Source: Chthonomonadales bacterium (GTDB taxonomy: Bacteria; Armatimonadota; Chthonomonadetes; Chthonomonadales; CAJBBX01). From it: 38,219 bases of DNA. Of this stretch, positions 1 through 38,219 are shown piece by piece. Numbering within the stretch: the stretch's first letter is position 1; every line of letters begins with the position of its first letter. Both the position numbers and the translations under genes were made by a program. The notes below the pieces were generated by a model. The model saw only the letters and a program-made list of their open reading frames with translations, was not told the origin of the DNA and made no database searches. Location of the stretch: positions 1 through 38,219 of the forward strand of contig DAIDHP010000007.1 of assembly GCA_027459625.1 (NCBI GenBank), given 5' to 3'.

Positions 1-1402
1 CTTCGGAGGATGCCTCCAGTTGCACCCCTCCCCCGGACGCCACCATGTCCGCCGAGGAGATGTAATTGGCGTGAATGTTGATTCCAAGAGCCTGGGCGAT
101 TCCCATATAGGGTGAGATGCGAACCGATGGGGCTCCGCTGTAACCTCCAAGATGACAGAGTGCGGCGGTCGGTCCGATTACCGCCACGTTCTTCAACTCC
201 GCTTTGTTCAGCGGGAGAAAATTGTTCTCGTTCTTGAGCAGAACTAGAGTTTGTCTTGCCGCCTCCAAGGCGAGTTCCCGATGCTCGGGGGAATCCGCCA
301 CCTTGAAAGGTATCCTGGTGTAGGGGACCTTCTCCGGCGGATCGAACAGACCTAGAAGATGTCTGACGGTGAAGAGCCTGGTAACCGAGAGGGTGATATC
401 CTCCTCGCTCAACAGTTCCTGGTCAACCGCAGCTCGGAGATTTTGCTGAAGCGTGCCGCCGCAGTTCAGGTCGCACCCGGCGAGGATCGCCATGGCGGCA
501 GCTATCCGTTGGTTCACCGCGTAGTGATGCGGGTCAAATATGTTGTATATGGAATCGCAGTCCGAGACCACATACCCTCTGAAACCCCATCGTTTTCGGA
601 TAAGGTCGGTCATTAGGAATCGGCTGGCGCAACAGGGGATGCCATTCACCGCGTTAAAGGCTCCCATCAAGGAGAAGACGTCACCATCCACAATCGTGGC
701 GCGATAAGCTCGAGTGTAATATTCCCAAAAGCTGCGAGAGTCCACATCCGCTGAGACGCCAAAGCGGTCGTCATCGGTGTTGTTGCAGATGAAGTGTTTG
801 CTGCATGCGGTCGTCTTGAGGTATTGCGGATTATCACCCTGCATGCCGCGAACCATTTGCACCCCAATGGACGCAGCAAGGCATGGATCCTCTCCCGGCG
901 CCTCCTCGCATCGTCCCCATCTCGGATCCCGATGGAGGTTAAGAGTGGGCGGCGAGTAGTAGGAAAGCCCGATATGCTGGTGGTTATCCCATGCACGCGC
1001 CTCGTCGGAGACTGCGGTGTAAATTTTGAGTATGAGTTCGGGGTTCCACGTTGCGCCAAGAGCCAACGGCAGAGGAAATGAGGTGACGGGGCCGCCTCGC
1101 ACCAAGCCATGCAACGCCTCGCCGCTGTCGTAGTTGTAGCCGGGTATATTCAGTCTTTCGATGGGGGGGGCGCCGGAGCCTGTCTGGGCGATCTTTTCAT
1201 CCAACGTCATGCGATCCACCATCGCCTTGGCTCTTTTCCATGCCTGCTCGTACGCTTTGTCAGAGATGCCAACTTTTGCACGGCGATTAATCGAAGGATC
1301 GTATTCAGTGCGTACCTTGGCGGAGGATACGAGGGAGGAACATTCCATGGTCACGCTCCCCGCTATGGCGCCGACAATGGTTAAAAAATCCCTTCTGTTC
1401 AT
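1..1402 (-). CDS. Glycoside hydrolase family 3 protein (3' end cut by window edge)
   Basis: Secreted GH3 enzyme, probably a beta-glucosidase or beta-xylosidase acting on plant or exopolysaccharide oligomers. Only the first 467 codons are present and the frame is open to position 1. The N-terminus reads NRRDFLTIVGAIAG, a twin-arginine signal followed by a hydrophobic stretch. The GH3 N-terminal barrel is clear: a RMTLDEK-like opening near residue 65, LALGATWNPEL, SPPTLNLHRDPRWGR with EEAPGEDP after it, a TACSKHF block, and GYVVSDCDSI, whose first Asp is the family nucleophile. The second GH3 domain begins at LALEAARQTLVLLKN. The catalytic acid and any fibronectin-like tail lie outside the window. 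The start is chosen because it gives the Tat motif at once. It lies downstream of the glutaminase-like gene on the same strand, but a good terminator separates the two. Exact substrate cannot be read from sequence. Confidence 0.93.
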   Translation of the reverse strand, partial: MNRRDFLTIVGAIAGSVTMECSSLVSSAKVRTEYDPSINRRAKVGISDKAYEQAWKRAKAMVDRMTLDEKIAQTGSGAPPIERLNIPGYNYDSGEALHGLVRGGPVTSFPLPLALGATWNPELILKIYTAVSDEARAWDNHQHIGLSYYSPPTLNLHRDPRWGRCEEAPGEDPCLAASIGVQMVRGMQGDNPQYLKTTACSKHFICNNTDDDRFGVSADVDSRSFWEYYTRAYRATIVDGDVFSLMGAFNAVNGIPCCASRFLMTDLIRKRWGFRGYVVSDCDSIYNIFDPHHYAVNQRIAAAMAILAGCDLNCGGTLQQNLRAAVDQELLSEEDITLSVTRLFTVRHLLGLFDPPEKVPYTRIPFKVADSPEHRELALEAARQTLVLLKNENNFLPLNKAELKNVAVIGPTAALCHLGGYSGAPSVRISPYMGIAQALGINIHANYISSADMVASGGGVQLEASSE

Positions 1403-1560
1403 CTCCGTGTTTCGTTCGTTTCCTGGCTTCAAATGAACGCCTCCTTAGGATTCATGAATTCATAGCTACCTGAATGAAAGGCTCTATCGTTAGGAAAACA
1501 ACACGTGAAGGGTCGTTTCAAGATAATACCGACTTTTCAGCCATGAAGGCAACCATTCCC

Positions 1561-1606
1561 CAATAAGAAAACCGACGGGAGAGATTGATGTCGTCCCCCG
1601 CCGGTT
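1561..1606 (-). terminator. Intrinsic terminator after the glutaminase A-like gene
   Basis: On the minus strand, 38 bases after the stop of the glutaminase A-like gene, a 13-bp stem (arms at 1594-1606 and 1570-1582, two G:U pairs) is followed by a T-rich tract starting TTTTCTTATT. It should end that transcript, so the downstream GH3 gene needs its own promoter or read-through. Confidence 0.8.
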
Positions 1607-1643
1607 CATTTATGATCCGTCTATGATCCGTCCTAAGTGACGG

Positions 1644-4217
1644 TTATTCTGTTTTTATGTTTACCAATCCAATGTCTATGAACTGCCCCCCGACGGTTTG
1701 ATGGCAGTGAACCGCAATGACGATTTTGGCGCCGGGTTTTAGGATCTTCAACGCCGCAGGGAAGATATTCAACGGCGTGTATTCCGTGTTGTATCCCCCC
1801 TCGCTTGCTGCCAATACGCCGTTCACATATATTTGGACATCCTCGTCATGATAGACGAAGAATTGCAGGTTCTTATAATCGCCCTTGGGCATGGTGAACT
1901 CCCTGCGGATCCAGATATCATCGGTTGTCCAACGCGTATTTGGGGTGACATTGGGATCCGGCGTGCCGAAACCCGCCAACCCCTGGCTCCAGTTGCTATC
2001 GTCGAAATCGGGCTTCATCCAATTGGATGCGGGCTTTTCGGTGGTGTATCGCCACACCAGTCCTTTCTTTTGCGAAGTTGGCACCACCACTTTGACAATC
2101 GGTTTTGGAGGCAGGGGCGCCCATCCGCCGACCTTGTTCTTATCCATGCTCGACCATTTATGCCACATCGCCTTGTTATCCAGCATACGGATGAAGACGC
2201 CGCCAATCACGGGTCTGGCGTGCATTCCGTTGCTGTGGATATCATTGGTGATATAGGAATCCACGAACGGTACGCGGGTGGTGGTTTCATTTAAATAACG
2301 ATAGATCGGGGCGATCAATTCCTCGAAATCGGATTGCTTGGTCGCCAAACTTGCGCTCCAGTTCGTCCAATCCGTCTTGGTGAGGAGCGTTCTGGAATCG
2401 AGAGGCAATCCATACGGCTCCAATTTCGTCTTATAGAACGCCACTTCGTTTGCAGCCACCGAAGGCGGGAAGATATTCAATCCGAGGATATGATCCCATG
2501 CGAGATTGTATTTCTGGCTCCAGGTGCCTGGCTTGTCGAACGCCAACAGAGAGTGCCCGCCCGCATCCGCGACCTTGACCCAGTGTTTTGCGTCAACCCG
2601 CGCCATTTTCATGTATTTTTCCGCCTTCGCGGTTTCCCCTCTCATTCGGCACATGTCGCCGTACGCCGCCAATCCGAGGATGGCTTTAATGGAAAGGTTG
2701 GCGTTATGCGCCAGATGCCCCATGAAATCATCGGTGCAGAGTTGATTTTCCGGATCCAAACCGTATTTTTGCAGGTATTCCGCCCATTGAGTTATCTTGT
2801 TCCACCAGGGTTTCACAAAGTTGGCGTTGCCATCATCCTGACAGATTGCATCGCATATAATCAGCATGTTCCCCGATTCCTCAACGGGCATTCCCTCGCC
2901 GCCATCATCCCTACCGAAGACAAGCGGATAGGTTCCAAGGTCGTGCGGTGCGTTCGGGAACTTCCAATGCCACGAATCCGCATAAGCCAAATCCGGAACC
3001 ACCGTTGCTTTCGCCAATGTCGGGCTTAAGAGGATAAGCATCGGGTCCATGGGGAAGATAACATCGACAGTGGAGATATCCCCGTTACTTGTGTTTTCCT
3101 TGGTAAAGAAGAGCGGCTGCTTGTGCGGATCAGCTGCGAAACCGCATGCCGCCAAAGCCTGTCGGTACGCCAAGGCGCACATCTGGGCATATTTCTTCCC
3201 TCCGGTCTTTGCGAGGTCGGCCATTAATTCATGATCAAATCGTTCGCACTTCAGGGTGAGTTCCGGGTATTCGCGCTGCGCTTTCTGAAGCATTTCAACA
3301 GGGGTTTCGCCGTTCCTGCGCCAATAGGGCCGCAGGTTCTGACCGAAATACTTGATGGAGTAGATTTCATCATAAGCGACGATCGCGTCGCGTTTCACGG
3401 GTTTTGCCCCAACCCCGCCCAAGGGGAAGACAACCGCCATGACCGGTTGATCGTCATTCACCGCACGAGGCATGCGCTTATCCGTCTCGGCGGGGAGTTG
3501 TCCTTCGTTTACGAAGCTGTTCACTAACGTCTTATCCGCGCCAATCGCCGTCTTAACCTCGTTGACAGGCGCGGCGAGATAAGCGTATCCCCAATCTATT
3601 CGGTGATCGTCACCGCAGGAGCCGAGGATCGGCTGGCTCTCCGTACCGATCTTCATTGCAGCCATGGAGCCTGCGGGCACGTGCGACCAGACCACACTCT
3701 CCGTGGGCTCGTTTACCGCGAGTTCCGAACTAACGCTGTCGTAAATGGATATCCGATGCTCTTTGCCGTCGATAGAATGCACCTCCCATGTAATGTAGCT
3801 AAGCGGAAGAGCCATGGCGTCGAGATCCGTAGGCAGCGCGGGCGTCATGAACGTCATGGTGACGTGCACCTGATCGTTCTGAAAATCGTATACGCTGCGA
3901 GTGGGGAAGACAAGAAGCCCCGTTTGCGGCATCGCAGGGACATCCGGAGGATCTATCCCCATGAGTCGGTAATTATGACCGTCAATTCGGATGATACTCA
4001 CTAACGAATGCTCCCTTCCCGTCCAGTGACGGGTGGCGTCATCGGTTAGTCTGTCCGCTTCCGACCAGATGCTCAAATAGGGATCGCTGGTGACCAAAGG
4101 CACCGCAGGGGGACGAAACCCCGAAAGCTGACCGATGGCTTGCTTCGCAAACGAGGCGAAAAGAAGCATTAGCCCGATCAGCGGAACCATAACCGTAAAG
4201 GTGTTGTTTCTAAGCAT
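1644..4217 (-). CDS. Secreted glutaminase A-like protein (DUF4964/DUF5127/DUF4965/DUF1793) with C-terminal galactose-binding-like domain
   Basis: 857-aa exported protein of the fungal glutaminase A (GtaA)-like family. Residues 1-30 form a Sec signal peptide (hydrophobic core VPLIGLMLLFASF). Residues 33-70 carry the DUF4964-type opening FRPPAVPLVTSDPYLSIWS. DUF5127 follows to about 330. DUF4965 and DUF1793 fill roughly 350-700, with the family blocks KENTSNGDISTVDVIFP, PHDLGTYP, MPVEESGNMLI and DPENQLCTDDFMGHLAHNAN. Residues 720-857 look like an added beta-sandwich (FDDSNWSQGLAGFGTP, then FVYHDEDVQIYVNGV), as in galactose-binding or sialidase-associated modules. A site reading AAAGGA lies 7 bases before the ATG. 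Members in bacteria are usually called DUF4965 proteins; glutaminase activity is proven mainly in fungi, so the real substrate is uncertain. Its neighbour is a GH3 enzyme, which suggests use of glycosylated extracellular material. Confidence 0.88.
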   Translation of the reverse strand: MLRNNTFTVMVPLIGLMLLFASFAKQAIGQLSGFRPPAVPLVTSDPYLSIWSEADRLTDDATRHWTGREHSLVSIIRIDGHNYRLMGIDPPDVPAMPQTGLLVFPTRSVYDFQNDQVHVTMTFMTPALPTDLDAMALPLSYITWEVHSIDGKEHRISIYDSVSSELAVNEPTESVVWSHVPAGSMAAMKIGTESQPILGSCGDDHRIDWGYAYLAAPVNEVKTAIGADKTLVNSFVNEGQLPAETDKRMPRAVNDDQPVMAVVFPLGGVGAKPVKRDAIVAYDEIYSIKYFGQNLRPYWRRNGETPVEMLQKAQREYPELTLKCERFDHELMADLAKTGGKKYAQMCALAYRQALAACGFAADPHKQPLFFTKENTSNGDISTVDVIFPMDPMLILLSPTLAKATVVPDLAYADSWHWKFPNAPHDLGTYPLVFGRDDGGEGMPVEESGNMLIICDAICQDDGNANFVKPWWNKITQWAEYLQKYGLDPENQLCTDDFMGHLAHNANLSIKAILGLAAYGDMCRMRGETAKAEKYMKMARVDAKHWVKVADAGGHSLLAFDKPGTWSQKYNLAWDHILGLNIFPPSVAANEVAFYKTKLEPYGLPLDSRTLLTKTDWTNWSASLATKQSDFEELIAPIYRYLNETTTRVPFVDSYITNDIHSNGMHARPVIGGVFIRMLDNKAMWHKWSSMDKNKVGGWAPLPPKPIVKVVVPTSQKKGLVWRYTTEKPASNWMKPDFDDSNWSQGLAGFGTPDPNVTPNTRWTTDDIWIRREFTMPKGDYKNLQFFVYHDEDVQIYVNGVLAASEGGYNTEYTPLNIFPAALKILKPGAKIVIAVHCHQTVGGQFIDIGLVNIKTE

Positions 4218-4614
4218 TTATATTTCCTTTCATTGGAGGTAATTGCGGAATTCATAATGAAACGTCTCGTATCGTTTATTTCTCGTATGACCACAAACTT
4301 AAATTCAAATGATGCAACTACCTAGTTAGAATGTAAACCGCCAATTTAATGCAATAATCTGTCGGGGGATATGCTGCTCACCGAGGTGTTGAATCATTAT
4401 TCACACCATAGCCGTTTACGTCTCGCAAGCCATTGATACTCTTGCGGCGTGTGATTACAACCCCGCGTTTCAGGTTATTAAAAGCGTGAAGTTCTTCTTG
4501 TGATGTTAATGCTTCCAATCGCCTAAGGGGAATAATGATTCGCTTTGAACCCGGATTCATTATACTTTCAATGAAGGCGGCGCTTCAAACCATGACTTGC
4601 AGAATTGCGTGAGA
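4218..4614. other. 397-bp gap with no confident gene; long 5' leader of the glutaminase A-like gene
   Basis: On the minus strand there is one open frame at 4378-4560 (60 codons, basic, no recognisable family). Its ATG overlaps the TATAAT of a likely promoter and it has no clear ribosome site, so it is not called. If the promoter at 4559-4588 is used, the glutaminase A-like mRNA has a leader of about 335 bases. No riboswitch class was recognised in it. Confidence 0.5.
4559..4588 (-). promoter_or_regulatory. Probable sigma-70 promoter for the glutaminase A-like gene
   Basis: On the minus strand, TTGAAG (4588-4583) and a perfect TATAAT (4564-4559) are separated by 18 bp. It lies just beyond the stop of the permease gene and would give a leader of about 335 bases. 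The -10 is perfect but the -35 matches only 4 of 6. Confidence 0.5.
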
Positions 4615-5763
4615 CTAAAAAAGTGCGTTCATCAGATACCCTACCGCCGTGATTCCCACGATAAGTGAACAGAGAAAAACAAGGATGAGAATGGGGCGTA
4701 ACGCCTTTCGAAGCAGCACCATTTCCGGCAAGGATACACCCGATACCGCCATGATGAACGCCAATGAAGTGCCGATCGGGGCGCCTTTTTCGATGAGCGC
4801 TTGCAGAATGGGGAGCATACCTGCCGGGTTGGAGTACATCGGGGCGCCAATAAGAACCGCCAGAGGCACCGACTCCCAGGAGCGTTTGCCAAATATCCGA
4901 GGCAAGGTGGATGCAAACGTTCCGTGCGCAGCGTGATTGCCGGAGCATTCGGGACAGCCGGAAAAGCCGGTGGAGAAAAACCCTGAGGGCACCAGCATGT
5001 GAATTACGGCGGCAATCCCAATTCCAATTAGCGCGTAGGGCCATATCTTTCCCAGTATCTCTTTGACGGCATCGGCACCCTTCGCCATTCGAGACTGAAA
5101 ATCCATTTTTGGAACGGCGATATCCACCGCGCTCTTCTCAAACTCCTTCACCCATGGCTCCAGGTAACGTTCCATCCTGAACCGATCCATAAGAAACCCC
5201 ACCAGGAAGGCTATCGCCAGACCGGATGCGACGTAGGTGAAGGCGATTTTAACCCCGAAAAGTACGAATAAAAGCGACACCGCGATCTCGTTGACCATGG
5301 GGGAGGCGATGAGAAAGGAGAAAGTCATTCCCAAGGGAACGCCGCTTGTCACAAAACCCAAAAAAATCGGCACGGCGGAGCAGGAGCAGAACGGTGTCAC
5401 CACGCCAAGAAGCCCTGCCAGAAGGTAATCCACCGGATGACGCCGATCCCCAAGCATATGACGCACCTTTTCCGGTTGGAAAAAGGAGCGGATTATTCCC
5501 ATGACATAGATCACAAGAATCAGAAGCCACAACACCTCGCCGGCGGTGTTGAAAAAATAGACAGCCCCCTCGCCTGTTTGGGAGACTGGGGAGAGATGCA
5601 GCAGGCGAACTGCAATCAGAGCGCCGATTTTGTCTATCCGGGAATAGACGACGTACCATGCAACTCCCATCAGTATGAGAGTGATGATGTTCCTCGGAAA
5701 TCCGGAATGGGTGGAAAAACGCAAGGCGGATTTTCCGGGTTTGGCGTTGTCATCGTTCTTCAT
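4615..5763 (-). CDS. DUF318-family permease (ArsP/SO_0444-like)
   Basis: 382-aa inner-membrane protein of the DUF318/YraQ-ArsP permease family, whose members export organoarsenicals, metals or other small solutes. About eight to ten hydrophobic segments are visible. The signature PFCSCSAVPIFLGF lies in the first half, followed by GMTFSFLIASPMVNE; the mirrored GAPMYSNPAGMLP and MAVSGVSLPEM are in the second half. A central loop reads CPECSGNHAAHG, a Cys/His-rich stretch that could bind a metal and resembles the SO_0444 copper/zinc-efflux branch. The ATG at 5763 is preferred, as earlier in-frame starts run back into the preceding gene, but its ribosome site is weak, so translation may be coupled to the YabN-like gene 37 bases upstream. 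Substrate assignment is inference. Confidence 0.85.
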   Translation of the reverse strand: MKNDDNAKPGKSALRFSTHSGFPRNIITLILMGVAWYVVYSRIDKIGALIAVRLLHLSPVSQTGEGAVYFFNTAGEVLWLLILVIYVMGIIRSFFQPEKVRHMLGDRRHPVDYLLAGLLGVVTPFCSCSAVPIFLGFVTSGVPLGMTFSFLIASPMVNEIAVSLLFVLFGVKIAFTYVASGLAIAFLVGFLMDRFRMERYLEPWVKEFEKSAVDIAVPKMDFQSRMAKGADAVKEILGKIWPYALIGIGIAAVIHMLVPSGFFSTGFSGCPECSGNHAAHGTFASTLPRIFGKRSWESVPLAVLIGAPMYSNPAGMLPILQALIEKGAPIGTSLAFIMAVSGVSLPEMVLLRKALRPILILVFLCSLIVGITAVGYLMNALF

Positions 5764-5800
5764 GTTCACACTGCCGATGCATGGAAAAGGATAAAACGGA

Positions 5801-7267
5801 TCAAGCGCTCTTGGATTGTTCAGGGAGAATGCGTTTCGCCTCCTCCCATAATTCATCCATTTGGGCTAGCGTCAGAGCGCGTATATCCGTGCCTCGTTCC
5901 CGCGCCTGGGATTCGATATACCGAAATCTAGTGTTGAACCGCCGCAGCATGAGACTCAAAGCCTCTTCGGGGTCCACGTTCCGCCACCGAGCGACGTTAA
6001 CAATGGTGAAAAGCATATCTCCGATCTCATTCCGGATATCCTCCGGTTGATCTAGGTTGATCGCCTCTCGCAATTCGGTTAGCTCCTCCTCAAGCTTGGA
6101 GAGCACGTCCTCGAAATTTTCCCAATCGAATCCGACCTTCACCGCGCGTTTGCTGATCTCCATCGCGCGTATCAAGGCGGGCATGCCGCTTGGAACGCCG
6201 TCAAGAGCCGATTCGCGCCATCCCTCGCCTTTCTCCGAACGCTTGATCTTCTCCCAGTTCCTCAAAACGTCATTGGAATCCGCGACTACGGTTTCGCCGA
6301 AGACATGCGGGTGGCGTCGGATGAGCTTATTCACGATGCCCTCGATGACATCCTGAATGGTGAACACACCCTCCTCGGCTTCAAGCTGGGAATGGAAGAC
6401 CACTTGGAGAAGGACATCCCCGAGTTCCTCGCATAACTCATCAATATCGTCCTCGTCGATTGCGTCTATCACCTCGTAGCACTCTTCGATGAGATATCTC
6501 TTCAGGGATTGATGTGTTTGCTCTCTATCCCACGGGCAACCGTCTTTCGCTCTCAGGCACGACATGACTTGTACGAGATCATCGAAGCTTTTTTTACGCA
6601 ACTCTTTTGGAAGCACAGGCACATACAGCGTGGTGAGATGATCCAACGCCATTCTATCCAATCGGTGGAGCGGTATCTCCAATTTGATGGTTTCCCCATC
6701 CACTCCAGCGTGTTGAACCGCGATTACATTCCAATCATCCGGGTACGTCTCCATGAGAGCCAGTTTCACTTTGGATGCGACATCCCGATCGTATATCTGG
6801 TGGATTAACATCGGTAAATTCGCGCTTTGTGGTATTTGCGAGATCGTCATTGCATCCAAAATGAGGACGTTATCCAAGGATAGTTGCAATGTTTCAAGTA
6901 CGGGTTCCAGGAAACTAGCGGATCCCACTATGCGCACAGGAATTTGACCGGCTTTCGCTCTTTCGATAATTCGTCTTACGGATTCCTCCGCGATTAATGG
7001 GTGCCCGGGGACAGCGTAGACGACATCTCCTTGGTCTGATTCTCCGATAATCCGCGCAGCGATGGCTTCGTATACTATGTCAAAAGTATCCGATACCTCA
7101 TACATGGCGTCAAAACATTCAAACCGCACCCCCTCAAGCTTCAACTGCTCGGCCGCAGGATGCCGCGCCGTACGAAGATAGAGACGATCGGCGGTTGTCA
7201 GCGCATCATGCGCCGCCAAGGAGAGAGAGTTTATTTTCGCAGGGCCAAGACCGACCAAAACTATCAT
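5801..7267 (-). CDS. YabN-like fusion: tetrapyrrole methylase domain + MazG nucleoside triphosphate pyrophosphohydrolase
   Basis: 488-aa cytosolic fusion resembling Bacillus YabN. Residues 1-225 are a SAM-dependent tetrapyrrole methylase domain: MIVLVGLGPA at the very start forms the first strand, and VVYAVPGHPLIAEES is the GxP loop of this fold. Residues 230-488 are MazG, with GCPWDREQTHQSL, then EECYEVIDAID and ELCEELGDVLLQVVFHSQ giving the EExxE and ExxD metal ligands. A second half-site follows at LEEELTELREAI and RNEIGDMLFTIVN. MazG proteins hydrolyse non-canonical or stress-linked NTPs to NMP and pyrophosphate; the role of the methylase half is unknown. The ATG must be used because later starts would delete the first strand. 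The permease gene follows after 37 bases on the same strand. Confidence 0.92.
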   Translation of the reverse strand: MIVLVGLGPAKINSLSLAAHDALTTADRLYLRTARHPAAEQLKLEGVRFECFDAMYEVSDTFDIVYEAIAARIIGESDQGDVVYAVPGHPLIAEESVRRIIERAKAGQIPVRIVGSASFLEPVLETLQLSLDNVLILDAMTISQIPQSANLPMLIHQIYDRDVASKVKLALMETYPDDWNVIAVQHAGVDGETIKLEIPLHRLDRMALDHLTTLYVPVLPKELRKKSFDDLVQVMSCLRAKDGCPWDREQTHQSLKRYLIEECYEVIDAIDEDDIDELCEELGDVLLQVVFHSQLEAEEGVFTIQDVIEGIVNKLIRRHPHVFGETVVADSNDVLRNWEKIKRSEKGEGWRESALDGVPSGMPALIRAMEISKRAVKVGFDWENFEDVLSKLEEELTELREAINLDQPEDIRNEIGDMLFTIVNVARWRNVDPEEALSLMLRRFNTRFRYIESQARERGTDIRALTLAQMDELWEEAKRILPEQSKSA

Positions 7268-7443
7268 ATTATTTCCATTACGTCATGACAAATACAAAGA
7301 AACCAACGGTAAGGCGCATCGATATTCATGATAGGGGGAAAGCGGGTCAGCGCGGAAAGATTGTATTTATCGGCGTTTTCCTTTATGGAGAGGCTTAGAG
7401 ATTTACGCTGTTAAGAATAAATCCCTTGCATGAGATGCATTAA

Positions 7444-7459
7444 GGATATGGCGATATCC
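7444..7459. repeat. Small inverted repeat GGATAT-GGCG-ATATCC
   Basis: Perfect 6-bp arms around a 4-base loop in the gap between the PPIase lipoprotein and the YabN-like gene. No T-tract follows on either strand. It may be an operator or a small RNA stem; nothing in the sequence decides. Confidence 0.35.
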
Positions 7460-7475
7460 ATGCTTAAAAGGTTCG

Positions 7476-7509
7476 CGTTAATGGAGAAGGTCGTCCCTCT
7501 CCATTAACG
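7476..7509 (-). terminator. Terminator-like perfect 12-bp hairpin after the PPIase lipoprotein gene
   Basis: Arms CGTTAATGGAGA and TCTCCATTAACG pair perfectly around a 10-base loop, starting 14 bases after the PPIase stop. On the minus strand a TTTT run (7466-7469) comes only after a 6-base gap, so it is an imperfect intrinsic terminator or an mRNA-stabilising 3' hairpin. Confidence 0.6.
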
Positions 7510-7523
7510 GAACAATAACCACA

Positions 7524-8501
7524 CTATTTGGCGTTCATCAGGTTCTTATAAGGAGCCAGATTGATCTGTATGTTGGCCTTATCCTTGAATTGTCTAATAT
7601 TCTCCTGCACCCGCATAAGGGCGTTGGGGTCTTTTTGATCCAAGACCTGCATCTCGCATATCGGTCGGCTTTCCTCGTACGAAGGCGTCAATCCCGGAAT
7701 TTTCTCGATAAGCTGTACCAGGAAATAGACCGGTTTGCCGCCTTTTTGAGTAGGAGGAGGGGCTACGGTGATTATGGATTGCGTGAACGCGCCCGGCTTA
7801 AGTTGTTTCGCGGCGGAGACGATGGCATGGATGTACGGGTTTTGCTTGTTATCCGCGAGCGGCGGCAGTTCCCCGTTCTTGGCTGCGCTCGTTTTATCTT
7901 CCGACTGAGTGAGAGCGACGGTCTTAAAATCAACGCCTTTTTTCAGGGATGCGAGAGCGGCTTGCGCCTTTTGCATGGTGCTGTTCAGGATAACTCTGAC
8001 GCGATAGGTGTCAGGGGGAGTTAATTTCGCTTTCAATTGATTATAGGCTTGATGCAATTCGTTTTCGGTGATATTCAACGGAGCCATGGCGAGCTTGCGC
8101 TCGATTAGCGCGATGCGCGCAACTCGCGTCCATTCATCATCCGTGCGAAACGGGTCCGGAGGAATCCAGGTAAGAGCCGGGTTAGACTCCTTCTTTGCGA
8201 AAGCCACATACGCCTGCACTTCACTGTCGGTGGGAGTTACACGCTGCTGGGCGGCATACTGATTGATCAGTTTTTCGAAAATCATGTTCTGTAATGCGTA
8301 TTCGCCTGCGTGGGATAGACCTTGTCCTTGCAGCGCCGGCGCAAGTTCCGCAGCATCCACTTCCTGAACACGCTGATTGAACTGATCCATTGTGATGGTT
8401 TCATTATTCACACGGGCGGCTATTTTCTTGCTTCCGCATCCCGACAGGAAAATCAGGGAAGCGAACAGCAAAGCGGACACCGGAAACGATATTTTCTTCA
8501 A
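7524..8501 (-). CDS. SurA/PrsA-like peptidyl-prolyl cis-trans isomerase lipoprotein
   Basis: 325-aa lipid-anchored foldase acting outside the inner membrane on exported proteins. A TTG start at 8501 is preferred: AAGGAG lies 9 bases upstream and the product then begins with a compact lipoprotein signal (LKKISFPVSALLFASLIFLSGC), whose lipobox is LSGC. An in-frame ATG at 8540 would add 13 residues and overlap the preceding gene by 8 bases. After the Cys comes a SurA_N-like chaperone region (VNNETITMDQFNQRV) through about residue 155, then a parvulin-type rotamase domain (YRVRVILNST, GVDFKTVALTQSEDKTS, AAKQLKPGAFTQSII), then a C-terminal helix. The usual GGDLG turn of parvulins appears as NGELPPL, so catalytic activity may be weak. 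It is the last gene of a three-gene minus-strand unit with the DUF6115-like and small acidic proteins. Confidence 0.82.
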   Translation of the reverse strand: MKKISFPVSALLFASLIFLSGCGSKKIAARVNNETITMDQFNQRVQEVDAAELAPALQGQGLSHAGEYALQNMIFEKLINQYAAQQRVTPTDSEVQAYVAFAKKESNPALTWIPPDPFRTDDEWTRVARIALIERKLAMAPLNITENELHQAYNQLKAKLTPPDTYRVRVILNSTMQKAQAALASLKKGVDFKTVALTQSEDKTSAAKNGELPPLADNKQNPYIHAIVSAAKQLKPGAFTQSIITVAPPPTQKGGKPVYFLVQLIEKIPGLTPSYEESRPICEMQVLDQKDPNALMRVQENIRQFKDKANIQINLAPYKNLMNAK

Positions 8502-8532
8502 TACATCAATCTCCTTGTGGAAAGTTTGTAGG

Positions 8533-9045
8533 TTAACCATTATTACTATTTAGACTTAGGATCATCTCCACCTCGCCTATGGAATACCCCGTGCGTTGTG
8601 CGATAGTGGCGGTCGTTTCGCCCTTTTTATTCAAAACCAGCACTTCAGCGTGTCTGGGATTTCCGTTCTGATGAGAGGACGCCCCATTATCCGTTATGGC
8701 GGGGGGTATCGATGGCTCTTCGTGTGGTTCCGGCACAGTCGTGCGCCTGCGGGAGGAGGCTTTGATCGGCAATTTTTGCGCCTCATCAATTTTGCGATCC
8801 AATGCATTGATAAGTTCCCGAGCCTCCAGGCATCGGACCTCAAGCTGAGTGGAGATTTGAGAGGACTCCACCTTTAATTGCTCCAGCATGGATGCGATAA
8901 CTCGTTTAAGTTCTTTAATCTCTGTGATCACAGGCACTTGCGCCATGCGGGCTGTAAGCTCGGTTTTAGCCTGCTGAAAGAGCAGCCAGCCGGCAACAAG
9001 AAGCAAAATCTCTATTGCCAAAACCATTCCGCCCCAACCATCCAT
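8533..9045 (-). CDS. Membrane-anchored coiled-coil protein with C-terminal DUF6115/DUF2802-like helix-turn-helix
   Basis: 170-aa protein. Residues 7-23 (MVLAIEILLLVAGWLLF) form one membrane segment. Residues 24-92 are charged and helical, probably a coiled coil (ELKRVIASMLEQLKVES). A polar Pro-rich linker (about 95-132) leads to a small helix-turn-helix at 134-165, with ATIAQRTGYSIGEVEMIL. This layout matches DUF6115/DUF2802 proteins such as the YlxL family, often seen near flagellar or envelope genes; none has a firmly known role. AGGAGA lies 8 bases before the ATG. It lies 31 bases before the PPIase lipoprotein (using that gene's TTG) and follows the small acidic protein gene, so the three probably form an operon. 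Function is unknown. Confidence 0.72.
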   Translation of the reverse strand: MDGWGGMVLAIEILLLVAGWLLFQQAKTELTARMAQVPVITEIKELKRVIASMLEQLKVESSQISTQLEVRCLEARELINALDRKIDEAQKLPIKASSRRRTTVPEPHEEPSIPPAITDNGASSHQNGNPRHAEVLVLNKKGETTATIAQRTGYSIGEVEMILSLNSNNG

Positions 9046-9180
9046 GCAGGGAATCTCCTGTTAAGTAGAGAAATCACAAAATTCGGAATAGGCAGATTAT
9101 CTATCACACGCCAGCATCGGTAAAAAAATCCTATGTATGAATTTTGCAATTACCTGAAATAGTTCCGGAAAATGCGTTTC

Positions 9181-9462
9181 TCACGCCTCGATATCAAGCC
9201 GCTTTTCCGCGCCGTCCAAGTCATTCTGGCAAGTATCCTCGGTGATTTCCGAATTTTCATCGCGTATCGAGGAGAGATAAGCTTCGCTCACATCCACCTC
9301 GTCGTCCACAGGTTCAGTCGAAGAGCGCTCTTTCTTCCGTTCCTGTCTGTCTTGTTGATTCTTTTCTCCGAAATCCCTCGCTGCGTTATCACGCTCTACC
9401 CGATGAACGACTTCGGATTCACGCACCCCGATATTGGGAATGTTGGTTGTATTGATGTCCAT
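9181..9462 (-). CDS. Small acidic hypothetical protein
   Basis: 93-aa polar, acidic protein not recognised from any family. It has no signal peptide, membrane segment or cysteine cluster except a single Cys near the C-terminus (EDTCQNDLDG). The start at 9462 is supported by GGGAGGG about 8 bases upstream, and an upstream in-frame ATG at 9495 lacks such a site. A near-consensus promoter lies about 100 bases upstream on the same strand, and the DUF6115-like gene follows after 135 bases. The composition (rich in E, D, R, N, Q) suggests a disordered or helical cytosolic adaptor. The opposite strand also has an open frame of similar size but lacks comparable start signals. Confidence 0.55.
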   Translation of the reverse strand: MDINTTNIPNIGVRESEVVHRVERDNAARDFGEKNQQDRQERKKERSSTEPVDDEVDVSEAYLSSIRDENSEITEDTCQNDLDGAEKRLDIEA

Positions 9463-9568
9463 ATCCGCTTCCCTCCCGGAAAGCATCCCAGACAAGCTTC
9501 TTCAAACGCCGCAACATGATCCGAGTATGAAGGTTATTCGATTGTGGTTCAATCACCTGAACTTTCAA

Positions 9569-9598
9569 AGTATATCATACGCTTGATTAGGGTGTCAA
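9569..9598 (-). promoter_or_regulatory. Sigma-70 promoter of the small acidic protein - DUF6115-like - PPIase unit
   Basis: On the minus strand a perfect TTGACA (9598-9593), an 18-bp spacer and TATACT (9574-9569, 5 of 6) give a strong promoter. Transcription should start near 9562, about 100 bases before the small acidic protein gene. Confidence 0.75.
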
Positions 9599-9619
9599 AT
9601 AGTTGATACTTTAATCAAG
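9582..9619. promoter_or_regulatory. 8-bp perfect inverted repeat bracketing the -35 (possible operator)
   Basis: CTTGATTA at 9582-9589 and TAATCAAG at 9612-9619 are exact reverse complements with centres 30 bp apart, roughly three helical turns, and the -35 hexamer lies between them. The right arm extends to TTTAATCAAG (9610-9619), the same 10-mer found in the Rrf2 promoter at 23495-23504. A repressor dimer pair is a reasonable reading but unproven. Confidence 0.5.
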
Positions 9620-9652
9620 AATTGCAATTTAAACCGTAAGAAATAGACAACA

Positions 9653-12600
9653 TCATTGCGCGGATGGTTCGGAGAAATCCGTGGGGGTTAACTCCAATCC
9701 ATCCACGTCCACCTTTGGCATGTGTCCCTCCGCATTGCCTACAAGCTGCAAGGAGATGATGGCGTGCACCGCGTTTTTCGGCGCCTGATACGGGGTGTTC
9801 AACAAGGTGTATCCCGCGCGGGAATCGGACATCTCCTCCCAAACGGGCTGATCGTGCTGCATGTTCGCCACCCAGACCCGCCCTGCTTCGCGGTTATCGG
9901 AGTCGGTCCAGATCAGCCAGATGATGAGGCTGTCGTAGCCTCGCGGATGACCGGGGTTTTTCACTTCAGGAAGCATGTCTGAAGCTTTGTAACGCAATCG
10001 GAAATCGTAGAATGTGCCGCCTGTCACGGGTATTTTTTGGGTTACCTCTACGAAGCACCCTCCTGCACCGCCATTCGCGGATTGGATGAATTTGCCGTAA
10101 TCCGCTTCCATGTAGCTTTTGGGCGGAAAAACCACCGGGGCGGTTTCTTTTAGACATAGGGAGTGGGAGCCGCAATAGGAATCCACAGTCGTCTCGGTGG
10201 CGGAACCAAATCGTTGTGTTCCGATACGCCAGCCACTGCCTCCGCCGGGGGATAGCCGGCTTTCAAAGCTCGGGTTTACTATCAGATTGCCCTTTTGGAG
10301 AAATAGTAAGTCGCCCCATTCACCGGGCTGGAGGGTTGCCTCCGTGGTGAGATCGGAGACAATGGATGTATGTTGATTATAGTAATAGAGGCGCAAGGCG
10401 CGGTTGGCTCCTGTGTCATCGGCGTATATCACTCCGACATCTCCTTTAAGGAACTCCTCCGAGCCGGTCGCTTTCAGACCGATTGCCTTTAAAGGCACAG
10501 ACGCCTCCATGACATACCCTCCATTAAACCTTCGGAAAACCGCCTTGGCGGAGTTCAGAACTGAGATGCGATCCATCTTCGCCGCCATTAATCGAACGGG
10601 AGCGGATTTCCCATTGACCACTGGCTCATACAGCACGACGATAGGTTTTCCGCGAAACAGGCTAAAGAGGATGCGCTCGTCCCCAGACTTCGCCTCGTAG
10701 TGCGGACCGCTCGGGCGATTGGAGAGCATTAGGTCGCAACAGTCACCCGAAATAAAAAGGGTGTTTGGGTCTCCGCCTCGATTCACCATTTTGGAGCCGC
10801 GAACCACATACGCCAAGTACAGATGTTTCGCGTCTCTGAAGAGCGCCACCTTGGCTGTACGCCCTTTTGATCCGTGCAGAGAGACGGATTCGCTCATGTT
10901 CCATCCCGCCAGATTCCCGGTTATTTGCGGTGGAGTCTCGACGAAGGGAACGCAGATGACGGGCTTTTGTCGGGATGCGAAGTTTCCGGTGTTGGCGGGT
11001 TCGCTATTAACCGCATTGGCGATCTCCCGGGAGGTGAGATGGATGTTGAATTGGAAACGGCGGATGCGATTGAGTCCGTCGATTTTAAGAAAATGATAAG
11101 CGTCGTTGCCGCCATTTACCAGATACGCCGAGCCGTGTGAGCCTTGAAAAACCTGCAGGTAGGATTCATCCCAATTGGCATAAGGTCCAAGATGCGTAGG
11201 CTTGAGGAAACTCGATAGGTAGATACCGTCGGAGGTGAGGAGATAAGGCTTGTAATTGCCGTGCCAAAGCCAAGTTGCGATGACATATCCGACGTTTGGC
11301 TCTGAGAACTCACCCATCACCCTGTCGGAAAGCACATCCCGCTCGCCCTGAATCGGATTCGGACGCGCCATCGACCAAATCAGCTTTCCATTCCTGTCGT
11401 AACAGTCCAACGCATCCTTTCCGGGGTTGTACTCATAGGGGCGGGAGATGTAAATCCGTTCATCGTTTCCAGCGAATATGGATTGAACGTTCGATTGTTC
11501 GACGATGATCGGTATTGCATCTGAGAGGTTGTAGAGTGGCGCGCCATTCGATGACCAACCGGACATATCTAATCGATATACGACCGTTCTATTTTTGCAA
11601 AAGCCGCTGTAATAGATGGCTCCATGCTTTCCGAAGCCCATTCCCCATCCTGTGCACGCCTCAAGCTGAGCGTTTGGCTGGTAATTATCGCTGCGAGGGA
11701 GAGTGTGAACCCACTGCATCTCGTTCGGTTCCACTTTGCCGTCCCCGTTTCTATCTTCCCATACGTAGTTATCCCCTTCATGCCCTTTGAAAAACGAGGG
11801 GTAATAGTTCGTGATGAAGTGGTATCCGATGTCACTATCCCAAATCTCCGCAGTGGTTCCGTCCGTGGTGACATAGCGTCCGAGGCATCCCATGGCCATT
11901 ATCGGAGCGAGAATCGCGCCCTTGCGCCGGAAAACAAGCATCCCGTAGTTTCCGGTGTTTACGTATACGTACTCCACGCCATCGTGCATGAGCGTGCGGG
12001 TTCCAACTCCGTCGCCATACATGCCTGTCGGAGTGAATGGCTCCCGTTCGCTTAGCCTGCGAAATGGAGTGGAGAGAGGGTAGGCTTTCCGTTGAGCGTA
12101 GTTTACGTTCCAAAGAGTCCCAGCAGCGAGAACCGTGTGGATATCCTTCGGGTCCACCCAGAAGTTCGCACCGCCTCCGTAAGGCGCGGGACCGAGGTGA
12201 TTGCGCAGAAACGCGCCTGTTTTAGAGTTCCAGACGCTTACCCTGTTCGGGGAGGCGTCGTCCTCCGCCACCCACAATTGTCCGGAATTCGTCACTGCGA
12301 TGCCGCGTGGCAGAAGCATTCCGTTCCTGTCCCAACGGCCTATCCAAGGGCGCCCGCCCGGTTTCCCGATGGCACGAAGGAACCTTCCCCTGGGTGAGAA
12401 CACTTTTACTTGAAATGACCTGCCCCAATCACTCACATAGATGACGCCGGATTGATCGGTGGTTACATCGTAGGGGGCGTCCAAGTGGCTGTTAATAACT
12501 ACGGATAAGGAGTTATCCCGAGGGTTTAAAAGTTTCACTTTTCCATTGCTCACCACCAGCAGCTTTCCATTGGGAAGGGCGTGCAAACCGACCGGTGACG

Positions 12601-13537
12601 GTACGGAGATGGAGCCAAGCTGTTCGCCAGTCTTAGCGCTGAGTATGAGTATTCGGTTATCCAGCATCATGGACGCGTATATCTTGCCGTCGGATTCCGC
12701 GACTCCCACCCCATTGGTCGGCTCTCCCACGTCGTTGGCAAAATAGCGCGTTTGTCCCTCGTAATCCTCCGGCGTAAAGGTTTTATTCACCCGTAAATTC
12801 CACAACCCCGCCGTGTGATCCACGTACTTCCATTTGTCAATCACAAGGTTTGGTTCTTTCAGGCTGAAACGCGCCGGCATGCCCGTGCGCTTGTCAAGGC
12901 AGATCAGGAACGCCCGTCCGATGGCGTTCGAGCCGTTGAAACGGTTCGAGGAAACCGTGAGAAGCGGACCGGAGAATAGAGCGTAAAGATAGTTGCCACC
13001 GCAGGCGATCGAAACGCAGCGCGGGTACGTCTCCTCCTGGTAACCCCATAACTTTTCACCGTCGGCGCCAACAGCGATGATGGAGGAGCCTTTTTCGCAT
13101 CCAGGCGCTGCGAGATAGAGATTTTTTCCATCCGTCGCCACTCCTTGGGGGGCGGCTTCATCGCTCAGCCAATCCCCTTTGCCATCGAGGGTTGGCCACG
13201 GGGGCGTTCCGGGGTTATCCAGAGTCATGAGATATTTCAGGGAGAAGGGAGGGTGCCATACTCCTCGTATTTGGTACCGGCCGGGGGATACCGGATTGCC
13301 GTATTGATCGCGCCCATTCCAGTACAGGGTGTTGAGTCCTTGTCGTTGGTGAGCGTCCTTAAGAAGAGTGGTTATCAGTCTTCCCTCCGGGTTAAAGACC
13401 GCGACGGAGACAATTGATTCTTCTGAAAGCGAATAGCGGATTTTGATCGGCTTGGATGCCGGGGAGGTTTGAGCGGATATGAGAGCGGATGAAACCGCCA
13501 TGGCGCACAAAATCACGAGTGCGATGAACTTTCGCAT
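9653..13537 (-). CDS. Secreted FlgD-Ig / beta-propeller / CBM9-like multidomain protein
   Basis: 1294-aa exported protein. The ATG at 13537 has GGAG 7 bases upstream and gives a normal Sec signal (RKFIALVILCAMAVSSALISAQT). Residues 33-92 match a FlgD-type Ig-like domain (VAVFNPEGRLITTLL, WNGRDQYGNPVSPGRYQIRG). Residues about 110-830 hold repeated NHL or PQQ-like propeller blades (PQGVATDGKNLYLAAPG, PYDVTTDQSGVIYVSDWG, PRGIAVTNSGQLWVAED) and a Ca-binding-type loop DRNGDGKVEPNE near 595-606. Residues about 870-1080 resemble the CBM9-like domain of secreted polysaccharide-active proteins (TAKVALFRDAKHLYLAYVV). Residues about 1083-1290 begin NLIVNPSFES and look like a CBM4/9 or galactose-binding sandwich. 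No catalytic motif was identified, so binding to or sensing of glycans is inferred. It is flanked by a glycoside hydrolase gene upstream. Confidence 0.8.
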   Translation of the reverse strand: MRKFIALVILCAMAVSSALISAQTSPASKPIKIRYSLSEESIVSVAVFNPEGRLITTLLKDAHQRQGLNTLYWNGRDQYGNPVSPGRYQIRGVWHPPFSLKYLMTLDNPGTPPWPTLDGKGDWLSDEAAPQGVATDGKNLYLAAPGCEKGSSIIAVGADGEKLWGYQEETYPRCVSIACGGNYLYALFSGPLLTVSSNRFNGSNAIGRAFLICLDKRTGMPARFSLKEPNLVIDKWKYVDHTAGLWNLRVNKTFTPEDYEGQTRYFANDVGEPTNGVGVAESDGKIYASMMLDNRILILSAKTGEQLGSISVPSPVGLHALPNGKLLVVSNGKVKLLNPRDNSLSVVINSHLDAPYDVTTDQSGVIYVSDWGRSFQVKVFSPRGRFLRAIGKPGGRPWIGRWDRNGMLLPRGIAVTNSGQLWVAEDDASPNRVSVWNSKTGAFLRNHLGPAPYGGGANFWVDPKDIHTVLAAGTLWNVNYAQRKAYPLSTPFRRLSEREPFTPTGMYGDGVGTRTLMHDGVEYVYVNTGNYGMLVFRRKGAILAPIMAMGCLGRYVTTDGTTAEIWDSDIGYHFITNYYPSFFKGHEGDNYVWEDRNGDGKVEPNEMQWVHTLPRSDNYQPNAQLEACTGWGMGFGKHGAIYYSGFCKNRTVVYRLDMSGWSSNGAPLYNLSDAIPIIVEQSNVQSIFAGNDERIYISRPYEYNPGKDALDCYDRNGKLIWSMARPNPIQGERDVLSDRVMGEFSEPNVGYVIATWLWHGNYKPYLLTSDGIYLSSFLKPTHLGPYANWDESYLQVFQGSHGSAYLVNGGNDAYHFLKIDGLNRIRRFQFNIHLTSREIANAVNSEPANTGNFASRQKPVICVPFVETPPQITGNLAGWNMSESVSLHGSKGRTAKVALFRDAKHLYLAYVVRGSKMVNRGGDPNTLFISGDCCDLMLSNRPSGPHYEAKSGDERILFSLFRGKPIVVLYEPVVNGKSAPVRLMAAKMDRISVLNSAKAVFRRFNGGYVMEASVPLKAIGLKATGSEEFLKGDVGVIYADDTGANRALRLYYYNQHTSIVSDLTTEATLQPGEWGDLLFLQKGNLIVNPSFESRLSPGGGSGWRIGTQRFGSATETTVDSYCGSHSLCLKETAPVVFPPKSYMEADYGKFIQSANGGAGGCFVEVTQKIPVTGGTFYDFRLRYKASDMLPEVKNPGHPRGYDSLIIWLIWTDSDNREAGRVWVANMQHDQPVWEEMSDSRAGYTLLNTPYQAPKNAVHAIISLQLVGNAEGHMPKVDVDGLELTPTDFSEPSAQ

Positions 13538-13905
13538 GAAACACTCCAAGAGTGATGTATATAAAATATACCTCGTACCCCCCAAAGTGATCAGAATGGT
13601 TCCTTGACGTGGCAGAGGTGTATCACGAGCGGGAATCCCAATGTGATGGATATGCGCCTATTATCCGGTATTGTCGAGTTACTTCATTTGGGGCACAATT
13701 TGAAGCACGCAATACAAAAAAAGAGTGCAGGACGTGCATAGAATGGTACTTCTGCGCCTGATCTTCGGTGGTGGTATACGCACACCCCTATCCACCGGAT
13801 TTGAATCTTGATGATAGAGTGAAGCTTTGAAGAGAATTACCTGAAGATACACACCCTAACTAAAAAAGTCTTCACCGTATTCATGATCGACATTCTTATT
13901 ACAGA
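13538..13905. other. 368-bp gap between two secreted-protein genes; no gene seen
   Basis: This lies upstream of the propeller protein and downstream of the Tat-exported hydrolase. It contains a TATATT (13570-13565 on the minus strand) at -10-like distance but no convincing -35. It also holds GGTATACGCACACC at 13773-13786, a near-palindrome with a CG centre, part of which recurs near the hydrolase promoter. No terminator with a good stem was seen after the hydrolase stop. Confidence 0.5.
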
Positions 13906-16191
13906 CTATTCGAATACGAACCATGTGTTTCCCTCGGGTGGCACCGTTACGGATAACTCCATCAGGAGATTGACACTTAACTTGCGAGTTCTGTATCGCC
14001 CTTCCCGTTCGCTCACCCGAGCGGTCTTTCTGATGCCGGTGTAATAGAGCGGGATGGTCAGCTTTTCCGTGACGGTTTTGGGCAATGGATTGTAGACCAT
14101 CAGCAACCCCTTCTCCTTCAACGTTGGGTTTGCATGCAGTATGTAATCCAATCCTCCCCCGTCGGCGCGTCGAAGATGAAATATATCGCTGTTCAGTATC
14201 GCCCTGTGCCGCTTGTAAAAATCCACCCACTTTTTCACCATTCGCTCGGTTTCCGGAGCGTCATAGAGCCTGGGACCCCGATAGCACGCCTGCACGCCCG
14301 AGCCGAACAGGTTCGCCATACGCCTGCCGTAGTAGGCGAGATGCTCCTTCAAAGGCTCTATGGTCGCCGCCACTCCTCCGCCTTGATATTGGGTTAGAGG
14401 AACGAACATCCAACCCATGGAAGGGGTCATTTCCCAAGTGCCATCGAAGATGTTTTGACGCTCTATGATCTCCTGATAGGCTCTGGGAAGAGACCAGTTT
14501 GTCTCGCGATACCCCATGCCGGTCTTGCTTCCACCGTTCATGAAGTACCAATCGGGAATGTTTATGTAGACTCCCTGACTCCGGCACCATTCGTAGAGAT
14601 TCGTGATGGCTTTCCACATCACCCATTGGGAATCATCAAGCCCGTTATGGTAAGGATGATATGTCGCCGAGCAAAGATCGCCCGGATAGGACCCATCATT
14701 CTCCAATACCCCGAGTCCCGCAAACTCGATAAAATGTTTTAATTGATTGAGGTAATCCACCCCCCATTGCGCTCCGAGGCAGGGCATCACTCCAAATTTC
14801 GCGGGTTCCCCCTGAGTGTTATCGGCGGGATTTGCCGCGCTTCGGCTAGCGAGCAGGGAGTATCCGCCCAATGCGATCCCCTTGGAACGGGCGTAATCCG
14901 CCAACTCCTTGTATTTCGTCTGATACTGTTCATCACGGTTTTCAAAATCGAAGCCGCTTCCGAAGGTCATAATGACCATCTCAAAACCGACTTGCGCACA
15001 CTGATCCACCGCAAGACGGACTGCGTCCGGCTCGGCGCTCAGCACGTGCATGTATATCGGATTTTCGGTAACCCAAGGCGCCATCATGCGATACATGCGC
15101 CGAGTTGCCAAGCCTCTGCGCTCCCGATCCGTGGAATCATAGAGGAGTTCATAGACATGAAAAGACTTGAACTCCTCGCCCGGAGCCACGGGACGGTACG
15201 GTCCCAGCGGAGGCTTGCACTCGAGCAGGCAGGGTGTTTCGCGATTGTAACTCACCTGCGTGGAATAGAGGGGGTCTGATTCCCAGTGGGCTCCCGCACT
15301 GTGGATGTATATGGAAGAGCCTCCAAACGTGTAATCCGTTTCCACTAGGATGTTAGGGGCGTTCCATCGGGTTTTTGACATGGAAGTGGCTGTTGGCTGA
15401 ATATCCTTGTCGTCAATAAGAAAGCCTCCCCTCGCGCCTTCGGAATCCACGATGGATTCCGGTTCGACGGCAGCTAAAATCTCGCAGACGAAGCGGTTCA
15501 GCATCATCGGCTTATCCCCGTTGTTCCTCACGACGATCCATTTGCTCAAAAGGGGCGCCCCATCGTATATTTCGTAATGCACCTCCAAGACCGCGAAAGC
15601 GTGCGGGCTTTTGGTTGGGGCGTGAAATGCAAGGGTGACAGATTCCCCCGGTGGAGGCCAGGGAAGGTCCTCGGGCATCCATTCAAGACGCTTTTTCCAA
15701 GAGAAACGCTTCTCGGTCTTTCCAACCTTTGCCGAGACGAATTGAAAGGAATCAGGATTCGCCGTCATGCTTTTCAGCCACGATGGATCAAGGTAGTTAT
15801 GGATCGGCTGTCCAATCAAGCCGCCTACGTCGTAATAGGCGTTATCCAGCGTCACACTTGCTTCCGGTCGAACCGATCTAAGCATCTCCTCCCCGGTGAT
15901 GAGGTTACGGTATTCAATCGTCGCGGCGTTGGGGGAGAGTTTGATCATCCGCCGAATCAGTCCGTTTTCCAATGTGACACTGTCGGATGTCACTTTTATG
16001 GCGGCGCGGTAAGCTTTGGGATCCAAAAGCCAATCCGAATTTGAGATCCCTTCGGATTCCTCCGGTGCATTTGATTTAGGTTTCATGTTGGCGCCTTCTC
16101 CAATGGCGGGAATGGCGATCAGCCCGCCGCCGATGCATTTGGTGAGAAAATCCCTGCGAGAAGTCCTTTGACGCCGATCCCTGTTTCCCAT
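13906..16191 (-). CDS. Tat-exported TIM-barrel glycoside hydrolase-like protein (clan-D/alpha-galactosidase-like)
   Basis: 761-aa exported protein. The ATG at 16191 follows GGGGGAGGA at a short spacing and gives a classical twin-arginine signal, SRRDFLTKCIGGGLIAIPAI. The N-terminal half (to about residue 365) is beta-rich like the supersandwich of GH36-type enzymes (ENGLIRRMIKLSPNAATIEY, SKWIVVRNNGDKPMMLNRF). The second half has barrel-like segments: GFEMVIMTFGSGFDFE, DYARSKGIALGGYSLL, GLGVLENDGSYPG and QGVYINIPDWYFMNGG. The last about 100 residues form a C-terminal beta domain (LLMVYNPLPKTVTEKLTIPL). The overall plan suggests an alpha-galactosidase-related hydrolase, but the usual KxD nucleophile motif is not obvious, so substrate and even activity are uncertain. 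It has its own promoter and is followed by the propeller protein on the same strand. Confidence 0.65.
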   Translation of the reverse strand: MGNRDRRQRTSRRDFLTKCIGGGLIAIPAIGEGANMKPKSNAPEESEGISNSDWLLDPKAYRAAIKVTSDSVTLENGLIRRMIKLSPNAATIEYRNLITGEEMLRSVRPEASVTLDNAYYDVGGLIGQPIHNYLDPSWLKSMTANPDSFQFVSAKVGKTEKRFSWKKRLEWMPEDLPWPPPGESVTLAFHAPTKSPHAFAVLEVHYEIYDGAPLLSKWIVVRNNGDKPMMLNRFVCEILAAVEPESIVDSEGARGGFLIDDKDIQPTATSMSKTRWNAPNILVETDYTFGGSSIYIHSAGAHWESDPLYSTQVSYNRETPCLLECKPPLGPYRPVAPGEEFKSFHVYELLYDSTDRERRGLATRRMYRMMAPWVTENPIYMHVLSAEPDAVRLAVDQCAQVGFEMVIMTFGSGFDFENRDEQYQTKYKELADYARSKGIALGGYSLLASRSAANPADNTQGEPAKFGVMPCLGAQWGVDYLNQLKHFIEFAGLGVLENDGSYPGDLCSATYHPYHNGLDDSQWVMWKAITNLYEWCRSQGVYINIPDWYFMNGGSKTGMGYRETNWSLPRAYQEIIERQNIFDGTWEMTPSMGWMFVPLTQYQGGGVAATIEPLKEHLAYYGRRMANLFGSGVQACYRGPRLYDAPETERMVKKWVDFYKRHRAILNSDIFHLRRADGGGLDYILHANPTLKEKGLLMVYNPLPKTVTEKLTIPLYYTGIRKTARVSEREGRYRTRKLSVNLLMELSVTVPPEGNTWFVFE

Positions 16192-16267
16192 GACATTCCT
16201 CCCCCGTCGATGCGGAATTACGTTCAAAGCCTTGCGGAAGCACACGGTGTCAACTGGATATGAAGGG

Positions 16268-16286
16268 GGTATCGCAAACGCACACC
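16268..16286. promoter_or_regulatory. Possible operator in the leader of the Tat-exported hydrolase
   Basis: GGTAT and ACGCACACC lie 5 bases apart just downstream of the predicted start point. The same two blocks occur fused at 13773-13786 upstream of the propeller gene. Two copies in adjacent gap regions hint at a shared regulator, but the match is short. Confidence 0.25.
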
Positions 16287-16294
16287 GTTAAGAT

Positions 16295-16323
16295 ATATTA
16301 TTCATATCTGCGAAGAATGTCAA
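16295..16323 (-). promoter_or_regulatory. Promoter of the Tat-exported hydrolase
   Basis: On the minus strand a perfect TTGACA (16323-16318), a 17-bp spacer and TAATAT (16300-16295, 4 of 6). The leader to the ATG at 16191 would be about 100 bases. Confidence 0.6.
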
Positions 16324-16478
16324 ACGGCTTTTTTTACGCACAGAGGGTTTAATAATAGTTGATGGGATTAAAGGCGGATCTCGCGCCGGGAAACACTGAT
16401 CGGACGCAGGATCGTACCTCTTTGCAGGCTGTTACTTAGTCGGGAATATACAAAGTGAAAGCTACTGGAAGGATAAAT

Positions 16479-17015
16479 ATGATAATGAGTTCCAATACGA
16501 ATGAAAAAGAGATCGCCGTCCTTGCGGGCGGATGCTTTTGGTGCATTGAGGCGGTGTACAAGGAGGTGATTGGGGTTCTTGAAGTCGATTCCGGCTACAC
16601 TGGCGGCATGAAAGCCAATCCGACTTACGAGGAGATTTGCACCGGAAAGACCGGGCATGCGGAGGCTGTGAGGATCACCTTCGATCCATCCGTGATCAGC
16701 TATGACGAAATACTTCGTGTTTTCTTTCGCATGCACGATCCCACTACCATGAACCGTCAAGGGGCTGACTTTGGCTCTCAGTATCGCTCAGCCATTTTTT
16801 ATTTGAATGATTTGCAACGGAACGCTGCCGTAAGAATGATAAGCGAGATAGAGAATGAGAGGAATTTGAAGGGAAGGATTGTGACCGAAGTCAAACCGTT
16901 GGGTGAGTTCCACATAGCGGAGGAGTATCATCAGGATTACTTTGAGCGCAACCCTTCCCAAGCCTATTGCAGAGCGGTGATAGCCCCAAAAGTAGCGAAG
17001 ATGCGCGCGAAGTGA
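16479..17015 (+). CDS. msrA: Peptide-methionine (S)-S-oxide reductase MsrA
   Basis: 178-aa cytosolic repair enzyme that reduces methionine-S-sulfoxide in proteins or free methionine. The catalytic motif GGCFWC gives Cys19 as nucleophile, and the rest of the family pattern is complete: DSGYTGG, TGHAEAVRITFDP, FFRMHDPTTMNRQGADFGSQYRS and EEYHQDYF. A C-terminal Cys in QAYCRAVIAPKV may act as resolving residue. The ATG at 16479 follows AAGGA at 5 bases and is preferred over a GTG further upstream. Length is normal for a single-domain MsrA; no MsrB is fused or adjacent. It is divergent from the Tat-exported hydrolase gene and no intrinsic terminator was seen before the next promoter. Confidence 0.96.
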   Translation: MIMSSNTNEKEIAVLAGGCFWCIEAVYKEVIGVLEVDSGYTGGMKANPTYEEICTGKTGHAEAVRITFDPSVISYDEILRVFFRMHDPTTMNRQGADFGSQYRSAIFYLNDLQRNAAVRMISEIENERNLKGRIVTEVKPLGEFHIAEEYHQDYFERNPSQAYCRAVIAPKVAKMRAK

Positions 17016-17066
17016 TATCAAGCTGAATTATGGCGAGAATTTAACGCTTTTGAGTTTGGAAATGGG

Positions 17067-17095
17067 TTGACATTTACCGTAACCTCCTATATAAT
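17067..17095 (+). promoter_or_regulatory. Perfect consensus sigma-70 promoter
   Basis: TTGACA (17067-17072), exactly 17 bp, then TATAAT (17090-17095). Both hexamers are perfect, making this the strongest promoter seen in the window. Transcription should begin near 17102, heading into the small ORF and then the terminator at 17293-17329 before the HNH gene. Confidence 0.9.
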
Positions 17096-17126
17096 GTAAG
17101 CAATTAGTAAGCGGAAAGGCTGAACG

Positions 17127-17318
17127 ATGTATTTACCGGCGGATCAACGAAGAGCGAAAGGAAACAAGCTGTGCTCTCTGCTAAGGCGGACGAGCCACGG
17201 CTTCTACATGCCTGAGCATTTATCCGTGCGTCATTTTGAGGATGCGTTTGAGTCTCAACATTTCCATCTCCCCCAAATGCAATCTGTCGTGCAAACCCGC
17301 TCAGTGAATGCGTGCTGA
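17127..17318 (+). CDS. Small ORF (63 aa) ending inside an intrinsic terminator; possible leader peptide or small protein
   Basis: It begins about 25 bases after the predicted start point of the perfect promoter, with a weak site (GGAAAGG) 7 bases before the ATG. The product is a basic, Cys- and His-containing 63-residue peptide (LCSLLRRTSHGFYMPEH in the middle) with no recognised family, signal or membrane segment. Its TGA (17316-17318) lies within the 3' arm of the terminator at 17293-17329, so ribosomes reaching the stop would cover the hairpin. It may be a genuine small protein, a regulatory leader ORF for the HNH gene, or chance reading of a small RNA about 230 bases long. There is no run of one codon type as in classical amino-acid attenuators. 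Confidence 0.45.
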   Translation: MYLPADQRRAKGNKLCSLLRRTSHGFYMPEHLSVRHFEDAFESQHFHLPQMQSVVQTRSVNAC

Positions 17319-17329
17319 GCGGGTTTTTT
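17293..17329 (+). terminator. Intrinsic terminator between the small ORF and the HNH gene
   Basis: A perfect 12-bp stem (17293-17304 with 17315-17326) has a 10-base loop and a run of six T (17324-17329). The stop codon of the small ORF lies in its 3' arm. The HNH gene, 30 bases later, has no visible separate promoter, so it probably depends on read-through. Confidence 0.9.
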
Positions 17330-17359
17330 GTTAGCCGTGTCAAAGGAGGGTTCTTGATA

Positions 17360-17884
17360 ATGAGCGAGGAGGTTCTTGTTCTTAATAGCGATTATGAGCC
17401 GTTGAATGTGTGTCATGTGCGCCGCGCCATATCCTTGGTGTATCTGGGAAAAGCGGACGTTCTGCATACGAACGGTACGCGTCTTGCAACTCTGCACGGA
17501 GATGTGAGAACCCCCTCCGTCGTCAAGCTCAAGCATCACGTGCGCCGACCTTTGCCCGAATTAAAGCTATCAAGGCGCACGGTTTTCGCAAGGGATGGCT
17601 ACATATGCCAATATTGCGGTCAGCCTGCGAAAGACCTTACCATCGACCATGTGGTTCCGCGCCGGCACGGGGGGAAAACCTCATGGGAGAACGTGGTATG
17701 CTCCTGCAGGCGATGCAATATGAAAAAGAGCGACAAACTGTTGCATCAATCCGGAATGAAGCTGATGCGTCAACCCCACCGTCCCCGATACATTCCATAC
17801 ATCAGCCTGACAAAATACATGGCTGGTCGTGAGAACGAAGTATGGAGGAACTACCTTCCAGTATTCTCGGAGTTCATGGATTAG
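17360..17884 (+). CDS. HNH endonuclease family protein
   Basis: 174-aa cytosolic protein of a chromosomal HNH family common in Terrabacteria, Cyanobacteria and Deinococcus relatives. The N-terminal 70 residues (VLVLNSDYEPLNVCHVRRAI) are the conserved lead-in of that family. The nuclease module runs from about 72: FARDGYICQYCG gives the first CxxC (83, 86), LTIDHVVPRRHGG holds Asp96-His97, and WENVVCSCRRCNMKK holds Asn111 and the second CxxC (116, 119). These form a zinc-bound beta-beta-alpha site. AAGGAGG lies about 10 bases before the ATG (a TTG two codons earlier is also possible). The cellular role is not established; repair or nucleic-acid processing is likely. It lies after the terminated small-ORF transcript and has its own terminator. 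Confidence 0.9.
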   Translation: MSEEVLVLNSDYEPLNVCHVRRAISLVYLGKADVLHTNGTRLATLHGDVRTPSVVKLKHHVRRPLPELKLSRRTVFARDGYICQYCGQPAKDLTIDHVVPRRHGGKTSWENVVCSCRRCNMKKSDKLLHQSGMKLMRQPHRPRYIPYISLTKYMAGRENEVWRNYLPVFSEFMD

Positions 17885-17954
17885 TCACGATGACAAAGTC
17901 GCCGGCCTCGGAATGGATCAGGCCGTTATCGCTAACTGCAGACGTGGAATCACG

Positions 17955-17983
17955 AACACCGGCGGGGCGTCGCCGGTGTTTTT
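17955..17983 (+). terminator. Intrinsic terminator of the HNH gene
   Basis: Arms AACACCGGCG and CGCCGGTGTT pair perfectly over 10 bp around a 6-base loop, followed by TTT. It lies 70 bases after the HNH stop. Confidence 0.8.
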
Positions 17984-18032
17984 CAAAGGCAATAATTAGC
18001 ATATATGGCAAAATACCTAAATAGCAATATAA

Positions 18033-18062
18033 TTGACATGAGCGTCGATTTTGAGATATGAT
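18033..18062 (+). promoter_or_regulatory. Promoter of the membrane pyrophosphatase gene
   Basis: A perfect TTGACA (18033-18038), an 18-bp spacer and TATGAT (18057-18062, 5 of 6). The leader would be about 55 bases and includes AAAGGAGG. Confidence 0.75.
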
Positions 18063-18123
18063 TATTATAAAATGCGCGGATTTTGTCCGACGCTGATTTA
18101 ACAAAGGAGGAACCGCGACCATT

Positions 18124-20685
18124 ATGGTTAATAATGGGGACGCAAATTCCCTGCGCATGTCTTTAATGCCGCTTTTCTCAAAGTGGCAGTCCGATACAGC
18201 AAGACACCTCTCCAGGCTTCTGAGCATGTTGCTGTTTATATCACTCGCCCTTCTATCCACTCGTCAGGCCTGGGCTTCTGGCGAGGCGGATTTGAAAGTT
18301 CCAGATCTAGGAAGTCAAAACTTCCTGGGCATGACAGGATCCCATCTGCTGATGATCGGAATAGTGGTTTGCATCCTATCCATGATCTTCGGCTTGGTTG
18401 TGTCTCAACAGCTTAAAAACGCACCCGTGCATAAATCCATGCTCGAAGTTAGCGAGCTAATCTACGAAACTTGCAAAACATATCTTGTTACGCAACTTAA
18501 GTTCATTGGTATCCTTTGGGCGTTCATCGGCACGATCATTTTGATCTACTTTGGCGTGTTAAACGGATACTTTACTGGAAGAGGGGGACACGCTCCGTAC
18601 GAGGTCTTTATCATCCTTCTCTTTTCGCTAATTGGAATCGCCGGAAGCACCTCCGTGGCGTGGTTCGGTATGAGGGTGAACACCTATGCTAATTCCAGAA
18701 CCTCCTTCGCCGCATTGAAGGGCAAGGCGTTTCCCGGGTACCAAATTCCGCTCAAAGCCGGTATGAGCGTCGGGATGTTGTTAATCTCCATCGAATTGCT
18801 CATCATGCTTTGCATCCTTCTCTTCATCCCTGGCACACTGGCGGGGTCTTGTTTCATCGGATTCGCCATCGGTGAGTCTCTTGGAGCTGCGGCTCTGAGA
18901 ATTGCCGGAGGGATTTTCACCAAGATCGCCGACATAGGATCCGACTTGATGAAGATCGTGTTCAAGATCAAGGAGGACGATGCGCGCAATCCGGGAGTTA
19001 TCGCCGACTGCACCGGAGACAATGCCGGAGATTCCGTGGGACCCTCCGCGGATGGATTCGAGACATACGGAGTTACTGGCGTCGCTTTGATCGCCTTCAT
19101 TCTGTTGGCGGTGACTAATATCACCGTGCAGATACAACTTCTCGTCTGGATATTCGTGATACGCATCGTGATGATGATCGCCGCCGCTTCGGCGTATTTC
19201 ATCAATGATATTCTCGCAAAATCGAAGTATGGCGACGCGGACTCGTTTAACGCTGAGAAACCGCTCACAACCTTAGTCTGGCTGACCTCCATTATTTCGA
19301 TTGCGTTGACGTTCATTGTTACGAAGATGGTTATTCCCGTGGTGGGCGGAGATACAACCATGTGGTGGAAGCTCTCCCTGATCGTCACCTGCGGCACTTT
19401 AGCCGGAGCGATCATACCTGAGTTGGTTAAGGTGTTCACCTCCACCGAATCGAGCCATGTTAAGGAGATCGTCTCCGCCTCCAGAGAAGGCGGCCCATCC
19501 CTAAATATCCTCTCCGGTTTCGTGGCGGGAAATTTCTCCGCGTTCTGGCTTGGTTTGGTGATCGTTTCCCTCATGGGGATCGCCTACCTCGTTAGTTTGA
19601 ACGGATTGGATGTTTTGATGCCGTTGAGCACTACCATCAATGTGTCCTCCGTCTTCGCCTTCGGTTTGGTCGCTTTCGGTTTTCTCGGCATGGGGCCTGT
19701 TACCATCGCTGTTGATTCCTACGGGCCGGTGACGGACAACGCTCAGTCGGTGTTCGAGCTTTCGGTGATCGAACAGATTCCCGGCATCGAAGCGGAGATC
19801 AAAAAGGATTTCGGCTTTGATGTTAATTTCGAACAAGCCAAGTACAATCTCGAGGCGAACGACGGCGCGGGCAACACCTTCAAGGCGACAGCCAAGCCGG
19901 TGTTGATCGGTACCGCCGTGGTTGGAGCCACCACGATGATCTTCTCGATTATTGTGGCGTTGACGGCTGGGTTGACCACGAATGTGGACAAGCTATCACT
20001 GCTAAACCCGCTCTTTCTGTTCGGTTTGATTATGGGAGGCGCGGTAATCTACTGGTTCACCGGCGCAGCCACTCAATCGGTCACAACCGGCGCTTATCAA
20101 GCTGTGGAGTTCATTAAGAAAAACATCCATCTGGAAGGTATTGAGAAGGCGTCCATAACGGATTCCAAGAAGGTGGTGGAGATCTGCACCAAATACGCGC
20201 AAAAGGGAATGTTCAACATCTTCATCGTTGTGTTTTGCATGACCTTGGCATTTGCTTGTCTCGACTCCTTCTTCTTTATCGGTTACCTGATTTCCATTGC
20301 GTTCTTCGGTCTGTTCCAAGCTCTGTTCATGGCGAATGCTGGAGGAGCATGGGATAACGCCAAGAAAATCGTTGAGGTGGAGTTGAAGGAGAAAGGCACG
20401 CCGCTTCATGATGCAACAGTCGTGGGCGACACGGTCGGCGATCCGTTCAAGGATACTTCCTCGGTTGCCATGAACCCGATCATCAAATTCACCACACTGT
20501 TTGGGTTGCTTGCGGTGGAGCTTGCGGAACAGATGACCAAAAGCGGTCAGGGGCAAATCCGATTCATTGCGTTCATAGTCTTGTTTTGCGTAGCTTTGAT
20601 CTTCGTGTACCGATCGTTCTACGCAATGCGAATCGTAATGGACGAGGATTTGGTAAACGTCGAAAAGACTGGATCCAAGGCCTAA
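18124..20685 (+). CDS. hppA: Membrane-bound proton-translocating pyrophosphatase
   Basis: 853-aa integral membrane pump that couples pyrophosphate hydrolysis to cation export across the inner membrane. Residues 30-52 look like an extra signal or first membrane helix (LLSMLLFISLALLSTRQAWA), followed by about sixteen hydrophobic segments. Substrate-site motifs are present: EDDARNPGVIADCTGDNAGD (284-303), ADGFETYG, AVDSYGPVTDNAQ, and near the end DATVVGDTVGDPFKDT. The potassium-dependence site reads GNTFKATAK (583-591): Lys587 is where potassium-independent proton pumps have Lys, but Ala590 replaces the usual Thr. Proton rather than sodium transport is therefore inferred. AAAGGAGG lies 13 bases before the ATG, a long spacing. 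It has its own promoter and terminator, with the dgt-like gene convergent. Confidence 0.94.
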   Translation: MVNNGDANSLRMSLMPLFSKWQSDTARHLSRLLSMLLFISLALLSTRQAWASGEADLKVPDLGSQNFLGMTGSHLLMIGIVVCILSMIFGLVVSQQLKNAPVHKSMLEVSELIYETCKTYLVTQLKFIGILWAFIGTIILIYFGVLNGYFTGRGGHAPYEVFIILLFSLIGIAGSTSVAWFGMRVNTYANSRTSFAALKGKAFPGYQIPLKAGMSVGMLLISIELLIMLCILLFIPGTLAGSCFIGFAIGESLGAAALRIAGGIFTKIADIGSDLMKIVFKIKEDDARNPGVIADCTGDNAGDSVGPSADGFETYGVTGVALIAFILLAVTNITVQIQLLVWIFVIRIVMMIAAASAYFINDILAKSKYGDADSFNAEKPLTTLVWLTSIISIALTFIVTKMVIPVVGGDTTMWWKLSLIVTCGTLAGAIIPELVKVFTSTESSHVKEIVSASREGGPSLNILSGFVAGNFSAFWLGLVIVSLMGIAYLVSLNGLDVLMPLSTTINVSSVFAFGLVAFGFLGMGPVTIAVDSYGPVTDNAQSVFELSVIEQIPGIEAEIKKDFGFDVNFEQAKYNLEANDGAGNTFKATAKPVLIGTAVVGATTMIFSIIVALTAGLTTNVDKLSLLNPLFLFGLIMGGAVIYWFTGAATQSVTTGAYQAVEFIKKNIHLEGIEKASITDSKKVVEICTKYAQKGMFNIFIVVFCMTLAFACLDSFFFIGYLISIAFFGLFQALFMANAGGAWDNAKKIVEVELKEKGTPLHDATVVGDTVGDPFKDTSSVAMNPIIKFTTLFGLLAVELAEQMTKSGQGQIRFIAFIVLFCVALIFVYRSFYAMRIVMDEDLVNVEKTGSKA

Positions 20686-20710
20686 CCAACTTGTCCGTTC
20701 ACGGCGGTAT

Positions 20711-20741
20711 CGGCTTCCCCCTAAAAAGGGAAGCCGTTTTT
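20711..20741 (+). terminator. Intrinsic terminator of hppA
   Basis: Arms CGGCTTCCC and GGGAAGCCG pair perfectly over 9 bp around an 8-base loop, followed by TTTTT. It lies 26 bases after the hppA stop. The reverse strand lacks a T-tract, so it works only rightward. Confidence 0.9.
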
Positions 20742-20817
20742 ACAATCATGTTTCGTAAATGAATGCGGAAGCAACTATGCCTTACACCACTGCATCCCGA
20801 TGCATGATATTAGGTTT

Positions 20818-21867
20818 TCACGCCGAATCTGAGGGGAAGAGATTGGTGTAAAAGGCGACCGCGTATCTGTCCGTCATTCCAGCCACGAAATCACACGCTC
20901 TCCTCGCGCGTTCCTCGATATCCCAATTCTCGTTTGCAGCTTCGGAGTCGAACTTTTCCGGATTTTGCAGGTAGGCGTGGAAGACAGATGTCACAATGTG
21001 TTGAGCCTTTCTGTTCTCCTCTCCCGATACCTCCGGATTCCAATAGACCTTTTCAAACATGAAATCCTTAAGTTCATCCGTGAGTTTCGAATATTCAGCG
21101 GTCATGGTAACGACCCGCTTGCCTTCGCTATGTTGGATGATATCCAGCACCATCGAGGATATTCTCTGCGAGCTTGTTCCACCGAAGGTCTTTCGAAAGA
21201 TAGTGGGGATATCCTCCTCCTTGAGGATTCCGGCGCGTATGGCGTCGTCTATGTCATGATTGAGATAAGCCACTCGGTCGGCGATGCGCACCACCTGCCC
21301 CTCACACGTCTCCGAGACGACAGCGTCAGGGTCATCCATATCCTTGATCCCTTTGCTGTGGTGCATGATCCCATCGCGCGTCTCCCATGTGAGGTTCAGA
21401 CCAGGTCCGACGCCATGCATCTCCAAGACTTCCACCACCCTCAGACTCTGTTCGTAGTGTCGGAAATTTTGGTTGGGCAGCACGGATTTTAACGCGGCGT
21501 CCAAGGCTTGCTCGCCCGCATGCCCGAAAGGGGTGTGTCCTAGATCGTGCGCCAATGCGATCGCCTCGGTGAGGTCTTCGTTCAAGCGCAATGCGCGGGA
21601 AACGGTCCGGGCGATTTGCGCAACTTCCAAAGTATGGGTGAGACGGGTGCGATAGTGATCCTGTTCCGGGTTGATGAAAACCTGGGTTTTATGTTTCAGT
21701 CGACGGAAAGCGCGGCTATGAATGATTCTGTCTCTGTCTCGCTGGAAGCAGGTTCTCACTATGTCCGGATGCTCATAGCACGCTCGCCCCTTCGAGGAGG
21801 CAGCGTGCGCAGCCCATGGAGCGAGGAACTTCTCCTCTCGCTCCTCCTGTTGTTCTCGATAGTTCAT
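20818..21867 (-). CDS. dGTPase-like HD-domain triphosphohydrolase
   Basis: 349-aa cytosolic protein of the deoxyguanosine-triphosphatase-like family, which cleaves dNTPs to the nucleoside and tripolyphosphate and so affects dNTP pools. The family opening RDRDRIIHSRAFRRLKHKTQVF (from residue 43) is followed by RTRLTHTLEVAQIAR with His78, the HD pair in ALAHDLGHTPFGHAGE (His107, Asp108, then His111 and His116) and a distal ligand in RIADRVAYLNHDIDDA. Length fits the shorter dGTPase-like branch rather than E. coli Dgt, so nucleotide specificity is open. GGGAG lies 5 bases before the ATG. It is transcribed from its own promoter, convergent with hppA, with no clear terminator of its own. Confidence 0.92.
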   Translation of the reverse strand: MNYREQQEEREEKFLAPWAAHAASSKGRACYEHPDIVRTCFQRDRDRIIHSRAFRRLKHKTQVFINPEQDHYRTRLTHTLEVAQIARTVSRALRLNEDLTEAIALAHDLGHTPFGHAGEQALDAALKSVLPNQNFRHYEQSLRVVEVLEMHGVGPGLNLTWETRDGIMHHSKGIKDMDDPDAVVSETCEGQVVRIADRVAYLNHDIDDAIRAGILKEEDIPTIFRKTFGGTSSQRISSMVLDIIQHSEGKRVVTMTAEYSKLTDELKDFMFEKVYWNPEVSGEENRKAQHIVTSVFHAYLQNPEKFDSEAANENWDIEERARRACDFVAGMTDRYAVAFYTNLFPSDSA

Positions 21868-21962
21868 AAATTCTCCCTTGAGATGAAAACAGTATGCGGT
21901 GCCTCCTCCTCATTTGACAGAGGAGTGACCAAGCAATATGTTTGCAATCCACCTCGCTACTT

Positions 21963-21992
21963 ATTGTACTCGGCTAATTGCGGACTTTGCAA
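21963..21992 (-). promoter_or_regulatory. Promoter of the dGTPase-like gene
   Basis: On the minus strand TTGCAA (21992-21987, 4 of 6), an 18-bp spacer and TACAAT (21968-21963, 5 of 6), about 95 bases before the ATG. Confidence 0.5.
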
Positions 21993-22183
21993 AAACCGAT
22001 AGCATACTATGAGCTATGCTCGGTGCGTATAAGAAGGAGCAATACACGGAATAAAAAGAATTGAGCCATACGCTCCCATTTTATCATTCATAGCCCACTA
22101 CAGCGTGCAAAAGGGGAGTAGATTGTGATAAAATGAACAAAGGATTGCACGGATAAAAAAAATGAAATGAAAGAAAAAAAACA

Positions 22184-22212
22184 TTGAGATTTTTAAAAGA
22201 TAAGCGTATAAT
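22184..22212 (+). promoter_or_regulatory. Promoter of the monohaem-type secreted protein
   Basis: TTGAGA (22184-22189, 4 of 6), a 17-bp spacer and a perfect TATAAT (22207-22212). The leader is about 130 bases and A-rich. Confidence 0.65.
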
Positions 22213-22349
22213 AAGTATGTCAGTGAAAAAAAGCACAATCTAGCCGAGCAAAATAAAATGGTGCGTAACCACTGAAAAATCGACATTTCCATTAGGAAAA
22301 TCAGATATTCCGCCATAATTGCGGAAAAAGTCACAAAGGAGTTTTTGGG

Positions 22350-23396
22350 ATGAAGCAAACACTAATTTGGATTGCGGCTTTGCTGTTCGGTTTGGGAACG
22401 ATCAACGCTTCCGCTTTACCACAATTCGCAGCGAAGGAACACAAGCCCTGTTCGTATTGCCACTATAATCCAGGTGGCGGCGGGCCTCTAAACGCACATG
22501 GGAAATATTACAAATCTCACAACTTCAGTTTTGCGGGATATGATGATCAGAAGGTGCTGGACACCAACGATTCCTCCGCCTCTCCATCCTGCAAACTCAC
22601 TTGGAAAATGAATGTTGCGGACAACACGCAAGCCGCACTTTCAGGTGTATTAACCGATGATCACCAACCGATGTTAGTGTTGCTTAATGCCAACGGACAG
22701 TTGACCGCCACCAAGGTTAATAAGGATAAAACGGTTGGTTCCGACGCCATGCTGACAGGTGTTCAGGCGGGCGCGGGCATTGGCATAGGGCACATGCTTG
22801 ACAACTCATCGAACGTGATCGTGGTTCCGGGCGGCTACATCACCATGTCCAACGACACGCTGAACATGCACAAGGCTTCAGGCATTCAATCCGTCGTGGG
22901 TGTTGTGAACTGCAAAAAGGGAGTGGGCGGACTGATCATAGATAGCTTCGCCAACGGCATCTGGAAAATTGATCCTTCACAACCCAGCGGAGTGTCGGAA
23001 TTAAGTGTCGGCAATTCAAACGACTTCCTCAGTCAGGTTAGCGACATGTCCATACATATGACACCGGACAAGGCGTTGTCGATGGATGGCGGCAAGGTGT
23101 GGGTTGGAGGATTATGCTCCCTTAAGCCGAACGGGAAACTTTACGGCTGGGTCGCCCTGCAGAAGGGGAACGATGTTCAGTTGTGTCTCACGGATATTCC
23201 TTCGGGAATGAGCGCCTCCAATTTGAATCTCGATGGCGTGAAAACAGTCTGGAAGTCCGACACCATCAGCGGATATGTTCATGACGTATCTTTCGGACCC
23301 GACCCGCAGGATGCAAAACGAAATGGTTTCTGTGTGTTGATCTCTCCGAACGAAAACAGCGCAAAGCGGGAGTTGATGTTTTTCGCAGTGAACTGA
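22350..23396 (+). CDS. Secreted protein with one CxxCH haem-type motif and GGGG-N-HG signature
   Basis: 348-aa exported protein. Residues 1-22 are a Sec signal (LIWIAALLFGLGTINASA). Immediately after it, CSYCH (34-38) is a c-type haem attachment motif, followed by YNPGGGGPLNAHGKYY, a glycine-rich block that accompanies CxxCH in several families of small extracytoplasmic cytochromes. The remaining about 290 residues are beta-rich and polar, with repeats reminiscent of propeller strands (LTDDHQPMLVLLNANG, SSNVIVVPGGYITM, DGGKVWVGGLCSL), but no named domain was recognised. AAAGGAG lies 8 bases before the ATG. It is monocistronic, with its own promoter and terminator, followed by the Rrf2 regulator. 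Electron transfer in the periplasm is the simplest guess; haem binding is not proven and no maturation genes are nearby. Confidence 0.75.
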   Translation: MKQTLIWIAALLFGLGTINASALPQFAAKEHKPCSYCHYNPGGGGPLNAHGKYYKSHNFSFAGYDDQKVLDTNDSSASPSCKLTWKMNVADNTQAALSGVLTDDHQPMLVLLNANGQLTATKVNKDKTVGSDAMLTGVQAGAGIGIGHMLDNSSNVIVVPGGYITMSNDTLNMHKASGIQSVVGVVNCKKGVGGLIIDSFANGIWKIDPSQPSGVSELSVGNSNDFLSQVSDMSIHMTPDKALSMDGGKVWVGGLCSLKPNGKLYGWVALQKGNDVQLCLTDIPSGMSASNLNLDGVKTVWKSDTISGYVHDVSFGPDPQDAKRNGFCVLISPNENSAKRELMFFAVN

Positions 23397-23416
23397 TACG
23401 CCAATCGATCGTATGA

Positions 23417-23447
23417 AGCGGGGAATGGAGATTCCCCGCTTTTTTTC
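23417..23447 (+). terminator. Intrinsic terminator of the monohaem-type gene
   Basis: Arms AGCGGGGAAT and ATTCCCCGCT pair perfectly over 10 bp around a 4-base loop, followed by seven T. It lies 21 bases after the stop. Confidence 0.93.
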
Positions 23448-23481
23448 GTATTTAGACTCCCAATCAGGAACATAAAGCTTA

Positions 23482-23510
23482 TTGACACGGTAAATTTAAT
23501 CAAGTATACT
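23482..23510 (+). promoter_or_regulatory. Promoter of the Rrf2 regulator
   Basis: A perfect TTGACA (23482-23487), exactly 17 bp, then TATACT (23505-23510, 5 of 6). The -10 lies inside the palindrome at 23497-23516. Confidence 0.8.
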
Positions 23511-23516
23511 AAATTA
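23497..23516 (+). promoter_or_regulatory. Palindromic operator over the -10, probable Rrf2 autoregulatory site
   Basis: TAAT-CA-AGTATACT-AA-ATTA matches its own reverse complement at 16 of 20 positions, with a perfect AGTATACT centre. It covers the -10 of the Rrf2 gene, which is where an autorepressor would sit. Rrf2 proteins are dimers that bind AT-rich palindromes of about this size. Confidence 0.6.
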
Positions 23517-23541
23517 GTCAACTTTATTTGGGGGACGGAAT

Positions 23542-23991
23542 ATGCCGCTTTTCAGCGCCAAGTTGGATTACGCACTTCGAGCCGTTATAGATATCGCGCA
23601 GCAACATGCGGATATTCCCTGTCAGAGTCGTGAGATCGCCGAGCGACAGAATATCCGAGGGCCGTATTTGGATCAGATTCTCGCCGTGTTGAAGAGGGAG
23701 GGGATCGTGAGAAGCATACGCGGAGCAGGCGGCGGGTATGTTTTGGCGCGTCCTGCGTCTAAAATCAGCGTGGGTGATATTGTGCGTGCGATTGTGGGAG
23801 AGCAGTTGCTTGTATCCGACAACGAGGTTAAGTTGGACCCATACGGCTCCACAGCCACTTGGATTGTACGTGAATTTCAGGAGAACATAGAGGCGCAGCT
23901 TGTTCGGATGCTTGATTTCATGTCCCTTGAGGAGATGGTAAGCAAGCAACGTAAATTGGAGGATTCGTTAAGTATCATGCCCAGCATTTAA
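23542..23991 (+). CDS. Rrf2-family transcriptional regulator without Fe-S cysteines (CymR-like)
   Basis: 149-aa DNA-binding protein. The Rrf2 winged helix is complete: KLDYALRAVIDIAQ at the start, the recognition region SREIAERQNIRGPYLDQILAVLKREGIV, and the wing RGAGGGYVLARPASKISVGDIVRAI. IscR, NsrR and RsrR carry three cysteines near residues 90-110; here the only Cys is residue 27, so no cluster is expected. This matches CymR, the Firmicutes repressor of cysteine synthesis, which senses O-acetylserine by binding CysK. The gene directly downstream is cysK, which supports that reading. GGGGGA lies about 8 bases before the ATG. A palindrome over its own -10 suggests autoregulation. The C-terminal 40 residues are helical. 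Confidence 0.87.
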   Translation: MPLFSAKLDYALRAVIDIAQQHADIPCQSREIAERQNIRGPYLDQILAVLKREGIVRSIRGAGGGYVLARPASKISVGDIVRAIVGEQLLVSDNEVKLDPYGSTATWIVREFQENIEAQLVRMLDFMSLEEMVSKQRKLEDSLSIMPSI

Positions 23992-24007
23992 AAATGCGGG
24001 GTTTTTT
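23980..24007 (+). terminator. Intrinsic terminator overlapping the Rrf2 stop codon
   Basis: CCCAGCAT and ATGCGGGG form an 8-bp stem with one A:G mismatch and a TTAAAA loop, followed by six T (24002-24007). The Rrf2 TAA lies in the loop. cysK starts 45 bases later with no clear promoter, so partial termination or attenuation may set the regulator to CysK ratio. Confidence 0.65.
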
Positions 24008-24051
24008 GTTTTCGCAAACTTATTTGGATAGCGTTGCCATGGAGGAACAAT

Positions 24052-24978
24052 ATGAATGTGGCGGAAGATATCACGAAATTAATCGGAAACACCCCTTTGG
24101 TGAAATTGAACCGAGTGACGGATGGCGCGGGAGCCACCATCCTGGCGAAGCTTGAATACTTCAATCCATTGGGAAGCGTTAAGGACCGCATCGCACTTGC
24201 GATGATCGAGGCGGCGGAGAGGGAGAACCGCATCGGACCGGACACCCTCATCCTTGAGCCCACGAGCGGAAATACGGGGATAGGATTGGCGTTCGTATGC
24301 GCCGCCAGAGGGTACAAATGCGTCATTACCATGCCGGACACGATGTCGGTGGAACGCCGCGCCATGCTAAAGGCGTTGGGCGCGGAATTGGTTCTCACTC
24401 CCGGTGCGGAGGGAATGCCCGGAGCGATAAGGAAGGCGGATGAGATGGCGGCGCAGGATAGTCGCTACTTCATACCGCAGCAGTTTGAAAATCCAGCCAA
24501 CCCCGAAGTTCACCGCAGAACAACAGCGGAGGAGATTTGGCGTGATACGGACGGCGGTGTGGATATTCTTGTGTCCGGGGTGGGTACTGGCGGCACCCTG
24601 ACAGGAGTGGCGGAGTATATCAAGGAGAGAAAACCTGAATTCAAGGCTGTGGCTGTCGAGCCTGCGGCGTCCGCGGTTCTATCCGGAAAACCCAAGGGCC
24701 CTCATCGCATTCAAGGGTTGGGTGCCGGATTCATTCCGAAAATCCTTGACGTGTCGCTAATTGATGAGATAGTGACCGTCGAGGAGGCTGACGCAATGGA
24801 TACCGCCAGAAGGATGGCGAAGGAGGAGGGGGTCTTTGCGGGGATATCCTCAGGTGCGGCGGTGTGGGCCGCGATACAGGTCGGGAAACGGGAAGAGAAC
24901 AGGGGCAAGACTATCGTGGTGATACTGCCATCCACAGGGGAAAGATATCTTAGCACGCCTCTTTACGCCCAGGATTGA
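24052..24978 (+). CDS. cysK: Cysteine synthase (O-acetylserine sulfhydrylase)
   Basis: 308-aa cytosolic PLP enzyme that makes cysteine from O-acetylserine and sulfide. [16 protein letters not shown] opens the fold, and [12 protein letters not shown] contains Lys44, the Schiff-base lysine. [13 protein letters not shown] binds substrate carboxylate. [19 protein letters not shown] holds the PLP phosphate, and [11 protein letters not shown] is the closing family block. The ATG at 24052 is chosen because GGAGGA precedes it by 5 bases; an upstream TTG would add six poorly conserved residues. It follows the CymR-like regulator, separated by a terminator. In Firmicutes CysK also acts as the signalling partner of CymR; whether the same complex forms here is inference. 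CysK-type rather than CBS-type by length and absence of a C-terminal regulatory domain. Confidence 0.96.
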
Positions 24979-25001
24979 TATTCTCTTCCATGAGGGTGTG
25001 T

Positions 25002-25027
25002 CCTAGGGGCAAGGGATCGCCCCTAGG
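25002..25027. repeat. Perfect 9-bp inverted repeat after cysK
   Basis: CCTAGGGGC and GCCCCTAGG pair perfectly around an 8-base loop, 24 bases after the cysK stop. No T-tract follows on either strand, so it is a 3'-end stabilising hairpin, a Rho-assisted site or a remnant terminator, not a standard intrinsic terminator. Confidence 0.55.
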
Positions 25028-25190
25028 CATTCCTATGAGAAGGATGCCACACAATGGATATGGTGATTTCATTCGGTGTTTGCCTTCTTGAAAATGTTCC
25101 ACCGCACTCTCCTTCTTACGTCTCAAACCTGAAAGTGCAAAGCTGAGGTTAATTGACGTGTATGATGGGGCTTACTTAGATGCCATCGCC

Positions 25191-25865
25191 TCATTTGAAG
25201 GCGGTGAAACTCCATGTCAATACCGCATAACCGTACAAATCATGAGAGGAATCGTTGGAAATATAAACAGCAGGGTTAAAAGAGAGATTCGGGGTTAAAT
25301 TGTATGTGAATCCCACCGTTGAAAAATTCTCCTCTCCGCTTTGGAAATCTGCTTGAAGCATTAAATTGTCCATAGTTTGATACCCCAAACCAACGATCGC
25401 CTCCTCACGATTATTTGCATGGATATAGCCAATCATGCTGTGAATTCGCCCCTTGTAGTATCCCGCCTCGATATAAGGCTGGGCGTAGGCACCCCTGCGA
25501 GACCAGTTGTTTAATCCCACCGATAACAACCATGGTTGCTTCACGCACAAACCGTATTCCGCATTCAGGATTTGGTCACCGGGTGACAATCCAAGAAAAA
25601 GAGCCATTTCGAAACGCTGGGTAAATCCAGCCTCTATCTGGGTCTCAATGCTATTGCCAATTACCGGATTCTGGACTTGAAGGCTGATGGAAATTTGTCC
25701 CATGGGCTGGATATCCGGTGTGACGATTTGGTTTAAGCCCTTAGTGGTCGCCAAGGATGGAACGCTAAGTACCAACAGCAAGAGCGTTGCGAGAACGGGT
25801 CGGAGGGCGAAGGAATAAGAATCGGAAGAGAGGGCTGACGGACGGCTAAAATTCCCACGACGCAT
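25191..25865 (-). CDS. Exported beta-rich protein, possible outer-membrane barrel
   Basis: 224 aa from the ATG at 25865, which has GGGGGAA about 5 bases upstream. An alternative ATG at 25898 with a perfect AGGAGG 10 bases upstream would add 11 residues and lies inside a hairpin. The N-terminus has a long polar lead then VLATLLLLVLSVPSLATT, a signal peptide. The mature part alternates hydrophobic and polar residues (ISISLQVQNPVIGNSIETQIEAG, LMLQADFQSGEENFSTVGFTYNLT) and ends with an aromatic strand, YAVLTWSFTAFK, all typical of small outer-membrane beta-barrels. No family was recognised. It lies downstream of ftsZ on the same strand, 78 bases away, and is convergent with cysK. Confidence is high that it is a gene and moderate for the barrel. 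Confidence 0.7.
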   Translation of the reverse strand: MRRGNFSRPSALSSDSYSFALRPVLATLLLLVLSVPSLATTKGLNQIVTPDIQPMGQISISLQVQNPVIGNSIETQIEAGFTQRFEMALFLGLSPGDQILNAEYGLCVKQPWLLSVGLNNWSRRGAYAQPYIEAGYYKGRIHSMIGYIHANNREEAIVGLGYQTMDNLMLQADFQSGEENFSTVGFTYNLTPNLSFNPAVYISNDSSHDLYGYAVLTWSFTAFK

Positions 25866-25881
25866 ATGTTTCCCCCTGGCG

Positions 25882-25914
25882 CAAAAGAGGAGGAACATAT
25901 CTCACGTTCCTCCT
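25882..25914 (-). terminator. Hairpin after ftsZ: terminator or ribosome-site-sequestering stem
   Basis: On the minus strand AGGAGGAAC pairs perfectly with GTTCCTCCT over 9 bp around a 9-base loop, followed by CTTTTG. It begins 30 bases after the ftsZ stop. The 5' arm contains a consensus AGGAGG for the alternative ATG at 25898, and the 3' arm covers the codons just after it. Confidence 0.55.
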
Positions 25915-25943
25915 GTTGCAATATGCTGATGATGATATAACCC

Positions 25944-27143
25944 CTACAGACGCGGCGGTCTTCGGATGAAGGTTGGTATGGAGATATCATCCGGATCGGT
26001 GGTCTGTACCTTTTTCTCCTGTTCCCCGTTGTCGGTCTGACGACTAAGGAAAGGATAGGGGTTGGTGGTGGGAGTTTTAACCACGGGGTTTGTCGGCGTT
26101 GTTCTGGACACATCCACCATGGGGCGTTGAGGTCTAACCTGTTGAACGGCAGTTGGCGCAACCGATTGATTGCCCATTCGATTGGCGAATCCCGTAGCCA
26201 GCACTGTGACGCGAACCTGACCTTTCATGGAAGGATCGCACACCCATCCGAAGATGATGTTGGCGTCCTTGCTGTCGCAAAGTCGATGGATCAGGCTGGA
26301 CGCCTCCGTAGCCTCCGCCAATGTCAGGTCTTCACCGGATGTTAGATTGATCAACACGCGAAGCGCGCCTTCAATGGATGTTTCCAACAGGGGACTGGAA
26401 ATCGCATTCTGAGCCGCATCCACCGCTCTGTGTTCTCCATCCGCCACACCAATCCCCATTAAAGCGGAGCCAGCGTTCGCCATGGTGGCGCGAACATCGG
26501 CGAAATCCACATTCACTTCGCCCTTGATGTTAATTATGTCGGATACGCCTTGCACCCCTTGGCGCAGCACATCGTCAGCCATCTTAAAGGCGTCCACAAG
26601 CGTCATGCGTTTATCGCCCGTATTGAGTAATTTGTCGTTCGGCACAAGGATGACCGTGTCAACTTTGGATTTTAGGGCGTCCACCCCCTCTTCTGCGAGT
26701 TTCATGCGTCGCGGGCCTTCGAAACTGAACGGTTTGGTGACAACGGCAACCGTCAACGCGCCTAAGTCTCGGGCTATCTCCGCAATGATGGGGGCGGCGC
26801 CGGTTCCCGTGCCTCCGCCCATGCCTGCGGTGATGAAAACCATATCCGCGCCTTCGAGGACCTTTTTTATCTCACTCTTGCTTTCCTCGGCGGCGCTTCT
26901 ACCGATTTCCGGATTGCCCCCAGCTCCCAGCCCTCGGGTGAGATTTTCACCGAGCTGCATTTTATTAGGCGCCAAGGAGACGTTCAAAGCTTGACGATCG
27001 GTGTTCATGGCGATAAATTCCACTCCGCTCAAACCCGATTCAATCATTCGGTTTACGGCGTTGGTGCCTCCGCCTCCCGCTCCAATGACTTTGATGACTG
27101 CGCCATAACCATCGTCATTGCGATTGTAGTTTATTCCTGCCAT
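25944..27143 (-). CDS. ftsZ: Cell division GTPase FtsZ
   Basis: 399-aa tubulin homologue that polymerises into the division ring. [17 protein letters not shown] opens the nucleotide fold, GGGTGTG (109-115) is the tubulin signature loop, and NVDFADV (211-217) is the T7 loop whose two Asp residues complete the GTPase site of the neighbouring subunit. After the globular part (to about 318) comes a short Pro/Thr/Gln linker and the conserved tail [14 protein letters not shown], which binds FtsA and other partners. AAGGGGG lies about 8 bases before the ATG. A promoter sits in the 221-bp gap after ftsA, so ftsZ can be expressed apart from the rest of the cluster. Confidence 0.98.
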
Positions 27144-27190
27144 GGATTAAGCCCCCTTAAGATGAATGCGAAAATCATATGAATATCCGA

Positions 27191-27220
27191 GTAATAGCAC
27201 AATGCGGCAAGTGAGGTCAA
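27191..27220 (-). promoter_or_regulatory. Probable ftsZ promoter
   Basis: On the minus strand TTGACC (27220-27215, 5 of 6), an 18-bp spacer and TATTAC (27196-27191, 4 of 6), about 45 bases before the ftsZ ATG. It lies in the 221-bp ftsA-ftsZ gap, the largest non-coding gap within the cluster. Confidence 0.5.
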
Positions 27221-27364
27221 GACCGCTCATTTTGCACTTGGTGAATTACATGAAAATATTTTTTGCGATTAACAACGTCCGATTGTATGATTGCTCGCGG
27301 GAAAATCCCCCCAACACCTCGGAACCAGGAAGTGTACGAGCCGCGATCATTTCGAACGTATAAA

Positions 27365-28603
27365 TTAGCCAAACCCGAGTCGAGATAAAATGCCTGAAAT
27401 GAATTTACTGATGGAATCAAACAATCCGCGAGAGTGTCTCGATGGCTGTTCCTGCGTTTTTTGTTTGATACCATATTGTACCAGACCCACCGCCGTTGCA
27501 TATATAGGGCTGTTTACAAAATCCACCAAACCGGAAACATGTTCCGGCTTCCCTTGCCGCGCCCTCATTCCTATAACTCGCATGGCGCACTCCAAAGTCC
27601 CAGGCATGAGCGATCCGCCTCCGCTTAAAATGATTCCCCCGGGAAGTTTTCCCTTCGTTCCGGATTTTTCTATCTCCTTCAGTGCCATCTCGAACAGCTC
27701 CTCCATCCTCGGTTCGATGATAACACAGAGCGTTTTGCGGGGCAACTGCCTTGGTGCGCCCTTGCCAATCTGCAATACGGGCACGGTCTCGTCATCCAAA
27801 ATGAATTGCGAGGTGATGCAGCCGTATTTAAGTTTTATTTTTTCAGCCTCATCTTCGTTTACTTGCAGGCCGTAAGCCATGTCGTAAGTCACGTGTTGTC
27901 CGGCGATAGGTATGACTGCGGAATAGTAGATTTCTCCTTGTACGAAAATCGCCATGTCACTCGTTCCGCCGCCAATATCGAGGATGCAGACGCCAAGGTT
28001 TTTTTCTCCGGAAAGAAGAACGGATTCCGCAGTGGCGAGGGGTTGCAGTATCATCTCATCAATATACAGCCCCGCTTTCTGAATGCACTTACCGATATTG
28101 TCGATAAAGGTTCGCGAAGCGGTAATGATATGGGTCTCCACTTCAAGGCGGGAGCCGGACATGCCTAAAGGATGCTTGATCCCGCTTTGTCCGTCGATGG
28201 AGAACGATCGCGGAATGGCGCTCAGGATCATTTGATCCGGAGGGATCACGATAAGGCGTGAAGCATCCGTGACCCGTTCCACATCCTCCTCCGTGATCTC
28301 TCGGCTAGGATGGGTGATGGCGATGACCCCTCGGGAATTCACCGAGGAGATATGCTTGCCAGTAACTCCCGCATAAACAGAGGTGATCTCTTTGCCGGAT
28401 TGTTGCGACGCCAGGGATACGGCTGTGCGGATGGCTTCGACGGTGGAGTCGATATCCACCACCACGCCGGAAATAATGCCATGGGAAACGCATGTACCCA
28501 TTCCGATAATGCGGACATCGTTATTGTCACCGACTTCAGCGGCTACGCAACAGATTTTCGTGGTGCCGATATCCAGACCGGCAATCACATCGTTTTGATT
28601 CAC
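27365..28603 (-). CDS. ftsA: Cell division protein FtsA
   Basis: 412-aa actin-like ATPase that tethers FtsZ to the membrane. The GTG at 28603 is preferred (GGGAGA just upstream, product starting NQNDVIAGLDIGTTK); an ATG eight codons earlier lacks a ribosome site. Motifs: IAGLDIGTTKICC (phosphate 1), a 1C subdomain at GKHISSVNSRGVIAI, ICILDIGGG-type loop at VCILDIGGGTSDMAIF (phosphate 2) and GGIILSGGGSLMPG (adenosine). The C-terminus GLFDSISKFISGILSRLGFG is an amphipathic helix, the usual membrane anchor. It follows sbp by 53 bases and precedes ftsZ. Confidence 0.97.
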   Translation of the reverse strand: MNQNDVIAGLDIGTTKICCVAAEVGDNNDVRIIGMGTCVSHGIISGVVVDIDSTVEAIRTAVSLASQQSGKEITSVYAGVTGKHISSVNSRGVIAITHPSREITEEDVERVTDASRLIVIPPDQMILSAIPRSFSIDGQSGIKHPLGMSGSRLEVETHIITASRTFIDNIGKCIQKAGLYIDEMILQPLATAESVLLSGEKNLGVCILDIGGGTSDMAIFVQGEIYYSAVIPIAGQHVTYDMAYGLQVNEDEAEKIKLKYGCITSQFILDDETVPVLQIGKGAPRQLPRKTLCVIIEPRMEELFEMALKEIEKSGTKGKLPGGIILSGGGSLMPGTLECAMRVIGMRARQGKPEHVSGLVDFVNSPIYATAVGLVQYGIKQKTQEQPSRHSRGLFDSISKFISGILSRLGFG

Positions 28604-28656
28604 AATTATCTCCCGAACGATATGCATGAAGCGGGATATTCATTACCCCGTTCAGC

Positions 28657-29049
28657 TTATGAGTTGGATGCTTGCGTGTCTTTCTTTTTTCTGAGTGCGT
28701 ATTTCGTAAGGTAGTATCGTCGGATCAAGGATAAGTTCAGGAAGACCCTTGTTCCCAGAGCCACAACGGCGGCGAGGAATAGATCCACTCCGATTTTATC
28801 GCCTAACCATGCCAATCCAGCCGCTAGCAGGGTGTTCAGTACGAAGCCGCTGACAAAAATATCATCCTGAAAACGCCCTTCGATACCCGCTCGTATGCCG
28901 CCCAGGATCGTATCTAATCCAGCCAAGGTCGCCAGTGACAGGTAAGTGGCGTAGGTGTTGGCTACTTCCCAGGGTATATTCAAATGCGAAAAAAGGATCA
29001 TGCCGAATATGAATCCGGCGATCGTTCCAATAACAGGCAGAAGCGTCAT
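28657..29049 (-). CDS. sbp: Small basic protein Sbp (DUF1290)
   Basis: 130-aa membrane protein of the DUF1290 family, named sbp in Bacillus, where it also sits next to ftsA. Three or four hydrophobic segments are visible: LLPVIGTIAGFIFGMIL, TYLSLATLAGLDTILGGIRAG, FVSGFVLNTLLAAGLAWLG and LFLAAVVALGTRVFLNL. The block LAGLDTILGGIRAGIEGRFQ is diagnostic. The C-terminus is very basic (RRYYLTKYALRKKKD). Its ATG overlaps the DUF881 stop by four bases, so translation is coupled. The role is unknown, but strict conservation beside ftsA suggests a link to envelope or division. Confidence 0.92.
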   Translation of the reverse strand: MTLLPVIGTIAGFIFGMILFSHLNIPWEVANTYATYLSLATLAGLDTILGGIRAGIEGRFQDDIFVSGFVLNTLLAAGLAWLGDKIGVDLFLAAVVALGTRVFLNLSLIRRYYLTKYALRKKKDTQASNS

Positions 29050-29825
29050 GAATTGTCATTGCCCTTTCCGGTGGTGCTTTGGTCTATGACGGGTTTGGCG
29101 TAACGCGTCTGCGTATTTCCCGCATAACCGGGGATAAGAATGTCCGGCTTCTCATCAAGCTTGTACATATCCGGATCACATCTGCGAAGACCGTCCAAAA
29201 CGCCTAGGGGAAGATTAAGTCCTCCGGCAAGTGTGTTCGGATCTCCTATCGCTTTCACCTCGAAAGGGGGTACGATGGGGATGCCGTTCACTTGGATTGT
29301 AGGTCCGACGCATCGGATGGCGGTTCGCGCAATGAGGCGCTGGTTGTTGATTGAAATCGCCTCCGCCCCCGAAGCCCCGAGTTCATTTACGACTTGTTGT
29401 AAATCCACATCATGAATTATATATTTATCCGCATCAAAAAGGCGATTCGACGGCGGAGTTTTTTTGCTGTCCTGCAAATACAATATTATTCCAGGACCGT
29501 GCACGGGGGTAAGTCCCGCAAGAATATCCACCTTTTGCAGCTCCTCGTCCAGCGTCTTCGCCTGATTATTACCGCTCGCGATCGAGGTGAGGAGATCATT
29601 TTTCTTTTTTGTCAGTTCAGCGATCTGGTCCTGTAATTTTTTGAATTCGATGAGCTGGGACGCCGTGGGTGGCGGCACGCCGACACGAACCGCAGCGATG
29701 CCCGAGCGATTGATGCTACTTACCGTCTGGATGGAACCAGCCAGCAGAGTCCCCAATATAAAGCAGAGACCCGTCACCTGCCACACCCATGGCTGATGAC
29801 GGAAGCCGGTGGTGAAGATGTTCAT
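29046..29825 (-). CDS. DUF881-family protein (YlxW/YlxX-like)
   Basis: 259-aa membrane-anchored protein. One N-terminal membrane segment (VWQVTGLCFILGTLLAGSI) is followed by a coiled coil about residues 58-97 (FKKLQDQIAELTKKKNDLL). The DUF881 domain then starts at GLTPVHGPGIILYLQDS and continues through IIHDVDLQQVVNELGASGAEAISINNQRL and VNGIPIVPPFEVKAIGD. In Firmicutes and Actinobacteria such genes lie between divIB and sbp, as here. The domain faces outside the cell; its function is unknown. The ribosome site is weak and the ftsQ stop is only 11 bases upstream. A disordered tail of about 25 residues ends the protein. Confidence 0.93.
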   Translation of the reverse strand: MNIFTTGFRHQPWVWQVTGLCFILGTLLAGSIQTVSSINRSGIAAVRVGVPPPTASQLIEFKKLQDQIAELTKKKNDLLTSIASGNNQAKTLDEELQKVDILAGLTPVHGPGIILYLQDSKKTPPSNRLFDADKYIIHDVDLQQVVNELGASGAEAISINNQRLIARTAIRCVGPTIQVNGIPIVPPFEVKAIGDPNTLAGGLNLPLGVLDGLRRCDPDMYKLDEKPDILIPGYAGNTQTRYAKPVIDQSTTGKGNDNS

Positions 29826-29836
29826 TTTGCAGTAAA

Positions 29837-30760
29837 TTAACCTCTTGTTCGAGTTGCCGGAAGGTAATTGCCATTACGCTTCCCCATTGACGATTGAGTT
29901 GGGATTGCGGGAGTGGTGGACATACCGGTTTTTTTTGAATTGCTCGTTCCTCTCGGAGTGCAGGCGAGTGCGTCATTGCAGATCAGATTAATGGACTGCA
30001 AGCGCTTGGCGATATTCCGATTCAACTGATAAATACGCTCCAAGGTGGCGACTTTAGAAATGAGCTGATCCGCCGGCCCCAACTTTATTAAAATATGGTC
30101 CTGCATATTTAAGCATATATCCCCGTTTTGGTCAACCTCGATTTTTGAGATTCCGGGATTTCCCTCAGGCTTATATTGATTCAGGATCAATATTCCACCC
30201 ATCACTCCAGGGTCATTCACCGGTTGTCCGATTGTTACGGGGGTTGAGTTGGTCAGTTGTATACAGGGCAGATTTGCGTGGGCGAGCGGTCTTATTACGT
30301 CTCCGGCTCCGTCAAGCTCCCATTTTCCGTCAGGGCAAATCAGCGCAGCCACGGGGACGCGGGGGATGATATGCAATATCAATGTTCCCGGGGGGAGTTT
30401 ATGGATATTCACTGCTTGAATAAAAGGCAGACTGCATAATTCATTTTGAATACGGGCGGATTTCATCAGGAAGAGATTCGTTTTTGCGGATATGGATGTC
30501 ATCTGAACAATCTTGTTCGCTTCCGTGGAGGTAAGTTCGGACAGTCCCGTTATTTTTTCCCGTCTTATATAGAAGAAAGGCGACTTGAATATGAAAAGTG
30601 TCAGAGCGAATGCGAAAGCTATGTAGAGAATCTCCAGAATAATCCTTCTCGCTTTCACTGCACGATATTGAGTCCGTTTCCCCGCGCTACCGACCTGAGA
30701 GGAATAGGTATCTTGTGCAGGACGCTTGTTTGATTGCTGGTATCCGAATTGCGAAGGCAT
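29837..30760 (-). CDS. ftsQ: Cell division protein FtsQ/DivIB
   Basis: 307-aa bitopic divisome protein. A basic cytoplasmic stretch of about 45 residues (rich in Arg and Lys) is followed by one membrane segment, IILEILYIAFAFALTLFIF. A POTRA domain comes next: FFYIRREKITGLSELTSTEANKIV through FIQAVNIHKLPPGTLILHIIPRVPVA. The beta domain follows (NPGISKIEVDQNGDICLNMQDHILIKLG). The C-terminal about 40 residues are polar and Ser/Thr/Pro-rich, longer than usual and probably disordered. The ATG at 30760 lies 10 bases after murC, with GAGGAG inside the murC end; an upstream in-frame start would lie within murC. FtsQ links FtsL/FtsB and the cell wall synthases to the ring. Confidence 0.9.
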   Translation of the reverse strand: MPSQFGYQQSNKRPAQDTYSSQVGSAGKRTQYRAVKARRIILEILYIAFAFALTLFIFKSPFFYIRREKITGLSELTSTEANKIVQMTSISAKTNLFLMKSARIQNELCSLPFIQAVNIHKLPPGTLILHIIPRVPVAALICPDGKWELDGAGDVIRPLAHANLPCIQLTNSTPVTIGQPVNDPGVMGGILILNQYKPEGNPGISKIEVDQNGDICLNMQDHILIKLGPADQLISKVATLERIYQLNRNIAKRLQSINLICNDALACTPRGTSNSKKTGMSTTPAIPTQSSMGKRNGNYLPATRTRG

Positions 30761-30770
30761 GATCGTCGTG

Positions 30771-32195
30771 TCACTCCTCTCCAAGCATACGATACAATGA
30801 TTTGCCCACTTCATCGATATCGCCCGCACCAACCGTCATCACGACATCGCCCTCGTGTAAAATAGGCGTCAGTTCTTTTGAGATTTGCCTTTTATCCTCC
30901 ACAAAGAGCAGCATTTTCGTTTTGGTCAGATTGGACACTCGCCGCATCATCTCCTCCATGGTGACGCCTGGAATCGGCTTCTCTCTCGCGGGATAGATAT
31001 CGGTGAGTATGATGGCGTCAAAATCGGCAAGTGATTCCGCAAACTCCTGCATGAAATCCCTAGTGCGACTGTAAAGATGAGGTTGAAAGACGATGATGAT
31101 CCGTCTGTTTGGCCACACACGGCGTGCAGTCTTGAGAGTTGCGGTGATTTCCCTTGGGTGATGCGCATAATCATCCACGATGGTGATGCCTTTCGCTTCG
31201 CCTATGATTTCGAAACGTCTTGCCGTCCCCCTATATTTTTCGAGTCCCTTGACAATATCCGGAATGGATAATCCCGCTTCAAGAGCCACCGCGGAGGAGG
31301 CGAGAGCGTTCAAAATATTGTGCTCCCCTGGAACTGAAAGCTTGACAATGCACAGGGGATCGGAATCGTCCCGGCAAAGCTGAAAATTCGCCGTTCCTTC
31401 CGACCAACTTATGTTGCAAGCATGGAAATGATTTGGAGACGAGGAGGGCTGAATCCCGTAGCTGATACGCTTCGCGGCGTGATGTTTCTCTTTGAGCGCT
31501 TCCATCAGCCGCGACGCACCGGCGTCATCCGCGCACCAGATCAGAGATCCTTTGGAATTGGTTTGAGAGACGAATTGCAGGAAGCTATTGAAGAGATTCT
31601 CTTCGGTTAAGTAATAATCGAGGTGATCCACATCCAGGTTGGTTAGAACCGTGATATCCGGGTGCAGGGACAGGAATGAGCCATAGGCTTCGCACGCCTC
31701 GGTTAGGAACACATCGCCGTTCCCGATTAGCGCGTTTCCGCCAAGGGAGGATATCTCTCCTCCGACTAGTGCGGTTGGATCCTTGCCCGCCTCCTTCAGG
31801 AGAGTGGCGATCATGGCTGTCGTGGTGGTTTTTCCGTGGGCGCCCGTCACCGCGATGCGTGGTCCAGGGTACAAATCCATTATATGCCCAAGGAATTCGG
31901 CTCGTGACATCACCGGCAGCGCCATGCGGCGAGCGGCTTGCAATTCAGGGTTGTCCTCATGGATCGCTGCAGTGATAACGACCAGATCAGGAACGGCTTG
32001 CTGGATATTCGCTGCGGACTGCTTGGAGTGGATCTTAGCGCCGAGAGTGATCAAACGATGCACTGCGGGATTATCGTTTGGGTCCGATCCCGTCACGCGA
32101 AACCCCTTTTCCACGGCGATGCGCGCCAAACCACTCATCCCAATGCCGCCGATTCCAATAAAATGGATATGATGTATTTCGGATAGATTCAACAT
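30771..32195 (-). CDS. murC: UDP-N-acetylmuramate--L-alanine ligase
   Basis: 474-aa cytosolic ligase that adds L-Ala to UDP-MurNAc in peptidoglycan precursor synthesis. FIGIGGIGMSGLA (12-24) is the UDP-binding Rossmann loop, VTGAHGKTTTT (116-126) the ATP loop, and TEACEAYGSFL plus LTNLDVDHLDYY the metal site. NILNALASSAVALEAG and VDDYAHHPREI are central and C-terminal Mur ligase blocks; the last motif is specific to MurC. It lies 12 bases after murG and 10 before ftsQ. No murB is fused or adjacent, unlike many dcw clusters. Confidence 0.97.
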   Translation of the reverse strand: MLNLSEIHHIHFIGIGGIGMSGLARIAVEKGFRVTGSDPNDNPAVHRLITLGAKIHSKQSAANIQQAVPDLVVITAAIHEDNPELQAARRMALPVMSRAEFLGHIMDLYPGPRIAVTGAHGKTTTTAMIATLLKEAGKDPTALVGGEISSLGGNALIGNGDVFLTEACEAYGSFLSLHPDITVLTNLDVDHLDYYLTEENLFNSFLQFVSQTNSKGSLIWCADDAGASRLMEALKEKHHAAKRISYGIQPSSSPNHFHACNISWSEGTANFQLCRDDSDPLCIVKLSVPGEHNILNALASSAVALEAGLSIPDIVKGLEKYRGTARRFEIIGEAKGITIVDDYAHHPREITATLKTARRVWPNRRIIIVFQPHLYSRTRDFMQEFAESLADFDAIILTDIYPAREKPIPGVTMEEMMRRVSNLTKTKMLLFVEDKRQISKELTPILHEGDVVMTVGAGDIDEVGKSLYRMLGEE

Positions 32196-32207
32196 GATCT
32201 CTCTTGC

Positions 32208-33317
32208 TTAGGAAGATGCGAGCCCCAACGCCAATTCAGCGATGATTTTTGCGGCGGTGGGACATCCCATTCTTTTGCTAGCGTTAGCCATTTCGTAAAG
32301 TTTATCTTTATCATCATAGAACGATTTTATCTGTTGTTCCAAAAGTTTTGCGGTTAAATTAATTTGCGGTAACAATACTCCCCCACCAGCTTTGGCGACA
32401 GCAGAGGCGTTGGCGGTTTGGTGATCCGCGTAAGCGGTGGGCAAGGGAACCATTAAGCATGGCAATCCGCATGCGGTGATTTCCGCCAAGGTTGACGCTC
32501 CGCATCTGCATACCACCAAGTCCGAAGCGCGATACGCCAGAGGAATTTGCGTTTTGCTCAAAAAAGGGACGGCTCGGTGTCGAATGATAGAGTTCGCCCG
32601 AATCGAATTGCCCCAGTGCGCCTTGAAATCGTCGATGTTTTTATCTCCCACCTGATGTAATATCTGGATCGGAAGTTGTGTTGCGCACGCCATCTCCGCT
32701 ACGACCTCGTTGAGTTTTTGCGCTCCCTGACTGCCGCCTAACGCTAGTATGGTGAAGCGATCCGCATCCAATTCAAGCAACTTTCGGGCTTCAAGCTTGG
32801 TCGTATCGCTTAGGATATCGTTACGGATCGGCACACCGGTCATAAGGGTTTTATGATCGGGAAACTCCCTTTGCACTTTCTCAAAGCCTACGCATATCCT
32901 TGTGGCCCATTGCGAAAGCCATAGATTGGTTCTTCCGGGAATCGCGTTTTCCTCCACGATTATGGTGGGTATGCGGCTGTTCGAGGCGGCAAGCACCATC
33001 GCCGCAGCCACGTATCCTCCTGTGCCTACGACCACGTCAGGGCGGAACTGCTTCAGAATCCCTTTCGCTTCGCCGTATCCTTTGAACAGAGAAAGAATGA
33101 CTTGGATGGTGTCCAAGGAGATCACTTTACGGAGCTTTCGCGCCGTTACACCTTGGAAAGTCAGCCCCTCATCCGGCGCGATCTTCGATTCCATTCCATC
33201 CGTGCTCCCCGCATACAGGATCTCATGACCGCATTCCGAATCCTTGACTGCTTGCGCTATGGCTATCGCGGGGAATATATGTCCGCCGGTTCCTCCTCCC
33301 GTCAGAATTATTTTCAT
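32208..33317 (-). CDS. murG: Undecaprenyl-PP-MurNAc-pentapeptide GlcNAc transferase
   Basis: 369-aa peripheral membrane glycosyltransferase (GT28) that makes lipid II from lipid I on the cytoplasmic face. The first glycine loop reads LTGGGTGGHIFPA (5-17), the second VVVGTGGYVAAA, and the donor site GGSQGAQKLNE. Family block CRCGASTLAEITACGLPCLMVPLPTAYADHQTANA is complete. The ATG overlaps the ftsW stop by four bases and has no ribosome site of its own, so translation is coupled to ftsW. Length is normal. Confidence 0.97.
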   Translation of the reverse strand: MKIILTGGGTGGHIFPAIAIAQAVKDSECGHEILYAGSTDGMESKIAPDEGLTFQGVTARKLRKVISLDTIQVILSLFKGYGEAKGILKQFRPDVVVGTGGYVAAAMVLAASNSRIPTIIVEENAIPGRTNLWLSQWATRICVGFEKVQREFPDHKTLMTGVPIRNDILSDTTKLEARKLLELDADRFTILALGGSQGAQKLNEVVAEMACATQLPIQILHQVGDKNIDDFKAHWGNSIRANSIIRHRAVPFLSKTQIPLAYRASDLVVCRCGASTLAEITACGLPCLMVPLPTAYADHQTANASAVAKAGGGVLLPQINLTAKLLEQQIKSFYDDKDKLYEMANASKRMGCPTAAKIIAELALGLASS

Positions 33318-34477
33318 GCGGATTTACTCAATCTTACGGAATCTGAGTTTCGCACCACGGCTACCGAAGCGGGAGCTTTGGCGTACAGGGAGATATTTAA
33401 CAGAATCCCGATTGATGAGAGTAACATCAAAGCGGAGGTGCCACCATAGCTTAAGAACGGTAGCGGAATCCCTACCGAGGGACCAATGCGGGTCACCATT
33501 GCGATGTTGATAAGGGACTGAATAGAGATCATTCCGCCAATACCGCCAGCCACCAACGAAGCGAACGGGTCCGGTACGTTACATGCGATATAGAACGCCC
33601 TCCAACCCACTATGCCCAACAGGCATATGATCGTCAAACATCCTATCAACCCTATCTCCTCGCCAAACGTGGCGAAAACGTAATCCGTGTTGGCTTCGGG
33701 AAGAAACGACTTTTCCTCCCCATGTCCGATCCCCATACCTGTAATCATGCCTGAGCCAATCGCCATCTCCGCGTGATAGATTTGAAAACCGTGAGTTAAA
33801 TAGTTCGCCTTGGGATTGAACCAGGAATCCAATCGGTGCATTCGATGCCCCGATGTGAGAGTGAGGAGTACCAAGCATGCCAAAAATGCCATGATGATTC
33901 CGAACACATGTGTTATCCGAATCCCCGCCAGAATCAGAATGACGATGGCCGTGATGGCGATAATGCACGCGGTGCCCAAATCCGGTTCCTTTTCGACGAT
34001 ATAGCATGTGATGCCGATAATAACCACAGGGAAAACGAGAGACAGCCCATCATTGCGAATTTGATTAAGTCTTGTTGAGAGCCAAGCTGATAAAAAAAGA
34101 ATGAGGCAAATCTTCATGAATTCGGAGGGTTGAAATCTCAGAAAACCAAACCCCACCCACCTGTGGGCGTCGTTGAGCACGACGCCGAATTTGGGAGCCC
34201 AAACAGCAAATAGCAACACAATTGCGAAGATCATTAACCCCGCGGATATTTTGCGCCAAATTCTGTAATCCACTTTACTCAGGATGAGCATGCTGATGAT
34301 GCCTATGACAGTCCATATCCCTTGACGTTCGAGATAATAGTATGGGTTATGTTGATGTACGATGGAACTGTAATATCCGCAGTCAAAGGAAGTGATTACC
34401 CCCAATAAGGCGAGTATAATCGTGGTGTTTATTAGAAGCCTGTCAGGATGGGCTAAGCGCTTGATTCGATTTGCCAT
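33314..34477 (-). CDS. ftsW: SEDS peptidoglycan glycosyltransferase FtsW
   Basis: 387-aa polytopic SEDS protein that polymerises lipid II at the septum. About ten membrane segments are visible. DAHRWVGFGFLRFQPSEFMK is the conserved SEDS block, EKEPDLGTACII follows, GEEKSFLPEANTDYVFATFGEEIGLIG lies in the large extracellular loop, and GPSVGIPLPFLSYGGTSALMLLSSIGILLNIS closes the family. GGAG lies 7 bases before the ATG and only 3 bases separate it from murD. FtsW rather than RodA is inferred from its place in the division cluster. No class B penicillin-binding protein (ftsI) is in the visible part. Confidence 0.95.
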   Translation of the reverse strand: MANRIKRLAHPDRLLINTTIILALLGVITSFDCGYYSSIVHQHNPYYYLERQGIWTVIGIISMLILSKVDYRIWRKISAGLMIFAIVLLFAVWAPKFGVVLNDAHRWVGFGFLRFQPSEFMKICLILFLSAWLSTRLNQIRNDGLSLVFPVVIIGITCYIVEKEPDLGTACIIAITAIVILILAGIRITHVFGIIMAFLACLVLLTLTSGHRMHRLDSWFNPKANYLTHGFQIYHAEMAIGSGMITGMGIGHGEEKSFLPEANTDYVFATFGEEIGLIGCLTIICLLGIVGWRAFYIACNVPDPFASLVAGGIGGMISIQSLINIAMVTRIGPSVGIPLPFLSYGGTSALMLLSSIGILLNISLYAKAPASVAVVRNSDSVRLSKSA

Positions 34478-34480
34478 TTT

Positions 34481-35899
34481 TCAACTCCGATCCGTTAATC
34501 GATGCACGGCGTTTCGGAAAGCGGCGCCACGTTCCTCGAAGGTGGGAAACATATCGAAACTTGCACACGCCGGGGAGAGTATGACCACATCGCCGTCCGT
34601 GGCGATTGCGCTCGCCATGCTGACAGCTTCCTCCATGGATTGAGCCCGGGAGATGGCGTTAAATCCATTTGGTCGTGTGGCGTTTTCAATTTCATCGGCG
34701 TCTCTGCCAATGAGAATCAAAGCCTTGGCCTTACGGCTGATCATAACCCCGAATCGGCTGAAATCACTTTTTTTGCTGACCCCGCCCGCGATAACTATGG
34801 GCGGACGGTCCAACGCTTCAAGGCAGCGTACCGCGGCATCCACATTGGTGCACATTGAGTTATTGATATAGAGAACATGGTTGATTTCCTCCACTCTTTC
34901 CATTCGATGGGGGGCTCCCTGGAAGGATCGGATGGCTTGGTTTATCGCCTCGGGGATTGCCCCGAATGCGATCGCCGCTCCCGAGGCGGCTAGAAGGTTT
35001 TCCAAATTATGCGTTCCCTGCAGAGGGGATTCCTCCGGTCTGCATAAGGGATATTCCTCTCCGTTCCATTTCACCACAATCCTCCCGTCATCCACGCATG
35101 CGTAATTGTCTCGCATGCCCACCCTGCGGTCAAACCAAAGCGTTTGCGCCCTTGCCCCCTCACCGATGGAGCGGGCGGGGGCGTTGATGGCGTTGATTAC
35201 GGCAACATCCTCCTCCTCCTGCGCAGCGAACATGCGGGCTTTGCATGAGATATACTCGGCGAAGGATGCGTGACGGTTTAAATGGTCCGGCGTGATGTTG
35301 GTGAGAATCCCAATTTTCGGTCGGAATTTCTCCACCCATTCCAATTGAAAAGAGCTAATTTCGGCAACGATCACATCCTCCGGTTCCGCCTCCCAGGCTG
35401 CGGATATCAATGGGAGCTTGATCTCATCCGCCGAGATATTTCCGGCTACGTAGGTCCTGCCATGATGACATCGCAGCATCTCGCCAAGGATCATGGTGGT
35501 GGTTGTTTTGCCATTCGTGCCTGTGACGGCGAGAATTGGGGAGGAGGAGATTCGATAGGCGACCTCGATTTCAGATAGGACGGGTACGCCCCTTTTAACA
35601 GCCTCCTGAAGAAAAGGGGACGAGGCGATGACACCCGGTGAAGGGACGACGATGTCAGCGTCATGCAATAAATCCTCTGAGGTGGCGCTGGGAACCGCCT
35701 CGATACCCAGGCGCTCCGCCTCCATAAGCTTCTCCCGTAACGTTTCGGCGGGTGCGGAATCGTACAATGTCACCGTCGCGCCTAAGTTTTTTAATACTGG
35801 CGCCGCGGCGAACCCTGTACGAGCCATGCCAAGAACCGCTATGCGACATCCCTTGAATTCCATGCTTTTCATTCTCTTTACACACGTGGAAGGTGTCAT
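34481..35899 (-). CDS. murD: UDP-N-acetylmuramoyl-L-alanine--D-glutamate ligase with an altered nucleotide-site motif
   Basis: 472-aa cytosolic ligase adding D-Glu to UDP-MurNAc-L-Ala. VLGMARTGFAAAPVL (22-36) binds the UDP part, VTGTNGKTTTT (125-135) is the ATP loop, ISSFQLEW and TNITPDHLNRH follow, Lys220 in SCKARMF matches the carbamylated lysine, GTHNLENLLAA and HRMERV are intact, and LSPACASFDMFPTFEERG closes the enzyme. The motif that usually reads NDSKATN is NNSMCTN here (346-352), losing the Asp and Lys that contact ATP in the E. coli enzyme. The ATG at 35899 has GGAG 6 bases upstream; two later ATGs are possible but lack such a site. A 114-bp gap separates it from mraY. Confidence 0.95.
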   Translation of the reverse strand: MTPSTCVKRMKSMEFKGCRIAVLGMARTGFAAAPVLKNLGATVTLYDSAPAETLREKLMEAERLGIEAVPSATSEDLLHDADIVVPSPGVIASSPFLQEAVKRGVPVLSEIEVAYRISSSPILAVTGTNGKTTTTMILGEMLRCHHGRTYVAGNISADEIKLPLISAAWEAEPEDVIVAEISSFQLEWVEKFRPKIGILTNITPDHLNRHASFAEYISCKARMFAAQEEEDVAVINAINAPARSIGEGARAQTLWFDRRVGMRDNYACVDDGRIVVKWNGEEYPLCRPEESPLQGTHNLENLLAASGAAIAFGAIPEAINQAIRSFQGAPHRMERVEEINHVLYINNSMCTNVDAAVRCLEALDRPPIVIAGGVSKKSDFSRFGVMISRKAKALILIGRDADEIENATRPNGFNAISRAQSMEEAVSMASAIATDGDVVILSPACASFDMFPTFEERGAAFRNAVHRLTDRS

Positions 35900-36013
35900 T
35901 TTCCTCTCCGTCCACCTCTTTTTTCGAACTTGCGAAATTCGATTAATCCTTGAATCACTCTCGAAATGATTTGGTTTATGGTTAACTCAGGGATATTCCA
36001 ATGAAATCAAAAG

Positions 36014-37030
36014 TTATCTGCCCTGTGTTATCAACAATGTCACGCCAATGGAGAGCAATGTGGAAAGGATGAATCTCCAAACGATTGTGGACTCGTCCAT
36101 CCCCAACTCCTCGAAATGGTGATGCAATGGCGTTCTTTTAAAGGCTCGATGGCTTTTCGCGTAATCCAGCCCTTTAGTTCTCGTCCGGTACTTGAATACG
36201 GTCACTTGTATCATCACCGATACGATCTCGGCTAAAGGGACGATCGCGAAGATCAGAAACGTGATCTCCTCCTTGCCAAGCAAAGCCATCCCGGAGAGCG
36301 CGGCTCCGAGTGCCAATGATCCCGTATCCCCCATAAAGACCTTGGCGGGATTCGCGTTATACCATAGGAAAGCCGCGCAGGCTCCAGCCACCGCCATGCC
36401 GAATATCGGGAGCCAACCGTTAAAATGCCCCACGCCGGGCAGAAGCAGAAATATAAGTGCGAGTGCGCCTGCGATCAAGCCCGATATTCCTGAAGCCAAA
36501 CCGTCCAAGCCATCCGTAAAATTCAACGCATTAGAAAACCCCACGATGAGCAGGACACCAAGCGGATAGTAGAGCCAACTGAGATCGTATTGATAGCTTG
36601 TTCCGAAATGAATGGCGGTGGTGAACCCTGGATCCTCGTTCGCATGCAGCCAGACGATGAAGCAGATAGCGAGTAAGAACTGTAACGCCATTTTCTCTCG
36701 GGCTCTCAAACCAAGGTTTTTGCCTCTGAGCGCGATAAGAAGATCGTCCGTGAAACCGATCAATCCGTAGCCAATGGTTAGGAGCAATAGCCCCAGCATG
36801 GAGCGTTGATCCGGCGCTTGATATAATGGGAAGATGCATGCGAAGAGAATCCCGCCGATAATCAACAGCCCTCCCATTGTTGGCGTTCCCTGCTTTGAGA
36901 GGTGTCGCGAAGGTGCATCCTTCGAAATGGTTTGTTTGGCGCCGATCGCCTTGAGCCTCTTTATGAACGAGCCTCCGAAGACCAGTACAAATAAGAAGGC
37001 GGGAGTGAATCCAAGGGCGAGATTATACAT
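36014..37030 (-). CDS. mraY: Phospho-MurNAc-pentapeptide-transferase
   Basis: 338-aa polytopic membrane enzyme that makes lipid I from UDP-MurNAc-pentapeptide and undecaprenyl phosphate. About ten hydrophobic segments. GTPTMGGLLII is the family opening, IGFTDDLLIAL holds the metal-binding Asp pair (95, 96), NALNFTDGLDGLASG (168-181) the nucleophile Asp region, NPAKVFMGDTGSLALG another catalytic block, and RTPLHHHFEELG near the end the His cluster. GGAGGTG lies about 9 bases before the ATG. It begins 2 bases after the murE stop, with no murF between. Confidence 0.97.
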   Translation of the reverse strand: MYNLALGFTPAFLFVLVFGGSFIKRLKAIGAKQTISKDAPSRHLSKQGTPTMGGLLIIGGILFACIFPLYQAPDQRSMLGLLLLTIGYGLIGFTDDLLIALRGKNLGLRAREKMALQFLLAICFIVWLHANEDPGFTTAIHFGTSYQYDLSWLYYPLGVLLIVGFSNALNFTDGLDGLASGISGLIAGALALIFLLLPGVGHFNGWLPIFGMAVAGACAAFLWYNANPAKVFMGDTGSLALGAALSGMALLGKEEITFLIFAIVPLAEIVSVMIQVTVFKYRTRTKGLDYAKSHRAFKRTPLHHHFEELGMDESTIVWRFILSTLLSIGVTLLITQGR

Positions 37031-37032
37031 TC

Positions 37033-38219
37033 TTAACTCACCTCCAGGAGTTCACGAGCCACTTCCCTATCGTCAAAATGGATTTTATTGTCACCAATGA
37101 TTTGGTAATCCTCGTGTCCTTTGCCCGCCAATATCACCAGATCGCCCTTCTTGGCTTCATGGATCGCCGATCCGATCGCCTCTCTTCTGTCGGGGATGAC
37201 GGCGCAGGCGCTTTTGTCTTCGACGCCAACGCATATCTCCTCGATGATCGCCATAGGGTCTTCATGGCGGGGGTTATCCGAGGTGATGAAAATCCTGTCA
37301 GCGTATTCCGAAGCAATCCTCGCCATGACAGGGCGTTTGGTGCGATCGCGGTCGCCACCGCATCCAAACACCAATAGAATTTTCTTTGGGCTCAATTCTC
37401 GAGCCGAGATCAGGAGGTTGCGTAGCCCGTCCGGGGTGTGCGCGTAATCCACGATCAAATGGAAATCCCTGCCGGTTTGCACCGATTCGAACCGTCCCGG
37501 AGCGGCGGGAAGATATCCCAGCCCTTCGGCTATGGTGTTTAGATCCATTCCAATACCCCAAGCGACGCCCGCAGCCGCCAATGCGTTGCTCACTTGGAAC
37601 GCTCCGCCGATTTGCAAGGTCACCTCGCATTCCCCGGAGGAGGTGCGAAGGACAAACCGTGTTTGGTGGGGGGCGTAATGGATATCCCTCACGGTGAGGA
37701 TAGCGTCATTATGTACGGCATAGGTCACAACATCCCCCTTCGTTTCCGAAAGGATGCGCTTCCCGTAAGGATCATCCATGTTCACGGAGGCGTGGAAAGC
37801 CTTCGCGCTACCCAACGGATATTCCGCAAATAAGCGCAATTTGGTTTGGAAGTACTCCTCCATTGTGGAGTGAAAATCGAGATGATCCTGGGTGAGATTG
37901 GTGAACACCGCGCCGTCGAATTCGCAAGCCAAGGTGCGTTTCATCGCGATAGCGTGCGAGGATACTTCCATGACCACCGCGTCGCCTCCTCGAAGGAGCA
38001 TCTCACGCAACAGAAACTGCAGTTGATCCGCTTCAGGCGTGGTGTGTTCGGAGGGGATTGGGTCTCCCATGAAACTGGAGCCCAAGGTGCCTATCACCCC
38101 GGTTTTCCATCCTCTTTGGCGTAGAATTCTCTCCAGTAACAGGGTGGTGGTGGTCTTGCCGTTCGTACCGGTGACGCCAAAAAGCTTCAGTTTTCTTGAA
38201 GGACGCCCATAGACGCAAG
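37033..38219 (-). CDS. murE: UDP-MurNAc-tripeptide synthetase MurE, 5' end cut by window edge
   Basis: Partial cytosolic ligase that adds the third peptide residue. The frame is open to the right edge (38219), so at least 395 residues are present; the first UDP-binding domain is mostly missing. VTGTNGKTTTT near the right edge is the ATP loop, EVSSHAIAMKR and FTNLTQDHLDFH follow, VDYAHTPDGLRNLL, VFGCGGDRDRTKRP and SDNPRHEDP are C-terminal blocks, and AGKGHEDYQ closes the enzyme. DNPR is the motif of meso-diaminopimelate-adding MurE (the L-lysine type differs), so the wall is predicted to be mDAP-based. Its stop lies 2 bases before the mraY ATG. Confidence 0.96.
   Translation of the reverse strand, partial: CVYGRPSRKLKLFGVTGTNGKTTTTLLLERILRQRGWKTGVIGTLGSSFMGDPIPSEHTTPEADQLQFLLREMLLRGGDAVVMEVSSHAIAMKRTLACEFDGAVFTNLTQDHLDFHSTMEEYFQTKLRLFAEYPLGSAKAFHASVNMDDPYGKRILSETKGDVVTYAVHNDAILTVRDIHYAPHQTRFVLRTSSGECEVTLQIGGAFQVSNALAAAGVAWGIGMDLNTIAEGLGYLPAAPGRFESVQTGRDFHLIVDYAHTPDGLRNLLISARELSPKKILLVFGCGGDRDRTKRPVMARIASEYADRIFITSDNPRHEDPMAIIEEICVGVEDKSACAVIPDRREAIGSAIHEAKKGDLVILAGKGHEDYQIIGDNKIHFDDREVARELLEVS

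What the first reader, a model, noticed from the sequence alone, without database searches (positions are those of the whole stretch)
17067..17360. Perfect promoter, small ORF and terminator form a possible translation-controlled attenuator before an HNH nuclease
Seen: a flawless TTGACA-17-TATAAT promoter, a 63-codon ORF starting about 25 bases after the predicted start point, and a 12-bp intrinsic terminator whose 3' arm contains the ORF's stop. The HNH gene starts 30 bases later with AAGGAGG but no visible promoter. Inference: ribosomes finishing the ORF would cover the hairpin and let transcription reach the HNH gene; if translation fails, only a short RNA of about 230 bases is made. The peptide has no codon runs, so the sensed signal would differ from amino-acid attenuators. 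The alternatives are a small RNA or an independent small protein.
Basis: partly seen in the sequence, partly recalled or inferred. Interest (0 to 1): 0.6.

Follow-up and report, generated by a model that had tools for sequence, protein, structure and literature searches.

The report
Leader-peptide switch before an IscB-like nuclease
In nearly a whole phylum of little-studied bacteria (Armatimonadota), the gene for a small DNA-cutting protein related to the ancestors of Cas9 sits behind a strong promoter, a conserved translated mini-gene and a stop signal for transcription, which together look like a switch that lets translation decide whether the nuclease is made.

Summary
In detail: a 12/12 sigma-70 promoter, a 63-codon ORF, an intrinsic terminator whose 3' arm contains the ORF's stop, then an HNH gene with no promoter of its own. 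The window is from an Armatimonadota MAG (Chthonomonadaceae-like). Comparing 162 HNH loci of this phylum shows the arrangement is real and old. A terminator lies within 150 nt of the gene in 126/162 loci (17/154 control stretches; 5/33 HNH loci of other phyla). Strong promoters occur in 73/154 (controls 1/154). The upstream ORF is under protein-level selection (pN/pS 0.43 in frame, 1.30 and 1.18 in the other frames). Its core is homologous across nine families, and all 23 strong whole-genome hits lie directly upstream of the HNH gene. What is conserved is the core's distance to the terminator (median 49 nt), not the stop-in-hairpin: stops sit just before the hairpin, inside it or beyond it. 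The HNH protein has an IscB-like PLMP-type N-terminal domain plus an HNH domain. Best reading: ribosome-mediated transcription attenuation by a new leader-peptide family, probably pyrL-like, with translation suppressing the terminator. The signal sensed and the direction of control are untested.

The parts
17067..17095 (+). consensus sigma-70 promoter TTGACA-17-TATAAT
   Evidence: 24 of 154 Armatimonadota HNH loci have a 12/12 promoter in the equivalent region, no far-upstream control does
17102..17102 (+). predicted transcription start (7 nt after the -10 box)
   Evidence: inference from the promoter; one search uses the same rule
17113..17119 (+). GGAAAGG, Shine-Dalgarno-like, 7 nt before the uORF start
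   Evidence: sequence
17127..17318 (+). uORF / leader peptide, 63 aa (P0001), MYLPADQ...VNAC*
   Evidence: coding selection; homologs
17167..17203 (+). hairpin inside the uORF, conserved in genus g3 (L003) with a UAAG to UUCG loop change and only synonymous codon changes in LLRRTSHG; possible pause hairpin (inference)
17212..17217 (+). CTGAGC, candidate antiterminator segment complementary to GCTCAG (17299-17304) in the terminator 5' arm
   Evidence: general support is weak (window p 0.03-0.07)
17235..17267 (+). conserved core of the leader peptide, FEDAFESQHFH (D39 codon 17241-17243)
   Evidence: alignment, whole-genome profile hit, core-to-terminator spacing
17293..17329 (+). intrinsic terminator: stem-loop 17293-17326 with T-run 17324-17329; uORF stop 17316-17318 in the 3' arm
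17343..17349 (+). AAGGAGG, Shine-Dalgarno sequence of the HNH gene
   Evidence: sequence
17360..17884 (+). stand-alone nuclease gene: PLMP-like N-terminal domain (about residues 3-63) plus HNH domain (about 64-144)
   Evidence: ortholog in 253/291 Armatimonadota genomes

Best explanation
The segment is a ribosome-mediated transcription attenuator: a phylum-wide, HNH-specific leader-peptide family plus an intrinsic terminator that controls a chromosomal PLMP-HNH (IscB-like) nuclease. A strong promoter starts a transcript that by default ends at the terminator, giving an RNA of about 230 nt. The uORF is translated. When a ribosome closely follows RNA polymerase through the conserved core, its leading edge reaches or passes the terminator's 5' arm, because the core lies 30-64 nt upstream and the stop sits at, in or beyond the hairpin. 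The hairpin then cannot form in time, RNA polymerase reads through, and the nuclease is made. Shown here: promoter, terminator, coding selection, geometry, lack of another promoter, specificity to this gene. Inferred: that translation suppresses termination; that the conserved core acts as nascent chain or pause site to time or sense something; that the signal is not one amino acid.
For: Terminator in 126/162 loci from 25 of 35 families, against 17/154 and 5/33 controls. Strong promoter enrichment 73/154 against 1/154. pN/pS 0.43 against 1.30 and 1.18. Peptide profile finds 20 loci in 9 families with none at the same cut-off in three control sets. In whole-genome six-frame searches every hit below E 1e-3 (23 genomes) lies immediately upstream of the HNH gene (places compared). 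Stops of ORFs of 20 codons or more are concentrated at the 5' arm (38/94, null mean 16.0, maximum 27 of 500 draws). Core-to-arm spacing is tight (median 49 nt, 30-64 in 58 of 60 loci) while core-to-stop spans 27-183 nt. No promoter of 10/12 or better lies between terminator and HNH in 122 loci. Known precedent: in E. coli pyrL an advancing ribosome inhibits the terminator (PMC5021804).
Against: No expression data. A terminator with occasional read-through would give the same anatomy without regulation. The peptide tail after the core is not conserved (frameshifting indels in family f35), so the stop cannot be the universal control point. Deep-branching families (f7, f12, f23, f25, f26) show no terminator. 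Weak support for an alternative antiterminator fold would allow the opposite direction of control.
Confidence: 0.68

Rival explanations
1. Classical attenuator of opposite sign: a ribosome stalled early in the uORF frees a segment about 50-110 nt upstream of the terminator that pairs with the terminator's 5' arm (antiterminator), so translation stress turns the nuclease on, as in vmlR or ilvB.
For: Own-versus-permuted complementarity is highest at -110..-50 (p 0.03, 0.07, 0.04) and absent at -150..-110 and -50..-10. Clear cases exist in single lineages: AGGCUCC against GGAGCCU in family f35, GCGGGUCGC in L003 and L009, GCGGGCUU in f9. In the window CTGAGC against GCTCAG.
Against: Effect is weak and uncorrected over 7 windows; mean duplex z only -0.44. 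Stops at the terminator foot would let a finishing ribosome block the terminator itself, the reverse of the trp/ilv design (ilvB logic: PMC13236596).
Confidence: 0.17
2. The small ORF makes an independent small protein, for instance an inhibitor of the nuclease made in excess because the terminator sits between the two genes; the nuclease is made only by read-through.
For: Protein-level selection; strict one-to-one linkage with the HNH gene.
Against: Only about 15 residues are conserved and the tail may be frameshifted. The peptide diverges beyond recognition between families while the nuclease stays about 54-74 % identical in the phylum. Fixed spacing of core to terminator is not needed for a trans-acting protein. 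HNH orthologs in other phyla lack the leader.
Confidence: 0.08
3. The short terminated RNA is a functional RNA, for example an omega-RNA-like partner bound by the PLMP domain of the nuclease.
For: PLMP domains of IscB/IsrB touch the 3'-terminal hairpins of their omega-RNA (PMC9581776, PMC9640706), and the leader is of similar length (about 145-270 nt).
Against: No Rfam match; fold of the window RNA is not more stable than shuffles (z -1.03); codon-wise substitution pattern; no structure seen to be shared between families except the terminator.
Confidence: 0.05
4. Unregulated arrangement: a fixed partial terminator that merely dampens a strong promoter.
For: Cannot be excluded from sequence.
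Against: Conserved translated core and its spacing to the terminator over most of a phylum need a reason.
Confidence: 0.02

Closest known systems
pyrL-pyrBI attenuator of E. coli (PMC5021804)
   Same: translated leader ORF runs up to or through an intrinsic terminator; a closely coupled ribosome stops the hairpin forming
   Different: pyrL responds to UTP through RNA polymerase pausing (my own knowledge) and controls pyrimidine synthesis; here there is a conserved peptide core and a nuclease target
vmlR uORF attenuator of Bacillus subtilis (PMC9226507)
   Same: uORF and intrinsic terminator before one gene; a pause hairpin is possible here too
   Different: tripeptide uORF inside an anti-antiterminator; control rests on mutually exclusive RNA folds, which are only weakly supported here
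ilvB1 amino-acid attenuator of Mycobacterium tuberculosis (PMC13236596)
   Same: short leader ORF and terminator between promoter and gene
   Different: has regulatory codons for branched-chain amino acids; here no one amino acid is shared by all families as a run
TnaC and other arrest peptides (PMC8429421, abstract only)
   Same: short conserved residues in an otherwise variable leader peptide (W/L-x-D-S/T/G core)
   Different: no stalling shown here; the stop codon position is not fixed relative to the core
IscB/IsrB PLMP domain and HNH proteins; 'IshB-like' stand-alone proteins (named in PMC12477157; the PLMP+HNH content of IshB is from memory)
   Same: PLMP-like fold then HNH domain in the encoded protein
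   Different: no RuvC domain and, in the window, no transposon genes seen next to it; upstream stretch codes for a peptide, not an omega-RNA

Membership tests
ribosome-mediated transcription attenuators (leader-peptide class) | leader ORF under translation-level selection between promoter and gene | tested here: met
   pN/pS 0.43 in frame against 1.30 and 1.18; promoter upstream
ribosome-mediated transcription attenuators (leader-peptide class) | intrinsic terminator after or overlapping the leader ORF, before the gene, and no other visible promoter | tested here: met
   126/162 loci; no promoter of 10/12 or better after it in 122 loci
ribosome-mediated transcription attenuators (leader-peptide class) | translation of the leader changes termination | not testable with these tools
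   needs reporter, Term-seq and Ribo-seq
amino-acid (trp/his/ilv type) attenuators | regulatory codons of one amino acid shared among homologs | tested here: not met
   cores differ: His-rich (f1, f3, f6), PPxWRDTxIR (f14), WSTGSWFGTRGRYR (f35), LEDGLC (f19)
amino-acid (trp/his/ilv type) attenuators | mutually exclusive antiterminator and terminator folds | tested here: inconclusive
   weak on average, clear in single lineages
pyrL-type coupling attenuators | leader ORF reaches up to, into or past the terminator | tested here: met
   stop at the foot of, in, or beyond the hairpin in the loci with an identified core; window stop in the 3' arm
arrest peptides | nascent chain stalls the ribosome | not testable with these tools
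   only a conserved core and its spacing are seen
Rfam RNA families (riboswitches, leaders, small RNAs) | match above gathering score | tested here: not met
   no match in the window; only chance-level matches in 17000-17450
IscB-type RNA-guided nuclease | RuvC domain and full length | tested here: not met
   174 aa, HNH only; IscB model score 62.7 against cut-off 175
PLMP+HNH stand-alone proteins (IshB-like) | PLMP-type N-terminal fold plus HNH | tested here: inconclusive
   N-terminal residues 3-63 align with HfmIscB 2-49 at 1.4 A over 48 residues, Z 6.5, and the HNH part with IscB and Cas9d, but Z is under 8 and the sequence-profile comparison with one PLMP domain was not significant (E 0.11)

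The most novel reading that the evidence does not exclude
The uORF encodes a phylum-wide arrest peptide: its fast-evolving but conserved core, placed so that a ribosome about 11 codons beyond it abuts the terminator, senses a cell state through the nascent chain and unleashes a domesticated IscB-like PLMP-HNH nuclease, so that DNA cutting is tied to the state of translation.
Probability: 0.25. Interest if true: 0.78.

Novelty: new member of a known kind. Interest (0 to 1): 0.6.

Why it matters
An attenuator conserved across most of a phylum and guarding a nuclease is, in the open-licence literature searched and to my knowledge, not described. The case gives a handle on the unknown role of widespread stand-alone PLMP-HNH-like proteins, relatives of the IscB ancestors of Cas9: whatever the leader senses should reveal when the cell wants this nuclease. 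It also gives a natural series of over 100 divergent leaders in which the peptide core and its spacing to the terminator stay while sequence, stop position and even mode of initiation (apparently leaderless in family f35) change.

Tried and rejected
Small RNA or riboswitch: no Rfam match, fold not unusual. Histidine attenuator: His-rich tails caught the eye in f1, f3 and f6 but are absent in f14, f35 and f19. Universal antiterminator: mean effect too weak. Universal stop-in-hairpin: stop position varies. Leader as a repeated element used by other genes: profile search over 291 genomes found strong hits only before HNH. Leader conserved with HNH in other phyla: terminators and promoters there are at background. 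PLMP homology by sequence profile alone was not significant; the fold comparison was needed. The first promoter control had a slicing error and was redone. First-pass stop geometry chose frames by His content and was replaced by the frame-neutral counts.

Full report
What was checked. The sequence at 17067-17360 is as described. The promoter TTGACA-17-TATAAT is the only 12/12 match in the 6 kb scanned, the terminator is the strongest of the 12 found, and no promoter-like + strand site lies between 17096 and 18005. The ORF 17127-17318 encodes MYLPADQRRAKGNKLCSLLRRTSHGFYMPEHLSVRHFEDAFESQHFHLPQMQSVVQTRSVNAC*. Its TGA (17316-17318) lies in the 3' arm of the terminator, and the HNH gene starts at 17360 with AAGGAGG at 17343-17349. 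Upstream lies msrA on the same strand (PMSR); downstream a separate promoter-like site at 18033 precedes an H+-pyrophosphatase gene.

Source and relatives. Orthologs of the HNH protein point to Armatimonadota, Chthonomonadaceae-like. The gene is near-universal there: 253 of 291 genomes. One congener has the whole 294-bp segment at 96 % identity; a genus of the same family keeps 53 bp at 89 %, with loop and third-position changes that leave the peptide stretch LCSLLRRTSHGF and a hairpin intact.

The arrangement is conserved. I collected the upstream DNA of 162 Armatimonadota HNH genes. A terminator finder gives a hit within 150 nt of the gene in 126/162, against 17/154 in stretches about 400-550 nt upstream of the same genes and 5/33 upstream of HNH genes of Chloroflexota, Verrucomicrobiota and others; 25 of 35 families examined have at least one. 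One locus (L124) was mis-oriented in that count and is among the misses. Promoters of at least 10/12 occur in 73/154 loci against 1/154 far upstream, 2/154 shuffled and 1/32 outgroup; 24 loci have 12/12. Between terminator and HNH start no locus of 122 has such a promoter.

The small ORF is selected as protein. In groups of close relatives aligned by codon, pN/pS is 0.43 in the ORF frame and 1.30 and 1.18 in the two other frames; the main groups with enough substitutions agree (f6 0.47, f35 0.40, f14 0.43, f19 0.37). Two small groups (f1a, f1b) show little contrast, and f8 has too few changes to tell. The alignments were guided by the protein, but are nearly gap-free in these groups. A profile started from 14 peptides finds 20 loci in nine families and none at the same cut-off in three control sets (far upstream, antisense, outgroup); 14 of the 20 are the seeds. 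A profile of the core (alignment A1) run against whole genomes finds 23 genomes with E below 1e-3, and each of those hits lies immediately upstream of the HNH gene (places compared). Many of these sequences are in the alignment, so their detection is expected; the point is that no second strong copy exists elsewhere in those genomes.

What is conserved in it. The core reads (R)xLRxLEDSFxHxxH in many families (window: FEDAFESQHFH, codons 37-47), PPxWRDTxIR in f14, RWSTGSWFGTRGRYRCR in f35, QQDRHWRHHRFGHVMR in f6. The equation of the f14, f35 and f6 cores with the LEDS type rests on position and a shared D/S/T/G, not on a significant alignment. After the core the peptide is free: in f35 there are frameshifting indels. 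The distance from the core codon to the terminator's 5' arm is 30-64 nt in 58 of 60 loci (median 49), while core-to-stop runs from 27 to 183 nt. Stops of ORFs with at least 20 codons are enriched at the foot of the 5' arm: 38 of 94 representatives have one within -14..+4, null mean 16.0, maximum 27 in 500 draws. In the window's genus and in g3 the stop lies in the 3' arm; in f14 and f35 the frame mostly runs past the terminator. In f35 the uORF starts at the predicted transcription start, so it would be leaderless.

The gene behind it. The HNH protein (174 aa) has an HNH domain most like those of IscB and type II-D Cas9. Its predicted N-terminal domain (whole-model mean pLDDT 86.6) matches the PLMP domain of an IscB at 1.4 A over 48 residues, Z 6.5. 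Z under 8 alone is not decisive, but the same order of domains and the motif VLVLNSDYEPLN...RRA...GKA support it; a sequence profile comparison with one PLMP domain is not significant (E 0.11). It has no RuvC domain.

Mechanism. By default the strong promoter would give an RNA of about 230 nt ending at the terminator. All three stop geometries share one consequence: a ribosome that has translated the core and follows RNA polymerase closely reaches the terminator's 5' arm. With the core 49 nt away and about 14 nt from P site to leading edge (my own knowledge), this happens when the core is about 11 residues from the peptidyl-transferase centre (inference). An advancing ribosome is known to suppress the pyrL terminator (PMC5021804). 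So translation through the core should favour read-through. Whether the core merely times the ribosome or senses something as an arrest peptide is open. An opposite, classical antiterminator design has weak support: complementarity between a segment 50-110 nt upstream and the terminator arm exceeds permuted arms (p 0.03-0.07 in three overlapping windows of seven tested, uncorrected), with good single cases (f35, f9, L003, L009). In the window CTGAGC at 17212-17217 can pair with GCTCAG at 17299-17304.

The stop-in-hairpin detail is a local variant of a more general rule (core-to-terminator spacing). What controls the switch, and in which direction, remains to be shown by experiment.

Limits. 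No expression data; mostly MAG sequences; family labels are the tool's codes (f1, f14 ...); the terminator finder misses some hairpins seen by eye (for example L143, L147, L153), so 126/162 is a lower bound. Deep-branching families f7, f12, f23, f25 and f26 show no terminator, so the leader may have arisen within the phylum. The literature search covered only open-licence papers.

Noticed in passing
window 17360-17884: The 'HNH nuclease' appears to be a stand-alone PLMP-like plus HNH protein (IshB-like), near-universal in Armatimonadota (253/291 genomes) and almost always with one strong match per genome, hence a domesticated chromosomal gene rather than a mobile one.
   Followed up: partly
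L178, L214-L224 (family f35 uORFs): The uORF start codon coincides with the predicted transcription start, so the leader is probably leaderless; TGGAGCACNGGYTCCTGG in its core is nearly invariant at third positions, suggesting a second, RNA-level constraint.
   Followed up: partly
L169, L180, L207-L210, L175, L235 (family f14 uORFs): Conserved Pro-Pro codons about 13 codons before the terminator, a possible EF-P-dependent pause site.
   Followed up: no
window 17167-17203: Stable hairpin within the uORF, conserved in the sister genus (L003) with a UAAG to UUCG loop change; possible RNA polymerase pause hairpin.
   Followed up: partly
window 18005-18124: Promoter-like sites (TTGACA-18-TATGAT at 18033) directly before the H+-pyrophosphatase gene (18124-20685), so HNH is probably monocistronic.
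   Followed up: no
L082-L084, L156 (family f15, genus g71): A deviant leader with a short frame and a different terminator (GCCCC...GGGGGTTTTG) before HNH; core not recognised.
   Followed up: no
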